Shown here: positions 1-64,000 of the stretch, piece by piece
Position numbering within the stretch: the first letter of the stretch is position 1
Layout: each line of letters starts with the position of its first letter
Origin: a virus
IMG/VR virus record: IMGVR_UViG_3300022752_000025
Span: 62,001 to 126,000 of that record
DNA length: 64,000 nucleotides
Direction: 5' to 3' (one strand)
Notes under the pieces: model-generated
What the model was told of the DNA's origin: nothing
The model's input: the letters and a program-made list of their open reading frames with translations, nothing else
The model's database searches: none
Translations under genes and position numbers: made by a program

Positions 1-59
1 ATTTTGGTATCAATGTCTACCTTGGCAGACCAATTATGTCCAGTAACATAAATATTCAT
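1..59 (-). CDS. Partial CDS running off the left edge
   Basis: An ATG at 59 (read leftwards) opens a frame beginning MNIYVTGHNWSAKVDIDTK that continues to the edge of the window. It starts one base after the stop of the next gene upstream, consistent with the same operon. Only 19 complete codons are visible, too few to recognise a family. Confidence 0.55.
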   Translation of the reverse strand, partial: MNIYVTGHNWSAKVDIDTK

Positions 60-60
60 A

Positions 61-330
61 TTAAAATGGGAGATCACCTCCTTCATCTTCGCTTTCGTCA
101 ATAAAATCTAAAACTCTTTCATTTTCTTCGTTAGAACGAAACCATAAGATCGTATTATCCCCAACCATTTGAGCGTCTTGATATTCTAATGGACATTTAG
201 ATAAACGCTCTTTAACAATATCTACAAAACGATTTGAAACACGAACAAATAAACTTTCATCATTCTCAATCCATTCATAGGATTCAGCAAATTCATCACA
301 AATCATTTTAATTTTAGGATGCAGTTTCAT
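61..330 (-). CDS. Small acidic phage protein, paralogue of 10956-11177
   Basis: 89 aa, no known family recognised. Its central part (ICDEFAESYEW, then VGDNTILWF) matches in order and spacing the 73-aa protein at 10956-11177 (ICSEFSDEYGI, then YGDEALVNF), so the two look like diverged copies. The C-terminus is strongly acidic (ESEDEGGD). It overlaps the gene upstream by 4 nt, a sign of translational coupling in a tightly packed early operon. Function unknown. Confidence 0.7.
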   Translation of the reverse strand: MKLHPKIKMICDEFAESYEWIENDESLFVRVSNRFVDIVKERLSKCPLEYQDAQMVGDNTILWFRSNEENERVLDFIDESEDEGGDLPF

Positions 331-521
331 AGATTATTTAAATCAACCTTATCTGGTTCGCCTTCTTGACAAAGAAGCTGACCTTTAATGTGCATAAGAG
401 CTTCAACAGCAGAGTCTAAGTCATATTCTGATGTATCACTCGTATCAAAATCAATACTTTCTTGAAGATCAAGAATATCTTGAATAATTAAATCAATTTT
501 ATCAATTTGTTTTTTGTTCAT
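327..521 (-). CDS. Small acidic hypothetical protein
   Basis: 64 aa, predicted helical and acidic, with no motif I recognise. Its start overlaps the end of the gene upstream by 20 nt and its end overlaps the gene downstream by 4 nt, so it belongs to the same operon. No function can be assigned. Confidence 0.6.
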   Translation of the reverse strand: MNKKQIDKIDLIIQDILDLQESIDFDTSDTSEYDLDSAVEALMHIKGQLLCQEGEPDKVDLNNL

Positions 522-702
522 TGTTCATCTCCTGTTTAAGATTATCTACCCCTTTTTGTCCTAAATCAAGAACAAAAGCGGAAGGATGTATGTGCAAGTG
601 CATATCTAGGTGAGGAATAAAACAATAAAACATATCAATTTTACTATCATAGTATTTTACTTCTGATATTGTTCCGTATTTTTTGCTTTTAATTTTTTTC
701 AA
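502..702 (-). CDS. Small hypothetical protein
   Basis: 66 aa with a basic N-terminus (MKKIKSKKYG) and a histidine-rich middle (HLDMHLHIHPSAF). No family recognised. The first 14 nt overlap the end of the RuvB-like ATPase gene, so it is probably co-transcribed with it. Confidence 0.6.
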   Translation of the reverse strand: MKKIKSKKYGTISEVKYYDSKIDMFYCFIPHLDMHLHIHPSAFVLDLGQKGVDNLKQEMNNEQKTN

Positions 703-1624
703 GATGCTCCTTATGATATTCGTGGCCTTTTTTGGTCAAAGCACGACCAGTAGGACGAATTTCTATTAAGTGATTACGCATAAGATATAATTCTACATTT
801 TTCTGCAACATATCTTTGCTTAAATTAGTTTTTGCGGAAAGATTAGTCAAACGCAATTCACCATAATTTTTAAGAATTTTAATTACATTAAGTTCAATTT
901 CTGTTAAGCCCAAAGGATAAATGGATAAACTATCTTTAATTTCAACCCAGCCATTTTTATCTAATTCTTTGGAATTTTTAGATGCCAAATAAGACGAAAT
1001 TTGATTTGCCATAGCTTGAGCTTGTCTGGCGTTGCCACGGCAAACACTAGCTATATCATTAATAATTTCTTCTTTTACAAAACGATTTTTTAATTTAAGA
1101 TTATTATTTATAATTTTACCGAGATCAATGTAGGAATAATCTTCAAGATCAATTCTATAAAGACGATCAAGAAGTGCGTGAAAAATCTTTTGTGCTTCTG
1201 TGGTGCAAAAGAAAAAAGAATTTTGATCGAATCTAAATTGATATGTTCCTTCATCAAAAGTAAATTGATTCATATTATTTTCATTAGGATTAAGAATCGT
1301 AAGAAGTGCCATCGTAACATCTCTAGGTAATTCACTCGCTTCATCAAAAATAATAGTTACATCTTTATCAAAAACATAGGGTAACATAATTTGATTAAAA
1401 AAACTTTTAACATTTTTAATAGTAGAACAATTAACTATAATCGTTTTTTCACGCTTCATTATATTTGCCGTCTCTTGAGCGATAAGAGTTTTCCCGCATC
1501 CTCTTGGAGCTACAAAAAGAAGATGAGGAACGATTTTTGTTTTAGAAAATCCTTCTAAAAGAAAGTTCAATTTCTTTTTTACCTTGTCTTGGCCTACGAT
1601 TTTAAAATAATTTTCTTGTGACAT
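689..1624 (-). CDS. RuvB-like AAA+ ATPase with winged-helix C-terminus
   Basis: 311 aa, close to the usual length of RuvB, the motor of Holliday-junction branch migration. Visible elements: VGQ box near residue 10, Walker A APRGCGKT (39-46), Walker B IIFDEA (91-96), sensor-1 region FFFCTT, an arginine-finger-like LLDRLYRI, sensor-2 RGNARQAQAMA. A C-terminal winged-helix region ends in TGRALTKKGHEYH, reminiscent of the RuvB tail. No RuvA or RuvC is seen nearby, so it may instead be a phage clamp-loader-like or recombination ATPase. First gene of its operon: a promoter places the ATG 6 nt after the -10 box. Confidence 0.75.
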   Translation of the reverse strand: MSQENYFKIVGQDKVKKKLNFLLEGFSKTKIVPHLLFVAPRGCGKTLIAQETANIMKREKTIIVNCSTIKNVKSFFNQIMLPYVFDKDVTIIFDEASELPRDVTMALLTILNPNENNMNQFTFDEGTYQFRFDQNSFFFCTTEAQKIFHALLDRLYRIDLEDYSYIDLGKIINNNLKLKNRFVKEEIINDIASVCRGNARQAQAMANQISSYLASKNSKELDKNGWVEIKDSLSIYPLGLTEIELNVIKILKNYGELRLTNLSAKTNLSKDMLQKNVELYLMRNHLIEIRPTGRALTKKGHEYHKEHLEKN

Positions 1625-1630
1625 AAGATG

Positions 1631-1659
1631 TTTATATACCAGTTTAAAAGTAAGATCAA
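1631..1659 (-). promoter_or_regulatory. Sigma70-like promoter for the RuvB-like operon
   Basis: On the minus strand TTGATC (-35, 1659-1654), a 17-nt spacer and TATAAA (-10, 1636-1631). The ATG of the RuvB-like gene lies 6 nt after the -10 box, so transcription would start at or next to the start codon. Confidence 0.6.
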
Positions 1660-1661
1660 GT

Positions 1662-1868
1662 TTAATTTACTTGAAAATCAATCTGTTCTTCTAAACTATT
1701 ATATGTTTTAGTATTGACTTCCTTTTCAATTCCTTTTATATTTAAATTGTCGAGGAATTTCTTTGATACGATAATAACCGCATCTTGTTTCAATACTTTA
1801 TTAAGTTCGCTCAATGGAATCATTGAAAAACAAAACGAGCCTTTTTTACGCCCACGATTAGATTTCAT
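1662..1868 (-). CDS. Small basic phage protein (GRKKGS type)
   Basis: 68 aa if started at the ATG at 1868; an ATG at 1877 or further upstream is possible. The chosen start overlaps the stop of the upstream gene by 11 nt and begins right before the conserved-looking block SNRGRKKGSFCFSMIPLSEL. Similar short proteins (G-R-x-K-G-S followed by a hydrophobic ..LsELNkvLk..a.i.VSkkf stretch) are familiar from large myoviruses but have no known role. The basic start suggests nucleic-acid contact; this is inference only. Confidence 0.6.
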   Translation of the reverse strand: MKSNRGRKKGSFCFSMIPLSELNKVLKQDAVIIVSKKFLDNLNIKGIEKEVNTKTYNSLEEQIDFQVN

Positions 1869-2052
1869 CTTCTTCATCATCCTTTGATAGATTTTGCATA
1901 GCATTTAATAAATCATACTTCAAAGATTCTAATACGCCAATAACTTGATAAGCGGTCATATCACTTTCGTAGGCATATCTCACAATATCCTTATATAAGA
2001 TTTGTCTTAACTGATTACCAGCTTGGCAATTAAAATTATTTTCTTCGCTCAT
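1858..2052 (-). CDS. Small acidic hypothetical protein
   Basis: 64 aa ending in an acidic run (DDEEDEI), mostly helical by composition. No family recognised. It overlaps its upstream neighbour by 4 nt and the downstream gene by 11 nt, typical of a compact early phage operon. Confidence 0.6.
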   Translation of the reverse strand: MSEENNFNCQAGNQLRQILYKDIVRYAYESDMTAYQVIGVLESLKYDLLNAMQNLSKDDEEDEI

Positions 2053-2345
2053 AGTTTTATTTCATTTATAAATGGATTCATTTGTATATTGTATCTAGTT
2101 ATTCTAAATCCTAGACCAAGTATAGCAAATGTAAAGATTTTTCCATATTCGTATGATTCAAATGAAATATTGGTCATTAAATTTAATTTAAATCCAAACC
2201 ATTTAGTATCATCGTCCCAAGATGCTGTCAAGCGATCTGTATATTCACAATAACCGAGAGTAGTGGCGGGTAAGATCACTCCTATTGTAGTTTGCTTACC
2301 CATCCAAAACTCTCTGCTTTGTGGAATATGTATTCCAAATTTCAT
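2049..2345 (-). CDS. Hypothetical protein
   Basis: 98 aa, beta-rich composition with many aromatic residues (REFWMGKQTT, TKWFGFKLNL). No motif recognised. The ATG follows an AAAGGATAA sequence that can act as a ribosome-binding site, formed partly by the end of rIIB. It sits directly downstream of rIIB and is probably in its operon. Confidence 0.6.
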   Translation of the reverse strand: MKFGIHIPQSREFWMGKQTTIGVILPATTLGYCEYTDRLTASWDDDTKWFGFKLNLMTNISFESYEYGKIFTFAILGLGFRITRYNIQMNPFINEIKL

Positions 2346-3251
2346 TTATCCTTTAATGAATCTCCCTGTTTTTGGGTCACGCTTGCTATGATAGTTTTTT
2401 AACGAACCATCATTAGCGTAATCTGGAATATCATCGTCCTCATCCTCATAATCATCATCCTCGTCTCCAAACATTTCTGCCATAGCTTCTTGAGCCTCTG
2501 GACGATAAGGATGAATATAATTGTCATAGACCTTATCATAAAGTTCTTTATCTAGAGCTTTACGATACAATGCTACTACCTCTAAACGAGATGCACGAAG
2601 TTTTTGACATTCGCAATCTGTTGGAACAGATACAACATCGGCAGGGTTAATCTTAACTATTACAAGATTACCACCACCATTGAAACTTTTTGCATACTCC
2701 TCGGAACCAGCGTGATAACCAGCAGAGCAACCAACATCTGCATTATCGCAAACTTGATTACGAGCCATCTCACGAACTTGACCGATTGAAAAATCGTGTT
2801 CGCCACTATACCAATCTTTAAAGTCTGCACGAACACTCTTATACGCAAGGAAATCTCCATCGGGAGTAAGAGGCATCTTCTTATGCTCCAAGAATTTATA
2901 CAATTCATTTACTGCCCTGCGAGAAGGATTTTGCATTAGCTTATCAAGAAACTTAACAAGAGGCTCATAAGGCAAACCATTCTTAATAAAATTTAAGATT
3001 CTATCTACAACGATATTATGAATTTCCTCGCCAGCATAAGTTACAAGACCATCACGGACTTCAATCTTTCCGTGAGAGAATCGTGCAATAGCTTTGCTCT
3101 TGTCTAGTAAGTCTGGTAGATCATTAAATCTGCCTTCACGAATTGCGGTGATAGCGTCATTCCAAACTGGATTTTCGCTAGTAATAGTCTTTGGCTCATC
3201 GTTAAGAACGATGGTAAGACTACGATCAGTTAATATATATGGTATCTTCAT
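2346..3251 (-). CDS. rIIB: rIIB-like protein
   Basis: 301 aa, the length and layout of T4 RIIB, a membrane-associated protein of the rII system linked to lysis inhibition and exclusion by lambda Rex. Recognisable blocks: TPDGDFLAYKSVR around residue 135, the CSAGYHAGSEEYAKSF block, and VKINPADVVSVPTDCECQKLRASRLEV, which match the conserved core of RIIB proteins. The C-terminal region is a long acidic low-complexity stretch (DEDDDYEDEDDD) followed by a basic end. It lies just downstream of rIIA, the same pairing as in T4. Its own promoter places the ATG 6 nt after the -10. Confidence 0.85.
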   Translation of the reverse strand: MKIPYILTDRSLTIVLNDEPKTITSENPVWNDAITAIREGRFNDLPDLLDKSKAIARFSHGKIEVRDGLVTYAGEEIHNIVVDRILNFIKNGLPYEPLVKFLDKLMQNPSRRAVNELYKFLEHKKMPLTPDGDFLAYKSVRADFKDWYSGEHDFSIGQVREMARNQVCDNADVGCSAGYHAGSEEYAKSFNGGGNLVIVKINPADVVSVPTDCECQKLRASRLEVVALYRKALDKELYDKVYDNYIHPYRPEAQEAMAEMFGDEDDDYEDEDDDIPDYANDGSLKNYHSKRDPKTGRFIKG

Positions 3252-3257
3252 TTATGT

Positions 3258-3286
3258 ATCTTTACTCCTTTTTTAATTTTTGTCAA
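3258..3286 (-). promoter_or_regulatory. Candidate sigma70-like promoter for rIIB
   Basis: Minus strand TTGACA (3286-3281), 17-nt spacer, AAAGAT (3263-3258), then 6 nt to the rIIB ATG. The -10 is weak. A GGAG lies inside the spacer, so it could also be part of a longer rIIA-rIIB transcript leader. Confidence 0.4.
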
Positions 3287-5480
3287 TAAGATTTATATAT
3301 TCGGCAATCTTTTCAATTTTAGGTTTTGATTCGATTTGCCATACATTAACGCAGGGCAGAAAGATATTCAACATAGAATACTTTTCTCTCACAGCTTTAA
3401 TAAGTTTCTGCAAATCATAAGTCGGCTGGACATCTTTGAATTTAATATCAAACTCTGCATTTTTCAAAAACTCCAAGACTTCATTTACTTTCTTGAAGTT
3501 AGACTTTTTATAAAACATAACTGCACTCAAGTATTGAGCAAACTCACTATTGTTATTAGAGATAGAGTTATGTTTATTAATTCTTTCTGCAAGATCAGAA
3601 AACTCATCTCCATCATCTTGCTTGATATGATCTTGCCAATGCTTTGAGTCTATAACGAGTTGAGCAGTTTTATCAAACTCCTCACGAAGATTCTCCTCCA
3701 TATAAGACCATAGATTAACAAGATTTTTATTCTTGGAGATTACTTTCTTTTTGGATTCAAAAGTTTTTGTTTTAATTCCATAGATTGCCGTAATCTTATC
3801 GCCAGTAAGCTCCTCATACTTTTCTATCGTATCTTTAAATGTGCCATTACCGATTAAAGTTTTGCCATTCTTTGCTACTGCTTGAAATGTATTGAGTTCT
3901 ACATAGATAGCTTTATCATTCGCAAGATCAATGCTCATAATTTCCCAATGAGCAGACTTTGTTCCCCAATTACGAGCATCACTACGCTTAAACTTAAAGA
4001 TTTGAGCAGAATGTTTTGTGTTCTTTGGAGCAACAGATGAATTACCAGAGCTAACTTGCTGAATACTAATTTTTTCATAATCAGAAAGTTTAAGATAATT
4101 CTTATCTACAAGACCAAGTGATTTGTCAAATGTCGTTCTATCGGCATCAGTCTTAAATGTGATAACATACGCACCATCAATCTGATCGCCAAGCTGATTC
4201 CAAAGGGTTGCTAATCTGAAGGTTACACCTTGCATAGAACCAGTATCATTAACTAAAATCTTGTGAGATTTCTCGCAAATAATTCTGGAATCTTCTGATT
4301 CTGAAACTAGCTTTGTGCTTCTGCGAGATTTTTGATAAAACCTTACTACAACTTCACCAGCACAAACTTTATCTATGATAGTTTTATTGAACGGAATAAT
4401 ATGATCGTTTATAACTTTACCATTCCATTGAATCTTATTGTTCAAAGAGCTACGAACAATATAACCTAAACTGCCGTGAGTTCCAAATACTTCTTGGAAC
4501 AAACACTTAACATCAAAAATATTGTCAGATGCTTTGAATTGATTTGAAATGGATTCTGCAATCTCTTGTTTTACTTTCTTGAATTTAGCTTTAATCGCTT
4601 TCTTGGTCTTATCGGTATATTCAAGACTCTCACGACTTGCGGTAATATCTAGCTCACCTAGATCAAAGTCTACTTCAAAACCTTGATTACAAAGACTTTC
4701 TAACTCATCGTCTTTGAAATCTACATCGCTAGTATCAATATCATATCCAACACCCATTACTGCAACAGAATTAGAACGACTATAATAATCACCCTTCTCA
4801 CTATAATAACGCCAGCTTTTACCTTCAAATACTGGTTTGCGATCATAGACTTTTGCTAGTTCGTCTTTGCTTGCACCTTTGATAACTGGTTTATTTTTAA
4901 AATGTTTGAATAAATTAATCGCAGTATTCAAAAAGGTTTGAGTATCATCTTCACGAATTGGAACAGAAATCATAACACCAGAAGGTTCGGAAGATTTTTC
5001 CTCTTTGAGTTTTACAATCTTACCAATTTTAGTTTCATCAATAAAAGCGTTGTAAGTAGTCTTAACTCCTTTATGAAAAGAAATTAAAACAAAGTTATCA
5101 CCATAGCTGAATGGTGCAAACTTACCAATGCCATAATAACCGATAGCAGAATTGTTATTACGCTTTGTGGATTCACCATAGAAACAATAAAGGTTTTTAA
5201 TGTCATCAGCAGAAAGACCATTACCAAAATCTCTGATAGTTAAAGTAGGGTCTAGCTTGGTAGGAAGTTTAACTTCAATAGAACGCTTGCTATTCGCTTC
5301 GATATTAGCGTCTTGTGCATTACAAGCAATCTCACGCAAAACTGCTAGAGGTTTATTGGAATACAACTGATTACGAAGGATATTAAAAATATAAGGAAGT
5401 CCAGATTGCTTGATTCCAAAACTTACGGATTCAAAATTATCAGACTCTACAACATTGATTGGCTTTTCGATTAATTTCAT
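3273..5480 (-). CDS. rIIA: rIIA-like protein (GHKL ATPase fold)
   Basis: 735 aa, similar in size to T4 RIIA. The N-terminal 150 residues show GHKL/Hsp90-type ATPase motifs: LREIACNAQDANIEA (N box), TIRDFGNGLSADDI (G1 box) and GYYGIGKFAPFSYGDNF (G2 box). The rest is diverged, as is usual for RIIA. In T4, RIIA works with RIIB at the inner membrane. Together with the adjacent rIIB this is a confident pair. A sigma70-like promoter puts the ATG 6 nt from the -10. Confidence 0.88.
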   Translation of the reverse strand: MKLIEKPINVVESDNFESVSFGIKQSGLPYIFNILRNQLYSNKPLAVLREIACNAQDANIEANSKRSIEVKLPTKLDPTLTIRDFGNGLSADDIKNLYCFYGESTKRNNNSAIGYYGIGKFAPFSYGDNFVLISFHKGVKTTYNAFIDETKIGKIVKLKEEKSSEPSGVMISVPIREDDTQTFLNTAINLFKHFKNKPVIKGASKDELAKVYDRKPVFEGKSWRYYSEKGDYYSRSNSVAVMGVGYDIDTSDVDFKDDELESLCNQGFEVDFDLGELDITASRESLEYTDKTKKAIKAKFKKVKQEIAESISNQFKASDNIFDVKCLFQEVFGTHGSLGYIVRSSLNNKIQWNGKVINDHIIPFNKTIIDKVCAGEVVVRFYQKSRRSTKLVSESEDSRIICEKSHKILVNDTGSMQGVTFRLATLWNQLGDQIDGAYVITFKTDADRTTFDKSLGLVDKNYLKLSDYEKISIQQVSSGNSSVAPKNTKHSAQIFKFKRSDARNWGTKSAHWEIMSIDLANDKAIYVELNTFQAVAKNGKTLIGNGTFKDTIEKYEELTGDKITAIYGIKTKTFESKKKVISKNKNLVNLWSYMEENLREEFDKTAQLVIDSKHWQDHIKQDDGDEFSDLAERINKHNSISNNNSEFAQYLSAVMFYKKSNFKKVNEVLEFLKNAEFDIKFKDVQPTYDLQKLIKAVREKYSMLNIFLPCVNVWQIESKPKIEKIAEYINLIDKN

Positions 5481-5486
5481 ATATTG

Positions 5487-5515
5487 AATTTAAATTAAAT
5501 TTAAAATGAAGTCAA
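5487..5515 (-). promoter_or_regulatory. Sigma70-like promoter for rIIA
   Basis: Minus strand TTGACT (5515-5510), 17-nt spacer, TAAATT (5492-5487), 6 nt to the ATG of rIIA: predicted leaderless start. Confidence 0.6.
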
Positions 5516-5523
5516 AGAAAATT

Positions 5524-6636
5524 TTATTCGTAGCTATCTCTATCAATAGCAATCACATAAGGAAATCTTGGCACTTCGTCTGGTGTATAATTGAAAAATT
5601 TTATTGTAGCTTTCTTTCCTACTAATTCATTTCTTTGTTTGTAGAGTTCTTTAAGATAACCAAAATCACCTTTGATATTGCTCTTAAAATATTTACCTTT
5701 AGCATTTGTAAATTCCATATAGCCAGCAGTTCCTTTGCGGTTGCCTTCGCCTTCTTTGACTCCATTGATAATAAATTCAGCATCCATAAACTCTTTTCTT
5801 TTAAGAAGAAATTTGCTACGCTTATTCTCGTAAGGTTTATTAAGTCTAACCATCTGACCCTCATAACCATTCTCCATATACATTTCGTAAGATTCAGTAA
5901 GTTCTTTTTCGTTATTTATTTTTAATGTAGTAACAACAACAATACTTGCGTATTTTCTTTTATTAAGAGCATTTGAAACTGCTTCGTATCTCTCATAGAA
6001 TAAATCTTTTTCATTTAACAAACCAATTTTAGGTGAATCATAAACCCAATATTGAATACTATCTGCACTTTCTTCTAATTCTTCGTCAGTAGGTTTAGTT
6101 CTCTTTACAAGAGAACAAATCTTATTAAAGTCATTTGCAAACTTATCACAATATAGTTCACCATCAAGAATTGCATTTGGATAATCTTTAAAGAATAAAT
6201 CTAAATTCTGGCGAATATGCGGAGCAGAAATAATCTTTTTGCCATTTCTGCTAAACATTCCATCTTTTGTTACGATGCAACGAATACCATCAAGTTTAGG
6301 TTGGCTATAAACTGGATAAGCGATTTCGTGATCTTCATACTTTTGTGCAAGCATTGGCTCAAAATATTGTTTTTTATTAATATCTTTGATATCTTCAAAA
6401 TAACCAGATTCAAGTTTTTGCTTACGCTTTGCTTCTGCCTCTTTTAAGGCTTGTTCGCTTGCGGAAGTAGCATTTGCACGACCAGTATTTTTAGCCTTGC
6501 AATCTGTCCATTCATTAATAATTTTTTCACCATCTGTTTGACCAGAAATTGTGCGGTATTGATTTCCTTTGACTTCAATAGTCCATTCTTGGACTTTGCC
6601 AGTCTTTGTCTTTTTATAAATTGTAGGTAGCTTCAC
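5524..6636 (-). CDS. ATP-dependent DNA ligase with WGR-like N-terminus
   Basis: 370 aa. The catalytic lysine lies in motif I, QPKLDGIRC (Lys about 114), followed by DGELYCD (motif III), EGQMVRL (motif IV) and FLLKRKEF (motif V); a C-terminal OB-fold region follows (KATIKFFNYT). Residues 1-60 (EWTIEVKGNQYRTISGQTDG) resemble a WGR-type domain, an addition seen in some phage ligases. It seals nicks during replication and repair. The start is GTG at 6636, six nt after a TAGACT -10 box; the next in-frame methionine lies inside the adenylation domain. Confidence 0.85.
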   Translation of the reverse strand: MKLPTIYKKTKTGKVQEWTIEVKGNQYRTISGQTDGEKIINEWTDCKAKNTGRANATSASEQALKEAEAKRKQKLESGYFEDIKDINKKQYFEPMLAQKYEDHEIAYPVYSQPKLDGIRCIVTKDGMFSRNGKKIISAPHIRQNLDLFFKDYPNAILDGELYCDKFANDFNKICSLVKRTKPTDEELEESADSIQYWVYDSPKIGLLNEKDLFYERYEAVSNALNKRKYASIVVVTTLKINNEKELTESYEMYMENGYEGQMVRLNKPYENKRSKFLLKRKEFMDAEFIINGVKEGEGNRKGTAGYMEFTNAKGKYFKSNIKGDFGYLKELYKQRNELVGKKATIKFFNYTPDEVPRFPYVIAIDRDSYE

Positions 6637-6642
6637 AATTCC

Positions 6643-6671
6643 AGTCTATACTGGATTAACCAACTTGTCAA
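6643..6671 (-). promoter_or_regulatory. Sigma70-like promoter for DNA ligase
   Basis: Minus strand TTGACA (6671-6666), 17-nt spacer, TAGACT (6648-6643), 6 nt to the GTG start codon of the ligase gene. The -35 box lies within the end of the AbrB-like gene. Confidence 0.55.
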
Positions 6672-6859
6672 ATTTTGTTTTTTTTTGATTTAGAAGGAGT
6701 TGCAACTTTAAGCAAACTCCAAGTTCCGTCTTTATTATCGTGCCAATCTATCGTATCACCAGTTTTCCAGCCCATTTTCTTCATCAAAGAATTAGGCAAT
6801 TCAATATACAAATAACCATCTTTCTCTTTAACTTCAAGAGTATGAGAGTTTTTCTTCAT
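6668..6859 (-). CDS. AbrB/MazE-type SpoVT-domain DNA-binding protein
   Basis: 63 aa. The core YLYIELPNSLMKKMGWKTGDTIDWHDNKDGTWSL fits the swapped-hairpin AbrB fold (hydrophobic strand, aLP.s.lkk.gwk.GD.i). Such proteins are transcription regulators or antitoxins. No toxin partner is visible; the neighbours are an HNH endonuclease and DNA ligase. It overlaps the HNH gene by 26 nt. It may autoregulate or act as a phage transition-state regulator (inference). Confidence 0.7.
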   Translation of the reverse strand: MKKNSHTLEVKEKDGYLYIELPNSLMKKMGWKTGDTIDWHDNKDGTWSLLKVATPSKSKKNKI

Positions 6860-7439
6860 TGAATAAGTTTATCTTTCTGGCTCTTTCTTGAGGAGTATCA
6901 TTTAATACTGATATTTCTTCTAAACCTAATTCTCTTATCTTATCGTTATATGCTTGACCCGCATCATCTTCATTATCAAATGCTCCTAACCAAAATGTTT
7001 TACCATTTACCCTTAAAACTGAAATCCATTTATTTTTCTTTTTATTAAAATGAACACCTTTATATATTGATGTCGTAGGTTTGCCACCATAAAAACTTCT
7101 TTTAGATGAGTTTAAAGCGTTGCCAGATTTATTTAAGTCTCTTAAATTTTCAATTTTATTATTTTGAGGATTATTGTCTTTATGATCTACTAACTTTGGA
7201 AGATAACCATAATGCCAATAGAAAAATAATCTATGTAATGCTAATTTATAGGCACGACCATTTTTTGTAAAACATATTCCTAAATGTCTTTTCTCTATTG
7301 GTCTGTTTCCTTCTATTAAGAATATAGAAGCGACCTTACCAGAAGCAACTCGAATTATCTGTTGTTTATCTAAATCTATTGTAAGATATTTTCTAAGTTT
7401 TTCTGGCGTTGGAAATAATCTTTTTATTAAACATTTCAT
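6834..7439 (-). CDS. HNH homing-type endonuclease with AP2 domain
   Basis: 201 aa. The HNH motif reads LHRLFFYWHYG ... VDHKDNNPQNNKIENLR around residues 80-115, and the C-terminal half (IYKGVHFNKKKNKWISVLRVNGKTFWLGAF) is an AP2/ERF-like DNA-binding domain. This HNH-AP2 arrangement is typical of free-standing homing endonucleases in phages. It is not inside an intron here; it lies between a hypothetical gene and the AbrB-like gene, overlapping the latter. Confidence 0.88.
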   Translation of the reverse strand: MKCLIKRLFPTPEKLRKYLTIDLDKQQIIRVASGKVASIFLIEGNRPIEKRHLGICFTKNGRAYKLALHRLFFYWHYGYLPKLVDHKDNNPQNNKIENLRDLNKSGNALNSSKRSFYGGKPTTSIYKGVHFNKKKNKWISVLRVNGKTFWLGAFDNEDDAGQAYNDKIRELGLEEISVLNDTPQERARKINLFNEEKLSYS

Positions 7440-7441
7440 TT

Positions 7442-8089
7442 TTATCTAGGAGTTAAAACTTTAACAACAAATCTAATGCCCTTCCAATTCATCCACTCTA
7501 ATCCTCTGATAAGTTTTGTAATAGACCTTTGAATCTTCCAGCTAATTCTTTCAACAGAACGAATATAATAATTAAAATAAATCCTATAAACTGGACAACG
7601 CATTTTCTTTTCGTGAAGATTGATCTCTGCTTCTAATTTTAATTGATGCTCAATTCTATCTTTACTAGGATACTTTTGATATTCTGGAAGAATTGTAATT
7701 TCTTTTACCTCACCTTTAACTATAACAGCTTTCCAGTCTGGATAAAAGTCTAGCCCATCAATATTATCTCCATATACAACACAACCAAAGGTAAAAGTGC
7801 CAGTAAAATCACCTCTAAATATTTGCTCCTCAAAATCTTTAACCCATTTATTTTTATCAAAAAATTCCCTAAACCTGCCATTACCTTCTACATAATTCGG
7901 ATTATCTTCCCAATGACCGACCTCTTTTAATTCAAATAATTTGTTATCTCTTAAAATAAAAGTAGACAGAGCATTTTCTTCTAATTCTTTTGTTTGAAAT
8001 TCCTCATCACGCCAATTACGATTTAGCGTTCTTAATGTAGCGTCAAGAGGTAATTCTTGCTCTACTCTTACATAATTAAATAATCCCAT
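7442..8089 (-). CDS. Hypothetical protein
   Basis: 215 aa. The start MGLFNYVRVEQELPL resembles openings of uncharacterised phage proteins, but I know no function. The C-terminal 60 residues are basic and aromatic (NYYIRSVERISWKIQRSITK) and might contact nucleic acid or membrane. First gene of an operon with a promoter whose -10 ends 7 nt before the ATG. Confidence 0.65.
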   Translation of the reverse strand: MGLFNYVRVEQELPLDATLRTLNRNWRDEEFQTKELEENALSTFILRDNKLFELKEVGHWEDNPNYVEGNGRFREFFDKNKWVKDFEEQIFRGDFTGTFTFGCVVYGDNIDGLDFYPDWKAVIVKGEVKEITILPEYQKYPSKDRIEHQLKLEAEINLHEKKMRCPVYRIYFNYYIRSVERISWKIQRSITKLIRGLEWMNWKGIRFVVKVLTPR

Positions 8090-8096
8090 ATTGTTT

Positions 8097-8124
8097 ATTA
8101 TAGACTATAATTTTATTAAGTCAA
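8097..8124 (-). promoter_or_regulatory. Sigma70-like promoter
   Basis: Minus strand TTGACT (8124-8119), 16-nt spacer, TATAAT (8102-8097), 7 nt to the ATG of the 215-aa gene. The consensus -10 makes this one of the clearest early promoters of the window. Confidence 0.65.
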
Positions 8125-8767
8125 TGTTATTTTTATTATCTATAATAACAAAAGAAGCTCTTTCTTCACAAAAACTACCACTATTTATATACTTATCATT
8201 TATTTCTGCTATGTGAGAATGACCACAAATTACTTTATCATAACCATTAAAATCAATATATTTAAGGGCATTTTTCTTCATATCTCCGCTTTTTTCAATA
8301 AAATTATTTGTCTTATGCTTTAATAATTTAAAAAAATCATCTGCAAATTGGGTATGTTGTCTAACAAAATAATATAATTTAACTATTATATTGGTAATCC
8401 ATTTAAATCTGGTGAAATAAATATCAAATATATCTCCGTGAACAATTAATATTTTTTCATTTTTTAATTCAATTATATGTTCATTTTTACAATCAAATCC
8501 TAGAAGTATGCTCATAAATTCAGCTTTAAGAAAACAATGATTCCCGATCAAATAAATAATCTTACATTTTTTAGAAAGTTTGCGTAATTTTGAAAGAACC
8601 TTCCAATGACTTTTGCACAATCTGTTTAGATTATGATGGTCAAAAAGATCACCAGCAATAATAATTGTTTTTGCTTTGTGTTTTTTTAAAACTTTCAACA
8701 AAATATCTACCTTACAATTTTTATCTCCAAGATGAATGTCTGAAATTATCAGATATTTGTTAGTCAT
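8105..8767 (-). CDS. Calcineurin-like metallophosphoesterase
   Basis: 220 aa. Metal-binding motifs of the family are in order: ISDIHLG (Asp10, His12), AGDLFDHH, LIGNHC, VHGDIFD and GHSHIA. The overall layout and length resemble UDP-2,3-diacylglucosamine hydrolase (LpxH)-like enzymes and other small phosphodiesterases; the substrate cannot be told from sequence. Its ATG overlaps the stop of a 49-aa membrane protein gene, indicating coupling. Confidence 0.8.
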   Translation of the reverse strand: MTNKYLIISDIHLGDKNCKVDILLKVLKKHKAKTIIIAGDLFDHHNLNRLCKSHWKVLSKLRKLSKKCKIIYLIGNHCFLKAEFMSILLGFDCKNEHIIELKNEKILIVHGDIFDIYFTRFKWITNIIVKLYYFVRQHTQFADDFFKLLKHKTNNFIEKSGDMKKNALKYIDFNGYDKVICGHSHIAEINDKYINSGSFCEERASFVIIDNKNNIDLIKL

Positions 8768-8913
8768 TTGGCAATTTTTTTATGTATTTCAGCGAGAGTT
8801 ATAAGAATAAAAGATAATAATATTGCTATTGATAATAGATATTCTTCACTAATTATTGAATATATTAGAGATAGTGTCCCAGCGAATGTAATTATATTTT
8901 GAATTATAGTCAT
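8764..8913 (-). CDS. 49-aa single membrane-helix protein
   Basis: Short frame beginning MTIIQNIITFAGTLSLIY and ending AEIHKKIAK, with two hydrophobic stretches (about 5-20 and 26-41). It overlaps the upstream nuclease-like gene by 4 nt (ATGA) and the downstream phosphoesterase gene by 4 nt (ATGA), which strongly supports it as a real translated gene. Function unknown; a small inner-membrane protein. Confidence 0.6.
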   Translation of the reverse strand: MTIIQNIITFAGTLSLIYSIISEEYLLSIAILLSFILITLAEIHKKIAK

Positions 8914-9392
8914 AGTTTATCCATTTTGCTTAGAGGCACAATCCAATTATCGGGATTAAATCTACCATATCTTTTAGCGGTTTTATTTTCATCAAAATTC
9001 TTTCTTGAGATTTTACCTAATAATTCTACTGATGACAACTTCTTTTTGTCTACTCTTGCAAGAATATATGTTTCTGGATTTTTTGTTTGAAATTCTTTTT
9101 GCTTAATCTTTAACTCTGGCTCTCCTTCCCCAAAATATGTAATGGTTTTAACTTCTACTTTATTAAAGTCTTGCCCTTTATCTCTGATAGCATAAATCTC
9201 CTCATCAATCTTTTCGCCAGTAAATTTAGCATAAGCCATTTCGCCAATTAATCCTATCGTATGAGGGTCATATACAGAACCTTCTTTCATAAGAATACCA
9301 CGATTTCTTATAAAAGTATTTTTAGCGTTATGTCTTTTTTTGGCTAATTTTTTAGCAAAAAAAACTTCTTCTTTGGTTAAATTAATAATCAT
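8910..9392 (-). CDS. Putative PD-(D/E)XK-type nuclease
   Basis: 160 aa. The pattern HTIGLIGEMAYAKFTG, a conserved acidic residue before it, and QDFNKVEVKTIT (D...ExK) look like the catalytic core of a restriction-endonuclease-like fold. A positively charged middle part could bind DNA. No close family is recognised, so the nuclease call is inference. Overlaps uvsE upstream by 4 nt and a small membrane gene downstream by 4 nt. Confidence 0.55.
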   Translation of the reverse strand: MIINLTKEEVFFAKKLAKKRHNAKNTFIRNRGILMKEGSVYDPHTIGLIGEMAYAKFTGEKIDEEIYAIRDKGQDFNKVEVKTITYFGEGEPELKIKQKEFQTKNPETYILARVDKKKLSSVELLGKISRKNFDENKTAKRYGRFNPDNWIVPLSKMDKL

Positions 9393-10288
9393 ATATTGGC
9401 AAAAGATTGTTCTTTCATTTTTAATTCAAAATCAATATCTACATTATGTCCGTATGTATCGGGCAAACAAGTAGCGTAGTCTGCGTGTTTGCGAGGATTT
9501 TTATGTCCAACAATACTTTCTGAATAATGGAATAATGGAATATGATTACCCCAAGTGATTCTTGCAAGATGAAACGCTTGTTCTTCTGATAAATTATCTG
9601 GATGACATTTGTGATGAAGATAATCAAAAGTAATTGGAATATTGGAAACAGAATGAAAATATTTCATAAGTCTTTTAATAGACCAACAAGTATTTTTATC
9701 GTCATTCTCAATAACTAATCTAGACTTAACATCATTTGATAGTCTTTCAAAATTACTCATAAACTTCTTTACTACATCATTAAGATTGCCTTTTGCATTA
9801 TGTATGTGCATATTCATAGGTGCATCATAGTTTAGTGGGCAACCAATTTGCGTCATAAACCAACCATAGTGATTTAATTCTTTGATTGTTTTATCTACTG
9901 CGTTGTCGTTATCACTAGCAAGGACATTAAACTCGCTAGGATGACAGGAAATGCGAACATTGGTAGATTGAACTAGATTCTTGATATTATTAAATTGATC
10001 TACAATCCTATTATAGTCTGGCAAGTCTTGTAATGATACATTAGCTTTATCATAAGTAATAAGAGGAAATAAATCAGAAGAAAGTCTATATGTATGATTA
10101 TTGTCAGCACAATATTTGATATATTGGTATGTGGTAGTCATATTATTGAGTATTCTAGAAGAAAGAGCAGAAAGAGCCTCTTGCCTTGGTAGACTAGAAA
10201 ATCTAGCGTAAGTCATAGTATTAAACTTGATTGGTTCATCTCTTTCTGCAAGAGATAAAACGATACAGCAAACACCTTTTCTACTCAT
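9389..10288 (-). CDS. uvsE: UV damage endonuclease (UvsE/UVDE family)
   Basis: 299 aa, the usual length of bacterial UvsE. Landmarks: the N-terminal CCIVLSL opening, RFSSLP, SSDLFPLITY, the metal-site block VRISCHPSEFNVL, MHIHNAKGN, LVIENDDKNTCW and FDYLHHKCHP, all fitting the TIM-barrel family with His and Glu metal ligands. The enzyme nicks 5' of UV lesions and starts repair without photoreactivation. First gene of its operon with a promoter 6 nt before the ATG. Confidence 0.88.
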   Translation of the reverse strand: MSRKGVCCIVLSLAERDEPIKFNTMTYARFSSLPRQEALSALSSRILNNMTTTYQYIKYCADNNHTYRLSSDLFPLITYDKANVSLQDLPDYNRIVDQFNNIKNLVQSTNVRISCHPSEFNVLASDNDNAVDKTIKELNHYGWFMTQIGCPLNYDAPMNMHIHNAKGNLNDVVKKFMSNFERLSNDVKSRLVIENDDKNTCWSIKRLMKYFHSVSNIPITFDYLHHKCHPDNLSEEQAFHLARITWGNHIPLFHYSESIVGHKNPRKHADYATCLPDTYGHNVDIDFELKMKEQSFANI

Positions 10289-10294
10289 ACTACC

Positions 10295-10323
10295 ATATTA
10301 ATCTAAAACACAAGAATAGTCAA
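10295..10323 (-). promoter_or_regulatory. Sigma70-like promoter for uvsE
   Basis: Minus strand TTGACT (10323-10318), 17-nt spacer, TAATAT (10300-10295), 6 nt to the uvsE ATG. Confidence 0.6.
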
Positions 10324-10334
10324 GCACAGATAAA

Positions 10335-10520
10335 TTATCTATAAATATATGTAGATGAACCATTTTGTTTTTTTAATTCTTTTTTAATCAACAATTTTTC
10401 TTTTTCCTCTAACCAGTTTATACTATCATAGTTTTGTTTAAACCTATTAGAAAAACAGCTCCTTGGCGAATCCCCTTTGCCAGCTCCTTTATTTGGCTTA
10501 TTTTCGTTCATATTTGGCAT
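10335..10520 (-). CDS. Small phage protein with GKGDSPR motif
   Basis: 61 aa. The N-terminus NKGAGKGDSPRSCFSNRFKQNYDSIN matches a short protein type (G-K-G-D-x-P-R) frequent in large phages with unknown role. The start codon ATGCCAAATA lies inside one copy of the 26-bp repeat of this region, so repeat and gene start are linked. Confidence 0.65.
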   Translation of the reverse strand: MPNMNENKPNKGAGKGDSPRSCFSNRFKQNYDSINWLEEKEKLLIKKELKKQNGSSTYIYR

Positions 10521-10536
10521 TTTTTTGTTAGCAAAT
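10511..10536 (+). repeat. 26-bp interspersed repeat, copy 1
   Basis: TATTTGGCAT...GTTAGCAAAT. It contains, on the minus strand, the start codon of the GKGDSPR gene. The outer ends ATTTG and CAAAT are inverted. Confidence 0.75.
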
Positions 10537-10541
10537 AAGCA

Positions 10542-10567
10542 TATTTGGCTATATCCTGTTAGTAAAT
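10542..10567 (+). repeat. 26-bp interspersed repeat, copy 2
   Basis: TATTTGGCTA...GTTAGTAAAT, the same 26-nt length as the other copies; the centre (ATATCC) is diverged. Confidence 0.7.
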
Positions 10568-10573
10568 AGGATA

Positions 10574-10599
10574 TATTTGGGATTTTTTTGTTAACAAAT
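10574..10599 (+). repeat. 26-bp interspersed repeat, copy 3
   Basis: TATTTGGGAT...GTTAACAAAT, ending just before the stop codon end of the secreted-protein gene at 10601. Confidence 0.75.
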
Positions 10600-10600
10600 A

Positions 10601-10900
10601 TTACTTTTTAAAATCACCAAGATCGCGATCAAAAGAAAATTTTCCAGGTTTTTCTACAAGACCCTGATAAGTTTCTTCTGTGCATCCAGCCATTTCAGTA
10701 AATGGTGCTATTACTGCGAAAATTCCAAAAGCACCAATAGTCGCAGCAGATGAAATTGGACGAACAACCGCGACATCTCCAGCAGCTAAAAATCCGTTTG
10801 ATACATCGAAATCTTCGTCTATATTTGGTTGATTAACATCAGCAAATGATAATGACGCAATAATAATTGAGACAGAAATAATAGTTTTAATTTTATTCAT
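10601..10900 (-). CDS. Small secreted (signal-peptide) protein
   Basis: 99 aa. MNKIKTIISVSIIIASLSFA is a typical Sec signal peptide with likely cleavage after SFA; the mature part is about 79 residues and contains one cysteine. A Gly/Ala-rich hydrophobic stretch (SSAATIGAFGIFAVIAPF) could form a membrane segment. No family recognised. It has its own strong promoter and is flanked by copies of the 26-bp repeat, so it looks like an independent accessory cassette. Confidence 0.65.
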   Translation of the reverse strand: MNKIKTIISVSIIIASLSFADVNQPNIDEDFDVSNGFLAAGDVAVVRPISSAATIGAFGIFAVIAPFTEMAGCTEETYQGLVEKPGKFSFDRDLGDFKK

Positions 10901-10906
10901 AATAAT

Positions 10907-10935
10907 ATTATATCTAAATATAATAAAAAGTCAAG
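10907..10935 (-). promoter_or_regulatory. Sigma70-like promoter for secreted protein gene
   Basis: Minus strand TTGACT (10935-10930), 17-nt spacer, TATAAT (10912-10907), 6 nt to the ATG. Near-consensus and leaderless. Confidence 0.7.
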
Positions 10936-10939
10936 TATT

Positions 10940-10965
10940 ATTTGGCATTTTTTGGTTAGTAAATA
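10940..10965 (+). repeat. 26-bp interspersed repeat, copy 4
   Basis: TATTTGGCAT...GTTAGTAAAT, overlapping the last codons of the gene ending at 10956. Confidence 0.75.
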
Positions 10966-11177
10966 TCATTTTTTTTAGGTATAAAATTGACCAATGCCTC
11001 ATCTCCATATACCTTAAAAGAATAAAGTTTATAATTTTTTCTTTCTAACATAGATCTTAATTCATTAACATATTCACTTTTAAGATAAACAACTACGCTT
11101 TTTTCATTCTCCATATCTATACCATATTCATCTGAAAATTCAGAACAAATTGCAAGGGCTTCGGTTTGATTGCTCAT
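10956..11177 (-). CDS. Small phage protein, paralogue of 61-330
   Basis: 73 aa. Shares the arrangement ICSEFSDEYGI ... YGDEALVNF with the 89-aa product at 61-330 but lacks its acidic tail. Function unknown. It is preceded by the GTGTAAT late-type motif (14 nt before the ATG) and lies between two copies of the 26-bp repeat. Confidence 0.65.
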   Translation of the reverse strand: MSNQTEALAICSEFSDEYGIDMENEKSVVVYLKSEYVNELRSMLERKNYKLYSFKVYGDEALVNFIPKKNDIY

Positions 11178-11191
11178 ATATGTTATTTATT

Positions 11192-11198
11192 ATTACAC
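11192..11198 (-). promoter_or_regulatory. GTGTAAT late-type motif
   Basis: GTGTAAT on the minus strand, 14 nt before the ATG of the 73-aa gene. Same motif as in front of many virion-type genes of this window. Confidence 0.5.
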
Positions 11199-11204
11199 TT
11201 TATA

Positions 11205-11230
11205 TATTTGGTGTTTTTTCGTTAGTAAAT
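11205..11230 (+). repeat. 26-bp interspersed repeat, copy 5
   Basis: TATTTGGTGT...GTTAGTAAAT, in the intergenic gap between two divergent late-type motifs. Confidence 0.75.
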
Positions 11231-11264
11231 TTGGTTATATATATGATATGTAGTTAAATATTCT

Positions 11265-11271
11265 GTGTAAT
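11265..11271 (+). promoter_or_regulatory. GTGTAAT late-type motif
   Basis: GTGTAAT, 7 nt before the GTG start codon at 11279. Confidence 0.55.
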
Positions 11272-11278
11272 TTTATTA

Positions 11279-11473
11279 GTGAATCCTAAGTATAAAATTA
11301 ATGATAAAGTAAAGTTTTTTTGTAAGTATAAAAATGAAAAAGTAATAGGCGAAATAATAAATATTAGACAAGCAAAATATAATTGGGATTATAGTATTAG
11401 ATATCATATTTATATTGACTTACTTTATGTTCAATGGGTAAATCAACAAGATATCATTGAAAAAGTAAAATAA
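11279..11473 (+). CDS. Small SH3/KOW-like protein
   Basis: 64 aa starting with GTG. The sequence KYKINDKVKFFCKYKNEKVIGEIINIRQ looks like a small beta-barrel (SH3/KOW-like) protein such as those that modulate nucleic-acid or protein contacts. The GTG lies 7 nt after a GTGTAAT motif, which decides the start. It reads against the neighbouring minus-strand genes and tRNAs. Confidence 0.55.
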   Translation: MNPKYKINDKVKFFCKYKNEKVIGEIINIRQAKYNWDYSIRYHIYIDLLYVQWVNQQDIIEKVK

Positions 11474-11494
11474 AATTTAAAATTATTAACTATA

Positions 11495-11582
11495 TGGAAC
11501 GAGTAGGATTCGAACCTACGGATGATATTAAACCATCGGAAGTTTAGTAAACTTCTGCTTTAGACCACTCAGCCATCGTTCC
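11495..11582 (-). tRNA. tRNA-Ser(ACU), class II
   Basis: 88 nt. Acceptor stem GGAACGA/TCGTTCC is perfect; the T arm is GTAGG-TTCGAAT-CCTAC; the anticodon stem is GAAGT/ACTTC with loop TTACTAA, so the anticodon is ACU (reads AGU serine codons). A long variable arm (GATG/CATC) supports a class II tRNA. The discriminator base is A rather than the G usual for tRNA-Ser, and A34 is unusual because this tRNA normally has GCU. CCA is not encoded. Confidence 0.85.
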
Positions 11583-11591
11583 AAAATAACT

Positions 11592-11666
11592 TCGGGGTAG
11601 CAGGATTTGAACCTGCGACCTTCTGCTCCCAAAGCAGACGCACTAGCCAAGCTGTGCTACACCCCG
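11592..11666 (-). tRNA. tRNA-Pro(UGG)
   Basis: 75 nt. Acceptor CGGGGTG/TACCCCG (one G-U pair), anticodon stem TCTGC/GCAGA with loop TTTGGGA (anticodon UGG, proline), T arm GCAGG-TTCAAAT-CCTGC, discriminator A. Second of a cluster of three tRNAs on the minus strand. Confidence 0.92.
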
Positions 11667-11670
11667 AATT

Positions 11671-11742
11671 CTCCCAAACTAGGACTTGAACCTAGAACGG
11701 CCTCGTTAACAGCGAGGTGCTCTACCTTTGAGCTATTTGGGA
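11671..11742 (-). tRNA. tRNA-Asn(GUU)
   Basis: 72 nt. Acceptor TCCCAAA/TTTGGGA, discriminator G, anticodon stem CCTCG/CGAGG with loop CTGTTAA (anticodon GUU, asparagine), T arm CTAGG-TTCAAGT-CCTAG. AAU is a common codon in this AT-rich genome. Confidence 0.92.
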
Positions 11743-11755
11743 ATATACTTTATTA

Positions 11756-11781
11756 TATTTGATATTTATTAATTAGTAAAT
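11756..11781 (+). repeat. 26-bp interspersed repeat, copy 6 (diverged)
   Basis: TATTTGATAT...ATTAGTAAAT. It closes the accessory strip next to the end of the methyltransferase gene; with copy 5 it brackets the SH3-like gene and the three tRNAs. Confidence 0.6.
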
Positions 11782-12363
11782 TTAATATTTACTATCTGGA
11801 GGATTTTTAATAACTACTGGTGGAATTGAATTAATTTTAATTTTTTCTGAAATTTTTTCCATGAAAAGAACTCCGTATTTTTTTATTCTTAACTGTCCGT
11901 GCGCTTTTAAAGTAAATCCCCATTCTTGTATACGGTCAATGAATTTATTTCTTATTTCTAAAGAATGATATTCAATTGCCATCTCATTTATACTTATAAA
12001 ATCTTTGGGTTCAAAATTTTCTGCTATTAACAATTCAAATCCTTCTATATCACTTTTAAGTGCGGTGATATTATTTATATTTATCAAATCTTTAATTTGC
12101 TCTGAATTAGATATATCAACATATTGAATAGATAAATTATTTTTATTTTTATATTTTTCTTTAAAAAAATTAATCTCTCTTATATCTTTATCTATGCCTA
12201 TTACTTTATTCGCACCATTTCTTAAAAAATATATAAAAGAAAATTCTTTCTCATTTTTGACTCCCCATCTTCCACACCCTAAATCAAGCACGTTCTGGTC
12301 TTTGATATTGAAATATTTCCAATGTTCTGATGCGTTTTCTGTTTTTATATTAAAATTAATCAT
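11782..12363 (-). CDS. SAM-dependent methyltransferase (FkbM-like)
   Basis: 193 aa. Motif I reads VLDLGCGRWG, followed by IGIDKDIREINFF (acidic ribose-binding position), and a later ALKSDIEGFELLI block typical of FkbM-type methyltransferases (D-I-E-G). It probably methylates a sugar or a small glycan made by the neighbouring sugar-modifying genes. It is the last gene of the minus-strand glycan cluster. Confidence 0.75.
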   Translation of the reverse strand: MINFNIKTENASEHWKYFNIKDQNVLDLGCGRWGVKNEKEFSFIYFLRNGANKVIGIDKDIREINFFKEKYKNKNNLSIQYVDISNSEQIKDLININNITALKSDIEGFELLIAENFEPKDFISINEMAIEYHSLEIRNKFIDRIQEWGFTLKAHGQLRIKKYGVLFMEKISEKIKINSIPPVVIKNPPDSKY

Positions 12364-12369
12364 TTTTAT

Positions 12370-12774
12370 TTAGTAATTTTTAGATTTCCATTCAAAATTA
12401 AAAAAATCAAACGGCTTTCTATGCTCATCTTTAGGATCATAATCTACATTCGTGCAATTTAAAACCATAGCTTCCTCATTTCCTATCGCGGAAAATCCAT
12501 GCCATATTTTAGGTGGTATGGTTAAAACTGATGAAAATGGAATTAGTACATGTTTTTCACTTTTATTATTAATATCGTCAAATAATCCAACCAAAAGTCT
12601 TCCTTGAAGTAATATAAATCTATCGGTTTGTTTCTCGTGCATATGCCATGCTTTTATAACCCCAGGAAGACATGTAGTTACATATATATGTTTAATTTTT
12701 CCATCTTCTTTTTCTTTAACCAATTCGGCTAACCAGCCACGGTCATCTATAATTTTATTTATTCTTTTATTCAT
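12370..12774 (-). CDS. Cupin sugar 3,5-epimerase-like protein (RmlC/WxcM type)
   Basis: 134 aa. The pattern DDRGWLAEL, then VIKAWHMHEKQTDRFILLQGRLLVGLFD and IPPKIWHGFSAI is the dTDP-4-dehydrorhamnose epimerase-related cupin core, with the histidine pairs expected at the active site. It is shorter than RmlC (about 180 aa), closer to WxcM/FdtA-like epimerase or isomerase domains. It likely acts on a nucleotide sugar. Confidence 0.75.
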   Translation of the reverse strand: MNKRINKIIDDRGWLAELVKEKEDGKIKHIYVTTCLPGVIKAWHMHEKQTDRFILLQGRLLVGLFDDINNKSEKHVLIPFSSVLTIPPKIWHGFSAIGNEEAMVLNCTNVDYDPKDEHRKPFDFFNFEWKSKNY

Positions 12775-12779
12775 TTTTA

Positions 12780-13643
12780 TTAATATTTTTTTGGTGGTGG
12801 GTTGGGGTAGTTTACAATTATACTAGAATTATAAGAGCAATTCTTATTTATTCCATTTAATTTTGTGGACCTTGGAATTCTTACCCTCTTTGGCCAAATC
12901 CAAGGTTGTCCATCTTTATATTCTTTTATAATTAAATCCGCTGTTAAATAATCTAAATCTGGTCCGTAATCATAATATGCTCTGTATTTTGATTTATAGA
13001 TTTCTCCTATTTTGGCGTTCTTGTACAAAGAGAGAATCCATCTCTCGGTTATATAATATAATGGGTATCCACGATGATAACTTTTGCTTAAATCTTTTTC
13101 ATGTTCTATGATATCTGGAAGATTTTTTAAATAAGAAGTTTTTGCCCACCAAAAATTTCCAGAGAAAAATAATCTATGAACATATACATCTATGACGTAT
13201 TTATTATGGTAACTCATGGTTAAATTTGATCCGATTACATCATATCCATCTTCTAATCCTTTTATAGAATATTCATATTTATTTATTAATATAAATTCTA
13301 ACATTTTTCTCCAGGCCCATACGCCTTTCATTTTGTGTGGTCTAGAAACTCCTTTCGCGTGAATATATAATACATACGAGTCGTTTGCTTGTGACCATTT
13401 TTTTAATTCCCTTAAGCAGGCTCTTTCGTAATCTTTAAGATAATTTGAATAATAAATTAGATGTATTTTATTTGTCTTTTCTAATAAAAAATTAACATCT
13501 TCCTTTGACTCCCCTAGATATGTAATATAAATCTTATCAAGATCTTCGAATAATTTACTAGAATGTATCTCTTTAAATTGATCCTCTACAATTTCTTTCC
13601 AATGATTTAAACCGCATATATGCCAAAATATTACTTTTTTCAT
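12780..13643 (-). CDS. Putative glycosyltransferase
   Basis: 287 aa. Features such as YVLYIHAKGVSRPH, an acidic GYDVIGSNLT segment and FSGNFWWAKTSYLKNLPDI occur in a glycosyltransferase-like group found in phages and giant viruses. A few prolines and tyrosines close the C-terminus. The donor and acceptor cannot be told. Lies between a sugar epimerase-like cupin gene and a flavoprotein gene. Confidence 0.6.
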   Translation of the reverse strand: MKKVIFWHICGLNHWKEIVEDQFKEIHSSKLFEDLDKIYITYLGESKEDVNFLLEKTNKIHLIYYSNYLKDYERACLRELKKWSQANDSYVLYIHAKGVSRPHKMKGVWAWRKMLEFILINKYEYSIKGLEDGYDVIGSNLTMSYHNKYVIDVYVHRLFFSGNFWWAKTSYLKNLPDIIEHEKDLSKSYHRGYPLYYITERWILSLYKNAKIGEIYKSKYRAYYDYGPDLDYLTADLIIKEYKDGQPWIWPKRVRIPRSTKLNGINKNCSYNSSIIVNYPNPPPKKY

Positions 13644-13654
13644 TTAATTAGTTT

Positions 13655-14269
13655 TTATTTTAACCAAACAGATGTAGGATTATACGCTTCTGTGTCAAGA
13701 TAGTCCCAAACCTTCCAGTCTTTGTCGCCCTTAGAATATCCAATAATATTAGACAGAAATGCATGAAGGTCTTCAATATGCCAAACATCATCTAATAATT
13801 TTTTGCCAAGATATCTTGATTGATGAGCTACATGATCTGCGTAACTATACGCAAAAGCAGAAAATGGAGGAAGAACACATCCCATAGAGCAAAGAACTCC
13901 CTGCATACGAGAAGCAACTTCTTTTCCTCCAACAGAATGCATGGTTACGATGACTCCAGCTGGTTTGCCTAAAAGATGTTTTTTGCCCTCTATTTCTGTC
14001 ATTTTCTCAAAAAGTTGTTGCATATTCGATCCCCAACTATCCCAATATGTTCCTGTGCAAAAAATTAAAGCATCACTTTCTTTAATAATATGTCTAACTT
14101 TTGGCCAATAGAAATCTTTATGAAGGTGTAAGATTTTAATTGCTATATTTGGATCGATTTTATTAATTTTTTTTCTTATTTTTTTAATAAGAGATCCAGT
14201 ATTTCCATTTTTTCCACCTATAGAGCCATTAATTATGGTAAGAGTTATTTTCTTTTCTAGCGAGTTCAT
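13655..14269 (-). CDS. NAD(P)H-dependent FMN reductase-like flavoprotein
   Basis: 204 aa. Flavodoxin-like fold: TLTIINGSIGGKNGNT (FMN phosphate loop), SDALIFCTGTYWDSWGSNMQQLFEKM (isoalloxazine loop) and GKPAGVIVTMHSVGGKEV, characteristic of the NADPH-dependent FMN reductase family. It may supply reduced flavin (for example to the flavin-dependent ThyX elsewhere in the window) or reduce quinones; this is inference. The start overlaps the next upstream gene by 41 nt; a downstream start is possible. Confidence 0.75.
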   Translation of the reverse strand: MNSLEKKITLTIINGSIGGKNGNTGSLIKKIRKKINKIDPNIAIKILHLHKDFYWPKVRHIIKESDALIFCTGTYWDSWGSNMQQLFEKMTEIEGKKHLLGKPAGVIVTMHSVGGKEVASRMQGVLCSMGCVLPPFSAFAYSYADHVAHQSRYLGKKLLDDVWHIEDLHAFLSNIIGYSKGDKDWKVWDYLDTEAYNPTSVWLK

Positions 14270-14522
14270 TAATATAATCCTTTATAATATTATATAATCT
14301 TGTTTCTTCTGGGTTAGCTTCTCTTTCAATATCCTCAAAATTATAAAATATATATTCTTTTAATTGATGATGTTTGAATCTATGTATGCCTTTTTTATCA
14401 TCTCCATAAACAAATATATATCTAAATGGTAACGATTCATTTTTTAATTTATATAAACTTCCATATTTTGGAAATAGTTGTTTACTTTTATCTAAAAAGT
14501 TTAATATTTTTTTAAAAATCAT
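14229..14522 (-). CDS. Hypothetical protein
   Basis: 97 aa, lysine- and aromatic-rich (MIFKKILNFLDKSKQLFPKYG; FRYIFVYGDDKKGIHRFKHH). No family recognised. Overlaps both neighbours, so it is part of the same operon. Confidence 0.55.
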   Translation of the reverse strand: MIFKKILNFLDKSKQLFPKYGSLYKLKNESLPFRYIFVYGDDKKGIHRFKHHQLKEYIFYNFEDIEREANPEETRLYNIIKDYINELARKENNSYHN

Positions 14523-14722
14523 AAAATCCCAAATACTTTAAGTAGGACTATAGAAGATGCACTTGCTCCAACTAAACTACTAATTGTTCTAATAATTTCT
14601 AATTTATGATTATGATGATCTACCCATATTTCAAAAGGATCTCTTAACTTTCCTCTTGCTAAAAGTTTTTTTCTTTGTTTTTTACTTAATTTTAAGTTAG
14701 AAATATCTTTTAAAGTTATCAT
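14519..14722 (-). CDS. Small membrane-associated hypothetical protein
   Basis: 67 aa. A very basic N-terminal half (KLSKKQRKKLLARGKLRD) is followed by a hydrophobic C-terminal segment (SLVGASASSIVLLKVFGIL), which suggests a tail-anchored small protein. ATGA overlaps with both neighbours support translation. Function unknown. Confidence 0.55.
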   Translation of the reverse strand: MITLKDISNLKLSKKQRKKLLARGKLRDPFEIWVDHHNHKLEIIRTISSLVGASASSIVLLKVFGIL

Positions 14723-14898
14723 TTTTTCTTTCTTTTACTTTTTACTGGTTTCCATATTTTATTATTTGTGTCTAAATTAACGCTCATATGCATGACTTTA
14801 CTGTATAAAGTATAGCCAAATCCATTTCCCCATTTCATGGTAGTAATACTTATTAAATCTCCAATTTTATATAGAATATAAGATAATAAAAACTTCAT
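14719..14898 (-). CDS. 59-aa hypothetical protein
   Basis: Frame starting MKFLLSYILYKIGDLISI and ending with a basic tail KPVKSKRKKK. The stop TGA overlaps the ATG of the next gene (ATGA), the coupling seen throughout this operon, which supports it despite its small size. An N-terminal hydrophobic segment suggests membrane association. A TATAAT lies just upstream of the ATG but no good -35 is seen. Confidence 0.55.
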   Translation of the reverse strand: MKFLLSYILYKIGDLISITTMKWGNGFGYTLYSKVMHMSVNLDTNNKIWKPVKSKRKKK

Positions 14899-14927
14899 AT
14901 ATTATTATACAAGAAATTTCACAAATT

Positions 14928-15755
14928 TTATTTTTTATTTACTTTAAAAAGGTTGGATAAAAATGGACATTTACTTTTATCTTCTTCTTTTATCGTAAAT
15001 TTATAATCTAATTTATGGTGTCCTTCTCCAATTTTTTCTCCATCAGTATTTATACCATCTCTATAAAAGAATTGCCTTGTTGACATTTTTTCTCTTTTAC
15101 TATCATTGAATTCCCTTCTAGATTTTGACCAAGTAGTATGTTCCTTTTGTAGCTTCTTATTACTTTTTATATCTAAAAATTCTATATTAGTTTTTTCATT
15201 TAAATTTAATGGATAAGGTATAATTCTACATATAGGATCATTTTCATTAAATTTAATTAATTTATTTTTTTCTGTTATTTTAAAATTCATAGTAAAAGTA
15301 AATGGAGACCAATTTGTTTCTACTAAAGCTTCTAATGCCTGTAAGCCATTCACTGGAGTATTTGAAGGTCCAGATACTAAAAGACCCCATCCTGGAGGAG
15401 TTTTAAAAATTACAGGAAAACTAAAAGTAATAATTCCTTTTACGAAATGAGACATGCAACTGCTAAAATATTCATTTTGTTTTTTATGAATTATTTTTAC
15501 ATCTGACATACTCGGTCCTCCATTCCAAAATATCTCGGTTTCGTTTTGGTATAATATATTATATCCCAATTGATTTGATGCTACTAATGGAGCGCAATAA
15601 TAGGCATAATATTGTTCTTTGTCGTCCATCCAAGTCCTTTTTGGAGATGCAGGAACTATATATTTTTTACATTTTTCTATTATACCGTCATGTAAAGCGT
15701 AGCATTGTATTAATACATCATTTTTTATAATTAAATTATTTGCGTTTAAATTCAT
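14928..15755 (-). CDS. DUF6065-like protein
   Basis: 275 aa. The block FKTPPGWGLLVSGPSNTPVNGLQALEALVETNWSPFTFTMNFKIT resembles the core of the uncharacterised DUF6065 family, also found near surface-glycan genes in bacteria. It contains no obvious catalytic motif that I can name. The ATG overlaps the upstream glycosyltransferase-like gene by 4 nt. Role unknown; glycan-related by context. Confidence 0.55.
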   Translation of the reverse strand: MNLNANNLIIKNDVLIQCYALHDGIIEKCKKYIVPASPKRTWMDDKEQYYAYYCAPLVASNQLGYNILYQNETEIFWNGGPSMSDVKIIHKKQNEYFSSCMSHFVKGIITFSFPVIFKTPPGWGLLVSGPSNTPVNGLQALEALVETNWSPFTFTMNFKITEKNKLIKFNENDPICRIIPYPLNLNEKTNIEFLDIKSNKKLQKEHTTWSKSRREFNDSKREKMSTRQFFYRDGINTDGEKIGEGHHKLDYKFTIKEEDKSKCPFLSNLFKVNKK

Positions 15756-16639
15756 ATATTAAATTTCTTTTTAAAAGCATAATTGTTTATTCTATTAAAT
15801 AAATCGATTGATCCTTTTGTTAAATTGCCATCCTCTATGGCTGGAATTTCTATAAATTCCCATGGTTTATATGATCTCTTGTCAAATATCATTTTTTTTG
15901 TTTTTTCATCTTTTATTCCATAACAATAATGATAAAATAAAGCATTTCTTTCTGAAATATCAAATGGTGGCATATCAAGTACATCTATAATTTCTGGAAT
16001 AATTTTATTTTCTGCAAGAGCAATATTAAATCCATACATATCACATATCCAATTCATATATAGTGGATTATTTTTAACATCAGTAGTTCTAAATAAAACT
16101 GTTAATTCTATCCATCTATTTATTATTTTCCTTAAAATATTCTCTTTAACAAGAAATGGCCAACCTACTGGTTTATAATAAGATAAAAAGTCTGTAAAAC
16201 TAGGATTTACATCTTCCATATAAAATTTTACTACTTTTTTCGTAAACTCGTTGTGGTCTGCATTCATATAATTATATTTTTGTCCCATGATACTTTGAGT
16301 ATTCGAATCAAATTTATCTATAAATATAAAATCTGCTTCAACAAATAAATATAATCTATCTAATTCTACTTCTTTTGTCTCTAAATATTCTTTAATTGAA
16401 AATGCCCTATCATAAATAACATAATCATCATCTTTTTTAAAATTTCTATAGCTCTTATTTTTACATAAAAAATACGGATAGTTTTTATTTAATTTTTCCT
16501 GATCAGTTATTATAACTGATAAAAAATCTACGCTAGGTTCATTTTTATAAAATTTTAAAAATGAATCATACATCATCTCCATTTGCCAATCAATATATTT
16601 ATTGGTTGTTTCTGTTACTAAAACTGTAAATTTATTCAT
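15752..16639 (-). CDS. Glycosyltransferase-like protein
   Basis: 295 aa. An N-terminal strand FTVLVTETTNKYIDWQMEMMYDSF and the acidic LYLFVEADFIFID (D-x-D-like, about residue 100) resemble the nucleotide-sugar-binding core of eukaryote-type arabinosyl/galactosyltransferases. A later ICDMYGFNIALAE ... FHYCYG region also fits. Substrate unknown. It begins immediately after the stop of a 51-aa gene (TAA then ATG). Confidence 0.55.
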   Translation of the reverse strand: MNKFTVLVTETTNKYIDWQMEMMYDSFLKFYKNEPSVDFLSVIITDQEKLNKNYPYFLCKNKSYRNFKKDDDYVIYDRAFSIKEYLETKEVELDRLYLFVEADFIFIDKFDSNTQSIMGQKYNYMNADHNEFTKKVVKFYMEDVNPSFTDFLSYYKPVGWPFLVKENILRKIINRWIELTVLFRTTDVKNNPLYMNWICDMYGFNIALAENKIIPEIIDVLDMPPFDISERNALFYHYCYGIKDEKTKKMIFDKRSYKPWEFIEIPAIEDGNLTKGSIDLFNRINNYAFKKKFNI

Positions 16640-16795
16640 TTAAATTTTTTTAATATAAAAAAGACTAGATTTTGTAGATATTTTTTTGATATATTCTTCG
16701 GCTTTAGATTTACCATCCTTAGATAAAGGAAAAGCTCCATATAGAAATTTATCTTTTTTTGAAAAAATTGCGTAATATTTATTTTTATTTTTCAT
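16640..16795 (-). CDS. 51-aa hypothetical protein
   Basis: Frame MKNKNKYYAIFSKKDKFLYG ... FYIKKI, lysine- and tyrosine-rich. Its stop directly abuts the ATG of the glycosyltransferase-like gene and its start overlaps the end of the gene before it by 11 nt, so it fits the operon. It resembles the small lysine-rich proteins common between phage genes; function unknown. Confidence 0.5.
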   Translation of the reverse strand: MKNKNKYYAIFSKKDKFLYGAFPLSKDGKSKAEEYIKKISTKSSLFYIKKI

Positions 16796-16937
16796 TTGAT
16801 ATAATTAAATTTTTTAAAAGTTTTAAATGATAAACATTCCAGTTTTCTCCATCGTATTGTTTATTTTTTAAATCTTGATATATATTGTATTGAATAATCT
16901 GCTCTAATAAATCTAAAATTTGTTGGTTATTTTTCAT
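16785..16937 (-). CDS. 50-aa hypothetical protein
   Basis: Started at the ATG at 16937 (MKNNQQILDLLEQIIQYNIY), because the longer frame would run into the divergent gene at 16982 and its late-type motif. Helical, amphipathic sequence. First gene of the long minus-strand glycan operon. No function known. Confidence 0.5.
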   Translation of the reverse strand: MKNNQQILDLLEQIIQYNIYQDLKNKQYDGENWNVYHLKLLKNLIISNEK

Positions 16938-16960
16938 TAATATTATATTATATATTAATG

Positions 16961-16967
16961 GTGTAAT
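16961..16967 (+). promoter_or_regulatory. GTGTAAT late-type motif
   Basis: GTGTAAT, 14 nt before the ATG of the cysteine-rich protein gene at 16982. Confidence 0.55.
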
Positions 16968-16981
16968 TATTTCTAGAATAT

Positions 16982-18160
16982 ATGTTTTATCTCGATACAA
17001 CTAATAAATTTTTAGCTATCACTGTAACAAATTCTGGTGGATTTACTGATTATTCTACAAGAGCAAGATCTGGTCATTTATATTATAAAAATGATGTATC
17101 AGATCCGTGGGGAAATAATGGAGTTCATATTGGCTCATTTGATTTAAAAACCGCTGGAACTAAAACATTTGTTTTTGGTAATAGCGGTATATTAACTGGA
17201 TCTTTATCTAATTCTGCTGTTTCAAATAAAGATAAATACGTAAGCATGTGTAATATGTTTTCTGCTGGAAATTTAGATTATCATTTTTTAACAATAGTTG
17301 TTGATAGAGATAAGCCTGGAGATTATGTTTATATTGGATGTCCATGTAGTCAAACAAATCCTGGCGGATTAAATAATACTACATATTGCGCTCCAAATGC
17401 TTTTAATTTTTTAGGCGGTTACAATTATCTTGGAGCAAAAATCTCAATCACACCTTATTATATAAATAGTAATAAATCTTTAATTCAAGGTACAACTTTA
17501 ACATCAGCAAGTATGTCATTTTGGGATCAATTAGAATTTGGTACATTAACAACTTGTCAAAATTTAAGAGCAAATAGTGCTACTTCTGGAAGATTTCCAG
17601 ATACTGCTAATAATATAAATAATATTTCGTGGACTAACGGAGATGTAATAATTCCAACACATGACTGTGCTCCAGATGGACCAGGAGCGACTGTTTGGTA
17701 TGGAGCATATCGATATTATAGACAGGGAACAGCTAATCCTGCTCAATGCGTCTCTACAATAGCGTCTTATTCATTAAAAAATGGTCAACATACTTTTGGT
17801 CAAGTATTTCAAAATCCTCTTGGAACTTTTAATAGTAGAATAATTACAACGCCTACTAGTACAAGTAGTATTCTTAATAGTGAAAGCTACTCGGTAGGAT
17901 ATACTGCTTATGATCAAATATTTGGTTCAACTAATGGGGCGCAAGGAACTGGAACAGTTCAATGCCCAATAACAACAGGAACACCGCGCGGAAATGTTTT
18001 AGGCCCAAGATATATGTTAGACATTTCTCTAAGATGTAACCCTGGCGCAAGAACAAATACTATGGGACCATATTATAATGGCAATACGTATCCAACTTAT
18101 GGAGGATATGGATTTTATTTTAAATTTATTTGGGATGCTTTATGCTATCCCTGCGTTTAA
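16982..18160 (+). CDS. Cysteine-rich probable virion or adhesion protein
   Basis: 392 aa, Gly/Asn/Thr/Ser-rich and poor in charged residues, like phage fibre and surface proteins. It has eleven cysteines, including CPCS and a C-terminal CYPCV, unusual for a cytoplasmic phage protein and suggesting disulfides or metal binding in the mature particle. No family recognised. It is a single plus-strand gene between minus-strand operons with its own late-type promoter motif, which supports a structural, late-expressed role. Confidence 0.65.
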   Translation: MFYLDTTNKFLAITVTNSGGFTDYSTRARSGHLYYKNDVSDPWGNNGVHIGSFDLKTAGTKTFVFGNSGILTGSLSNSAVSNKDKYVSMCNMFSAGNLDYHFLTIVVDRDKPGDYVYIGCPCSQTNPGGLNNTTYCAPNAFNFLGGYNYLGAKISITPYYINSNKSLIQGTTLTSASMSFWDQLEFGTLTTCQNLRANSATSGRFPDTANNINNISWTNGDVIIPTHDCAPDGPGATVWYGAYRYYRQGTANPAQCVSTIASYSLKNGQHTFGQVFQNPLGTFNSRIITTPTSTSSILNSESYSVGYTAYDQIFGSTNGAQGTGTVQCPITTGTPRGNVLGPRYMLDISLRCNPGARTNTMGPYYNGNTYPTYGGYGFYFKFIWDALCYPCV

Positions 18161-18163
18161 TTT

Positions 18164-18619
18164 TTATAGAAAATAAACTTTAATATATTCTTCTTTTTCT
18201 GAAACAGAAAAAGACCTATAAGCAGCCCTGTCTTCTATTATTTTCTTCCAAAAATTTGCCCAATCTTCGTCTGTTTTCCCTACAACAAAAATTTTCCCTC
18301 TGTAATCTGTCATTTCTTGTGGTATTTGTCCTGAGTTAGGGGTTGATAACTCTCTTCTAACTTGTCTTGGTTTAGTAATTTCTTTAATTTTTTCTTGAAC
18401 TTTTTCATTTTTAAACATTTCATCAAGAAAATTTGCGTCTTCTGTATTGTATACTTTATTGAAATATTCATGAACTCTTTGTCCACAACTACAACTTGGA
18501 TTTTCTCTCCAACTTAATAAGTCTACTTCTATATCTTTATATTTCTCTTTTAAGATATTAAAAGTTTCATCAAGCTCTATGGCTGCTCTTAGATTTAAAA
18601 AATTAATTTCTTTAGTCAT
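18164..18619 (-). CDS. Hypothetical protein with CSCG motif
   Basis: 151 aa. A short cysteine motif (ENPSCSCGQRVHEYF, about residue 42) resembles the GCSCSRKTRENY of the 97-aa protein at 25417-25710. Such C-x-C elements occur in small phage head-tail proteins, but I cannot name the family. Charged, probably soluble. It lies convergent with the cysteine-rich gene, only 3 nt apart. Confidence 0.55.
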   Translation of the reverse strand: MTKEINFLNLRAAIELDETFNILKEKYKDIEVDLLSWRENPSCSCGQRVHEYFNKVYNTEDANFLDEMFKNEKVQEKIKEITKPRQVRRELSTPNSGQIPQEMTDYRGKIFVVGKTDEDWANFWKKIIEDRAAYRSFSVSEKEEYIKVYFL

Positions 18620-18669
18620 ATCTAATATTTTATAAATTAGGATATAAAAAATCTAATTTATTTTTTATA

Positions 18670-19476
18670 TTATTCTGGCAACGGTTCTCCTGGAATTCCT
18701 GGAGTTACTCCCTCATGATTTCCTCCTCCGACGCAATTTGTTGGAGGTGGAGGTGGTAAAGGTGGAGGTGAAGGTGGAGGAGGTGGTGGAGGAGGAGGTG
18801 AACACCACTCAGGTCTTGGGCTTGGTGGTTGCCAATTCGGATCAGGTTTTACAGAAAAATCGATGTATCTATAAAAAATATCACTGGTACAAAAAAATCC
18901 ATCACATGGCGGAGTTCCATTAACATCTACTGGTCTTGCACCTGGAATTGGGTCAGACCCTATAACTGCCCAAGGTCTTTTACACCCTAGAAGAATGTCT
19001 ATATCTTCTGCATTTTTATCTGCTGCTTCTTTCTCTAAAAGCTCATAACATCCTTCTGGCCTTATTTTTTCTTCATATCTATTTTTTAAATCTAATTCAT
19101 TTGCTTTAATTTCTTCTATAAGTCTTTTTCCAAATGCTTGTTTATCTGATGTGCAATTTCCAAAATAAAGGCTAGACTTTGTAATACTTGAACTAATAGG
19201 TCCACATCTATATTCTAATTCAAAAGGAAATCTAGATCCCTTTTTATAAAAGTCACAAGGATCTGCATTTTTATCATAATTATAAATAGATATACCGTTT
19301 GGACACTGAATGCTTGGCGTAGGGAAAGGCCATCCTCTATGAAATTCTGCTTCGTAAAAACTTTTATAGCAACTAGAATTAGCGCAACAATCTAACTGTC
19401 TTATACAGTTTTGCAATTGCGCATTGTAATCAACTGGGTCGTGAGGAAAAACATAAGAGCACATATGATTTTCCAA
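18670..19476 (-). CDS. Cysteine-rich protein with polyproline C-terminal segment
   Basis: 268 aa. The N-terminal 200 residues contain about 16 cysteines (for example DCCANSSCYK, PCDGFFC). Then comes a run of prolines interrupted by Ser and Leu (about residues 215-243) and a short GGGN/PGIPG tail. Polyproline plus disulfide-type cysteines suggests an extended virion or host-contact protein. The start is TTG at 19476, 7 nt after a GTGTAAT motif; an ATG four codons later (19464), with GGAAAA in front, is an alternative. Confidence 0.6.
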   Translation of the reverse strand: MENHMCSYVFPHDPVDYNAQLQNCIRQLDCCANSSCYKSFYEAEFHRGWPFPTPSIQCPNGISIYNYDKNADPCDFYKKGSRFPFELEYRCGPISSSITKSSLYFGNCTSDKQAFGKRLIEEIKANELDLKNRYEEKIRPEGCYELLEKEAADKNAEDIDILLGCKRPWAVIGSDPIPGARPVDVNGTPPCDGFFCTSDIFYRYIDFSVKPDPNWQPPSPRPEWCSPPPPPPPPPSPPPLPPPPPTNCVGGGNHEGVTPGIPGEPLPE

Positions 19477-19483
19477 TTCCTAT

Positions 19484-19490
19484 ATTACAC
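19484..19490 (-). promoter_or_regulatory. GTGTAAT late-type motif
   Basis: GTGTAAT on the minus strand, overlapping the last sense codon and stop (GTG TAA) of the 923-aa gene and lying 7 nt before the TTG start of the proline-rich gene. Confidence 0.5.
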
Positions 19491-22256
19491 TCTTGGGATA
19501 TTTCCTGTATTTTGAACTAAATTATATTTAATAGAAATATCCTCTTTAGAATCATCGCTTGTTTTAAATGATATTAAACCTGTGCAAATTGGGACATTAT
19601 ATTCTTTAAATTTATTTAAATTTTGAGGTGAATATGGACTAATTTTATTTATTTTATTTCCTGCATAGGCTGAATATTTGTCTCCATAATATAAATTATC
19701 TGGTATATGAGCCGCAGAGATCTTGAATGTTTTAACGCTTGCCGATGTATATCCTGTAATTTCAAAAGTTTCTGGATTTACTAATACTCCACTTTTTAAA
19801 GTTTCACTAATAGCCGAACCTAGATATGGATTTCTTCCAGAGCCGTATATATTATTTCCTGTATAAAAATAAAATCCAGTATATGAAATTGGTAAAAGTA
19901 AATCATAAGTTTTATCTGTTTCTAAATATAATTCTGGATATCTTTGATTTTGGAATCTATAGTAAACTTTTGCTCCACTTCTTTCTTGTGGAATATCAAA
20001 TTGGCTAAAAACTTTAGTTCTTAATACTAAATTTAAACTTTGTTCTCTTAAATTATCTCCACTGATCATCATTTTGCCTGTGATTGAATTTGGCGAAACG
20101 GAAAAATATTCTATACTTGGATCAATATTATTTTCCTTCACACTAAATTGAATTAATCTATAATTCCCGTTGATTTTATTATAATTTGGTTCAATAACTT
20201 TTAATCCACTTACATCACCTTTAATAGCTAAAGGCCTATGATGCGATAAGTTTGTTTGCAAGAAATTATATTTAAGGCCTTTTTTTAATATTATTTCATC
20301 TAATTTTTTATATTTATTTGAAACTGTATCGTAGAATCTATATCCAGATCCACTTAAAAAGTTAACTGAAACATATTCTTGCTTTGAGTCTTCTGTGTTA
20401 AAAGTTGGTAAATTATTTCTTTGTAATTTAAAAAGTAAATCTAATTGTACTGCTCCAGTTATTGGATTAAAATTATTTTTCTGATAAACAAGTTGACCAT
20501 TTTGATTTTTAAATAAACCAGAATAACCTTCTCTATATTTAAAATATTGTCTCTCAGTATTTAAATTTGAAACATAGGTATCTGGTTCTACATTAACAGT
20601 AATGTTTGCTTGACCTTGATAAGAAGGTAATGCTTTAGTTTTTGATGCAAATTTTGCTTTTAATGTAGAAGTTTCTGAAATTATATTTAAACCTGTTGCA
20701 TAAGCTGTAAGCCCAAATACTGGACTAGATGTAGGTAGATTACCATTATTATCATATTTTAACAATGATCCTTCTAAATTATACTCTAGATTATCTCCAG
20801 TGCCTTGAATTACGCCTAATTGATTTTCTCTAAAAGATGAAAAATAGTAATCATCAAAAAATATTTTAGTATTATTTCCCAAAGCCTTTGTAGAAGCTGA
20901 AATTAATTTAGATTTTACTAAAAAGCTTAATTTACCATCTTCTAGCATTGTGCCTGTAACTTCATTTAAAATTAAACCGCCAGTATTTGTATAGATTTTT
21001 GTTCCATTAGCTAAAGTAGAGGAATGAGTTCCAGTCTTTAGATAATTAATTCTAAAATTAATATCCACGCTACTATTTTTACCTATTGTATAATATTTTA
21101 CAAGTTGGCCAGATAAAGGATGATTATTTGGATAAACAAATTGAGTTATTTTAAATTTATCATCAATTACTTCAAGATTTGAAGAAGCAGAAGAGATATA
21201 AAAATTCTTTGGTAAATCTCCAGTATTAAATACAGAAAATGAATAAACTTCTCTATCGTTTAAAGTGCCAGATTGATTTATAGTATAATTATTATTATAT
21301 AACTTGTATAATCCAGTATTATTTGGTTGAAAATATGGTCCATATCCTAAATCAAAAGAATTTGGAGAAGTTCCTGTTGGAATCCAGGAAACAGTTCCGC
21401 TAAATACAAATATTCTACGAATTGTTTCGTCTGATGATTTAACTTTTATAGGATCATCATATTGTAAATTTCTTTCGCCCCTCATTTCTGTATAAACAAA
21501 AGAACATCTATTCGTTACACACCATTCAATATTTGGAATATTATCTTGAAAATATATTTTATTATAAGAAATTAATTGCCCAGTTTTTGTGCCAGAGATA
21601 ATACCGCTAGTTTGTGCGTCCGCATAGTATTCTGATAATCCAAAATTTAATAATTCTTTTTTCGTCCAATAATTTCTTCCTACGCTTCCTAATTGATATC
21701 CACTATGATCAACTAATTCGAAAATATTTTTATATGGAGATATAAATGGTGCCCATGGAAGATCATTTCTAACGAATCCGCAAATTTTAAATCTTTGGCC
21801 AGAGGAAATTCCTTCTGGATATCCAAAACCATCTTCTTTTCCATAAGGAAATCCTGCGTCAGGTTCAAAATTAGCTCTTATAGTCCTATCCAAGCAATAA
21901 GCTTGACCATTTACTGTAGTATATGGATCTTTATCTAAAGGATAATATGTCTTGGCAAATTTAATTTTTAATCCAGATGCTCTATAAGTTTTTAACCATC
22001 CAGATTCATACCATAATGAATTATAATTATCTTTTCTGTAAGTTTTTAAATCATTTAAATAATTTTGATTATCTCTTTTAGATATTTCGCTACCTAAAAT
22101 TACTTTAGAATTGTTTAACAAATCTTTAAATTTTGGTGTTAAATATTCTTTATCTGCATATTCATAATAAGTATTATTAATAGCAGATGCTAAATCTAAG
22201 TCTTTAGCTTTTGTTTGACCGCTAAATCCTTTTCTATATCCAGTAATTTTATTCAT
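19485..22256 (-). CDS. Large probable tail or structural protein
   Basis: 923 aa, among the largest proteins of the window. Rich in Tyr, Asn, Ser, Gly and Thr with many short beta-type segments (for example GLKVIEPNYNKINGNYRLIQFSV), low in cysteine, no enzymatic motif. This composition is typical of phage baseplate or tail-fibre proteins. The ATG follows the group I intron-like RNA by only about 14 nt and lacks a Shine-Dalgarno sequence, so its translation may depend on processing of that RNA (inference). Confidence 0.65.
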   Translation of the reverse strand: MNKITGYRKGFSGQTKAKDLDLASAINNTYYEYADKEYLTPKFKDLLNNSKVILGSEISKRDNQNYLNDLKTYRKDNYNSLWYESGWLKTYRASGLKIKFAKTYYPLDKDPYTTVNGQAYCLDRTIRANFEPDAGFPYGKEDGFGYPEGISSGQRFKICGFVRNDLPWAPFISPYKNIFELVDHSGYQLGSVGRNYWTKKELLNFGLSEYYADAQTSGIISGTKTGQLISYNKIYFQDNIPNIEWCVTNRCSFVYTEMRGERNLQYDDPIKVKSSDETIRRIFVFSGTVSWIPTGTSPNSFDLGYGPYFQPNNTGLYKLYNNNYTINQSGTLNDREVYSFSVFNTGDLPKNFYISSASSNLEVIDDKFKITQFVYPNNHPLSGQLVKYYTIGKNSSVDINFRINYLKTGTHSSTLANGTKIYTNTGGLILNEVTGTMLEDGKLSFLVKSKLISASTKALGNNTKIFFDDYYFSSFRENQLGVIQGTGDNLEYNLEGSLLKYDNNGNLPTSSPVFGLTAYATGLNIISETSTLKAKFASKTKALPSYQGQANITVNVEPDTYVSNLNTERQYFKYREGYSGLFKNQNGQLVYQKNNFNPITGAVQLDLLFKLQRNNLPTFNTEDSKQEYVSVNFLSGSGYRFYDTVSNKYKKLDEIILKKGLKYNFLQTNLSHHRPLAIKGDVSGLKVIEPNYNKINGNYRLIQFSVKENNIDPSIEYFSVSPNSITGKMMISGDNLREQSLNLVLRTKVFSQFDIPQERSGAKVYYRFQNQRYPELYLETDKTYDLLLPISYTGFYFYTGNNIYGSGRNPYLGSAISETLKSGVLVNPETFEITGYTSASVKTFKISAAHIPDNLYYGDKYSAYAGNKINKISPYSPQNLNKFKEYNVPICTGLISFKTSDDSKEDISIKYNLVQNTGNIPRV

Positions 22257-22269
22257 GATTTTTAGGCCT

Positions 22270-22642
22270 AGCTTTGTCTAGACTTCTTGTTGCTCTTTTT
22301 TGCCTCATTTCTGAACCCTGATGTTCTCAATGAAAAAGCCGGTTATCTAGATGTTAAAACCTTTCTGGTGGTTTCTTCTTGCTCTTCTCATGTATGTTAT
22401 TTTTCATTTTTTAAAATGAAAACTCGATGTCTCCATCGAGATCGGACTATATCTTGCTTACTGACTTTCGTTAGTAAGACTGGGTGCTCGTGTCTCTGTT
22501 ATTGTTACGGTAACTCAAGAGTTAGTCTCTACACCTTCATGCTTCGTTTTTACCGTGAAGCAGGCTTGGCTCGGTATAATCCACTTGGGACTTCCACCGA
22601 ATTCACCCAGTATGCCCATCATCTTTTAAAGAACTATAACCT
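22270..22642 (-). ncRNA. Group I intron-like ribozyme core (no ORF), intergenic
   Basis: Read on the minus strand, all core elements are present in order. P: GAATTCGGTG (22604-22595). Q: ACCGAGCCAAGCC (22575-22563), with P4 pairing CGGT/ACCG. R: GTGTAGAGACTAAC. S: AAGATATAGTCC (22455-22444), giving P7 GACTA/TAGTC. P3 is a perfect ACTGGGTG/CACCCAGT (22611-22604 with 22486-22479). P8 CTTACT/AGTAAG and P9 CTCGATG-GAGA-CATCGAG with a GNRA loop also form. It lies between purA and the 923-aa gene and interrupts neither. The splice sites could not be fixed, so the ends given are approximate. Confidence 0.82.
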
Positions 22643-22649
22643 ATTACAC
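22643..22649 (-). promoter_or_regulatory. GTGTAAT late-type motif before the group I-like RNA
   Basis: GTGTAAT on the minus strand directly upstream of the ribozyme core, suggesting that the RNA and the 923-aa gene form a late transcript. Confidence 0.5.
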
Positions 22650-22674
22650 TAAATAATATAATGTGAAATTATTT

Positions 22675-23667
22675 TTATATTTTTTCTTTATCACCAGAAA
22701 ACATTATTTGTAGTTCTTCTTTTATGGAGTTATTTATTTCTGATTTTATGAAAGATTTCATTTCGTCTAACTCATCAAATGAATAAAGAATATTATCTTG
22801 ATATAGCCTATATAGATTTATTTTTTCAAGAATATCACACTTATTAAAAATTAACTTATTGACCCCAGAAATTCTAATTGCACGAATTAATTTTGTTAAA
22901 TTCAACCAATTAACTAATCTTTTTCTACCAGTTGTAGAACCAAACTCCTGCCCAATATCAATAATCATATTCAATTCTGGATCATTCCAGAGATATTCTG
23001 GAAATAATGGATCTACTCCACTTTTTGTATCGTAAATTTTTGCAACGCCAATTATATCTCTAATTTTTTTTGGAGAAAAACCTAAAGAGCAAGCAGAGTA
23101 TGGAAGAGTTTCGCTACTAGTAACATAAGGATAATTTCCATAATTTATATCTAACCAAAAGCTTTGAGCTCCTTCACAAAGGATTTTGCCATAAAGATTT
23201 CCATCCCAAATATATTTTTTATCAATATAATCTTTTGCTAATTTTCCAGTTCTTAGCATTTTATCTGCATAAGCTGGGGCGATACCTTGTCCAGTGGTCC
23301 CAAGCTTTGGCTTTAAAAATTTAAGATCATATTGAATATGTCTTTCTGTGATGATATTTGCGTTTGAACTTACTTTAATTAAAGAAGTATCAAATCCATT
23401 TTTTTCAAGGTATTCTATTTCGTCAAAAAATTTATCTACATTAATAACGCAATTTGGTCCAATAACACTAATTTTATTTTGAAATATACCGCATGGTATT
23501 ATATGCGTTTTATATTTTTTATTATTTAAATAAATAGTGTGCCCAGCATTTGGCCCGCCATTCCAACGACAGACCATATCGTAATCTTTAGATATAGTAT
23601 TAGTAATTTTACCTTTTCCTTCATCTCCCCAACATAATCCAAAAATAATATCAACTAGTTTTATCAT
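22675..23667 (-). CDS. purA: Adenylosuccinate synthetase (short, PurA-type)
   Basis: 330 aa, about 100 shorter than cellular PurA, similar in length to phage forms. The P-loop-like GLCWGDEGKGKI keeps the catalytic Asp, and GGPNAGHTI keeps the catalytic His; STTGRKRLVNWLNL and FNKCDIL (base recognition) follow. PurZ of diaminopurine phages instead has GSTGKG at the first site, so this reads as a true PurA: IMP + Asp + GTP to adenylosuccinate. It stands near an IMPDH/GMPR-family gene, so both branches of purine synthesis from IMP may be boosted. Confidence 0.85.
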   Translation of the reverse strand: MIKLVDIIFGLCWGDEGKGKITNTISKDYDMVCRWNGGPNAGHTIYLNNKKYKTHIIPCGIFQNKISVIGPNCVINVDKFFDEIEYLEKNGFDTSLIKVSSNANIITERHIQYDLKFLKPKLGTTGQGIAPAYADKMLRTGKLAKDYIDKKYIWDGNLYGKILCEGAQSFWLDINYGNYPYVTSSETLPYSACSLGFSPKKIRDIIGVAKIYDTKSGVDPLFPEYLWNDPELNMIIDIGQEFGSTTGRKRLVNWLNLTKLIRAIRISGVNKLIFNKCDILEKINLYRLYQDNILYSFDELDEMKSFIKSEINNSIKEELQIMFSGDKEKI

Positions 23668-23902
23668 TATTATTTGATTTTAATTCATTTAAATAATTTT
23701 CTAAATTTTCTTTAGCTTTTGTACAATAATCTTGTCCTGATTTGCCACAACAATTTTTAAATTTTGTTAAAGTGAGTGGACACCAAGTATTCCTAGGGAC
23801 TTTATTTAAAACTCTAACTATTGGAGAAAATGGGGTAGCTCTGGCGTAAGGATTATCTGGTAGTTTTATATTTTTTACATTCTCGTTTACATTTTCATTC
23901 AT
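23651..23902 (-). CDS. Small cysteine-containing hypothetical protein
   Basis: 83 aa. Cysteines in WCPLTLTKFKNCCGKSGQDYC could form a metal or disulfide site. Asn-rich ends. Overlaps purA by 17 nt at its 3' end. No family recognised. Confidence 0.5.
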   Translation of the reverse strand: MNENVNENVKNIKLPDNPYARATPFSPIVRVLNKVPRNTWCPLTLTKFKNCCGKSGQDYCTKAKENLENYLNELKSNNNDKTS

Positions 23903-23903
23903 A

Positions 23904-24290
23904 TTATCGGGTGCTTTCGAGTTTTGGCCTTAGTCTTTGGAAAGCCGCATTAACCTCGGCAACATTTTCAATTTTATTAGCATCCATAATAAGAAATGCT
24001 TTTTGTCCAAGTCTAAAATTTTCATCAGTTTTCGCGGATACAACAGCTTGAATTCTTGATCTCATTTGAGATTCGTTTTTTAATGAAAGATTTCTTTTTT
24101 GTTCTTGAAGAAGCTCTATATATTTTTTATTTGATTCAATTTGAGATTTTGCCAAATGATATTCCGCTCCTCTCGTAACATCATCATATTTTTGATATGT
24201 TGATTGACCTTTGCTGCTGCTAATAGCTATTAATAATGCAATTATTGCAATTGCTAGATATTTTATATTATTATAATTTTCCATGTGCAA
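23904..24290 (-). CDS. Membrane-anchored coiled-coil protein
   Basis: 128 aa (start ATG 24290; ATG 24284 is equally possible). Residues 10-25 (YLAIAIIALLIAISS) form a membrane anchor or signal segment, followed by a long charged helix (ESNKKYIELLQEQKRNLSL). Could be a spanin-like or envelope protein; no lipobox is visible. Its start overlaps the end of the IMPDH-like gene by 20 nt. Confidence 0.55.
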   Translation of the reverse strand: MHMENYNNIKYLAIAIIALLIAISSSKGQSTYQKYDDVTRGAEYHLAKSQIESNKKYIELLQEQKRNLSLKNESQMRSRIQAVVSAKTDENFRLGQKAFLIMDANKIENVAEVNAAFQRLRPKLESTR

Positions 24291-25374
24291 ATCCTTCGTA
24301 CAAGTTGTTTGCTGTAACTTTTACAGCTTTTATTTTATTTGTCCAAATGCCTCCGCGCATTTCTTCTATTGATCTAAATCCCAAATAACTCATTGCACTT
24401 CTTAAGCCATTGGCAAAATCATATACAATGTCTTCTATGGATTTATTTTCAATCAAGGGAATTAACGTGGCATCTCCTTCTACAAATAAATTCTTTTTTG
24501 TACCATCATATAAATCATAATCTTCTACGACATCTTTGCTTGCCATTCCTCTATATTTTGCATATCTTTTACCGTCTTTTTCTATTATATTTTCTTCATC
24601 TACGGAATCTGCAAGTCCAGCAAATATTCTTCCACATATTACGGCATCCGCACCACTCGCGATAGCTTTAACTAAATCTTTAGGATATCTAATCCCTCCA
24701 TCTGCTAAAATACTTGGACGATTTTCTTCTTTTGGATTTTCGTGTCTAAAATAATCTAGATTTGCTAACTGAAAATTTCTAACTGCTTTCCAAGCATAAT
24801 ATAAACCTGTGACACTTGGACATCCTATTCCAGTTTTTATTTGGGTCAAACACATTGATCCAGGTCCAATAAGATGCCTAAAACCATCTGATTTTAAATT
24901 AGCTAATCTATAAACACTTTCTTTTGTTAAAGTATTTCCAACGATTATATCTTGTTTATAGGATGATTGTTTATACCATATAAGAAAGTCTTCGACATTT
25001 TGAGATAAACCATTAGCAGTATCTAAAAAGAATATATCCGTATATTCCGAAATCATTTCAATTCTTTCTTTAAAGTCTTTAAGACCTATTGCATTTATGC
25101 AAAAATTACTTTCGTCTTTTATGTGCTTAGCTTTTTTAGCTTGATCGTCTGGAGACATAAATCTATGTAAAACTCCTGCACCACCAACTCTATTAATCTT
25201 TATACAAGATTTAACAGATGAAACTGTATCCATCGGAGAAAGTATAATTGGTATATCTATATATTTTGATTTGCTAATTTTTGTTATTGTATTAACTTCT
25301 TTTCTAGAAATAATATCTGAAAAATTTGGAAGTAAGGAGATATCATCGTATCCTAAAGCTTCTATAAATTCCAT
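24271..25374 (-). CDS. IMP dehydrogenase / GMP reductase family enzyme
   Basis: 367 aa, the length of forms without the CBS domains. The TIM-barrel family motifs are clear: ILSPMDTVSS, the catalytic loop GPGSMCLTQIKTGIGCPS (catalytic Cys), ADGGIRYPKDLVKAIASGADAVICGRIFAG and GLRSAMSYLGF. The YRGMASKDV segment lies between typical IMPDH (YRGMGS) and GMPR patterns, so the direction (IMP to XMP, or GMP to IMP) is not certain. It is first in an operon with purA, driven by a near-consensus promoter 6 nt before the ATG. Confidence 0.82.
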   Translation of the reverse strand: MEFIEALGYDDISLLPNFSDIISRKEVNTITKISKSKYIDIPIILSPMDTVSSVKSCIKINRVGGAGVLHRFMSPDDQAKKAKHIKDESNFCINAIGLKDFKERIEMISEYTDIFFLDTANGLSQNVEDFLIWYKQSSYKQDIIVGNTLTKESVYRLANLKSDGFRHLIGPGSMCLTQIKTGIGCPSVTGLYYAWKAVRNFQLANLDYFRHENPKEENRPSILADGGIRYPKDLVKAIASGADAVICGRIFAGLADSVDEENIIEKDGKRYAKYRGMASKDVVEDYDLYDGTKKNLFVEGDATLIPLIENKSIEDIVYDFANGLRSAMSYLGFRSIEEMRGGIWTNKIKAVKVTANNLYEGFAHGKL

Positions 25375-25380
25375 TCTTTG

Positions 25381-25409
25381 ATTATAGAATTGATTTTAAA
25401 AAAAGTCAA
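25381..25409 (-). promoter_or_regulatory. Sigma70-like promoter for the purine operon
   Basis: Minus strand TTGACT (25409-25404), 17-nt spacer, TATAAT (25386-25381), 6 nt to the ATG of the IMPDH/GMPR gene. Confidence 0.7.
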
Positions 25410-25416
25410 TAGTAAA

Positions 25417-25710
25417 TCAAATTTTTCGTATCAAAGATCCGTCTTTTTTTATAAAATTTATAACGTCTTCAGAGCTAAATCCTAAATTATTTTTTAAATT
25501 AATTAAAATTTCTTGAGGCAAAGTATTTATTTTTTGAATAAATTTATCTTCAGCGTAATTTTCTCTAGTTTTTCTGCTACAACTACATCCTCCTAGAGAC
25601 ATATCATAGTAAGAAATATTCTCATTGAAATAAGCTAGAGTTTGTTCGTCTTTTATTTTATTTCTAACTTCTGTCACGAACTGTTGTAGATTAAGATTCT
25701 TCTCTGTCAT
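25417..25710 (-). CDS. Small phage protein with CSC motif
   Basis: 97 aa. SLGGCSCSRKTRENY is the only striking motif and recalls the CSCG motif of the 151-aa product at 18164-18619. Otherwise helical and charged. It overlaps the upstream membrane protein gene by 20 nt. Function unknown. Confidence 0.55.
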   Translation of the reverse strand: MTEKNLNLQQFVTEVRNKIKDEQTLAYFNENISYYDMSLGGCSCSRKTRENYAEDKFIQKINTLPQEILINLKNNLGFSSEDVINFIKKDGSLIRKI

Positions 25711-26056
25711 GGTATTTCATTAAAATTACACTTATATAATATAATATCAAAGAACTAAAAAATATCAAAAATATTCTATATATATTACTAAATAATAGAT
25801 AGTCCCCTATACATAGCCAAGTATTAAGACAAATAGGACAACTTATTAATCTTGTGAAAAATGAATTATATTCCATATTTAAAAATATAGGATAATTAAT
25901 ATTGGGATACTTCATTTTTAGTTCCAAATATTCTTTAAATTTAAATATTTTATTTAATAATGGTATCTTATTAAAGTATTCAAAAAATGCGTCAGTTTTA
26001 AACCAGACTAAAAGTATAAAAGAGTTTAATGTAAATAAGAATATATTTTCTATCAT
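25691..26056 (-). CDS. Membrane protein with CPICLNTW motif (DUF1360-like)
   Basis: 121 aa with hydrophobic segments at about 5-22, 70-90 and 92-112, and the sequence RLISCPICLNTWLC. Membrane proteins with a C-P-x-C-l-s/n-x-W motif (DUF1360-like) are common in large phages and bacteria and have no known role. It shares its first base with the last base of the dCMP deaminase gene. Confidence 0.6.
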   Translation of the reverse strand: MIENIFLFTLNSFILLVWFKTDAFFEYFNKIPLLNKIFKFKEYLELKMKYPNINYPIFLNMEYNSFFTRLISCPICLNTWLCIGDYLLFSNIYRIFLIFFSSLILYYISVILMKYHDREES

Positions 26057-26472
26057 TAAATATTATATTTAAAAATCTCTATATTATAAAATTTAAATAT
26101 ATCAAATGATTTTTGTTCTTTGTCGTATTCTTCTATATAAAGAATTTTTTTTATGCCATGAGATACAATATTTATCGCGCAAGATGAACAAGGGAGTAAT
26201 GTAGTCGCCATTAAATATGGATCATCATATCTAGATATACATGCTAAAGCGTTTGTTTCTGCGTGAATCATATATAATCTTCTTTCATCCCTATTATCCC
26301 AAAAATTATTTTCTATATTCTTTTTGCTTGTTAAGCCGTTGTAACCTATACTAAGTAATCTACCTTCTTTGTTCAAAATTGAGCAGCCAACTTTTTTGTA
26401 TGGATCTTCTGATCTTTCTGAAGCAGAAATCGCAAATTTTATAGCCATATCTTCGAAAGATATTCTTTCCAT
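26056..26472 (-). CDS. dCMP deaminase
   Basis: 138 aa. Zinc motif I HAETNALAC and motif II PCSSCA are intact, and the N-terminal FEDMAIKFAISASERSEDPYKKVGCSIL is typical of deoxycytidylate deaminases. It makes dUMP from dCMP, feeding the ThyX enzyme encoded further right. Divergently transcribed from the dNMP kinase gene; the promoter puts its ATG 6 nt from the -10. Confidence 0.88.
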   Translation of the reverse strand: MERISFEDMAIKFAISASERSEDPYKKVGCSILNKEGRLLSIGYNGLTSKKNIENNFWDNRDERRLYMIHAETNALACISRYDDPYLMATTLLPCSSCAINIVSHGIKKILYIEEYDKEQKSFDIFKFYNIEIFKYNI

Positions 26473-26478
26473 AATTAA

Positions 26479-26507
26479 ATGTTAAATATATTTTATAATA
26501 AAGTCAA
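26479..26507 (-). promoter_or_regulatory. Sigma70-like promoter for dCMP deaminase
   Basis: Minus strand TTGACT (26507-26502), 17-nt spacer, TAACAT (26484-26479), 6 nt to the ATG. Its -35 faces the -35 of the divergent kinase promoter across 10 nt. Confidence 0.6.
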
Positions 26508-26517
26508 GTTTAGAAGC

Positions 26518-26546
26518 TTGACTTTACTAAAAAATTTTAGTAGAAT
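26518..26546 (+). promoter_or_regulatory. Sigma70-like promoter for dNMP kinase operon
   Basis: TTGACT (26518-26523), 17-nt spacer, TAGAAT (26541-26546), 7 nt to the ATG at 26554. The two back-to-back -35 boxes form an inverted repeat AAGTCAAG/CTTGACTT. Confidence 0.65.
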
Positions 26547-26553
26547 AATAAAG

Positions 26554-27138
26554 ATGATTGGTATAACTGGAGTAGCTAGATCTGGAAAAGATACGCTTTA
26601 CAAATTAATAGAAAAAAAATTAGCTAAAGAATCAATATCTACAAAAAGATTTGCTTTAGCTGATAATCTAAAAAAAGATTTAAAAGAATTTATTTTAAAT
26701 AAATTTAACATTAATCTTGATTCTTGTACTCCAGAAGAAAAGGAAATTGTTAGACCTATAATGGTAGCGTATGGTAAATCTAAAAGAAAACAGACTGAAG
26801 GAAGATATTGGATAAATTTATTAGATTCAGAGTTATCTATATCAAACATAATTCCAGTAGTTACTGATATTAGATATGATGAATACCCTAGGGATGAATA
26901 TTTTTGGCTCTCTAAAGAAAAAAATGGATTTTTAATACATATATCGAGAGTACACGATGGAAAAATTATCCCTCCAGCAAACGAAGAAGAGTATAAAAAT
27001 GATAAGATTTTATCAGAAAAGTCTAACTATAAAATGATATGGTGTACAGAGTCAAATTCTGAAGTTTTATATTCGACTTATGAAAAAAATATTATAGAAA
27101 TATATGAACAATATAGAAGACATATTTTTAATAAATAA
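26554..27138 (+). CDS. Deoxynucleoside monophosphate kinase
   Basis: 194 aa from the ATG at 26554, chosen because the P-loop begins right there (MIGITGVARSGKDTLY) and the promoter lies just upstream; a longer frame would start before the promoter. Layout (P-loop, VTDIRYDEYPRDEYFW, basic LID-like segments) is that of T4 gp1-like dNMP kinases, which phosphorylate dGMP, dTMP and hydroxymethyl-dCMP for phage DNA synthesis. Overlaps the sigma factor gene by 35 nt. Confidence 0.8.
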   Translation: MIGITGVARSGKDTLYKLIEKKLAKESISTKRFALADNLKKDLKEFILNKFNINLDSCTPEEKEIVRPIMVAYGKSKRKQTEGRYWINLLDSELSISNIIPVVTDIRYDEYPRDEYFWLSKEKNGFLIHISRVHDGKIIPPANEEEYKNDKILSEKSNYKMIWCTESNSEVLYSTYEKNIIEIYEQYRRHIFNK

Positions 27139-27703
27139 AGTAAAAACAAATTCTGATAATCAAGCTTTATTAGAATTATCAAATCGCCATAGTGGTATTT
27201 ATAATGAAATGATAAAAAAATATTATCGCCATTTAGTTAATGTAGGACTTAATCCAGATGATATAATATCTGATAAGTTATATATTCTATATAAATCTGC
27301 GATGAGTTTTGATCCATCGAAAAATGTAAAATTTTCAACTTGGGTTGGCAACCAAGCCAGATATTATTGTTTAAATTGTATGAATAAAAATAATAATTCT
27401 ATTGCCATGGAAGAAAAAGACATCAGATTAATTTTAGAGAAAAAACAATTAGCTGTTAATAATGATCAAAATTTATTAAAAGAAAAATCAGATTTAATAT
27501 TTTCTATCTTAGATAGAGTTAAGGATAGTAGGTTATCTAAAATATATAAATTAAGATATTTCTCTGGCAAGAAACTCACTCCATGGAGTAAAATAAGTAA
27601 AAAATTAAAAATTAGCACTCAAACTGCTATTAACTTGCATAATAAGGGAAAAAAACTTTTAAAAAATAAGTTGACAACCGGATATAATATAGATATAATT
27701 TAA
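27104..27703 (+). CDS. Sigma-70-family factor, gp55-like
   Basis: 199 aa, near the size of T4 gp55 (late sigma factor). The middle shows sigma region 2 features: MSFDPSKNVKFSTWVGNQARYYCLNCMNK (the typical F-x-T-y/W core-binding and -10-recognition helix). The C-terminal third (LRYFSGKKLTPWSKISKKLKISTQTAINLHNKGKKLLKNKL) looks like a helix-turn-helix of region 4. It probably directs host RNA polymerase to phage late promoters, the best candidate being the GTGTAAT motif. Start overlaps the kinase gene. Confidence 0.78.
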   Translation: MNNIEDIFLINKVKTNSDNQALLELSNRHSGIYNEMIKKYYRHLVNVGLNPDDIISDKLYILYKSAMSFDPSKNVKFSTWVGNQARYYCLNCMNKNNNSIAMEEKDIRLILEKKQLAVNNDQNLLKEKSDLIFSILDRVKDSRLSKIYKLRYFSGKKLTPWSKISKKLKISTQTAINLHNKGKKLLKNKLTTGYNIDII

Positions 27704-27708
27704 TTATT

Positions 27709-28017
27709 ATGAATAAAAAAACAACTAATACAAATAAAAACGAAACACAAAAATCAGATTGGGCAAAAAGAGATGTAGGCGCTCTCTGGAAAAGAGAAAG
27801 TGCTACTCAAAAATATCTTTCTGGTTATGTAAAGGTAGATGAACTTGGTGTTGAAACAGAGGTAAAAATTGTAGTATTCTCCAACAAAAACAAGAAGGAT
27901 AATGCAAAAGCTCCAGATTATAGAATTTATCTATCTAAGCCAGCTCAACAAGCTCCAGCTTCAGTATCAAAAGTTGAGCAAGAGGATTCTTCAGAATCAA
28001 CTGATGATGTTCTATAA
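27709..28017 (+). CDS. Small DUF736-like phage protein
   Basis: 102 aa. DVGALWKRESATQKYLSGYVKV followed by KIVVFSNKNKKDNAKAPDYRIYLSK resembles small phage and plasmid proteins of the DUF736 type (G-x-l-w/f-k ... k-A-P-D-Y-R-v/i-y). An acidic, Ser-rich tail follows. It may be a small nucleic-acid-binding accessory protein (inference). Its stop TAA overlaps the next ATG (TAATG). Confidence 0.6.
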   Translation: MNKKTTNTNKNETQKSDWAKRDVGALWKRESATQKYLSGYVKVDELGVETEVKIVVFSNKNKKDNAKAPDYRIYLSKPAQQAPASVSKVEQEDSSESTDDVL

Positions 28018-29102
28018 TGGAATTTAGCTTAAATTTACCGATAAATTCGGTATCTTTTGGACAGGTATCTACCTTATTATTAAGAGAATTATTCTTAAAA
28101 AATAAGGTAGTTCCTATTTTCCCAATAGGTCAACCAGATTTATCTTCTCAAAATATTGAAAAAGATTTTGGAGAATGGCTACAGTCAAATATAAATTTAA
28201 GTTTATCTAAACATTCTAGAAAAAATAAAATTTTTAAACTTTGGCATATTAATGGAAGTTTAGAAAGTTTTTCAGAAAAGCAAATCCTTTTTTCATTTTA
28301 TGAATTAGATTCACCAACAGAAGTAGAGCTTAATATTATTAAGAATAATGATAAAGTATTATTTTCTTCCAAATATTCTATTGATATATTTAAAAAATAT
28401 GGATGTAATAATATTGATTATTTACCTCTTGCTTTCGATAAATATAACTTCAAAAAATTAGAAAAAGATTTTTTCTCAGATAGAATAGTTTTCAATCTTT
28501 TAGGCAAACTAGAAAAAAGAAAACATCATAAAAAAATAATACAAACTTGGCTTAAAAAATTTGGTAATGATAAAAGATATCACCTTCAATGTGCTATATT
28601 TAATCCATTTTTAAAACCAGAAGATCAACAGAATTTAATTCAACACTCTATATTAGAAAATAAAAATTTCTTTAATATTTCATTTTTAAATTTTATACAA
28701 AAGAATTCAGATTATAATGATTTAATTAATAGCGCAGATATAGTATTAGGAATGAGCGGAGCAGAAGGCTGGGGATTGCCAGAATTTCATTCTACTGCTA
28801 TAGGAAAACATGCTGTAATATTAAATGCTCATGCTTATAAAGAATGGGCTAATAATGAAAATTCAATTCTAGTTAATCCTTCTTCTAAAATTGAAGCTTA
28901 TGATAATATGTTTTTTCACAAAGGACAAATATTCAATCAAGGCAATATTTATGATTTCAATGAAGATGAATTCATTAGCGCATGTGAAAAAGCTATAGAA
29001 AAAGTTTCAATATCAAAAGTAAATAAATCTGGATTAAAATTACAAGAAGAATTTAGTTCTGAAAAATTTGCAGATAATGTATTGAATATAATTCAAAAAT
29101 GA
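28017..29102 (+). CDS. GT-B glycosyltransferase (GT4-like)
   Basis: 361 aa. The C-terminal half has the GT-B nucleotide-sugar-binding pattern: FNLLGKLEKRKHHKKIIQTW, then SADIVLGMSGAEGWGLPEFHSTAIGKHAVIL (the E-G-x-G-L-P-E signature of GT4). The N-terminus begins with a phage-adapted acceptor domain. The target may be phage DNA bases, virion proteins or host glycan. Placed between a small DUF736-like gene and the RNR operon. Confidence 0.75.
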   Translation: MEFSLNLPINSVSFGQVSTLLLRELFLKNKVVPIFPIGQPDLSSQNIEKDFGEWLQSNINLSLSKHSRKNKIFKLWHINGSLESFSEKQILFSFYELDSPTEVELNIIKNNDKVLFSSKYSIDIFKKYGCNNIDYLPLAFDKYNFKKLEKDFFSDRIVFNLLGKLEKRKHHKKIIQTWLKKFGNDKRYHLQCAIFNPFLKPEDQQNLIQHSILENKNFFNISFLNFIQKNSDYNDLINSADIVLGMSGAEGWGLPEFHSTAIGKHAVILNAHAYKEWANNENSILVNPSSKIEAYDNMFFHKGQIFNQGNIYDFNEDEFISACEKAIEKVSISKVNKSGLKLQEEFSSEKFADNVLNIIQK

Positions 29103-29103
29103 T

Positions 29104-29454
29104 ATGCCTCAATATTTATATCAAAATCCAAAAACAAAAGAAATCATAGAACTTATACAAAGTATTCATGATAAACATGAATATATTGATGAAAATGGAT
29201 TAAAATGGAATAGAATTTTTACTGTACCAGAAATAAATACTCAAGATAGATTAACAGAAAAATCCACAGAAAAAGATTTTGCTAGAATTACATCTTCACA
29301 AAAAGGTACTGTAGGTGACCTATGGGATAGAAGTCAAGAGCTTTCTCAAAAAAGAGAAAAAGTTTATGGAGAAGATAAAGTCAAGAAAAAATATTTTGAA
29401 AACTGGTCTAAAAAACGCAAAGGAAAGATACACCCAAAAAGTAATTTAGATTAA
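29104..29454 (+). CDS. FmdB-like phage protein without cysteines
   Basis: 116 aa. The opening MPQYLYQNPKTKEIIELIQSIHDKHEYIDENGLKWNRIFTVPE follows the pattern of small phage proteins related to FmdB zinc ribbons, but the cysteines are absent. The C-terminal half is charged and ends with basic residues. Function unknown; conserved in T4-like cyanophages. Confidence 0.6.
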   Translation: MPQYLYQNPKTKEIIELIQSIHDKHEYIDENGLKWNRIFTVPEINTQDRLTEKSTEKDFARITSSQKGTVGDLWDRSQELSQKREKVYGEDKVKKKYFENWSKKRKGKIHPKSNLD

Positions 29455-29529
29455 AATTGTTTATAACTTTCTAGTTTTTTCTTTTTTAATATCTAAAATT
29501 AATGTAATATAAGATTCACACGTAGTCTT

Positions 29530-31785
29530 ATGAACATTAAAGTAAAAAAAAGAAATGGTTCTTCAGAAAAATTTAATATTGAAAAAATACATAGAGTTAT
29601 AAATTGGGCAATAAAAGACCTTAATGGAGTTAGTTTAACTGATATTGAAATCAATGCTAAAATAAATATTCATGAAGGAATATTTACAAAAGAGATTCAT
29701 AAATTACTAATTGAATCTGCGGCAAATTTAATTTCTGCAGAAAAACCAAATTATCAATTTGTTGCTGGAAGACTTTTAAATTATCAATTAAGAAAAGATG
29801 TATGGAAAGGTAAACACGCACCAAGACTTTTAGAGTTTTTACAACAGGGATTAAAATATAAAATATACGATTCTATCGTTTTAGAAAAATATACTGAAGA
29901 TGAAATTAATAAAATGGGCGAATTCATTGATCATGAAAGAGATTATAATTTTACTTATGCAGGCATAAAACAATTGTGCGATAAATATCTTATTAAAGAT
30001 AGAGTGTCTGGAAGAATTTATGAAACACCACAATTCGCATATATTTTAATCGCTGCTTATGCATTTATTAATTATCCAATAGAGACAAGATTAAATTATA
30101 TACGAAAATTTTACGATGCAATAAGTAAACATAAAATTAATCTACCAACTCCAGTTATGGCTGGAGTAAGAACTCCAAGTAAAAATTATGCAAGTTGCTG
30201 TTTAATTGGAGTTGATGATACAAAAGATAGTATAACTGCTAGTGCTACAGCAGTCAGTATGGCTACCGCCAGCAGATGCGGAATAGGAATTGATGTTTCT
30301 AAAATTAGAGCAATAGGTTCTCCGATTAAGAATGGTGAAGTTGTACATACTGGACTAATTCCATTTTTAAAAATATACGAAAGTAGCGTTAAAGCTTGGC
30401 AGCAAAATGGATTAAGAGGTGGTAGTGCTACTTGTAATATTCAATGGTGGCATTATGAGATAGAAGATATTATAGTATTAAAAAATAACGCAGGGACTGA
30501 CGATAATCGTGTCCGTAAGTTAGATTATACAATTGGTATGAGCAAATTATTTTATGATAGAGTTCTTAAAGATGAAGATGTAACTTTATTTAATACTGCT
30601 GAAGTTCCAGAGTTATATGAAGCTTGGGGAACAAAAGAATTTGATAAAATATACAAAGAATGTGAATCTAAAAAATTAAAAATTAAAAAGAAAATATCTG
30701 CGCGTAAATTATTTTCTTTAATAATTAAAGAAAGAGTAGAAACTGGCAGAATTTATATTTTAAATGTTGATCATGCAAATAATCATAGCGCGTGGTTAGA
30801 CAAAGTTACAATGAGTAATCTTTGTACAGAGGTTATTCAACCTACAATTCCTCTTAATGATTATCACGATAAAGAAGGGGAAATTGGAATGTGTATTCTT
30901 TCGGCTATTAATATGTTAGAAATTAAAAATTGGCAGGACCTAGAAAAGACTTGTGATCTAATTGTTAGATTTTTAGATGAAATTATTGAAATTCAAGATT
31001 ATTTTAATATTGCTGCCGAAAATTTTGCAAAAAAACGTCGTAGCCTTGGAATAGGAATAACTAATTTAGCAGCTTATCTTGCTAAAAATGAATTAAAGTA
31101 TACTTCCGATAAAACCTTACCAATAATTGATGAATGGATGGAGCATTTTCAATATTATCTTCTAAAATCAAGTATTGAATTAGCTAAAGAAAAAGGTAAA
31201 TGTGAAAAATTTAATCATACTAAATATTCAAAAGGTATTCTTCCTATTGATACTTATAAAGATAAATTAGATGAACTTTGTAAAAGAAAATTATCCTTAA
31301 ATTGGGAAGATTTAAGAAAAGAAATTAAAGAATATGGATTAAGACATTCTACATTATCGTCATGTATGCCATGCGAAAGTAGCTCAGTTATTCAATCATC
31401 AACTAATGGAGTAGAACCAATTCGCAGTCTAATAACTTATAAAATGAGTAAGATGGGTAAATTACCTGTTCTCGTTCCAGGGATTGGTAAATATGATAAA
31501 AATTATGAACTAGCTTACGATTTAAAAGATAATTCTGGTTTACTTAGAATTAATGCTATTATTCAAAAATATATTGACATGGCTATATCAACTAATGTAT
31601 ACTATAATTATTCTCACTATGAAAACAATGTTCTTCCAGACGCTAAAGTAATGAAAGAAATTATGTTAGCTTATTCTCTTGGTCTAATAAGTCTATATTA
31701 TAATAATACAGATGATGGAGATAAAGAACAACTTATGAATCAAAAAGAAGACCGCGATTGTTCATCTGGTGCGTGTAAATTGTAG
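29530..31785 (+). CDS. nrdA: Ribonucleoside-diphosphate reductase class I, alpha subunit
   Basis: 751 aa, full length. An ATP-cone begins at residue 1 (KVKKRNGSSEKFNIEKIHRVINWA). Active-site residues are all present: the first redox Cys in NYASCCLIGV, the N-L-C-T-E radical motif, the second redox Cys in GEIGMCILSAIN and the C-terminal shuttle pair CSSGAC. It reduces rNDPs to dNDPs with NrdB, which follows after 3 nt. Confidence 0.95.
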   Translation: MNIKVKKRNGSSEKFNIEKIHRVINWAIKDLNGVSLTDIEINAKINIHEGIFTKEIHKLLIESAANLISAEKPNYQFVAGRLLNYQLRKDVWKGKHAPRLLEFLQQGLKYKIYDSIVLEKYTEDEINKMGEFIDHERDYNFTYAGIKQLCDKYLIKDRVSGRIYETPQFAYILIAAYAFINYPIETRLNYIRKFYDAISKHKINLPTPVMAGVRTPSKNYASCCLIGVDDTKDSITASATAVSMATASRCGIGIDVSKIRAIGSPIKNGEVVHTGLIPFLKIYESSVKAWQQNGLRGGSATCNIQWWHYEIEDIIVLKNNAGTDDNRVRKLDYTIGMSKLFYDRVLKDEDVTLFNTAEVPELYEAWGTKEFDKIYKECESKKLKIKKKISARKLFSLIIKERVETGRIYILNVDHANNHSAWLDKVTMSNLCTEVIQPTIPLNDYHDKEGEIGMCILSAINMLEIKNWQDLEKTCDLIVRFLDEIIEIQDYFNIAAENFAKKRRSLGIGITNLAAYLAKNELKYTSDKTLPIIDEWMEHFQYYLLKSSIELAKEKGKCEKFNHTKYSKGILPIDTYKDKLDELCKRKLSLNWEDLRKEIKEYGLRHSTLSSCMPCESSSVIQSSTNGVEPIRSLITYKMSKMGKLPVLVPGIGKYDKNYELAYDLKDNSGLLRINAIIQKYIDMAISTNVYYNYSHYENNVLPDAKVMKEIMLAYSLGLISLYYNNTDDGDKEQLMNQKEDRDCSSGACKL

Positions 31786-31788
31786 CCA

Positions 31789-32853
31789 ATGAAAAGCGTT
31801 TTAAATATAAAAAATATAGATCACACAAAACAACCATTATTTTTTGGAGAGGATCTTAATTTACAAAGATATGATCGTTTTAAATATCCTATTTTTTTTG
31901 AATTATTTAAAAAACAAGAAGAATTTTTCTGGTGGCCTCATGAAATAGCATTAAATAAAGACCGTAGCGATTATAAAGACCTAGCTGGGCAAGAAAGATT
32001 TGTATTTGATACTAATTTAAAATTTCAAACTCTCGGTGATAGCATGCTTTCTAGAAGTATACATTCTCTTAAAGATTATGTAAGTAATCCAGAATTAGAA
32101 ATATGCATGAATACTTGGCAAAGATTTGAAGGGATTCATAGTTATTCTTATTCATATCTACTTAATAATGTTCATCCAGACGCAAGTAAATTTTTTGATA
32201 GCATTATGGAAGATAAAGAAATTGTATCTCGCGCAGAGTTAATTAGGAATAATTTTGATAAAATTCTTGGTAATGACGATAAAAAAGATTTAAAACAAAA
32301 AATATTCGACTGCATTCTTTCAGTTAATGTAATGGAAGGCCTTGTGTTTTATGTTTCATTTGCGTGCTCTTTTTATTTTGGATATCGTGGTAAAATGGAA
32401 GGTAACGCTAAAATTATTAAATTTATTCAAAGAGATGAATCTTTGCATTTTGCTACTACTCAAAATTTAATTAAAATTTTAAAAGAAGAAGATAAAGAAG
32501 GCTTTACTTCAATAGTAAAAAAGAACGAAGATAAAATATATGCATTTTATGAACAGGCAGCTAAAAATGAAATTGAATGGGCAGAATATTTATTTAGTAA
32601 AGGCTCTTTATTAGGTTTAAATGCAGAAGTTTTAGGAGGTTATTCTAAATGGCTTTGCGATGCTCGTTTACGTTCATTAGGATATAAGAAAATTTTTAAT
32701 CAAAAAGACAATCCTATCGCAGGATGGCTAGACAGTTATCTAGATAGCAGTAAAGTACAAGTGGCTCCTCAGGAGACAGAAATATCAACCTATAAAATAG
32801 GTGCCAGAAAAACAGATATATCCGATGATGATTTTAATAATTTAAGTTTATGA
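31789..32853 (+). CDS. nrdB: Ribonucleoside-diphosphate reductase class I, beta subunit
   Basis: 354 aa. Metal ligands and radical site regions fit class Ia NrdB: WWPHEIALNKDRSDYKDL, WQRFEGIHSYSYSYLL (E and H ligands), VNVMEGLVFYVSFACSFYFGYRGKMEGNAKIIKFIQRDESLHFATTQ (second E..H pair). It supplies the tyrosyl radical to NrdA. The gene is directly downstream of nrdA, ATG after 3 nt. Confidence 0.95.
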   Translation: MKSVLNIKNIDHTKQPLFFGEDLNLQRYDRFKYPIFFELFKKQEEFFWWPHEIALNKDRSDYKDLAGQERFVFDTNLKFQTLGDSMLSRSIHSLKDYVSNPELEICMNTWQRFEGIHSYSYSYLLNNVHPDASKFFDSIMEDKEIVSRAELIRNNFDKILGNDDKKDLKQKIFDCILSVNVMEGLVFYVSFACSFYFGYRGKMEGNAKIIKFIQRDESLHFATTQNLIKILKEEDKEGFTSIVKKNEDKIYAFYEQAAKNEIEWAEYLFSKGSLLGLNAEVLGGYSKWLCDARLRSLGYKKIFNQKDNPIAGWLDSYLDSSKVQVAPQETEISTYKIGARKTDISDDDFNNLSL

Positions 32854-32855
32854 CT

Positions 32856-33638
32856 TTATTCACATCTACCATTTGGATTTTTAGGTCCATAGGGTCCGAA
32901 TAGAGTTGTACCTAAAACGATAGGTATTCCTAAATTTTGTGCAAAAAGTTCACAACTATATTTTTGATAGTGGTTTTTACCTCGATGTCCACATAAAATG
33001 TTAAGCGGTGCGTAGAAATAATATGTTTCAAAATCACATGGCGTCAGTATATTATATACTAGAAAAGGCTTTGGAGGTATATAATAACCATCAAGACTTA
33101 CGGTAATAAATCTAACGTATTTTGCTCCGCTTGTATCTGGATCTTTCCAGACATCTGGAAAGTAGCCTAGACTATGAAATAATACAAATACATCTAACTC
33201 TAAATTTTCAGTATTATTGATCTCGAATGGTTTTGATAATGTTCCAGAAATTTGATTTTTCATAAAACTATCTAATGATCCTTGCTCTAAATATATAAAT
33301 ACTCTTTTGCCATATGTATAAACTTTTGAGCCATCAACCCATACTTTTTTATCTTCAATTTTATCTATTAGATTCAAATAAATGTTATTTTCATCTTCTT
33401 TTTCTACATAGAAAGCTTGTTTATAAGTTTTAGTTAATTTTTCAGATATTTTTTTATTTTTAATAATAGGTAAAGCTTTATTAAATCCAGGAAATTTATG
33501 CCAAGCCGCAATCATATTTTGACCAAGAAAATCATTATTGTTATATTTTTCTGTAGAATTATATTTTTTACTATTATATAGTATATATGCTTTTTCATCC
33601 CCAAAAACAGTATTTTTAATAAAAAAAGATTTTTCCAT
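32856..33638 (-). CDS. Probable late virion protein, unknown family
   Basis: 260 aa, rich in Tyr, Phe, Lys and Asn. Aromatic-rich segments such as YYFYAPLNILCGHRGKNHYQKYSCELFAQNLGI look like a folded beta-rich domain. No match recognised. Supporting evidence for a late structural gene is the GTGTATA motif 9 nt before the ATG, shared in divergent orientation with the next gene. Confidence 0.6.
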   Translation of the reverse strand: MEKSFFIKNTVFGDEKAYILYNSKKYNSTEKYNNNDFLGQNMIAAWHKFPGFNKALPIIKNKKISEKLTKTYKQAFYVEKEDENNIYLNLIDKIEDKKVWVDGSKVYTYGKRVFIYLEQGSLDSFMKNQISGTLSKPFEINNTENLELDVFVLFHSLGYFPDVWKDPDTSGAKYVRFITVSLDGYYIPPKPFLVYNILTPCDFETYYFYAPLNILCGHRGKNHYQKYSCELFAQNLGIPIVLGTTLFGPYGPKNPNGRCE

Positions 33639-33647
33639 ATATAAATA

Positions 33648-33654
33648 TATACAC
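33648..33654 (-). promoter_or_regulatory. GTGTATA late-type motif
   Basis: Minus strand GTGTATA, 9 nt before the ATG of the 260-aa gene; it forms a back-to-back pair (ACACT-atta-AGTGT) with the plus-strand motif at 33661. Confidence 0.5.
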
Positions 33655-33660
33655 TATTAA

Positions 33661-33667
33661 GTGTAAT
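33661..33667 (+). promoter_or_regulatory. GTGTAAT late-type motif
   Basis: GTGTAAT, 7 nt before the ATG at 33675. Confidence 0.6.
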
Positions 33668-33674
33668 TATTATT

Positions 33675-34013
33675 ATGAATTTGGATTTAAATCAATTATT
33701 TAACATAATTTTAGGAGCTTTAACATTTCTAGGTGGATGGCTTTTTACTAGAGTATTCTCTTTATTTGATAGACAAGAGAATTTAATGAAAGAGATAAAT
33801 GATAAAACATTTACTGATTTTATAACTTTAAGAAAAGAAGTAGAAGCAGAGGGTAGGAAGCATCAACAAGAAATTGCAGACTTAGCGCTTAAAATATCAA
33901 CTACATATGTCACAAAAGAATCATTTGAAGCGTATTTTGATAGAATTGAAGCTAAACTCGATAGAAATTTTGAGATAATACAGCAATATTTAATGAACAA
34001 AAATAAAAATTAA
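33675..34013 (+). CDS. Small membrane protein with coiled coil (holin- or spanin-like)
   Basis: 112 aa. One N-terminal membrane segment (NIILGALTFLGGWLFTRVFSLF, about 10-31) followed by a long charged coiled coil with a repeated aliphatic pattern to the end. This single-pass plus coil layout occurs in phage lysis-associated proteins, but no lysin is next to it, so the role is open. Late-type motif upstream. Confidence 0.6.
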   Translation: MNLDLNQLFNIILGALTFLGGWLFTRVFSLFDRQENLMKEINDKTFTDFITLRKEVEAEGRKHQQEIADLALKISTTYVTKESFEAYFDRIEAKLDRNFEIIQQYLMNKNKN

Positions 34014-34020
34014 CTGTAAT
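34014..34020 (+). promoter_or_regulatory. CTGTAAT late-type motif (variant)
   Basis: CTGTAAT, 7 nt before the GTG start codon at 34028; one base different from the common form. Confidence 0.4.
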
Positions 34021-34027
34021 AGTTAAT

Positions 34028-34543
34028 GTGACGGTTTCAGAAAGAGATTTAGATTTTTTTGCCAAAAAATTAAGTTTATCTCCAGAGAAAACTTTTCTGT
34101 TATTACAAGACCCAGATTGTTTGCCAGAAATTATTAATAAAGTTACTGAAGACGATATAAATGGAATTGTAGACATTAGTTTTCCAGTCTTTGTAGAACT
34201 AACTATTATAAAATATAGTAAAGATTTAAATTATTCATTTGAAGAAAAAGAATATATATCAGAAGCTGTTGGAACAAAATTCTATGATTTAATAGAATAT
34301 CCACTTCAAAATAAATATTTTTTTACATTAGAACAAAATGAAGATACGGCAAAATCTATATTAGTATTTCTTGGATTTTTTTATAAAAGTTTAGAGAAAT
34401 TAAGAAGATCCTATCCATCTGAAAATATATATTACAATATAGCTAAAAATGGATTTGAAAATTCAGATAAAGAAGAAATATCTGATCATCTTAAAGATTG
34501 GATTAAAGTTTTAAGAAGAATTCAGAATGAAGTGTGGTACTAA
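34028..34543 (+). CDS. Hypothetical protein
   Basis: 171 aa, GTG start set by the late-type motif 7 nt before it. Acidic and helical (ERDLDFFAKKLSLSPEKTFLLLQD; KDWIKVLRRIQNEVWY). No family recognised. Confidence 0.6.
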   Translation: MTVSERDLDFFAKKLSLSPEKTFLLLQDPDCLPEIINKVTEDDINGIVDISFPVFVELTIIKYSKDLNYSFEEKEYISEAVGTKFYDLIEYPLQNKYFFTLEQNEDTAKSILVFLGFFYKSLEKLRRSYPSENIYYNIAKNGFENSDKEEISDHLKDWIKVLRRIQNEVWY

Positions 34544-34549
34544 ATCCTT

Positions 34550-34866
34550 AATTATTTAACTTTTCTTTGATATCCAAAAGGGCTTTACCTCCAGATGTAA
34601 TATATCTGAAGTTAAGTATTATCAATCCAACTTTTCTTTTGACTCCAAATTTATCACAATTTCAGCGATAAACGGGCCATCGCACTTACGGATCAGAGGT
34701 AGCTTCGATCACTACATTCTGCGATGCCTACAGCTACATTCCCTTCTTTAGCCATATAATGTACAAATGAAGGTTTTAATAGTCGTCAGCCCTTGGGACG
34801 TTGCTATCTCAAGGATTGATAGTTGATTATTTGACATCAACAAACTGCTCTAATTGGGAACTATGT
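34550..34866 (-). ncRNA. Unidentified structured RNA with pseudoknot
   Basis: A gene-free stretch that folds strongly when read on the minus strand. Hairpin 1 TTTATCGC/GTGATAAA (34672-34650). Hairpin 2 CTTCAGAT/ATCTGGAG (34611-34589). H-type pseudoknot: GTAGC (34737-34733) pairs GCTAC (34703-34699), and the CATCGCA inside (34726-34720) pairs TGCGATG outside (34684-34678). A long-range helix CCAAGGGCT (34796-34788) with AGCCCTT and TTGG (34584-34574) closes most of the molecule. A near-consensus promoter precedes the 5' end. No match to RNase P, 6S, SRP or group I cores. Ends approximate. Confidence 0.65.
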
Positions 34867-34872
34867 TGAATT

Positions 34873-34901
34873 ATAATATATTAATTTTATTTTTTTGTCA
34901 A
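34873..34901 (-). promoter_or_regulatory. Sigma70-like promoter for the structured RNA
   Basis: Minus strand TTGACA (34901-34896), 17-nt spacer, TATTAT (34878-34873); transcription would begin near 34866, at the 5' edge of the folded region. Confidence 0.65.
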
Positions 34902-34908
34902 AGTTTTT

Positions 34909-34914
34909 TATAAT
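34909..34914 (+). promoter_or_regulatory. -10 element for the 69-aa gene
   Basis: TATAAT, 6 nt before the ATG at 34921. Only a weak -35 (TTTATT) is seen at the right distance. Confidence 0.5.
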
Positions 34915-34920
34915 ATAAAT

Positions 34921-35130
34921 ATGGAAATAATAAAAAATAAAGCCAGATGGTCCGTTTATTCTAAAAAATGCATAAATCATTACAATCTTGATACTTGTAT
35001 CATTTCTGATCGCCCAAATGAATATCCTTGTATTGCTATACCACAATTAATATCAGACGCAAATGGAACCAGAATTAAATTTAATTTTATTTATAAAAAA
35101 GATTGCCAAAAACTTTTAAAAGCTTTATAA
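34921..35130 (+). CDS. 69-aa hypothetical protein
   Basis: 69 aa with four cysteines (KKCINH, DTCIIS, YPCIA, KDCQKL). No family recognised. The ATG is 6 nt after a TATAAT box and it lies directly upstream of the tmRNA, divergent from the structured RNA. Confidence 0.6.
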   Translation: MEIIKNKARWSVYSKKCINHYNLDTCIISDRPNEYPCIAIPQLISDANGTRIKFNFIYKKDCQKLLKAL

Positions 35131-35131
35131 T

Positions 35132-35138
35132 GTGTAAA
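35132..35138 (+). promoter_or_regulatory. GTGTAAA late-type motif before tmRNA
   Basis: GTGTAAA, 21 nt before the 5' end of the tmRNA, so the tmRNA may be transcribed late or processed from a longer transcript. Confidence 0.35.
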
Positions 35139-35159
35139 TATTAAAAGTTCTTTCTAATT

Positions 35160-35548
35160 GGGCGCGTACTGGTTTCGATTTTAGGAATCGAAATTAAAAT
35201 GCAAGTAGAGGTTTAGGTGGGTCTCTTTAAAAAACCTTAAAAGTATTAACTGCCAAAACAGCTAAATACAAAGGTCATATCTCTGCTAGAGTTTCTCTAG
35301 TTGAGGAGACCGCTTCTGTAGCCTAAGTTCTACAGCGTGATTACCATGACACATCTAATGGATAATTGCGTATTTAGATGTCTTTATTTATAAAGTTTTT
35401 TTATTCTTTATAAGTTTAGTATTCAAAATAAAATCGCCAATTATATTTGTTTTTCTTGTATAAAAGGTTAAAAATAAGAAAAACTAAACTTGTAGTATTT
35501 TAATTTAAATTCTCTAAAAGACGAGAGTTCGAATCTCTCCGCGTCCAA
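35160..35548 (+). ncRNA. ssrA: tmRNA (one-piece)
   Basis: 389 nt. The 5' GGGCGCG pairs completely (with one G-U) with the 3' CGCGTCC; the T arm is GAGAG-TTCGAAT-CTCTC; the 5' domain begins GGGCGCGTACTGGTTTCGAT. The resume codon is GCC at 35252, and the tag frame reads AKTAKYKGHI ... ETASVA with stop TAA at 35324-35326 (24 codons). CCA is not encoded. tmRNA with SmpB rescues stalled ribosomes and tags peptides for proteolysis. No smpB gene is visible, so host SmpB would be used. Confidence 0.93.
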
Positions 35549-35580
35549 GGCAAAAAAAATAATCAATTTATAAAATTTTA

Positions 35581-35587
35581 GTGTAAT
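35581..35587 (+). promoter_or_regulatory. GTGTAAT late-type motif
   Basis: GTGTAAT, 23 nt before the ATG at 35611. Here, unlike at other sites, a ribosome-binding-like AGAGGT lies in between, giving a short leader. Confidence 0.5.
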
Positions 35588-35610
35588 AAAAAAATAAGAG
35601 GTAATATAAT

Positions 35611-36114
35611 ATGTCAACATCAGCAACTACAGATAGAAATGACCCAAATAGATGGCAAAATATTTCTAGGGTCCTTGTCAATGATACCGATTCATCTTTA
35701 ACTGGAATTCCATTTGATGTAAGTCAAATTAATGATCTAGAAGGTCTAGCAAGAGATATAAGAGGTATGTTAACTGGAATAGTTAATGGTTCAATTAATG
35801 TAAATCAATTTGATCTTAATCCTGTAACAGATGGAGTTACCTCTCATTCCCCAAAGAGCGCGTCTCCTTCAAATTTTACTCCAGCATCTGCACATGGTAC
35901 AATTTTAAATGCAAATGAAAGTAGAAAACAATTTTACATTCAAAATCTAGGAACACAAGGAGTTTATATTAAACTCGGAACATCTCCAAGTTTAACTTCT
36001 TTTAACGTATTACTAACAGGAAATAATACAGCATATTCAGACCAAAGCTATACTGGCGTTGTTACAACAACTGGCGCAGCAAATAATCCATCTTTCATTG
36101 CTTGGGAAAGATAA
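35611..36114 (+). CDS. Virion or fibre-associated protein, paralogue of next gene
   Basis: 167 aa. The C-terminal half FYIQNLGTQGVYIKLGTSPSLTSFNVLLTGN matches the same segment of the following product (LYIQNLSTGILYIKYGLNASNNSFNFIL) and ends with a tryptophan-glutamate motif (AWER versus SWERS). This small beta-domain type is common in phage structural proteins. Likely a capsid decoration or tail protein. A late-type motif and an AGAGGT ribosome-binding site lie upstream. Confidence 0.7.
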   Translation: MSTSATTDRNDPNRWQNISRVLVNDTDSSLTGIPFDVSQINDLEGLARDIRGMLTGIVNGSINVNQFDLNPVTDGVTSHSPKSASPSNFTPASAHGTILNANESRKQFYIQNLGTQGVYIKLGTSPSLTSFNVLLTGNNTAYSDQSYTGVVTTTGAANNPSFIAWER

Positions 36115-36140
36115 GTTTATTAGTTTAAAATATTTGCTTT

Positions 36141-36536
36141 ATGCCAAATATTGAATCTACAGATGTAACTGAGAAAAGAATATCATTAGTATATGATTCT
36201 GCAACAGATTCATATAAAGCTCAAAATTTATTAAGCGTAGACGAATTAACCTCTAAAGGATCAGTAATTTCAAATTTTAGCGCTAGCGGTACTAATGGCT
36301 CTGCGCTTATTGGGAATGAAAATAGAGAAGAATTATATATCCAAAATCTATCTACAGGAATTTTGTATATTAAATATGGATTGAATGCTTCTAATAATAG
36401 TTTTAATTTTATTTTAGCAGCCAATACAAGTAATAACGCAGGAGATGGTGGTAGTTTAAGCGATTTAAATTATACAGGATTAGTTAGTGTTAGCGGAATT
36501 GGAACCCCAAACTATATTAGTTGGGAACGTTCATAA
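36141..36536 (+). CDS. Virion-associated protein, paralogue of previous gene
   Basis: 131 aa. Same C-terminal beta-domain as the upstream product, with a shorter N-terminus. Tandem duplication followed by divergence is the simplest reading. No known enzymatic motif. Confidence 0.7.
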   Translation: MPNIESTDVTEKRISLVYDSATDSYKAQNLLSVDELTSKGSVISNFSASGTNGSALIGNENREELYIQNLSTGILYIKYGLNASNNSFNFILAANTSNNAGDGGSLSDLNYTGLVSVSGIGTPNYISWERS

Positions 36537-36537
36537 A

Positions 36538-37578
36538 ATGAAAAAAGAATTAGAGTTTGATTTAAACTCTTTTTCCGCTGATAAAAAAAAGAAAAAAGCC
36601 CCATTAAATAAGCCTTTTAGACTTCCATCTGGAAGCAAAAAAAAATTTGGTGTTTATGTAAAAAATGATAAAGGTAATACTGTAATGGTTAAGTTTGGTG
36701 ATCCAAATATGTCTATTAAAAGAGATAATCCAGAAAGGCGTAAAGCTTATAGAGCTAGGCATGGATGTTCTAGTCCTGGACCAAAATGGAAAGCTAATTA
36801 TTGGAGTTGCAAAATGTGGAGCGCAAAACCAGTAAGTAAAATTACTGGAAGTGAAGAAGAAATTATTTTAGAAGCAGATATTCAAGCTAAAAATAAAGGT
36901 CTTTGGTATAATATTCAGCAAAAGAAAAAAAGAATGGGTAAGAATTATCGTCCAGCAAAGCCAGGTTCTCCAGATCGCCCAACAGAAGAAGCAATTAAAA
37001 AAGCTCAAGCCTCAGAATATTTTAATGAAGAATATGAATGGGATGGCGAAACAGAATTTGATCAAATTATATTTCTAGAAGATAAATCGTTAGGTCAAGT
37101 CGAAGAGATAGAAGATGTCGAGAATGAATTTGAAGATTATAAAGAAGATTTTTACGAGATGATAGTTGGTTCAATTAATTCTATATATCAACATTCAAAA
37201 AATGTAATAGAAAAACTAGATGATCCAATGGTTAAAGAAAATCTAACAGAGCCATTTTTACAACAAATGGCTGCTCTTGCAGAAGATTATATGATTACAA
37301 TTCATAATTTTGTGATGTTCAATAAAGAAAATGAAGACATGCAAGAAAGTGAAGCATCTACAATATTTAGAATCGGTGACAAAGTAAAAAATATTAATGC
37401 TGCTTGCAAACATTATGGAAGCGAAGGGATTGTCAAACAAATTAAAGAACTTCCAGAAGATATTGGATATGCAGTAGTTTACGAATGCACAAATGACGGC
37501 TCAACATGGAAAAGGGGCGACCTTTTAGGCAAAACTGAAATTCAACTTAAAAAGATTGAAAATAAAAAAGAAATTTAA
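36538..37578 (+). CDS. Phage protein with DUF5872-like domain and SH3-like C-terminus
   Basis: 346 aa from the ATG at 36538, which lies just after the previous stop; a longer frame lacks a good start. Modules: KKFGVYVKNDKGNTVMVKFGD with an RHGC-rich basic block, KGLWYNIQQKKKRMGKNYRPAKPGSPDRPTEE (DUF5872-like), an acidic helical centre, and a C-terminal RIGDKVKNINAACKHYGSEGIVKQI (SH3-like). Comparable modular proteins occur in T4-like phages near head genes. Role unknown. Confidence 0.65.
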   Translation: MKKELEFDLNSFSADKKKKKAPLNKPFRLPSGSKKKFGVYVKNDKGNTVMVKFGDPNMSIKRDNPERRKAYRARHGCSSPGPKWKANYWSCKMWSAKPVSKITGSEEEIILEADIQAKNKGLWYNIQQKKKRMGKNYRPAKPGSPDRPTEEAIKKAQASEYFNEEYEWDGETEFDQIIFLEDKSLGQVEEIEDVENEFEDYKEDFYEMIVGSINSIYQHSKNVIEKLDDPMVKENLTEPFLQQMAALAEDYMITIHNFVMFNKENEDMQESEASTIFRIGDKVKNINAACKHYGSEGIVKQIKELPEDIGYAVVYECTNDGSTWKRGDLLGKTEIQLKKIENKKEI

Positions 37579-38089
37579 AAAACTGTTTGGTAGATCAAAA
37601 CTAATATTAGTTGGACTTGCGGTAATAATATCTTGGTGGTTTTTCTTTAAATGGGGTTTTAATTTTAAATATTATACATCAGTAACAAATATACCTAATT
37701 CATGTTTTGTTGATTCTTTAATTTGGGCTTCTAAATGTAATTTTTATCTTAAAACTCATACAGATGTTTGGAATACGATATATTGTTTTGTTTATTTTTA
37801 TAAAGATGATCCAGATATGATAATCGGTCATGCGGTAACAATATTCGAATACGCTAATTCATTATGGATGTATGATCCTAATTGGGGAACAATGCCAATT
37901 GGTTCTGCTGGAAATAAAGAAGAATATCAAGAAAAAATTAAATTATATATTTCTAAAACTTACGGTATAATAATTAAAGAAGGATTTTTTGCAGATGATT
38001 GGGTATATGTGCAAAGATTAAAAGAAAAAAAAATGAACGAAATTAAACCAGAGGTGTCTATTCATTTAGATGAACTCAAAAAGGAGTAA
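37556..38089 (+). CDS. Membrane-anchored transglutaminase-like cysteine protein
   Basis: 177 aa. A basic N-terminus and one membrane helix (LILVGLAVIISWWFFFKWGF) are followed by an outside domain with NSCFVDSLIWA, IGHAVTIFEY and WMYDPNWGT. Cys, His and Asp in this order are the triad of the transglutaminase-like/papain-like cysteine peptidase fold. It directly precedes two secreted PEP-CTERM-type protein genes, so it might process or cross-link cell-surface proteins (inference). It overlaps the previous gene by 23 nt. Confidence 0.55.
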   Translation: MKIKKKFKKLFGRSKLILVGLAVIISWWFFFKWGFNFKYYTSVTNIPNSCFVDSLIWASKCNFYLKTHTDVWNTIYCFVYFYKDDPDMIIGHAVTIFEYANSLWMYDPNWGTMPIGSAGNKEEYQEKIKLYISKTYGIIIKEGFFADDWVYVQRLKEKKMNEIKPEVSIHLDELKKE

Positions 38090-38095
38090 GGAAAT

Positions 38096-40057
38096 ATGAA
38101 AATGAACCTATTTAAAAGGTTACTAAAAAATACAGCCGCAAGTTTAATTGCGGTTTTTTTATGCTCAAATGCCAAAGCCGCAACATTATATTGGGATGTT
38201 AATGGTGCGACTTCTGGAGTTGGCGGCTCTGGAAATTGGACAACCACAGGAACAACATGGTCCACCGACCCCAATGGAACAACTACAACTGTATCTGGAG
38301 GTTGGACAAGCGCGGGAACGGGACCAACTAATGCGGCTATATTTCAAGGAACATCTGGTCAAGTTACTTTAAGTAGTAGTACTGTATACGCAAATAATGT
38401 TCAAGTAAATTCTTCTGGTTATACTTTTTGGAATAGTGGCACTACATCTTCACAAAATAGGTATATTAGAAGTACGAATGGTATAACACTTGGAGTTGGA
38501 GTAAATTTAAATTGGGGATCATCTGGTGCAGTTTTGGGAGTAACTGGTCCTATAAATGGTGGCGCAGGTTCACTATTAACTATTGTGGGTGGTACGGATG
38601 CTTCTACTGGTGTTAATTCAAGAATCGGACTTTCTTCTAACGCTATAGCAACAGCCATCAATGTTCCCATGACTGTAGCTACTACAGGTACAGGATATGC
38701 AGTAGTATCCGTAACCGATTCTTCTACTACAAATAGAATTAACGGAAATATTACCATAAATAATGGATCTAAACTTATTCTTGGGACAGGATCATCTACA
38801 AGTAGAGCATTAATTGTAACTGGCACTATTACTTCTTCTGCAGATGGAGCTTTATCTATTAATGAAAGTGGAAATACTGGGCTAGTAGAATTAAGGGGTA
38901 ATAATATTTTAAGTGGAGATATTAATGTATATGGTCAATTAGGATATGCAAATAAAAATGCATTTGGTACAGCGAGATTAGTTCTTAACCAAGGCGCAAC
39001 TTTAGGCCAAAGTCAAACTATTGGTGATAATAGTGACGCAGCAAGAATAATTAATAATAATATTCTACTAAATGGAGATGTTACTATTGGCGGATTAAGT
39101 TGGGCAAATATTCTTGGTGGTAATATAGATTTAAATAATGCTACTAGATCTATTAAAGTAGACAACTCTACTACCATTTATGGAGGATTTGTTAATAGCA
39201 CTACAGGTTTAATATTTACAAATAGTTCAAGTTCTGTAGGAGGTAGAACAATGGCATTTAATGGCGCTAGTACATATTCTGGTAATACATATTTTAATTC
39301 TAGTGGAACAGGCTGGAATATTAGTGTGAATAATACTAATGGATCTGCTTTTGGAAGTGGAAATGTTTATGTATATAAAGGAACTTCTTTAAGTGCAAAT
39401 AATACAGGCACAACATTAAGTGGAAATGGAATTATCGCTGGAACAATTGGTGGAGATGCTATTGTAAGTCCAGGAAATAGTCCAGGATTATTAACTGTAG
39501 GAGCAGTAGACCCAAGCGCAGGAATGAGTTTTGCATTTGAGATTACTAGCGACTTATTGCATAATGGTACATCTTATAATAATGATATATTGAAAATAAC
39601 AAATACTCCACCATTTACTGTAGCATTGACATCTGCAAATATTGTTAATCTATATTTAAATTCAAATGCATATAATTTAATGTATAATAATTTATTATCT
39701 GGGATAAGTTCATCTTTTCAAACTGGATTTTTTAATGCTAATGATTTTAATACTGATATAGCAAATGCAACTTATAATATGTATTTTCAAAGTGGATTTG
39801 GAACAGCTGTATTTAATGGATTAACATACGAAACATATAATGAATTCTTAACTAGAACTTCATTATCTGATGCTTCTTACTTTGTCAATACCAGCTCCAC
39901 AACGCTTGTTGATTCTAATTTTGGATTTATATCTACAGTAAATGTTATTCCCGAACCTTCTGTTTCTGATCTTATAAATATACCTATTAAAACTCTAAAG
40001 TATGTAATTAAATTACATGCTTCTTTAGGGCCCACATATAATGAAAGGGGTTATTGA
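38096..40057 (+). CDS. Secreted autotransporter-type beta-strand protein with PEP-like tail
   Basis: 653 aa. Signal peptide MKMNLFKRLLKNTAASLIAV... with cleavage after AKA; then YWDVNGATSGVGGSGNWTTTGTTWST, the opening typical of autotransporter-associated beta-strand repeat proteins, followed by many short Gly/Asn/Ser-rich beta repeats. Near the end VNVIPEPSVSDL is a PEP-CTERM motif, but the following helix is weak and the tail is longer than usual. Strong Shine-Dalgarno AAGGAGTAAGG before the ATG. Probably of host origin and exported to the cell surface. Confidence 0.75.
   Translation: MKMNLFKRLLKNTAASLIAVFLCSNAKAATLYWDVNGATSGVGGSGNWTTTGTTWSTDPNGTTTTVSGGWTSAGTGPTNAAIFQGTSGQVTLSSSTVYANNVQVNSSGYTFWNSGTTSSQNRYIRSTNGITLGVGVNLNWGSSGAVLGVTGPINGGAGSLLTIVGGTDASTGVNSRIGLSSNAIATAINVPMTVATTGTGYAVVSVTDSSTTNRINGNITINNGSKLILGTGSSTSRALIVTGTITSSADGALSINESGNTGLVELRGNNILSGDINVYGQLGYANKNAFGTARLVLNQGATLGQSQTIGDNSDAARIINNNILLNGDVTIGGLSWANILGGNIDLNNATRSIKVDNSTTIYGGFVNSTTGLIFTNSSSSVGGRTMAFNGASTYSGNTYFNSSGTGWNISVNNTNGSAFGSGNVYVYKGTSLSANNTGTTLSGNGIIAGTIGGDAIVSPGNSPGLLTVGAVDPSAGMSFAFEITSDLLHNGTSYNNDILKITNTPPFTVALTSANIVNLYLNSNAYNLMYNNLLSGISSSFQTGFFNANDFNTDIANATYNMYFQSGFGTAVFNGLTYETYNEFLTRTSLSDASYFVNTSSTTLVDSNFGFISTVNVIPEPSVSDLINIPIKTLKYVIKLHASLGPTYNERGY
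38136..38160 (+). terminator. Terminator-like hairpin inside a signal-peptide coding region
   Basis: CCGCAA (38136-38141), 6-nt loop, TTGCGG (38148-38153), then seven T. It has the form of an intrinsic terminator but lies within the signal-peptide codons of the 653-aa gene, so it may act as an attenuator or be chance. Confidence 0.4.
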
Positions 40058-40060
40058 TTT

Positions 40061-40903
40061 ATGAAAAAACTAATAACAACAATACTAACAGCGCTTTTAA
40101 TTACAACAATAGTTATTCAAGCGCAAATAATTACATCTTGGAACGCTTACAATGATTTCTATTTAGCTCCTATTACAAGTGGATGGACAGGAGCAGTAGA
40201 TCCAAGTCAAGCAGGTAATGCTTGGGGTTATTACGCAGGTAATGTTAATGGTTTTGGATATCCAACACAGATTGGTTCTTATTTTACAACAAGTTTTTCT
40301 GGTATTGGTAGTCAAAGTCTTTATCAATTTTCTGATATATCTCCTTTAGGACCAGGATATGTATTTGCAAATACTTTATGGGATGCTACTGGAGGTATGG
40401 GATTTGCTCGTTATCAAGATAACTTGGGATGGGGAGTTAGCTTAGGTCGTTATGATAATCCATGGTTTTCGGGAGCCCCAGGTTTATCTAGAGGACTAAG
40501 CAATCTTATTTGGATGCAATCTGGTTGGCTAGGAGGAACTGGGTCAGAGGGTATTGCTTCTGTGCTATCTTTTACAATACCAGAAACAGGAACATATACT
40601 TTTACTGGTAAATTTATTGCAGGCGCTCAAGGCGCTAACGGAGCATCAGTTGCTATTGTTGATAGTCTTAATACTCCTCTATTATCTAGAACTACAATGA
40701 TAAGCGATGAACTGACTAATTTTAATTTTACTAAAACTTATAATACTGGAGATGTCGTGGAGTTTCAAGTAGGAAGCAATTTTACCACAGGTAATGCAGT
40801 AGGTTTAGATTTATATGTTATACCAGAACCTTCTTCATTTTCATTGTTAATAATTGGTGGAACAATGTTATATGGCTTAAGGAAACTAAGAAAAAATGGA
40901 TAA
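40061..40903 (+). CDS. PEP-CTERM secreted protein
   Basis: 280 aa. Signal peptide MKKLITTILTALLITTIVIQ; mature domain of beta-sandwich type; C-terminal VIPEPSSFSLLIIGGTMLYG followed by LRKLRKNG is a textbook PEP-CTERM signal (motif, helix, basic end) recognised by exosortase in the host envelope. No exosortase gene is visible, so sorting would rely on the host. Such signals are typical of Verrucomicrobiota, Planctomycetota and some Proteobacteria, rare in phages. Confidence 0.85.
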   Translation: MKKLITTILTALLITTIVIQAQIITSWNAYNDFYLAPITSGWTGAVDPSQAGNAWGYYAGNVNGFGYPTQIGSYFTTSFSGIGSQSLYQFSDISPLGPGYVFANTLWDATGGMGFARYQDNLGWGVSLGRYDNPWFSGAPGLSRGLSNLIWMQSGWLGGTGSEGIASVLSFTIPETGTYTFTGKFIAGAQGANGASVAIVDSLNTPLLSRTTMISDELTNFNFTKTYNTGDVVEFQVGSNFTTGNAVGLDLYVIPEPSSFSLLIIGGTMLYGLRKLRKNG

Positions 40904-41135
40904 TAAGTTGAAAACTTTGTTAAAAGAAAATTATTATACTCCAACTTCTGAACAAACAGAAAAGTTTATACATAATTTCCATCAATATAGAGCTAAAAAG
41001 AAAGCAGAAGAAAAAACATATTATTCTTTAGCACTAGTAGTTTTATTAATCGTTACTCTATTAGGATCAATAGTCATAAAAGAAACAACAAATAGACTAG
41101 ATATACAAACCGCAGCAGGAGAAGTCCAAAAATGA
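40896..41135 (+). CDS. Small single-pass membrane protein
   Basis: 79 aa. Charged N-terminal half, membrane helix at about 43-63 (YYSLALVVLLIVTLLGSIVI), short outside tail. It overlaps the PEP-CTERM gene by 8 nt and the next gene by 4 nt, so the three are one operon. The topology recalls anti-sigma or small envelope regulators, but no motif proves this. Confidence 0.6.
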   Translation: MDNKLKTLLKENYYTPTSEQTEKFIHNFHQYRAKKKAEEKTYYSLALVVLLIVTLLGSIVIKETTNRLDIQTAAGEVQK

Positions 41136-41458
41136 AAAAAATATTATTAATTATATTAGCGGCAATAGCTTTAACCACTTATTGTCATACAGAAAATCAA
41201 ATTAAAATATCTTTAAAAAGAAATAACAAAGGCGAAATTCTTTTAAATATAACAGGTCATTCTAATCCAATCATAATTGAAATGAACAATAAAACTACAA
41301 CATTTGATGTAAATGATAAAGAGATAAATCTTGATGCAGTTTTAGACGCAGAAATAGAACCAGTAGATACAGCAAGCGGTACAGAGCAGTCTAATATAGA
41401 TAATCAAATTCCTCCAGTTATGAGTAATTTTAATCCTCCATTAGCTACCCCATATTAG
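41132..41458 (+). CDS. Small secreted protein
   Basis: 108 aa. MKKILLIILAAIALTTYC is a signal peptide; the cysteine could be lipidated, but the T-Y-C context is not a standard lipobox. The rest is Asn/Thr-rich and ends in prolines. Coupled (ATGA) to the membrane protein before it. Function unknown. Confidence 0.6.
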   Translation: MKKILLIILAAIALTTYCHTENQIKISLKRNNKGEILLNITGHSNPIIIEMNNKTTTFDVNDKEINLDAVLDAEIEPVDTASGTEQSNIDNQIPPVMSNFNPPLATPY

Positions 41459-41464
41459 TGTAAG
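41458..41464 (+). promoter_or_regulatory. GTGTAAG late-type motif
   Basis: GTGTAAG, 9 nt before the ATG at 41474; its first base is the last base of the previous stop codon. Confidence 0.5.
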
Positions 41465-41473
41465 ACTTATGTT

Positions 41474-41740
41474 ATGTTTAATAAAATTATAAAATGGTGG
41501 AATGATTTAGAATTATATAATAAAGTATTTTTTATTTTATTTACTCCAGCAATGCTTTTTACTCTTTGGGGGATGAGTGATCTTTATATTAATTACTTTG
41601 ATGAATTAACAAGAGAGGATCACTTGCAGTTTTTCTTGAGAATATTCTTTCCTGTTAGTTTGGCTACATTTATAACAGTACTAGAAAGAAGAAAAAGAAA
41701 ACAATTAATAAAAGACATTAAAGATTATCTTGATAAATAA
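41474..41740 (+). CDS. Two-helix membrane protein (holin-like candidate)
   Basis: 88 aa with two hydrophobic segments (about 18-38 and 55-67) and a strongly basic C-terminus (ERRKRKQLIKDIK). Size, two membrane segments and charged tail fit class II holins, and the late-type motif fits late expression. No endolysin is next to it, so this is only a candidate. Confidence 0.55.
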   Translation: MFNKIIKWWNDLELYNKVFFILFTPAMLFTLWGMSDLYINYFDELTREDHLQFFLRIFFPVSLATFITVLERRKRKQLIKDIKDYLDK

Positions 41741-41741
41741 G

Positions 41742-41748
41742 GTGTAAT
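41742..41748 (+). promoter_or_regulatory. GTGTAAT late-type motif
   Basis: GTGTAAT, 8 nt before the ATG at 41757. Confidence 0.6.
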
Positions 41749-41756
41749 TTATCTAA

Positions 41757-42146
41757 ATGATAGTAAAAGGCACAAAACAATTAGGGTCTTTTAAAAGAGG
41801 AATAAATTTATATATTCCTAAAAAAAATCAATCCGTATTATTAGAACAAGTTATTTGGAGAGTTTTATTGTCTGGCGCTGGAAGCCCTGAGTTTGATTTG
41901 GAATATTCTTGGAATGGCACAAATACATTAAATGGTAAACCAGTTTATACGCAAACAGTTTATGGGAGCACTCCAGTTTATATAGTATGGAACTCTGGAG
42001 TTAGTTCTTGGTTTTTAACATTTAATTCAACAGACTCAGACCGAGCAGAGCGTGTTTATGCAAGTGTTGATTTAATCGTATGGACAAGACCTAATGCTGG
42101 CGGGGATGATCCTCCTCCAGCTGGGCAATTGTTTTATACTCCATAA
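41757..42146 (+). CDS. Probable virion protein
   Basis: 129 aa, beta-rich (SGAGSPEFDLEYSWNGTNTLNG; TVYGSTPVYIVWNSG) and ending with a proline-rich GGDDPPPAGQ tail. Composition resembles the paired structural proteins at 35.6-36.5 kb, but no clear alignment is seen. Late-type motif upstream. Confidence 0.6.
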   Translation: MIVKGTKQLGSFKRGINLYIPKKNQSVLLEQVIWRVLLSGAGSPEFDLEYSWNGTNTLNGKPVYTQTVYGSTPVYIVWNSGVSSWFLTFNSTDSDRAERVYASVDLIVWTRPNAGGDDPPPAGQLFYTP

Positions 42147-42165
42147 AACGGTTTTTTATAAATAA

Positions 42166-42240
42166 TTATTTAATTCTAGCTTCTAAATAAAATATATAAA
42201 CAAAAACAGCAATACAAATTAATATAGAAGAAATAGTCAT
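42166..42240 (-). CDS. 24-aa single-helix membrane peptide
   Basis: Frame MTISSILICIAVFVYIFYLE ending EARIK, a single hydrophobic helix with a charged end. A GTGTAAG motif lies 8 nt before its ATG, the same spacing as for other genes, which argues that this tiny frame is real. It is divergent from the lectin-like gene. Function unknown; a possible lysis- or envelope-related micropeptide. Confidence 0.45.
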   Translation of the reverse strand: MTISSILICIAVFVYIFYLEARIK

Positions 42241-42248
42241 TATATTTA

Positions 42249-42255
42249 CTTACAC
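42249..42255 (-). promoter_or_regulatory. GTGTAAG late-type motif
   Basis: Minus strand GTGTAAG, 8 nt before the ATG of the 24-aa peptide; back-to-back with the motif at 42267. Confidence 0.45.
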
Positions 42256-42266
42256 ATTTTTATATA

Positions 42267-42273
42267 GTGTAAT
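42267..42273 (+). promoter_or_regulatory. GTGTAAT late-type motif
   Basis: GTGTAAT, 8 nt before the ATG at 42282. Confidence 0.6.
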
Positions 42274-42281
42274 TTTATTAT

Positions 42282-43097
42282 ATGTATAACTTGAGAAATG
42301 GAGAGAAAAATTTTATGATATATAATAATAGTCAATTTAATATTTATAAAGATCCAAAAGATTTTTTATTAATTAATGATATAAGAAAAGACCAAATATC
42401 CACAATAGGAGAACTACATTACGACACAGTAGGACAAAGCATAAAAACAGTGTTTATAGCCGAAGAAAATGATAAATTTGTAAGAAATGAATTTTTAAAT
42501 ACAAAAAATAGAATAAATTATAATTTAAGTTATACACCATCAACTTTTACAGCAACATTTGATTATAAGGCTAGAGGAGGAGATGGCGCAGACGGAGGAT
42601 ATTTCTATTTTTACGCAAAAGGCACTCAAAATCCTAATACTGGAGAACTATGCCAAATAGAAGATAGAGAACAAGATCAAATTTCATACTATAGATGCGA
42701 TAGTTTTCCAAATGGAAAATATTCAAATTCACCAGATTTTGATGCATATAGAATTCATTTTGATGAGTATGTATATAATCAACAATTAGCTATATCTTGG
42801 GGAGGATATCAAGGTGAAAATGTAGATGAAGAAAATATTATTAGTACAATTGGTACAGTTGAGGACTATCCCGCAGGATTTGATTTTGGAGATGGCACAT
42901 GGAGAAATATTAAAATTAATTTTGATAAAGGATTTTTTAGAATTTCCGTAGATGGAAATATTTTAATAGAATCTACGGACTCATTATATTCCTCAAGAGA
43001 TCTTAGCGGAAATAATTTTGGATTAGGAGGATATGTGGGTGGATTAAATAATTATCATTATTTTAAAAATTTTAAATTTTATAATTTAATTTTTTAG
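42282..43097 (+). CDS. Lectin-like (concanavalin-fold) probable fibre protein
   Basis: 271 aa. The block FDYKARGGDGADGGYFYFYAKG, then DAYRIHFDEYVYNQQLAISWGG and GTWRNIKINFDKGFFRISVDGNILIESTD, has the strand order and wording of L-type lectin/concanavalin-like jelly rolls that bind sugars. Late-type motif before the ATG. A good candidate for receptor recognition on the host glycan surface. Confidence 0.65.
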   Translation: MYNLRNGEKNFMIYNNSQFNIYKDPKDFLLINDIRKDQISTIGELHYDTVGQSIKTVFIAEENDKFVRNEFLNTKNRINYNLSYTPSTFTATFDYKARGGDGADGGYFYFYAKGTQNPNTGELCQIEDREQDQISYYRCDSFPNGKYSNSPDFDAYRIHFDEYVYNQQLAISWGGYQGENVDEENIISTIGTVEDYPAGFDFGDGTWRNIKINFDKGFFRISVDGNILIESTDSLYSSRDLSGNNFGLGGYVGGLNNYHYFKNFKFYNLIF

Positions 43098-43120
43098 CGT
43101 CAAGGATAGAACTTGACGCT
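43096..43120. terminator. Hairpin between convergent genes
   Basis: AGCGTCAAG, 7-nt loop, CTTGACGCT: a perfect 9-bp stem. It overlaps the stop codon of the lectin-like gene and separates it from the convergent Hsp20 gene. No T-run follows directly, so termination may be factor-assisted. Confidence 0.6.
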
Positions 43121-43130
43121 AAGATTATTA

Positions 43131-43487
43131 TTAGTCTATTTTGATTTTATTTTGTAATTTTTTGTTCTCTTTTCCAAAAGTAATTAACAATAAACCATCT
43201 TCATGTTTTGCTTTTACTTCTGAAAGATCTACTTTTCTTGGTAAGTAAAAAGTTTTTTCATATTTTACTCTACCTTCTTTTCTTGTACCTTTAATAGTTA
43301 AATATTCTTGATTTGTAATAATATCAATATTTTCTTTTTTAAATCCCGCAAGAGGGACTTCAAGAGAATATTGATCATTTTCTAACACAAAGTCAGAATA
43401 TCCTTTATCATGATTAAATATAGAATCATTAAATATATTCTCAAATATATCTAATGGTCTATGTCCATTTCTTAATGTTAATAGCAT
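43131..43487 (-). CDS. Small heat shock protein (Hsp20/alpha-crystallin)
   Basis: 118 aa, short for the family. The alpha-crystallin core is clear: YSLEVPLAGFKKENIDIITNQEYLTIKG, KTFYLPRKVDLSEVKAKHEDGLLLITF. Chaperones of this type occur in T4-like cyanophages and may protect phage assembly. Strong ribosome-binding site AAAGGAGG before the ATG. Alone in its orientation here. Confidence 0.85.
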   Translation of the reverse strand: MLLTLRNGHRPLDIFENIFNDSIFNHDKGYSDFVLENDQYSLEVPLAGFKKENIDIITNQEYLTIKGTRKEGRVKYEKTFYLPRKVDLSEVKAKHEDGLLLITFGKENKKLQNKIKID

Positions 43488-43632
43488 AATTTTATGCCTC
43501 CTTTATATTATTTATATGCAAGATATATGCCAACTTTCTACAGAGATAATCATGATAAAAAGAGACAAAATGGCATTAAATATAATTAATAATATAGACA
43601 AAATGTCGCATTTCTAGTTGTATTAATTTTAT

Positions 43633-43639
43633 GTGTATA
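43633..43639 (+). promoter_or_regulatory. GTGTATA late-type motif
   Basis: GTGTATA, 9 nt before the ATG at 43649, with the same downstream bases as the motif before the 260-aa gene at 33638. Confidence 0.5.
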
Positions 43640-43648
43640 TATTTATAT

Positions 43649-44323
43649 ATGCCAATACCTCAACCAAAAAATAAAGAAAAACAAAATGATTATATGGGTC
43701 GCTGCATGCACAAATTAGCAGAAGATAAAATGCCAAATAAACAAAAGGTAGCAATCTGTTTAAATACTTATAATAATCCCAAAAAGAAAAGTAAAGCAGA
43801 AATTGAAATAGATTTTTCAGAAGATATTAAAAATATGAATAAAAAAGAAGAAATTAAAATAGAAGAGGCACCAAAAGTTGAAGCTAAAATTGAAGCCCCA
43901 ACAAATACGGCAGTAACGGCTCCAGCTGCAGAAGTTAAAGCAGAAGTAGATGGTAAAGGCGAAATGATTCAAACCATGATGCTTCAAATGCAAAATCAAT
44001 ATAAAATTTTTCATTGGCAGACCACATCATTTTCTCAACATAAAAGTTTTGACGATGCAGTAGGAAGTTTAATTGAAAATATTGATGAATTCATTGAAAC
44101 ATATATGGGCAAATATGGCAGAGTAATTGCTTCTAATACATTTAATCTTACCATAGGAAATTATGCTAGCACAGATTTCGTTGCAGTCACAGATGTATAT
44201 ATTAATTTTCTTATTGGCTTAAGTAGTCAATTAGACTCTGCTAAAGATACAGATTTATTAAATATCAGAGACGAAATTCTTGGTAGTTTAAATAAATTAA
44301 AATACTTATTAACATTAACATAA
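43649..44323 (+). CDS. Phage DUF5856-like protein
   Basis: 224 aa from the ATG at 43649, chosen because it lies 9 nt after a GTGTATA motif that would otherwise be inside the frame. The N-terminal PQPKNKEKQNDYMGRCMHKLAEDKMPNKQKVAIC is a common phage domain with two cysteines; a Lys/Glu/Pro-rich linker follows. The C-terminal QMQNQYKIFHWQTTSFSQHKSFDDAVGSL is DUF5856-like with a ferritin/Dps-like helical feel. Often near head genes in large phages; role unknown. Confidence 0.7.
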   Translation: MPIPQPKNKEKQNDYMGRCMHKLAEDKMPNKQKVAICLNTYNNPKKKSKAEIEIDFSEDIKNMNKKEEIKIEEAPKVEAKIEAPTNTAVTAPAAEVKAEVDGKGEMIQTMMLQMQNQYKIFHWQTTSFSQHKSFDDAVGSLIENIDEFIETYMGKYGRVIASNTFNLTIGNYASTDFVAVTDVYINFLIGLSSQLDSAKDTDLLNIRDEILGSLNKLKYLLTLT

Positions 44324-44327
44324 ATAT

Positions 44328-44630
44328 ATGGGATATAAAGCTAAATATATCGAAGTAGATATTACAGAAACAGAAGCTTATCAAAAAACATATAAAGGCA
44401 AAAAGAGAAGCGAATTAAAAGATAGTGATTTTCTTTTTCCAGAAACTCGTAGTTTTCCGATTGTTAGTCCACAAGATGTTCGCGATGCAATTAACAATTT
44501 TGGGCGCATGAAAAGCAATATGACTTATGATGCCTTTATTAAAAAATTATATAATAAAGCTAAAAGTAAAGGTCCAGAATTTGTAGCGGCTATCCCAGAA
44601 TCAACTAAAAAAGAACATAATTTATCTTAA
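44328..44630 (+). CDS. Conserved small phage protein
   Basis: 100 aa. KDSDFLFPETRSFPIVSPQDVRDAINNFGRMKSNMTYDAFIKKLYNKAKSKGPEF is a pattern often seen in phage proteins next to head genes (similar to DUF6582-type domains). Basic, probably structural or assembly-related. Four nt after the DUF5856-like gene. Confidence 0.65.
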   Translation: MGYKAKYIEVDITETEAYQKTYKGKKRSELKDSDFLFPETRSFPIVSPQDVRDAINNFGRMKSNMTYDAFIKKLYNKAKSKGPEFVAAIPESTKKEHNLS

Positions 44631-44635
44631 TTTTC

Positions 44636-44664
44636 TTGACTTATATTAATATATTTAATATTAT
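44636..44664 (+). promoter_or_regulatory. Sigma70-like promoter for the glycan island
   Basis: TTGACT (44636-44641), 17-nt spacer, TATTAT (44659-44664), 9 nt to the TTG start at 44674. Confidence 0.6.
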
Positions 44665-44673
44665 TATTATAAG

Positions 44674-45666
44674 TTGAATTTTGTACTTTTAAATACTCAT
44701 AAAATATTTCCATCTCCTATATCTGGAGGAATAGAAAAGCGTATAGAAGCTTTTATTAAGTTTTGTATTAATGAAAATATATCATTAAAGATTATATCAT
44801 CTGAAAAGATTTCAAACCCAGAATATATTTATATTCCAGCAAATAGTCAAGAAGAATTTGTTTCAAAAGCTTTACAATATATAAATAAAAATGATAAAAT
44901 TATAAGTTATAATCTTACAAATGAAAGTTGTCAAATCATAAATAATAAAGAAATAAAAACAATAAACGCAAATTGTGGCGGAATGGCTAAAGGCTCAAGA
45001 CCATCTTTATTTATATTTAGCTCTAATATTATTACAAACAGATTCTTATCTTTAAATCAAAAATTATCTTATAATGGTTTTTATAATGAAAATGAGACAT
45101 GCATAATACCACATGGGCTAAATGAAGATGAATTTTATTTTAATCAGGATGAGCAGAATAATAGATATTTTGTTTGGTGTGGTAGCCTAGGCTGGGGATT
45201 ACAAGCCAAAGGTCTTGATCTATTTATTAAACTAGCAGAATTAAATCCAAAGGATCAATTTAAAATCTATGGAGCCAGTTGGAATAGTGAACACCTAGAG
45301 AACTACTTAAAACGATTAAATATACCTAACTTACAATTTTATTTAGGATTAGAAGATCAAGATAAAAATGCTGTAATGTCAAACGCTATAGCTTTATGTC
45401 AATTTACAAGGCTCATAGAGTCTTGCAATATAACAACTTTGGAAGCATATTCTAGAGGAACCCCAGTTATTACATTAGATGAAGATCAAGGCGGAGTAAC
45501 AAATAATGCTAAATTTTTTGATCTAACTTTAAAAAATTTCGATGATTTTATTAATATAAAAAATAAAGCAATGAATTTTAATAGAAAAGATATATATGAT
45601 TTTTATAAAAACAAATTTCATTGCAAAAATGAATACGAGCTTTTAATCAAGGAATTCAATAAATGA
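44674..45666 (+). CDS. GT-B glycosyltransferase (GT4-like)
   Basis: 330 aa, TTG start. N-terminal GGIEKRIEAFIKFC and C-terminal WCGSLGWGLQAKGLDLFIKLAEL plus ESCNITTLEAYSRGTPVITLDEDQGG (the E-x7-E signature) identify the GT4 fold. Opens the glycan island and is translationally coupled (ATGA) to the next gene. Confidence 0.8.
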   Translation: MNFVLLNTHKIFPSPISGGIEKRIEAFIKFCINENISLKIISSEKISNPEYIYIPANSQEEFVSKALQYINKNDKIISYNLTNESCQIINNKEIKTINANCGGMAKGSRPSLFIFSSNIITNRFLSLNQKLSYNGFYNENETCIIPHGLNEDEFYFNQDEQNNRYFVWCGSLGWGLQAKGLDLFIKLAELNPKDQFKIYGASWNSEHLENYLKRLNIPNLQFYLGLEDQDKNAVMSNAIALCQFTRLIESCNITTLEAYSRGTPVITLDEDQGGVTNNAKFFDLTLKNFDDFINIKNKAMNFNRKDIYDFYKNKFHCKNEYELLIKEFNK

Positions 45667-46502
45667 AAATATATTTCTGTGGTATAACTCAAAATAAAAA
45701 AGATGAAATCAATGATCTTACCAAAGATATTTATCAACATTTTGATGGTTTAATTTTTGTAGATGGTGGCTCTACAGACGGAACACTAGAACTACTAGAA
45801 TCAAGAAAAGGTAAAGGATCGATAATAAAAAGAAAATGGACAAATGATCACGATTTTCAGATGAATGAAATTTTGAGACAAGGGCCAATGATTAATGGCG
45901 ATTGGTTTATTATTCGAGATACAGAAGAACGGCTAAATCCAAAATTTACATTAGAAATAAAATCATTTATTAATAATTTAGAAAACTCCAGAATATCGTC
46001 CTGCTGGTGGGAAGGAAAGGGATTTCTTTTTAAATATTATGACGATATGTTTTTTCAAGGAAGCCCACACTGGGGATTAATGAATACAAGACCTCAAGGA
46101 ATTGATTTAGCTAAATATTTTAATCACAACAATGAGACAAGAGAAATAACTTGGAATAACAGAACAGATACTAGATCTAGAAAAGATTGGTTCAAACATC
46201 ATCTTAAATATTATTGGGTTTATGGAAGGTCCAATCATCTTCTCCTTGGGAGAGAAAATAAAATTAAAGAATATCAAGAACTTGAAGCAAACAGAATAAA
46301 CTTCAGAGAATATTCCAGAATTAAATATAATGTAAATTTCACAATAGAAAGCTTACACGAATTGCTTTCTTCAAATAAATGGGAGAATGATAATATATTT
46401 TTAGAAATGTTTAACAAAGAGCCAATCTTACAAAGATATTATTTATCTCATATAAAAAATGAAACAATAGAATCAATTGTTAAAACTTGGGGAGAAGGTT
46501 AA
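45663..46502 (+). CDS. GT-A (GT2-like) glycosyltransferase
   Basis: 279 aa. IFVDGGSTDGTLELLESR is the GT2 nucleotide-binding motif, and IIRDTEERL around residue 80 takes the place of the DxD. Probably adds a sugar to the glycan built by this island. ATGA overlap with the gene before. Confidence 0.75.
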   Translation: MKIYFCGITQNKKDEINDLTKDIYQHFDGLIFVDGGSTDGTLELLESRKGKGSIIKRKWTNDHDFQMNEILRQGPMINGDWFIIRDTEERLNPKFTLEIKSFINNLENSRISSCWWEGKGFLFKYYDDMFFQGSPHWGLMNTRPQGIDLAKYFNHNNETREITWNNRTDTRSRKDWFKHHLKYYWVYGRSNHLLLGRENKIKEYQELEANRINFREYSRIKYNVNFTIESLHELLSSNKWENDNIFLEMFNKEPILQRYYLSHIKNETIESIVKTWGEG

Positions 46503-46503
46503 T

Positions 46504-47268
46504 ATGTTTAGCATTTATTCTTCAGCTTTTAATTTAATAAAAAATAATTTTGACTACAGGGCAACGATTAATAATTTTTCATCTTTTGCCGAAGAAGTTG
46601 TAATTGCAATAAATAAATCAGAAGATGAAACGCTTGAAAAAATCAAAGATTTAAAAATATCAAATTTAAAAATTGTAGAAGCAAATATAAGTTATGAAGA
46701 TCCACTTCTAGATGGAAAAATAAAAAATTTAGCTCTTCAAAATACCACGTTGCCATTGAAAATTGGATTAGATATGGATGAATATATCCCACTTTGGCAA
46801 AAAAGTATGTGGATAAATTTAGGAAGTCAACTTCTCGAAGATAATGAAGCAGATTGTTATATGATACCTTCTTTAAATCTCTATAGAAATGAAGATGAAT
46901 ATGCGTCAATTAATCCTAAATGGTATTTACATAAATCAGGCTTAATAAGAGGCCCAGTATTTTTTGGGTTAAAACAAGGTAATTTTCTAGATATAGAAAA
47001 AAGCGATGGATGTGAATTAATTTATCCCGATAAAACTTTAGCAAGATCTAGAATTGCTCCGACAGATATTGATATACTTAGATCAAATCAAGCCCCATTT
47101 GTTGTACATACAGGTTATCTTTCTATTAAAAATAGAATTTTAAGACAAGAAAATTTTTGGAATAAACATTGGGAAAGAGCTTCTGGAGGATTACAAAAAA
47201 GTACTAATCCAACAAAAGAAGAAGATTTCATCAGCAAAACACAAAAACATTTATTAAGAATAAAATGA
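46504..47268 (+). CDS. Glycosyltransferase-like protein
   Basis: 254 aa from the ATG at 46504 (immediately after the previous stop). SIYSSAFNLIKNNFDY, FAEEVVIAINKSEDETLE and PLKIGLDMDEYIP (D-x-D-like) fit GT-A enzymes. Function inferred from motif and context. Confidence 0.65.
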   Translation: MFSIYSSAFNLIKNNFDYRATINNFSSFAEEVVIAINKSEDETLEKIKDLKISNLKIVEANISYEDPLLDGKIKNLALQNTTLPLKIGLDMDEYIPLWQKSMWINLGSQLLEDNEADCYMIPSLNLYRNEDEYASINPKWYLHKSGLIRGPVFFGLKQGNFLDIEKSDGCELIYPDKTLARSRIAPTDIDILRSNQAPFVVHTGYLSIKNRILRQENFWNKHWERASGGLQKSTNPTKEEDFISKTQKHLLRIK

Positions 47269-48104
47269 ATCAAAACCAACAAGATTTTAAAAATTTAATA
47301 ACAACATATAAAGTTGGGATAGGAATTGAAGGGGTAGGTATAGGAGATAAAATCCAATATACTCATCTGCCAGAAAATATATATAAAAACTTTGGAGTAA
47401 AATTATATGATCCATTTAAATATTGGGTTTTTGATAAAAATCCATACATAATAAGAGATTCAAATCCAGATATTTTAATTATATTAGATAAAGTATTTGA
47501 TTTACCAAAAGAAAAACATGAAACAATATATGGTACACAAGATTTTTCTAGAGCTTCTAAGCATTGCAGCATCTTAGGAATCAAATGTTATCTTAGGCAT
47601 TATAATTTATATGACCAAAACGAACAAATCATAGACTATAAAAAAATATCAATACATGTTGGGCCAGGTAAATCAACCGCTGGAGAAATACCAGATCAAA
47701 TCATTGATGTAATAAAAGAAAAATATAAAAATTTCGAATTAATTCAAGTTGGAGCCATTCAAGATAAAAATATTAATGTTAAAGATAAAAGAGGCTCTTC
47801 TTTAGAAGAAATGGTTAATATAATTAAAAATTCATTTTTGTTTATAGGCGTAAATTCTGGGCCAATGAATATAGCAAATTGTTATCCAAATATTTTTAAA
47901 AAAATTATATTAACTGAGGGAAATAATGATTATCCTAAATTTAGAACTAATTATGAAGATTTTTTAACAAAAGAATTTATTCCGCAGAAACACTATGGGA
48001 AATTACCACATGTTTCGCATGAAAATTGGCTTGATTTTGGATGTATATATTATAATATATCTAATGATGATATGGGCGTAACATATTCATATACAAAAAT
48101 ATGA
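47265..48104 (+). CDS. GT9-like (heptosyltransferase-type) protein
   Basis: 279 aa. ISIHVGPGKSTAGEIPDQIIDVIKEKYKNFELIQVGAIQDKNI and SSLEEMVNIIKNSFLFIGVNSGPMNIANC correspond to the C-terminal donor-binding half of ADP-heptose transferases, where a G-P-n-S-G-P-m-H-l/i motif is usual. ATGA overlap with the gene before. Confidence 0.65.
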   Translation: MNQNQQDFKNLITTYKVGIGIEGVGIGDKIQYTHLPENIYKNFGVKLYDPFKYWVFDKNPYIIRDSNPDILIILDKVFDLPKEKHETIYGTQDFSRASKHCSILGIKCYLRHYNLYDQNEQIIDYKKISIHVGPGKSTAGEIPDQIIDVIKEKYKNFELIQVGAIQDKNINVKDKRGSSLEEMVNIIKNSFLFIGVNSGPMNIANCYPNIFKKIILTEGNNDYPKFRTNYEDFLTKEFIPQKHYGKLPHVSHENWLDFGCIYYNISNDDMGVTYSYTKI

Positions 48105-48451
48105 TTAATTTATTAGTTGATGAAGCGTATGCTTTTGACTTTTTAAGTATTTTTTATATAAAAAGAAATAATAGTATTTTTAATAAAAAAGCTTGGAAAG
48201 AATGTGAGGCTTCTATAAAAAATCAAATACCAGATAAATTTAATATTATCATAAAATCAAAAGAATATAAAGCGTTATTAGAAGCAAATAAAAAAACATT
48301 TAATGCAGTAGATAAAGCAAAAAAAGATCTAGTAAAAGCTAGTTATGTTGATCAATGTAACTATGAAAGATATCTAGCTAAAAAATCTTTACAAAACAAA
48401 TTCTTTACTACTTCTTTAAAAGAAACTAAAATAGGTTATAAACAAAAATAA
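48101..48451 (+). CDS. Hypothetical protein
   Basis: 116 aa, helical and lysine-rich (LLEANKKTFNAVDKAKKDLVKA). Starts within the end of the GT9-like gene (ATGA). No family recognised; glycan island by position only. Confidence 0.55.
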   Translation: MINLLVDEAYAFDFLSIFYIKRNNSIFNKKAWKECEASIKNQIPDKFNIIIKSKEYKALLEANKKTFNAVDKAKKDLVKASYVDQCNYERYLAKKSLQNKFFTTSLKETKIGYKQK

Positions 48452-48461
48452 GGAATAAAAT

Positions 48462-49061
48462 ATGAAAGAATTTATTAAAATGGATGAAAATAATATGATG
48501 TTTTCTTACAAAGAAATCAGATTAGAACAAAGAGTTGAAGTCGTTGATGCTTTGGAAAAACTATATCTAGAACTCAAAAAGACTAATGATATGCCAAAAA
48601 CTATTATCGAGATAGGAATGAATCATGGAGGATTTTCTTTAGTTTTAAACGATTCAATAATTTCTCGACAATCAGAAATATATTGCTTTGATATCGTTGA
48701 TAGAAATTTTGAAAATAATTTAAAGAATACAAAAATAAGATGGTTTATAAATGATATATTTAAAATTGAATCTTTTGTTAAAAGCTTAATAGAAAGAGAA
48801 GGTAAAACTTTACTATTTTGTGATGGAGGTAATAAAGCTAAAGAATTTAATACTTTCGCAAAATATTTAAAACCTGGAGATTTAATATTTTCTCATGACT
48901 ATCATCAAGACCAAGAATCTTATGACAAAAATAAAGATAGATGGCCTTGGTGGGAAAGCAGATTTGCAGATTTAAAAGATACATGCAAAATATATAATTT
49001 ACAACCATTCATGCAAGAAGAGTTTGAAAAATGCGTTTGGGCGTGTAGAATTAAAGTTTAA
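48462..49061 (+). CDS. SAM-dependent methyltransferase (CmcI-like)
   Basis: 199 aa. IIEIGMNHGGFSLVLND (motif I) and LLFCDGGNKAKEFNTFAKYLKPGDLIFSHDYHQD resemble CmcI/rhamnosyl O-methyltransferases. Likely methylates a sugar of the glycan. A weak ribosome-binding site (AAGGAAT) precedes the ATG. Confidence 0.7.
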   Translation: MKEFIKMDENNMMFSYKEIRLEQRVEVVDALEKLYLELKKTNDMPKTIIEIGMNHGGFSLVLNDSIISRQSEIYCFDIVDRNFENNLKNTKIRWFINDIFKIESFVKSLIEREGKTLLFCDGGNKAKEFNTFAKYLKPGDLIFSHDYHQDQESYDKNKDRWPWWESRFADLKDTCKIYNLQPFMQEEFEKCVWACRIKV

Positions 49062-49126
49062 ATTTGATGAATCTTTGCGATCCAAATTCATATCATAAAT
49101 ATGATTCTTTAAAAGAAATTTAAAAA

Positions 49127-49894
49127 ATGAAGATAGGAATATTATGTAATTTTTATGGTTTTCCACAGTATTTAGGCCAGGTCTTAGACTCATGGAAAAA
49201 ATTTAATGATATATGTATTTTTGCCGCATCCTCATGTAAGTTTGATCAATATTTAAATATAAATTATATAAAAGAAGATAATGAAACAGCTTTTAGATTA
49301 AAAACTCAATATAAAGATATTATTTCATATGTATATGACTCTAAAGTATCTAATGATTCTATAGTAAGGAATCATCCTCTTGAATATTTATTAAATCAAA
49401 ATGTAGACTATATTTGGCTTTTAGATGAAGATGAATTCTATACAGAGGAACAAATTAATAATATTATATCATTCATACAATCAGAACCATTTATTGGATG
49501 GTTTAAAATAAATTTTAAAAATTATGTAAATGATGAAAATCATTGGATAGATGGCTTTTGTCCTCCAAGAATATTTAAAGCAAAATTTAATGATCTTAAG
49601 TTAAATAAATTTTATTTTGAAAATGACGTTAATTACATCAATAAAGAAAATAAAGAAATAGATTATAAAAGTTTATCTAATATAGAAATCCCAAGGTCAA
49701 TAGCCCATATTAGACATTATTCATGGTGTGGAGATAAGATATTTTTGAAAAATAAAGTCAAATATCAATTATTAAGATATAATGGAATATGTTCATATAT
49801 ATGGAATGAAAAAGATGAAAAACTTGAATTAAATATAGATGATTTTTATAATAAATATAATATAAAAGCCCCCACAATAAATAAAGATAAGTGA
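49127..49894 (+). CDS. GT-A glycosyltransferase-like protein
   Basis: 255 aa. IGILCNFYGFPQYLGQVLDSW and YIWLLDEDEFYTEEQ (acidic metal-binding motif near residue 100) fit GT-A enzymes; GWFKINFKNYVND and a terminal HIRHYSWCG follow. Four nt overlap with the next gene. Confidence 0.65.
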   Translation: MKIGILCNFYGFPQYLGQVLDSWKKFNDICIFAASSCKFDQYLNINYIKEDNETAFRLKTQYKDIISYVYDSKVSNDSIVRNHPLEYLLNQNVDYIWLLDEDEFYTEEQINNIISFIQSEPFIGWFKINFKNYVNDENHWIDGFCPPRIFKAKFNDLKLNKFYFENDVNYINKENKEIDYKSLSNIEIPRSIAHIRHYSWCGDKIFLKNKVKYQLLRYNGICSYIWNEKDEKLELNIDDFYNKYNIKAPTINKDK

Positions 49895-50601
49895 AAACTA
49901 TACTAGTATCAACGATTATAAGAGACCGCGAGCAATTTCTTGATAATTGGATTAAACAATTAAAAGAATTAGTTCAAATTGATGAAAATAATGAGTATTA
50001 TTTATCTGTTTATGAAAATGATTCTAAAGATGGAACGAAAGATAAATTAAAGTCTTTTGATTTTTCATTTTTAAAAGGGTTCAAAATTCAAACAGAAGAC
50101 TTAAATACCAAAAAATTTGGAAGTATTATCAGTGACGAAAGAGTAAAACTTCTTGCAGAGGCTAGAAATAAATCTATATTTAATAATAATTTTTTAAGCA
50201 AAGCTTCTCACGTTTTTGTTGTAGAACCAGATGTAAAATATGTCCCAAATATCATTGCTAAAAATATAATTAATCTTGGAGAATATGATATTATCTCACC
50301 AAGAAGTACAAATTATGGATCAAAATTATATGATGATTGGGCCACTAGAAAAAATTCGAGTGAAAGAAGATGGACAAATACTTTTGATATTCCAGATTCG
50401 TTAGTCGAAGTATGGTCAACTTTTAATTGCCTATGCCTTTATAATGCCGAACCAATTAAAAATAATATTACATTCGATAGTTTTAATGAAAGATTTAATG
50501 CTTCTGATTGTGATACAACTGTTATCTGTGAAAATTTTAGAAAAAATGGGTATAATAAAATTTTTATGAATGGAAGCGTAGAAGTATTTCATGAAGAATA
50601 A
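49891..50601 (+). CDS. GT69/CAP59-like mannosyltransferase
   Basis: 236 aa, GTG start overlapping the previous stop (GTGA). YYLSVYENDSKDGTKDKLKSF and LLAEARNKSIF, then VFVVEPDVKYVPN, match the CAP59-type (GT69) alpha-mannosyltransferase layout. Mannose transfer would fit the nearby GDP-mannose chemistry. Confidence 0.7.
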   Translation: MKTILVSTIIRDREQFLDNWIKQLKELVQIDENNEYYLSVYENDSKDGTKDKLKSFDFSFLKGFKIQTEDLNTKKFGSIISDERVKLLAEARNKSIFNNNFLSKASHVFVVEPDVKYVPNIIAKNIINLGEYDIISPRSTNYGSKLYDDWATRKNSSERRWTNTFDIPDSLVEVWSTFNCLCLYNAEPIKNNITFDSFNERFNASDCDTTVICENFRKNGYNKIFMNGSVEVFHEE

Positions 50602-50602
50602 A

Positions 50603-51778
50603 ATGAATTGGCCACTAAATATAAATAATTTTTCTATTTTAGATAGAATTAGCATATCTTTATTTATACTTAATTTTAATAATAGATGGACACAAGATAA
50701 AGAAGTTAAAAAATTTGAGCAAAAAATGGCTGATTTTATTGGAACAAAATATGCGATATTTGTTTCTAGTGGTTCAACAGCAAATACATTATTAGCTCAG
50801 TACATTAAAGATCATACGAATAATTTTAGCGAAAGAAACCAAGTCATTTTTCCATCATTAACATGGCAAACTTCATGCTCTCCTTGGATAAGGGAAGGAT
50901 TTGATCCAGTTTTTATTGATATATCTATGGAAGATTTTTCTATAGATAAAAATAAATTGTTAAATTATATTGAAAAAAATAATAAAAAGGTTGCCTGCGT
51001 ATTCCCTACTTCTTTAATTGGATATACTCAAGATATTGAAATTTTAAATATTATAAAACATAAATATAAAATTCCAGTTTTTATGGATAATTGCGAAAAT
51101 ACATTTGGAAGATATAAAAATAAAAATATATCTTCATATTTTACTTCTTCGACATCAACCTATTTTGGGCATCAACTTCAATCTATAGAAGGTGGATTTA
51201 TTTTTACAAATGATATTAATGAGTATGAATATTTTTTAATGAATAGAAATCATGGCATGTCTAGAAGTTTGGATGGATATAATCTAAATAAAACTAAATA
51301 TTTAAATACATCCGTAGATCCATTATTTGATTTCTTTTCTTTAGGTAATAATTTTAGAAATACGGATTTAAATGCATTTATAGGCCAACTAGATTTAAAA
51401 AGAGCAGATCTTTATATAAAAGAAAGAATTAAAAAATATAAAATATATTACAATTTATTAGATAAAGATAAATTCTTTCTTCCAGAATATAGACATGATA
51501 ATCTAGACGTTCCATTTTGTTTGCCTGTTATAGTTAAAAATTCGAATAAATCTATCTATAAAGAAGCTAAAAATATTTGCAAAAAATATAATATAGAATA
51601 TAGACCAATTATATCTGGATTTTTAGGCTATCAAACTTGCTATAAAAAATATTTTAAAGATATAACACAATATGAAAATGCCATTTATTTACATGAATAT
51701 GGTTTTTATGTTGGACTTTATTCTAATTTAGATATAAGATATATTAAAGATTTTGTAAAGGAATTAAATAATTTATGA
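50603..51778 (+). CDS. PLP-dependent ColD-like sugar 3-dehydratase
   Basis: 391 aa from the ATG at 50603 (an ATG at 50591 is also possible). DegT/DnrJ fold: YAIFVSSGSTANTLLAQY, FPSLTWQTSCSPWI, VFMDNCENTFG. The Schiff-base lysine of aminotransferases is replaced by His (STYFGHQLQSIEGG), the hallmark of ColD, which removes the 3-OH of GDP-4-keto-6-deoxymannose. The next gene makes exactly that substrate. Confidence 0.78.
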   Translation: MNWPLNINNFSILDRISISLFILNFNNRWTQDKEVKKFEQKMADFIGTKYAIFVSSGSTANTLLAQYIKDHTNNFSERNQVIFPSLTWQTSCSPWIREGFDPVFIDISMEDFSIDKNKLLNYIEKNNKKVACVFPTSLIGYTQDIEILNIIKHKYKIPVFMDNCENTFGRYKNKNISSYFTSSTSTYFGHQLQSIEGGFIFTNDINEYEYFLMNRNHGMSRSLDGYNLNKTKYLNTSVDPLFDFFSLGNNFRNTDLNAFIGQLDLKRADLYIKERIKKYKIYYNLLDKDKFFLPEYRHDNLDVPFCLPVIVKNSNKSIYKEAKNICKKYNIEYRPIISGFLGYQTCYKKYFKDITQYENAIYLHEYGFYVGLYSNLDIRYIKDFVKELNNL

Positions 51779-52815
51779 AAAAAGCTGTTATTACTGGAGT
51801 TACTGGTCAAGATGGTTCTTACATGGTAGATTATTTGCTTGAAAATACAGATCTTTTTATATATGGAATTAGACGTAGAAGCTCAAATCCAAATTTAAAA
51901 AATATTGAACATAATTTAAATAATCCAAGATTTAAAATCTTAATAGGAGATTTATCAGATAGCAATTCGATAGATGAAATAGTTAAAGAAACAAAGCCAG
52001 ATTATTTTATTAATTTTGCCGCACAATCTTTTGTTGGAAGTAGTTGGCAGATTCCACTTCAAACATTTGATGCTACCGCACTTGGAGTACTAAGATGTTT
52101 AGAAGCAATAAGGAAATATGCTCCAAATTGTCATTTTTATTCAGCAGGTTCAAGCGAAGAAATGGGTGATGTTTTATATGCTCCACAAAATTTAAACCAT
52201 CCAATTAGGCCAAGAAGTCCATATGGCGCAGCAAAGGCTTCTGCAAGACATATTACTAAAGTTTATAGAGAATCTTATAATTTATACGCTATACATTCTA
52301 TATTATATAATCATGAAAGTGAAAGAAGAGGCGAAGAATTTGTTACAAGAAAAATTACACAAAATGTAGGAAGAATTTATAAAGCTATAAAAAATAACTC
52401 TTCATTTGAACCTTTAGAATTAGGGAATCTTGATTCTAAAAGAGATTGGAGTCATGCAGAAGATTTTATTAAAGGAATATGGCTTATGTTAAATCAAGAA
52501 AAACCAAAAGAATATATCCTTTCTTCAAATGAAACGCATTCCGTAAGAGAGTTTGTGGAAAAAGCCTTTAGATTTGCTGGCATAAATAATTTTAATTGGA
52601 CGGGTAAAAATGAAGAAGAGCGTTTAATTTTAAATGACTCTAATATTAAATCAAATATTTTAGTAAAAATTAATCCAAAATTTTATCGTCCAGCAGAAGT
52701 AGATTTACTATTAGGAGATTCGGCTGAAGCTAGAAATGAATTAGATTGGAAGCCAGAGAATTCTTTCGACAATTTAATTAAAAGAATGGTCGAAAATGAC
52801 ATTAAAAACACTTAA
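51775..52815 (+). CDS. gmd: GDP-mannose 4,6-dehydratase
   Basis: 346 aa. Rossmann motif ITGVTGQDGSYMVDYLLE, substrate block FYSAGSSEEMG, the YGAAKASARHI Tyr-Lys pair and NHESERRGEEFVTRKIT are diagnostic. Converts GDP-mannose to GDP-4-keto-6-deoxymannose, the shared precursor of fucose, rhamnose, perosamine and colitose. Coupled (ATGA) to the ColD-like gene. Confidence 0.92.
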   Translation: MKKAVITGVTGQDGSYMVDYLLENTDLFIYGIRRRSSNPNLKNIEHNLNNPRFKILIGDLSDSNSIDEIVKETKPDYFINFAAQSFVGSSWQIPLQTFDATALGVLRCLEAIRKYAPNCHFYSAGSSEEMGDVLYAPQNLNHPIRPRSPYGAAKASARHITKVYRESYNLYAIHSILYNHESERRGEEFVTRKITQNVGRIYKAIKNNSSFEPLELGNLDSKRDWSHAEDFIKGIWLMLNQEKPKEYILSSNETHSVREFVEKAFRFAGINNFNWTGKNEEERLILNDSNIKSNILVKINPKFYRPAEVDLLLGDSAEARNELDWKPENSFDNLIKRMVENDIKNT

Positions 52816-53116
52816 ATTAAAATTTAATATATATAAAATTAATTTTATATTTTATATTAAAAATTTATTTAAATACAAGCATGGATACGCCAAAAACTGC
52901 CCAAGCAAAAAATGTCCAGTTTGTAATACTCCTTGGCCAAAATTAGAAAAGACACCTATTCAAAAATATTTAGACTCAATAGGGTATTACGATAAATATA
53001 GCGATATATTTCGCGATGATGGCAAAATTTTAAAAATGCCCAAGGGAATGAAAGGGCAAGAAATTCTTGATATTGCAAAATCTATAAATATAAGTTATAC
53101 TATAAATAATAAATAA
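52796..53116 (+). CDS. Small zinc-finger-like protein
   Basis: 106 aa. A basic, aromatic N-terminus is followed by KNCPSKKCPVCNTPW, a likely zinc knuckle, and a C-terminal helix. It starts within the end of gmd. Function unknown. Confidence 0.55.
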   Translation: MTLKTLKLKFNIYKINFIFYIKNLFKYKHGYAKNCPSKKCPVCNTPWPKLEKTPIQKYLDSIGYYDKYSDIFRDDGKILKMPKGMKGQEILDIAKSINISYTINNK

Positions 53117-53118
53117 AA

Positions 53119-53457
53119 ATGAATAATCATAAATTATGCCAAATGATTGTTAAGAAGTATGTTTCTGGTAAAATTAATTGGCCAAGAGAAATAAAAATTG
53201 CTCAAAAATTAATTAAAAAATTCAAATCATTTGAATTTTGGGATAATTTAATAAATCTAAAAAATCCTCCGCCATCCTTAGCTTGGTTTTTAAAGAATGA
53301 AGGTAAAGCGTTTTTATTAAAAGAGTACGAGTCTTTTAATCTTAATTTAAATTTAAATAAAATTGAATTAGAAGAGTATAAATTTTATGAAGATAAAAAG
53401 ATTTGCAAAAAACCTAAAACCTTGCTAGAATTTATAAGATATGGGAAGAAAACCTAA
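53119..53457 (+). CDS. Hypothetical protein
   Basis: 112 aa, lysine-rich with a central SLAWFLKNEGKAFL. It overlaps the RecA-like gene by 17 nt and probably belongs to the replication operon. No family recognised. Confidence 0.55.
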   Translation: MNNHKLCQMIVKKYVSGKINWPREIKIAQKLIKKFKSFEFWDNLINLKNPPPSLAWFLKNEGKAFLLKEYESFNLNLNLNKIELEEYKFYEDKKICKKPKTLLEFIRYGKKT

Positions 53458-54586
53458 AGAAGAAGTAAAAGAGATTCAAACTGGTCCTTCAGCAAAAAGC
53501 AGATTATTATCTTTTTTAAAAGAAAATAAAGAAGATCATTTTAATTTTGAAGAAGAAATTTATTATAAAGTTTCAACAGGAAGTTTAAATCTTGACATAG
53601 CTACTGGAGGAGGATTATCTCCAGGTCTACATAGATTTCTTGGAATGAATGAAGGAGGAAAAACATCAGAAGCGCTAGAGGTAGCAAAAAATTTTCTTAA
53701 TTCAGTAAAAGATTCAAGAGCTTTGCTTTTTAAAGCAGAAGGAAGGTTAAGTAAAGAAATACAAGAAAGATCGGGAGTTAAATTTGTAACAAATCCAGAA
53801 GAATGGGAAGATGGCACATGCTTTGTTTTTGAATCAAACATTTTTGAGACAGTATCAGAATTAATGAAAGATTTAATACAAAATAATGATGAAAATAAAA
53901 GATATATTTTCATATTAGATTCGGTAGACGGATTAATGACAAAAAGTGATAGTCAAAAAAGCTTAACAGAAGCGACAAAAGTAGCTGGTGGAGCGGTAAT
54001 ATCATCAATGTTAATGAAAAAAATATCTTTGGCTTTATCAAAAAGAGGACATATGGCAATTTTTATTAGTCAAGTCCGTTCTGATATTAAACTTGATCCA
54101 TATGCAGCTAATAAAGACATTAGGCAAACCACTGCGACAGGAGGAAATGCTCTTTTACATTTTGCTAATTGGATTCTTGAATTTGAGCCAAGATTCAACA
54201 AAGATCTTATATTAGAAAAACCTAATGAAAAATATGATGCAATTAAAAATAAAATTATTGGACACAATGTTAAGATTACAATTAAAAAATCAACAAATGA
54301 ATCCACAAATTCTAAAGTTCAATATCCTATAAAATATGGCAGAAAATCTGGAGCATCTGTATGGAAAGAATATGAAGTAATAGATCAAATTCTTGCTTGG
54401 GAATTTGCCACAGCAAAAGGAGCTTGGGTTACTTTTTCAGATGAAATTATAGAAGAATTAAAAAAAGAAAATTTAGATTTAAAAAAGCAACACCAAGGGA
54501 TTGATAATCTTAGGCTTTATCTAGAAGAAAATAAACCAATAGTAGATTATTTTTATAATAAATTCATAAATACTTTGGCATCATGA
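53441..54586 (+). CDS. RecA/UvsX-like recombinase
   Basis: 381 aa. Walker A region GMNEGGKTSEAL (G-x4-GKT variant), FILDSVDGLMT (Walker B), ISQVRSDIKLDPYAANKDIRQTTATGGNALLHFANWILEF (L1/L2 loop and DNA-binding zone) follow RecA order; the length fits UvsX. Forms filaments for strand exchange in recombination-dependent replication. ATGA overlap with the following nuclease gene. Confidence 0.82.
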   Translation: MGRKPKEEVKEIQTGPSAKSRLLSFLKENKEDHFNFEEEIYYKVSTGSLNLDIATGGGLSPGLHRFLGMNEGGKTSEALEVAKNFLNSVKDSRALLFKAEGRLSKEIQERSGVKFVTNPEEWEDGTCFVFESNIFETVSELMKDLIQNNDENKRYIFILDSVDGLMTKSDSQKSLTEATKVAGGAVISSMLMKKISLALSKRGHMAIFISQVRSDIKLDPYAANKDIRQTTATGGNALLHFANWILEFEPRFNKDLILEKPNEKYDAIKNKIIGHNVKITIKKSTNESTNSKVQYPIKYGRKSGASVWKEYEVIDQILAWEFATAKGAWVTFSDEIIEELKKENLDLKKQHQGIDNLRLYLEENKPIVDYFYNKFINTLAS

Positions 54587-55002
54587 GATTATTAAATATT
54601 AACGGAAAACTCGTTAATAAAAATGTAAGAAATTATGAGATAAGTTGGGAAGGCAAAAGCAGGAGCAAATTACAATTTAAATTTAAACAATTTTTTTATC
54701 CATATTGGAAAAATCATATTGTTTATGAAGAATTCCCAGTTTATGGAACAATGCTTAAAGTTGACATATTAAATGCAACAAAAAAAATAGCAGTTGAAAT
54801 ACAAGGCAATCAGCACGAATCCTTTAATGAGTTTTTCCATGATCACTCTAGATTAAAATATTTACAGAGCATTAAAAGAGATGTAAAAAAAGAAAAATGG
54901 CTAGAAATGAACGGATTTAAATTTTTAGAACTTTATGAGAATGATTTAAAAAATCTATCACCACAATATATAGAAGAAAAATGTGGAATTTTAATTATTT
55001 AA
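54583..55002 (+). CDS. PD-(D/E)XK endonuclease-like protein
   Basis: 139 aa. VYEEFPVYGTMLKVDILNATKKIAVEIQGNQHESFNEFFHD gives the E...D..E-x-Q pattern of Vsr/DUF559-type nucleases, followed by KEKWLEMNGFKFLEL. Placed right after the recombinase, it may resolve joints or process ends (inference). Confidence 0.65.
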   Translation: MRLLNINGKLVNKNVRNYEISWEGKSRSKLQFKFKQFFYPYWKNHIVYEEFPVYGTMLKVDILNATKKIAVEIQGNQHESFNEFFHDHSRLKYLQSIKRDVKKEKWLEMNGFKFLELYENDLKNLSPQYIEEKCGILII

Positions 55003-55009
55003 GTGTAAA
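55003..55009 (+). promoter_or_regulatory. GTGTAAA late-type motif
   Basis: GTGTAAA, 8 nt before the GTG start at 55018. Confidence 0.45.
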
Positions 55010-55017
55010 ATTATTTG

Positions 55018-55302
55018 GTGACAAATAAGAAAAAAAGTTTTAAAATACCAGATTCTTTATTAAAGCAAATTGATGAATGTAGCTTTGGAGGATATATACT
55101 TTTTAATTTTTCAAGCAAAGGTGAACCACAAGTATTTACAAAATTTGACAACCAAATAAATGCTATGGCACTTTTATATTATGTTAATAATTGGAGTCAA
55201 AGCGTTGATCAATTAAATTTAGAAGCTACAACTAATCAGATAGCTAAAATAAATGAAAAAGAAGATTTTGACGAAGACCAAGACGGCGATAAAGACGAAT
55301 AA
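55018..55302 (+). CDS. Small acidic-tailed protein
   Basis: 94 aa from the GTG at 55018; a TTG one codon earlier is possible. The GTG is 8 nt after a GTGTAAA motif. IDECSFGGYILFNFSSKGEPQVFTKFDN is the most structured part, and the tail is Asp/Glu-rich (EDFDEDQDGDKDE), as in small single-strand-binding or replication accessory proteins. The comparison is weak. Confidence 0.55.
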   Translation: MTNKKKSFKIPDSLLKQIDECSFGGYILFNFSSKGEPQVFTKFDNQINAMALLYYVNNWSQSVDQLNLEATTNQIAKINEKEDFDEDQDGDKDE

Positions 55303-55314
55303 ATATTATAAAAC

Positions 55315-55343
55315 TTGACTTTTTATTCTTAAAATGGTAGTAT
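55315..55343 (+). promoter_or_regulatory. Sigma70-like promoter for the helicase operon
   Basis: TTGACT (55315-55320), 17-nt spacer, TAGTAT (55338-55343), 10 nt to the ATG at 55354. Confidence 0.55.
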
Positions 55344-55353
55344 AGACTACTAA

Positions 55354-56838
55354 ATGATATTCTCTTTGCAAGTAGAAAGACATGTTTTAAGTGGTTTATT
55401 AAAACATCAAGATTTATTCGCTGATATTGATATATTTTTATCAGAAAATGATTTTTATAATGATGTACATTCTACAATATATACAGTATTTAAAAATATT
55501 AAACATAAAGGCGGATCAGTAGATAAAGTTTTATTGGCAGAAAAAATTAAAAATCTAGGAATATCTTTTAAAGATGAAATAAATATATTTGATTATATTG
55601 ATAATTTAACATTCTCTCAAATAACAGAACAAGCCACAATGGAAGCTTGCAAAGAATTAATTAGACTAAGAGTAAGAAGAGAAATATCTCAAACAGCAGA
55701 TAAATTAAAAGATTATGTAAATAAAAACTCAGAAGATTCTTTAGATGAAATCATTGGTAAGATAGATCAAATTTATAATAAAAAAATATCATCATATTCA
55801 GAAAATGATGTACCAATCAATATTTTTGATCAAGTAGAAGATTTAATTGAAGAGATAGGAAATTCGCCAAAAGATGAAACAGGTTTAATTACTCCATATA
55901 ACGAATTTAATAGAATGTATGGCGGTTTAAAAAATGGAAATATATACGCAATAGCGAGTAGACCTGGACAAGGAAAATCAACATGGTTAAATGATATATG
56001 CTTCAAAACTTCTATAAATCCCAAAAATAAAACAAAAACTTTGATATTAGACACTGAAATGCAAACAATAGATATTCAATTAAGAATGGTAGCATCTTTA
56101 ACGGATGTACCAGTATGGTATCTTGAAACTGGAAATTGGCGAAAAAATGAAGAAATGACTCGAAAAGTAAGAGAAGCTTGGGCAAAAGTAAAAAATTATG
56201 AATATTTTCATTATCATGTAGGAAATAAAAATATAGATCAGATTTGCTCTATTATAAGAAGATGGTATCTTTCAAAGGTTGGAAGAGGTAATCAAGCGAT
56301 GATTGCTTATGATTACATTAAATTAACTGGAGAAAAAGTAGGTCAAAATTGGGCAGAACATCAAGCGATTGGAGAAAAAATAGATAAATTAAAAAGAATC
56401 TCAGAAGAAATTCATTGCCCAATTGTAACGGCGATGCAATTAAATAGAACTGGAGAAAATTTTAATAGAAACTCTTCAAATGTTGTAGATGATAGTTCGG
56501 TTATATCATTATCAGATAGATTACAATGGTTTGCGTCATTTGTAGCTATTTTTAGAAGAAAAACTGTTGATGAAATATCTTTAGATGGACAAGCATTTGG
56601 CACTCATAAGTTAATACCAACAAAAACTAGATTTCAAGGTAAAGACGCAGCAGGACATCAAGATTTAATTAGAAGATTAGATTCTGGTGGTAAAGAAATT
56701 TGGGCACAAAATTATCTCAATTATCAAGTTACAAATTTTAATATAGAAGAAAGAGGATCATTGAGAGATGTGGCCCAACACCAAAGAGAGCAGTATCAAT
56801 TAAATGATACAAACCCAAATGATGGAGAATTATTATGA
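55354..56838 (+). CDS. Replicative DNA helicase (DnaB/gp41-like)
   Basis: 494 aa. N-terminal helical domain (VERHVLSGLLKHQDLFADIDIFL, about 1-110), Walker A SRPGQGKSTWLN, Walker B-like AMIAYDYIKLTGE, then the DNA-binding/motif 4 region. Unwinds DNA at the fork with the primase encoded downstream. Overlaps thyX by 4 nt. Confidence 0.88.
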   Translation: MIFSLQVERHVLSGLLKHQDLFADIDIFLSENDFYNDVHSTIYTVFKNIKHKGGSVDKVLLAEKIKNLGISFKDEINIFDYIDNLTFSQITEQATMEACKELIRLRVRREISQTADKLKDYVNKNSEDSLDEIIGKIDQIYNKKISSYSENDVPINIFDQVEDLIEEIGNSPKDETGLITPYNEFNRMYGGLKNGNIYAIASRPGQGKSTWLNDICFKTSINPKNKTKTLILDTEMQTIDIQLRMVASLTDVPVWYLETGNWRKNEEMTRKVREAWAKVKNYEYFHYHVGNKNIDQICSIIRRWYLSKVGRGNQAMIAYDYIKLTGEKVGQNWAEHQAIGEKIDKLKRISEEIHCPIVTAMQLNRTGENFNRNSSNVVDDSSVISLSDRLQWFASFVAIFRRKTVDEISLDGQAFGTHKLIPTKTRFQGKDAAGHQDLIRRLDSGGKEIWAQNYLNYQVTNFNIEERGSLRDVAQHQREQYQLNDTNPNDGELL

Positions 56839-57491
56839 ATGTAGAATTAATTTCAATTACAAGACCTAAAATAAAAAATATTGAAAAAGCAGAAGATCTT
56901 GTTGCATATTGCGCCAGAGTTAGTAATCCATCTAATCAAATGAATATTGAAACAGCTCCAAAATTATTAAAATTTCTTATCAAACATAAACATTGGTCGC
57001 CATTTGAAATGGTTGATATGACTGTGGAAATTAAAACAAGCAGAGCGGTTGCGGCTCAAATCTTAAGGCATAGATCATTTAGTTTTCAAGAATTTAGCCA
57101 AAGATATAGCGTTGCAAATGAATTTGAAGATATAGAACTTAGACTACAAGGCGATAAAAACAGACAAGTTGGAGAGAAACTACTCCCAACTGGGACAGAT
57201 GCCTATGATAAAATAAGTCAACTTTTAGTAGAATCTTTATCATTATCACAACATTGCTATGATACAATGATTGAAAATGGAATTGCGAAAGAAATAGCAA
57301 GAATGGTTTTACCATTAACTACTCAAACTACAATGTACATGAAAGGATCGTTGAGAAGCTGGATTCATTACCTTGAATTAAGGACAGAGCAAAACACTCA
57401 AAAAGAGCACAGAATAATTGCAGAAAAATGTAAAAAAATTTTTATAAAAGAATTCCCAATAATTAGTGAGGCTTTAGAATGGACGAACTAA
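56835..57491 (+). CDS. thyX: Flavin-dependent thymidylate synthase (ThyX)
   Basis: 218 aa. The ThyX signature is present as RHRSFSFQEFSQRYS (R-H-R-x7-S), and HWSPFEMVDMTVEI is typical of the N-terminus. Makes dTMP from dUMP with folate and FADH2; with dCMP deaminase and RNR it completes a dTTP route. Overlaps the primase gene by 13 nt. Confidence 0.93.
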   Translation: MNVELISITRPKIKNIEKAEDLVAYCARVSNPSNQMNIETAPKLLKFLIKHKHWSPFEMVDMTVEIKTSRAVAAQILRHRSFSFQEFSQRYSVANEFEDIELRLQGDKNRQVGEKLLPTGTDAYDKISQLLVESLSLSQHCYDTMIENGIAKEIARMVLPLTTQTTMYMKGSLRSWIHYLELRTEQNTQKEHRIIAEKCKKIFIKEFPIISEALEWTN

Positions 57492-58384
57492 ATGTTTATC
57501 AAATCCTAACAGATTTAGGATATAAGTTAAAAGATTATGGCAAAGAATACAGAGCTAAACCTCTTTATAGAGAAAGTGATAATGATACAGTTTTAAAAAT
57601 ATACAAAGATTCTGGACATTGGTTTGATTTTAAAGAAAATATTAGCGGAGACTTTACTTCGTTAATAAACATGACTTTAAAATTAGAAGATCAAGAAAAA
57701 GCTAAAGAATGGTTAAAAAATAAAAACTTTACTTTTTATAAACCAATAGAAAACGAAAAACCAAAACTAAAATCTACAAAAAAATTTGATATTGAAATTT
57801 TATCAAAACTAGAAAATGATCAGACATATTGGATTAATAGAGGAATAAAAGATGATACCCTAAAAATGTTTGAAGGTGGCGTAGCAAAAAATGGAAAAAT
57901 GAAAAATAGGTATGTTTTTCCAATTTTTAATTATAAAAAAGATTTAATTGGATTCTCTGGTAGAGATGTAACTAATTTATCTAAAATAAAATGGAAACAT
58001 TTAGGAGAAAAGAATGACTTTTTATATCCATTATTTTTGAATTCATCTGAAATACAAAATCAGAAAGAAATTATACTTATTGAAAGCATTGGCGATATGT
58101 TAAGTTTATATCAAGCTGGAGTTAAAAATGTTTTAGTTACATTTGGGACAAATTTAAGTTTATCTATATTAAATTATTGTTTAAAAATAGATATCAAAAA
58201 AATTTATATAAGTTTAAATAATGATTCAAATAAAAATAATGCTGGAAATATTGCTGCAGAAAAAACTTATGCAAGATTAAAAAGATATTTTGATGATAAA
58301 CAACTTAAAATATCTTTACCAATAAAAAAAGATTTTGGAGAAATGACAAAAGAAGAAATTTTACAATGGAAAACAAATCTTTAA
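57479..58384 (+). CDS. DNA primase, DnaG/gp61-like, without zinc cysteines
   Basis: 301 aa. Toprim region IILIESIGDMLSLYQAGVKNVLVTFGTNLS with the acidic SLNNDSNKNNAG; an upstream FPIFNYKKDLIGFSGRDV segment also fits DnaG/gp61. The N-terminal zinc-binding domain is present in shape (EYRAKPLYRESDND ... DSGHWFDFKENISGDF) but has lost its cysteines and histidine. Lays RNA primers for the lagging strand. Overlaps both neighbours. Confidence 0.78.
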   Translation: MDELNVYQILTDLGYKLKDYGKEYRAKPLYRESDNDTVLKIYKDSGHWFDFKENISGDFTSLINMTLKLEDQEKAKEWLKNKNFTFYKPIENEKPKLKSTKKFDIEILSKLENDQTYWINRGIKDDTLKMFEGGVAKNGKMKNRYVFPIFNYKKDLIGFSGRDVTNLSKIKWKHLGEKNDFLYPLFLNSSEIQNQKEIILIESIGDMLSLYQAGVKNVLVTFGTNLSLSILNYCLKIDIKKIYISLNNDSNKNNAGNIAAEKTYARLKRYFDDKQLKISLPIKKDFGEMTKEEILQWKTNL

Positions 58385-59349
58385 AAATTTTATCTGCCTC
58401 TAGAATAAAAACTCTTGAAACTTGTTCTTGGGTTTATTGGAATAATTATCACGCTAAAATTCCACAAACTCAAAATGATGGCGCACTCAGAGGAACAATT
58501 TGCCATACAATTTTTGAACTTTTATTAAATCCAAAGCATAAATCTCATTATAATAAAATTATAAAAAATAATTCAATTAAAGGAAGTAAGCCAATAACAA
58601 GATTGGTCAAAAAATTAAAAGCAAAAGTTGGATTAGACGAATCAAATTTTGAAATTTTAGATCAAATGATTATGGTTGGATTAAAACATGATTTTTTTGG
58701 AGAAAAAGATGGCAAAATAGTATCTCCAGAATATGCATTTGAAATTAAGAACGATATCCCAAAATATCATATTAAGGGTTTTATTGATAAGCCAATTAAA
58801 TCAAAAAATAAAATGGTTATAATTGACTATAAAAGCTCTAAAGCTAAATTCAAGGGAGATGACCTTGAGGCAAATATTCAAGCCATGATGTATAGTCTTG
58901 CTAGTTTAAAATTATGGCCTAAACTTAAACCAATAGTAAGATTTTTATTTTTAAGATTTCCAAAACAACCAATACAGGAATTACAATTCACCGAAGAACA
59001 AATAAAAGGTTTTGAGCATTATTTAGAACACATAAATAATTACATAAATGAATTTGACGAAAAAGCTGCTCAAGCAAATTTCGCAGCAGATAATGATAAA
59101 AATAAATGGATGTGTGGTATCGGCAACTGGAAATGTCCATATAAAGATTCTTATGAATATTATGTTAAATTAAATAAAAATGGCGAAATAATTGAAACAA
59201 GCTTAAATAATGATTTTAAAAATTCAGAAGGATTCTCAATAGAGAAGAGGGTATACGATGGATGCCCAAGGTTTAAAAAATCAGAAATAAAAGATGATTT
59301 TCTTGATATTCAAAATAATAATAAAATTAAAGATGATTTTCTGGATTGA
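58366..59349 (+). CDS. PD-(D/E)XK exonuclease, Cas4/RecB-like
   Basis: 327 aa. SASRIKTLETCSWVYWNNYHAKIPQ, RGTICHTIFELLL, the catalytic KGFIDKPIKSKNKMVIIDYKSSKAKF (D...D-Y-K) and cysteines at both ends (TCSW; WMCGIGNWKCPY), which could hold an iron-sulfur cluster as in Cas4. The C-terminus has KDDFLD twice with a 12-residue offset. End-processing in recombination is likely. Confidence 0.75.
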   Translation: MENKSLKILSASRIKTLETCSWVYWNNYHAKIPQTQNDGALRGTICHTIFELLLNPKHKSHYNKIIKNNSIKGSKPITRLVKKLKAKVGLDESNFEILDQMIMVGLKHDFFGEKDGKIVSPEYAFEIKNDIPKYHIKGFIDKPIKSKNKMVIIDYKSSKAKFKGDDLEANIQAMMYSLASLKLWPKLKPIVRFLFLRFPKQPIQELQFTEEQIKGFEHYLEHINNYINEFDEKAAQANFAADNDKNKWMCGIGNWKCPYKDSYEYYVKLNKNGEIIETSLNNDFKNSEGFSIEKRVYDGCPRFKKSEIKDDFLDIQNNNKIKDDFLD

Positions 59350-59374
59350 TTTTTGTTTAAATTCATGGTAAATT
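59346..59374 (+). promoter_or_regulatory. Sigma70-like promoter for the polymerase operon
   Basis: TTGATT (59346-59351), 17-nt spacer, TAAATT (59369-59374), 7 nt to the ATG at 59382. Confidence 0.5.
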
Positions 59375-59381
59375 AATTAGA

Positions 59382-60128
59382 ATGATACCATTATTCAAGT
59401 CGCATTATTCTCTTGGAAGATCTATTTTAACTTTAGAGGATAAAAAAGAAGAGGATGACTATCCAGATTCAATTATTCAAATCTGTAATAAAAATAAATT
59501 CAAAGAACTATTCTTGGTTGAAGATAATATGTCTTCATTTTTGGAGGCATATTCTAATTGTAAATCTAATAATATTAAATTAACTTATGGGGTTAGAATA
59601 TCTATTACAGAATCTTTATCTGAAAAAACAGAAGAATCTAGAATGAAAACCTCAAAAATTATTATTTTTGCTAAAAATAAAAATGGACATGAATTATTAA
59701 CTAAATTATATAGTATTGCTGCAAAATCAGGTTTTTATTATGAGCCAAGGCTTGACTATGATACTTTAAAATCTAATTGGACTGATGATTTAGTATTGGC
59801 TATTCCATTTTACGATTCATTTATATTTAATAATACGCTTAAAAATTATATATGCGTCCCACAATTTAGCTTTACAAAACCAGTTGTATTTATTGAGGAT
59901 AATGACTTACCTTTTGATCAAATTATAAAAGAAAAAATGAAGATATTTTGTGAAGAAAACGATTTGGATATTTTTAATACTAAAAGTATTTATTATAACA
60001 AAAAGTCTGATTTTAAAACTTATTTGACTTTCAGATGCATTAACAATAGAAGTACCCTAAATAAGCCAGAATTAGAGCATATGAGCAGTAACGAATTTTC
60101 ATTTGAAAGTTTCTTGGAGAAAAAATAA
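59382..60128 (+). CDS. PHP domain of DNA polymerase III alpha (DnaE), separate protein
   Basis: 248 aa. PLFKSHYSLGRSILTLEDK corresponds to the f.hlH.hYSll.g start of DnaE; KELFLVEDNMSSFLEAYSNCKSNNIKLTYGVRISI and IIIFAKNKNGHELLTKLYSIA are the following PHP strands. It ends at the point where DnaE continues into the polymerase domain, which is encoded at 60963-63563. Metal-ligand histidines of active PHP domains are mostly missing. Confidence 0.75.
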   Translation: MIPLFKSHYSLGRSILTLEDKKEEDDYPDSIIQICNKNKFKELFLVEDNMSSFLEAYSNCKSNNIKLTYGVRISITESLSEKTEESRMKTSKIIIFAKNKNGHELLTKLYSIAAKSGFYYEPRLDYDTLKSNWTDDLVLAIPFYDSFIFNNTLKNYICVPQFSFTKPVVFIEDNDLPFDQIIKEKMKIFCEENDLDIFNTKSIYYNKKSDFKTYLTFRCINNRSTLNKPELEHMSSNEFSFESFLEKK

Positions 60129-60129
60129 A

Positions 60130-60768
60130 ATGGACGAGCATTTATTAAGATATAACAATTCAAAAAATTTAGTTTTTATTGATTGCGAAACTTTTAATTT
60201 GTGTTTAAATTATTGCCATAATATTCCTTGGCAAATAGCCATGATTAAAGTAAAAGGTGATAAGAAAATAGATGAAAAAAACTTTTATTTAAAATGGAAA
60301 ACCGAATTAAAAATAAGTCAAGACGCGGCTAAGATAACAAGATATGACCATAAAAAAGTCCAAAAAGAAGGAGAGGACCCAAAAGAAATTTTTCCTACAA
60401 TAAAAGATTGGCTTGATAATGCTGATTATATTATTGGACATAATATATTAGGATTTGATCTTTATTTAATAAAAGAATATTATAAATTAATGGGGTGCAA
60501 ATGGCAACATCTTATTAATAAATTTATTGATACAAACGCATTAGCCAGAGGAATAAAATATGGCATACCTTATAATTCAAAAGAAAATTTAATAGAATAT
60601 CAATATAAAATTTATCATACAAAAAAGAAAAATATAAGAAGTTCGCTTACGGTTTTAGGTAAAGAAAATGGGATTGAACACGATTATGATAAACTGCATG
60701 ACGCTATAAATGATCTTGACTTAAATTTAAAAGTATGGAATAAATTAAAATGGCAAATCGAGGTATAA
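60130..60768 (+). CDS. DnaQ-like 3'-5' proofreading exonuclease
   Basis: 212 aa from the ATG at 60130, 1 nt after the previous stop. Exonuclease motifs: ExoI VFIDCETF (D-x-E), ExoII HNILGFDLYLIKEYY, ExoIII-like HDAINDLDLNLKVW (DEDDh). Proofreads for the split DnaE. In PolC-type polymerases the exonuclease sits inside the PHP part, and here its gene sits between the PHP and polymerase genes. Confidence 0.82.
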   Translation: MDEHLLRYNNSKNLVFIDCETFNLCLNYCHNIPWQIAMIKVKGDKKIDEKNFYLKWKTELKISQDAAKITRYDHKKVQKEGEDPKEIFPTIKDWLDNADYIIGHNILGFDLYLIKEYYKLMGCKWQHLINKFIDTNALARGIKYGIPYNSKENLIEYQYKIYHTKKKNIRSSLTVLGKENGIEHDYDKLHDAINDLDLNLKVWNKLKWQIEV

Positions 60769-60769
60769 T

Positions 60770-60985
60770 ATGGCTTCACTAGATGATATATATGATATGG
60801 TCCAAAAATTAGACGATTCTAATATAGAATATCTTTTAATCACTGTTCAAAAAGGTAAAAAAAATGGCAAGGCAGATATTTTTTATTCCTTAAAAGATAA
60901 AAACTCAATGAGAATATTAACTCATGGATTAAATCAATTTAGTAAAGAGATAGATAAATTAGATGATGAAGGAAAATTTGAATAA
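60770..60985 (+). CDS. Small protein in the polymerase operon
   Basis: 71 aa (SLDDIYDMVQKLDDSNIEYLLITVQKGKKNGKADIFYSLKD). A short alpha-beta protein overlapping the polymerase gene by 23 nt. Unknown; could be a polymerase accessory factor by position. Confidence 0.6.
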   Translation: MASLDDIYDMVQKLDDSNIEYLLITVQKGKKNGKADIFYSLKDKNSMRILTHGLNQFSKEIDKLDDEGKFE

Positions 60986-63563
60986 AATTAAATCTTATAA
61001 AGATTTTTCTTCTAAATTTGAAGAAATAGATCTAGGTCTTCATGGCGTAAGATTACCAGAATTTAATATAGATAAATCCTATAAAAGGCATTTAAATTTA
61101 AGTGAAGACGCTTCTAATTATGAATTTCTTAGAGCATTAGCTTTAAATGGATTTAAAAATCTAAATATAGATAAAAATTCATCAGATTATAAAAAATATG
61201 TAGATCGCGCCAAGCATGAATTAGATACGTTAAAAGAACTAGGATTTATTGATTATATTTTGTTAGTATGGGACGTAATTAATTACTGCAAAGAAAATAA
61301 CATACCAATTGGTTTAGGTAGAGGCTCTGCGGCAGGATCACTAATACTTTATCTAGTTGGAGTTACAAGAATTGATCCAGTTAAATATGATCTTTATTTT
61401 GAAAGATTTATATCCAAGATTAGGGCTAAAAAGCAAGTAATTGATGGAATAACATATTTAGATGGCAGTTTAATGTGCGACGTAGACCTTGATATTTGTT
61501 ATTATAATCGTCATAAAGTTCTAGAATATTTAGAAAATAAATTTAAAGGTAAAACTAGCAAGATTTTAACTTTAAATACTCTTAGTGGAAAACTTCTTAT
61601 AAAAGAATGCGGCAAAATTGTCGCAGAAAAAACAGAAGAAGAGATGACAACCATATCATCATTAATACCTAAAATATACGGACAAGTTAAAGATATCACT
61701 ACTGCTTATGAAGAAATACAAAAATTTAAAGAATGGTGCGATGAAAATAAAGAAGCATACCAAATAGCTTTAAAATTAAGAGATTTAATTAAAAATAAAG
61801 GAGTGCATCCATCAGGAGTACTTCTTTCTTATGATGATTTAGAGAAAATTTGTCCTACAGAATTTTCTGGCGACAAAGAAGCAGTATCTAGTTTTGATAT
61901 GAATTGGGTAAGTTTATTTAATATAAAACTTGATATTCTTGGTTTAAGAAGCGTTTCAGTTGTGGATGATGTATGTAAAAATATTTCAATTAAAATAGAA
62001 GAAATTGATCTTAATAATGAATCTATTTATAGAAATCTACAAGACTTACGTTCTCCCCATGGATTATTCCAAATTGAAGCTGATACAAATTTTAGAGTAT
62101 GCCAAAAAGTAAAACCTAAAAATCTAGAAGAGTTAAGTGCAGTTTTAGCTTTGGCTAGACCTGGAGCATTGCAATTTGTAGAAAAATATGCAAAATATAC
62201 TAATTACGGCGAATACGAATCGATACATCCATTTTTTGATGATATTTTAAAACAAACAGGTGGGGTCGCATTATACCAAGAGCAATTAATGCAAATGGCT
62301 CATAAAATTGGTTTTTCTTTAGATGAGGCAGAAATTTTAAGAAGAATTGTAGGAAAAAAGAAAGTAGAAGAGATTAAATCTTGGCAAAAAAAGATTCATC
62401 AAAAATGTAAAGAAAATAAATTACCAAAAGAAGTTGGAGAAATTCTATGGAAAATCATGGAAGATTCAGCAAATTACTCATTTAATAAATCTCACTCTCT
62501 TGCTTACGCTGCCCTAGCCGCAGTAACTATATATCTTAAGTTTAATTATCCAAAAGAATTCTTTTTATCATTATTAAAAATGAGTAGAAATGAGCCAGAT
62601 CCAATTGGAGAAATTTCTAAAATACAAAAAGAAATGCATAATTTTGATATACAATTATTACCACCACATATTATAAAATCTGAGATGGACTTCTCTATTG
62701 AAGATAAAAATATTAGATTTGGACTTTTGTCAATAAAAGGAATTAGCGATAAGTCAATAGAAAAACTTAATAGTTTTAGAAATAAATATTCAAATAAATT
62801 CGAGATATTTCAAGCCGCAGAAGAAGCGGATTTAAACATCGGTGTTTTATCAGCGTTAATTCAAGCTGGCGCATTAAGCGGATTTAATCAATCTAGATCA
62901 AAGATTGTTCTAGAAGCTCAACTTTGGAATATTCTAAACTCAAAAGAAAAAAAATACTCTATATCTTTTGCTGATAAATTCGACTACGATTTAATTAAAA
63001 TAATTAAACATTTAAATAAATTTACAGACGAAAAAAATAACCCTATTATTAAAGATACTAGATTAAATACTATTAAAAATAGATATGAACCATATCTTCA
63101 AATATATAATCAAAATAGTAAAAGCGAAGGTTTCGCTAATTGGTATTACGAGAAAAAGCTATTAGGATATACATATAATAAATCTCTAAAAGATATTTTT
63201 AGTGAAAAAAGAGAAAATTTGGAATATATTTTAGATATTAAAGAAGAACCAATTAATACTAAAATAGCTTTCGTTGGTCAAATAGAAGAGATTTTTTCTG
63301 GAATTTCAAAAAGTGAAAAAAAGACAAGATATTTAAGATTAAAAATATCAGACGAAACATCTACAATATCATCATTATTATTTAACGATAATATTGAAAA
63401 TAATAAATTATTAAATAATTCTAAAAATTTCGAAGAAGGCAATATAGTAATAATAAAAGGTATTAAAAAAGACGATTGCATATTTGCTGATTTAGTAGCT
63501 ATACAAGATCAACATATTTATATGAAATTAAATGATCTTAAAAAGATAGAGAAAAATACTTGA
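60963..63563 (+). CDS. dnaE: DNA polymerase III alpha catalytic protein (DnaE-like, PHP-less)
   Basis: 866 aa. Palm motif GLGRGSAAGSLILYLVGVTRIDPVKYDLYFERFIS, catalytic DVDLDICYYNRHKV, FNKSHSLAYAALAA (fingers), a helix-hairpin-helix region and a C-terminal OB fold (KIAFVGQIEEIFSGISKSEKKTRYLRLKISDETSTISSLLF). The N-terminus begins right after where the PHP domain would end. PHP protein plus this protein add up to about 1,114 aa, the size of a normal DnaE. Confidence 0.88.
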   Translation: MMKENLNKIKSYKDFSSKFEEIDLGLHGVRLPEFNIDKSYKRHLNLSEDASNYEFLRALALNGFKNLNIDKNSSDYKKYVDRAKHELDTLKELGFIDYILLVWDVINYCKENNIPIGLGRGSAAGSLILYLVGVTRIDPVKYDLYFERFISKIRAKKQVIDGITYLDGSLMCDVDLDICYYNRHKVLEYLENKFKGKTSKILTLNTLSGKLLIKECGKIVAEKTEEEMTTISSLIPKIYGQVKDITTAYEEIQKFKEWCDENKEAYQIALKLRDLIKNKGVHPSGVLLSYDDLEKICPTEFSGDKEAVSSFDMNWVSLFNIKLDILGLRSVSVVDDVCKNISIKIEEIDLNNESIYRNLQDLRSPHGLFQIEADTNFRVCQKVKPKNLEELSAVLALARPGALQFVEKYAKYTNYGEYESIHPFFDDILKQTGGVALYQEQLMQMAHKIGFSLDEAEILRRIVGKKKVEEIKSWQKKIHQKCKENKLPKEVGEILWKIMEDSANYSFNKSHSLAYAALAAVTIYLKFNYPKEFFLSLLKMSRNEPDPIGEISKIQKEMHNFDIQLLPPHIIKSEMDFSIEDKNIRFGLLSIKGISDKSIEKLNSFRNKYSNKFEIFQAAEEADLNIGVLSALIQAGALSGFNQSRSKIVLEAQLWNILNSKEKKYSISFADKFDYDLIKIIKHLNKFTDEKNNPIIKDTRLNTIKNRYEPYLQIYNQNSKSEGFANWYYEKKLLGYTYNKSLKDIFSEKRENLEYILDIKEEPINTKIAFVGQIEEIFSGISKSEKKTRYLRLKISDETSTISSLLFNDNIENNKLLNNSKNFEEGNIVIIKGIKKDDCIFADLVAIQDQHIYMKLNDLKKIEKNT

Positions 63564-63588
63564 CATTATATTAAATAATATATATTAT
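63560..63588 (+). promoter_or_regulatory. Sigma70-like promoter for the right-edge gene
   Basis: TTGACA (63560-63565), 17-nt spacer, TATTAT (63583-63588), 7 nt to the ATG at 63596. A perfect -35. Confidence 0.65.
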
Positions 63589-63595
63589 ATAAAAT

Positions 63596-64000
63596 ATGAT
63601 ATCATTTTATAAACCTAATAGTAAAAATACTGGAACAGCTTGCAGTTTTAGCGTAAATCCAAAAGATGGCTCTGTATGGAGTTCATTAATTAAGCAAAGT
63701 GCATGGAATGAAAAAACAAAAACTGGATCATTTTCAGATAATAAAGACAACCCACAAAAAAGTGCTAGGATCAAATATTCATTAGCAGAAACAGCTGGTC
63801 TTTTAGAATGCTTGGATAAAAATACCGAATTCTCTGCTTATCATTCCTCAGATAAACAAGTAACTAAAATTAAATTATCACCATATATAAAAGATGGAAA
63901 ACAAGTTGGATTTTCTTATTCAGTCCTTAAAGAAAATAAGGATAATATAGAAAACAAACAATCCTATTTAATTGGATTTTATGCTAATGAAGCTAGACTT
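63596..64000 (+). CDS. Putative single-stranded-DNA-binding protein (partial)
   Basis: 135 codons before the window ends. MISFYKPNSKNTGTACSFSVNPKDGSVWSSLIKQSAWNEKTKTGSF resembles small phage DNA-binding proteins of Whirly/SSB-like type, in which strands with aromatic residues contact ssDNA. It follows the DNA polymerase gene with a strong promoter, which fits a highly expressed SSB. The identification is tentative. Confidence 0.5.
   Translation, partial: MISFYKPNSKNTGTACSFSVNPKDGSVWSSLIKQSAWNEKTKTGSFSDNKDNPQKSARIKYSLAETAGLLECLDKNTEFSAYHSSDKQVTKIKLSPYIKDGKQVGFSYSVLKENKDNIENKQSYLIGFYANEARL

Follow-up and report, generated by a model that had tools for sequence, protein, structure and literature searches.

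The stable RNAs C and D of phage T4 are phage-encoded, have no assigned function, and are shorter than the RNA described here; ROOL RNAs are larger. GOLLD and ROOL are known phage-encoded ornate RNAs, likewise without an assigned function, many GOLLD members exceeding 800 nt, and two RNAs of the GOLLD/ROOL type form protein-free cages (PMC12286853).

The window analyzed here is a stretch of 64,000 nucleotides and forms part of a 132,273-base IMG/VR virus record. The present analysis supports the view that one of its segments holds an as yet unclassified structured RNA with its own predicted promoter. With compensatory changes, a promoter of its own, and no conserved reading frame, it falls within the broad kind of phage-encoded structured noncoding RNAs. 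Compact phage genomes rarely retain 300 nt of non-coding DNA.

The RNA Gene and Its Promoter

An earlier note on this DNA had placed a gene-free segment with a structured minus-strand RNA at 34550–34901. Inspection of the open reading frames bears out the absence of genes, as only short chance ORFs are present on either strand, while the span is trimmed here to the RNA, at about 34559–34866, and the promoter, which extends to 34901. The features of the locus are the following:

34028–34543, plus strand: 171-aa ORF, neighbor of the RNA
34559–34866, minus strand: RNA gene of about 308 nt, based on homologues and alignment A2 (see below), both ends predicted
34873–34901, minus strand: predicted sigma-70-type promoter TTGACA-17-TATTAT, 11/12 match to the consensus
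34921–35130, plus strand: 69-aa ORF, neighbor of the RNA
35160–35548, plus strand: phage tmRNA, a separate gene, next after the 69-aa ORF

The minus-strand TTGACA-17-TATTAT reported earlier is found at 34901–34873 and is kept across the homologues. TTGACA is present in 68 of 71 and the 17-nt spacing in 70 of 71, TTGACA-17-TANNAT being the form of the promoter in nearly all of them. The 5′ end of the RNA was set from the promoter position and the onset of conservation, the conserved ACATAG beginning 6–7 nt past the −10 box. The 3′ end was set where conservation stops, which is directly past the second copy of the twin motif discussed below. We only infer this end, because a search for an intrinsic terminator there found none.

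Some other genes of the phage can be mentioned here. The ORFs at 38096–40057 and 40061–40903 (plus strand) have, by eye, the look of PEP-CTERM surface proteins, which is unusual in a phage; the former has no Pfam match, and the C-terminus of the latter reads ...VIPEPSSFSLLIIGGTMLYGLRKLRKNG. Also by eye, 60963–63563, 55354–56838, 22675–23667, and 24271–25374 resemble a bacterial-type DNA polymerase III alpha, a DnaB-like helicase, an adenylosuccinate synthetase, and an IMP dehydrogenase/GMP reductase-like protein, respectively. The NrdB protein is close to that of T4-like pelagiphages, yet the replication genes are not T4-like in look. The tag of the tmRNA ends in ...VEETASVA.

Homologues and Fold

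The folding energy of the minus strand has z = −3.05, with 1 of 100 shuffles equally good, and that of the plus strand has z = −1.86. By itself, this is a modest signal, only moderately unusual, and homologues were therefore examined. In IMG/VR, 71 distinct homologous RNA sequences are found at several genomic positions, their carriers being a group of uncultured bacterial viruses from aquatic environments. They divide into subfamilies 1a (that of the window), 1b, 1c, and 2. The window NrdB as query gave 79 related viral loci, 11 of which are matched by the RNA stretch, with 68–91% identity and in two different genomic positions. Scans of IMG/VR with the conserved 3′ stretch and with the P4 hairpin gave 55 and 42 loci, respectively, most of the latter in a second, diverged group, and two more pattern scans of IMG/VR found no third subfamily.

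In the joint 31-sequence alignment (A2), the RNA consists, from 5′ to 3′, of P1, P2, the closing helix P3, which spans most of the RNA and encloses P4, P5, P6, and P7, and finally P8 and the 3′ end. The fold includes two pseudoknots: PK1 joins the stretch before P6 to the P6 loop, and PK2 joins the P4 loop to a stretch near the 3′ end. The elements, with the evidence for each, are the following:

34847–34861, minus strand: hairpin P1 (GUUC/GAGC); compensatory variants GCUU/AAGC, GCCU/AGGC, GUCC/GGAC, and CCGC/GCGG in A2
34822–34841, minus strand: hairpin P2 (GUUGAU/AUCAAC); seen in the sequence, with a group 2 counterpart showing both-side changes
34813–34821, minus strand: 5′ strand of P3 (UAUCAAUCC), a 9-bp long-range closing helix; 8 of 9 pairs with both-side changes
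34620–34628, minus strand: 3′ strand of P3 (GGAUUGAUA), partner of UAUCAAUCC; same covariation and swap test
34779–34807, minus strand: hairpin P4 (AUAG-C-AA-CGUC ... GACG-A-CUAU); 100% of cells paired, 5 of 7 pairs with both-side changes
34788–34794, minus strand: 5′ strand of PK2 (AAGGGCU), in the P4 loop; pairs with 34578–34584
34578–34584, minus strand: 3′ strand of PK2 (AGCCCUU), in a conserved AAAG context; covariation and swap test
34742–34774, minus strand: hairpin P5; 3 of 4 pairs with both-side changes
34732–34737, minus strand: 5′ strand of PK1 (GUAGCU); pairs with 34699–34704
34699–34704, minus strand: 3′ strand of PK1 (AGCUAC), in the P6 loop; covariation and swap test
34675–34728, minus strand: long hairpin P6 with inner and outer stems; both-side changes in 4 of 5 inner and 2 of 6 outer pairs
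34650–34672, minus strand: hairpin P7, 8 bp (UUUAUCGC/GUGAUAAA); 6 pairs with both-side changes in the group 1 alignment
34589–34611, minus strand: hairpin P8, 8 bp (CUUCAGAU/AUCUGGAG); supported in several subfamilies, swap test without discrimination

Covariation was evaluated on A2 with a model of 44 pairs that includes both pseudoknots and omits P1, P2, P7, and P8, where the subfamilies are not alignable column by column. Standard pairs occupy 89.8% of the cells, compared to 31–47% in slid controls, and the covariation score is 0.522, compared to 0.08–0.14. Both sides change in 29 of the 44 pairs. Among the pseudoknots, the 7-bp PK2 occurs as GGAGCUU/AAGCUCC, GAAGACUU/AAGUCUUC, and CAAAGCUU/AAGCUUUG, and PK1 as GUAGCU/AGCUAC, GUGGCU/AGCCAC, and GUAGGU/ACCUAC. 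Pairing was also evaluated with an alignment-free swap test, in which a 5′ strand is set against its own 3′ strand, that of another subfamily, or a shuffled one. P3 scores 23.7 with its own strand, 13.8 between groups, and 13.1 with shuffled strands, and PK2 scores 18.6 with its own and 10.4 with swapped strands; for the 5′ strands of both, cross-subfamily pairing is on average barely above shuffled. P4 and P8 are not discriminated by this test, because the windows used were short or conserved.

The structure is thus conserved in the family at the RNA level. The earlier note had made its reading depend on compensatory changes in the helices that it named, and these are abundant. Its 9-bp long-range closing helix is P3, and its 5+7-bp H-type pseudoknot is taken here as P4 with the 7-bp loop pairing of PK2, both being supported by covariation; the 8-bp hairpin that it saw twice is taken as P7 and P8, which are both present in the sequence. 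PK1, around P6, is a second pseudoknot beyond the one taken as described there.

Distribution and Genomic Context

The record of the window (G000) contains exactly one copy of the RNA, and so does each of 12 further phage records. In subfamilies 1a and 1c, it diverges from the family of the 69-aa ORF and converges with that of a 171-aa or 112-aa ORF. In 1b and 2, it shares the strand of nrdA and lies about 70–120 nt upstream of this gene. Copies at other locations are few. There are accordingly at least two kinds of location, with opposite orientations relative to the nrd genes, and the RNA is a self-contained gene that has changed place. Transposon-like insertion borders were considered and rejected, as there is no clean empty site and the neighboring region differs in gene content.

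The adjacency to the tmRNA pointed out in the earlier note holds in the window, 1a, and 1c and fails in 1b and 2, with the tmRNA 10–18 kb away where mapped. Since it applies only to some subfamilies, it is not part of the RNA function. All 11 RNA-bearing records checked also encode a tmRNA, three relatives have a tmRNA with no detectable RNA, and the other examined relatives have neither. Such co-occurrence is only a hint, as the records share ancestry and some are fragments.

The 69-aa ORF family, for which Pfam and PHROG gave no match, is the divergent neighbor in 33 members of 1a and 1c. Its product is a candidate partner protein, in 1a and 1c only.

No copy was detected in near relatives with the same kind of NrdB, so that at least some of these phages can do without the RNA. 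The cultured Pelagibacter phages HTVC008M and Mosig, which are near by NrdB, gave no credible match to the core covariance model, and INPHARED phages gave, at the DNA level, only short AT-rich chance matches. In bacterial genomes, the P4 pattern has 45 matches, which we attribute to chance because none has the 7-nt PK2 partner downstream. Two other loci, L159:2130–2450 (+) and L178:10560–10780 (+), have the P4 hairpin, preceded by a TTGAC-type sequence and followed by a PK2-like partner. Being preselected by the P4 pattern and having weak scores, they are possible, unproven distant members of the family. The stretch in L159 directly precedes a terminase-like gene pair.

The Twin Motif

The region near the 3′ end contains a 10-nt core in two copies, 66–76 nt apart, which are absent from the earlier note:

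34630–34642, minus strand: twin motif copy 1 (UCAAAAGAAAAGU); core same as in copy 2 in 70/70 homologues
34559–34570, minus strand: twin motif copy 2 (UCAAAGAAAAGU), at the RNA 3′ end; core same as in copy 1, conservation ending after it

Copy 1 has the form UCAA(N9) and copy 2 the form UCA(N9), the core being defined as the first base after U and the nine N. The core is identical between the copies in all 70 scorable RNAs, in spite of occurring in 8 versions across the family. The N9 versions are AAGAAAAGU, UUGGGAAGU, UUGGAAAGU, CUGGGAAGU, UUGGGAAAU, UUGGGAAUU, and UUGGGAAGA, and a further version of the core has a C/U change before N9 in group 1. When the copies are shuffled within the groups, 32 of 49 and 8 of 21 are identical on average. 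When the tree is built with the motif left out, parsimony requires 8 changes for each copy, and these 8 also suffice for the two jointly, with no mismatching tip. The group 1 search pattern contained copy 2 and not copy 1. The members of group 2 were found by a P4 pattern that excludes the motif, and the identity of the copies is therefore no selection effect there. These results show that the two copies must stay identical to each other. Such concerted evolution of two short sites in one RNA is unusual, and searches for RNAs with paired recognition sites could use concerted twin sites as a general signature.

Proposed Mechanism and Alternatives

On balance, we lean toward an early, free-standing, trans-acting scaffold RNA that offers one partner the same recognition site twice. 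Host RNA polymerase would transcribe the RNA early in infection, and both motif copies would be single-stranded, the fold serving as a scaffold that fixes their separation, one copy immediately preceding the closing strand of P3 and the other lying at the 3′ end. Both would bind in trans to one and the same partner. This would most probably be a protein that is dimeric or binds repeatedly, and less probably a host RNA or DNA to which the 9–10 nt core pairs; the RNA would act as a sponge or assembly platform for this partner. Drift in the specificity of the partner would force both copies to follow, which would explain the concerted change. A protein is favored because no nucleic-acid target was found in the incomplete phage contigs.

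The RNA could instead be an antisense guide similar to multi-seed regulatory RNAs, its fold displaying the two identical cores as seeds that pair with a single site in host or phage RNA or DNA. Concerted drift of the 9–10 nt core is indeed expected when a drifting target is tracked. However, the complement of the core shows no clear enrichment over a reversed-pattern control in the 132-kb phage record and nine group-2 contigs, and the tmRNA contains no complement above shuffles, which makes this alternative unlikely. Extra sense copies of the core are not enriched in phage sequence either. Phage mRNA or DNA as the target of the motif was rejected for lack of enrichment in phage sequence, and the tmRNA as its partner for lack of a complement.

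We have also considered a homo-oligomeric structural RNA of the GOLLD/ROOL type, with the twin motifs as contacts between subunits. Being phage-encoded, ornate, and with no assigned function, the RNA would have a precedent in the cages of that type, but its length is about 308 nt vs more than 800 nt for many GOLLD members (PMC12286853). In addition, the cores are not self-complementary (group 1 AAGAAAAGU; group 2 UUGGGAAGU), and Watson–Crick kissing between copies would therefore not take place. Inspection of A2 revealed no complement of the core within the RNA and no complementary segment that changes with the cores. We thus regard such an assembly as improbable.

It is very improbable that the RNA acts in cis on the ribonucleotide reductase operon nrdA-nrdB, as a 5′ leader or riboswitch. 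This would agree with the position of the 1b and 2 RNAs upstream of nrdA on the same strand. In the window, 1a, and 1c, however, the RNA is on the opposite strand, convergent with a gene that follows nrdB, and has no nrdA downstream; the fold and the twin motifs are kept. Because of the opposite orientation in 1a and 1c, the RNA is not solely an nrdA leader across the family.

A guide RNA of a TnpB-, IscB-, or Cas-like nuclease, in line with a large pseudoknotted RNA occurring as a movable cassette, can practically be dismissed, since nine RNA-bearing phage records have no match to the TnpB zinc ribbon PF07282, Rfam gives no HEARO (IscB RNA) match, IscB being tested through this RNA model only, and both RNA ends are conserved, with no variable guide segment within the conserved unit.

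The trans-acting scaffold RNA that we prefer leads to a direct prediction, namely that mutating one or both copies of the twin motif should abolish the capture of a specific partner. More tentatively, and with somewhat more doubt than trust, we propose a new class of phage RNA, with a duplicated recognition sequence under strict selection for mutual identity, that may act as a two-site scaffold or sponge for a fast-evolving infection partner and may extend to the unrelated phages of L159 and L178 through a shared P4/PK2 module. With 71 distinct members, strong covariation, and no database entry, such a class would offer a clear entry point.

Comparison with Known RNA Families

The Rfam 15 covariance models were run on the whole window, where only the tmRNA and tRNAs reach the gathering score, and lax scans of members of the four subfamilies gave chance-level matches only. 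For the RNA itself, no family, OLE among them, reaches the threshold and none is credible below it, including RNase P, 6S, SRP, and group I, in line with the earlier note, which had seen no signatures of these and had suggested the scan. The RNA is not a tmRNA, as the tRNA-like domain and the tag reading frame were not found and the tmRNA is a separate gene at 35160–35548. A circularly permuted RNase P, considered for a GNAAAG...GCUU pairing, was dropped, since other conserved elements are absent and no RNase P model matches. We found no description of the twin-motif RNA in the literature.

The omega RNA of IscB (HEARO) resembles the twin-motif RNA in its length of about 300 nt, several pseudoknots, and varied positions. 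However, it depends on a nuclease system next to it and on a variable guide, neither of which is seen here, and its model gives no match. ROOL is similar as a large ornate noncoding RNA of phages and prophages with no assigned function, and differs in that its covariance model does not match. The likeness to GOLLD is that of a phage- or prophage-encoded RNA with an elaborate conserved fold, pseudoknots, and no assigned function. GOLLD is often near tRNA genes, and the twin-motif RNA is sometimes near the tmRNA. GOLLD, which has a conserved 3′ domain and several hundred to more than 800 nt, is much longer than the approximately 308 nt found here, and membership was rejected on this difference and on the lack of an Rfam match. 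To our knowledge, the twin motif does not occur in GOLLD RNA. By these comparisons, the family lies outside the catalogued RNA families, and its co-evolving twin motif sets it apart.
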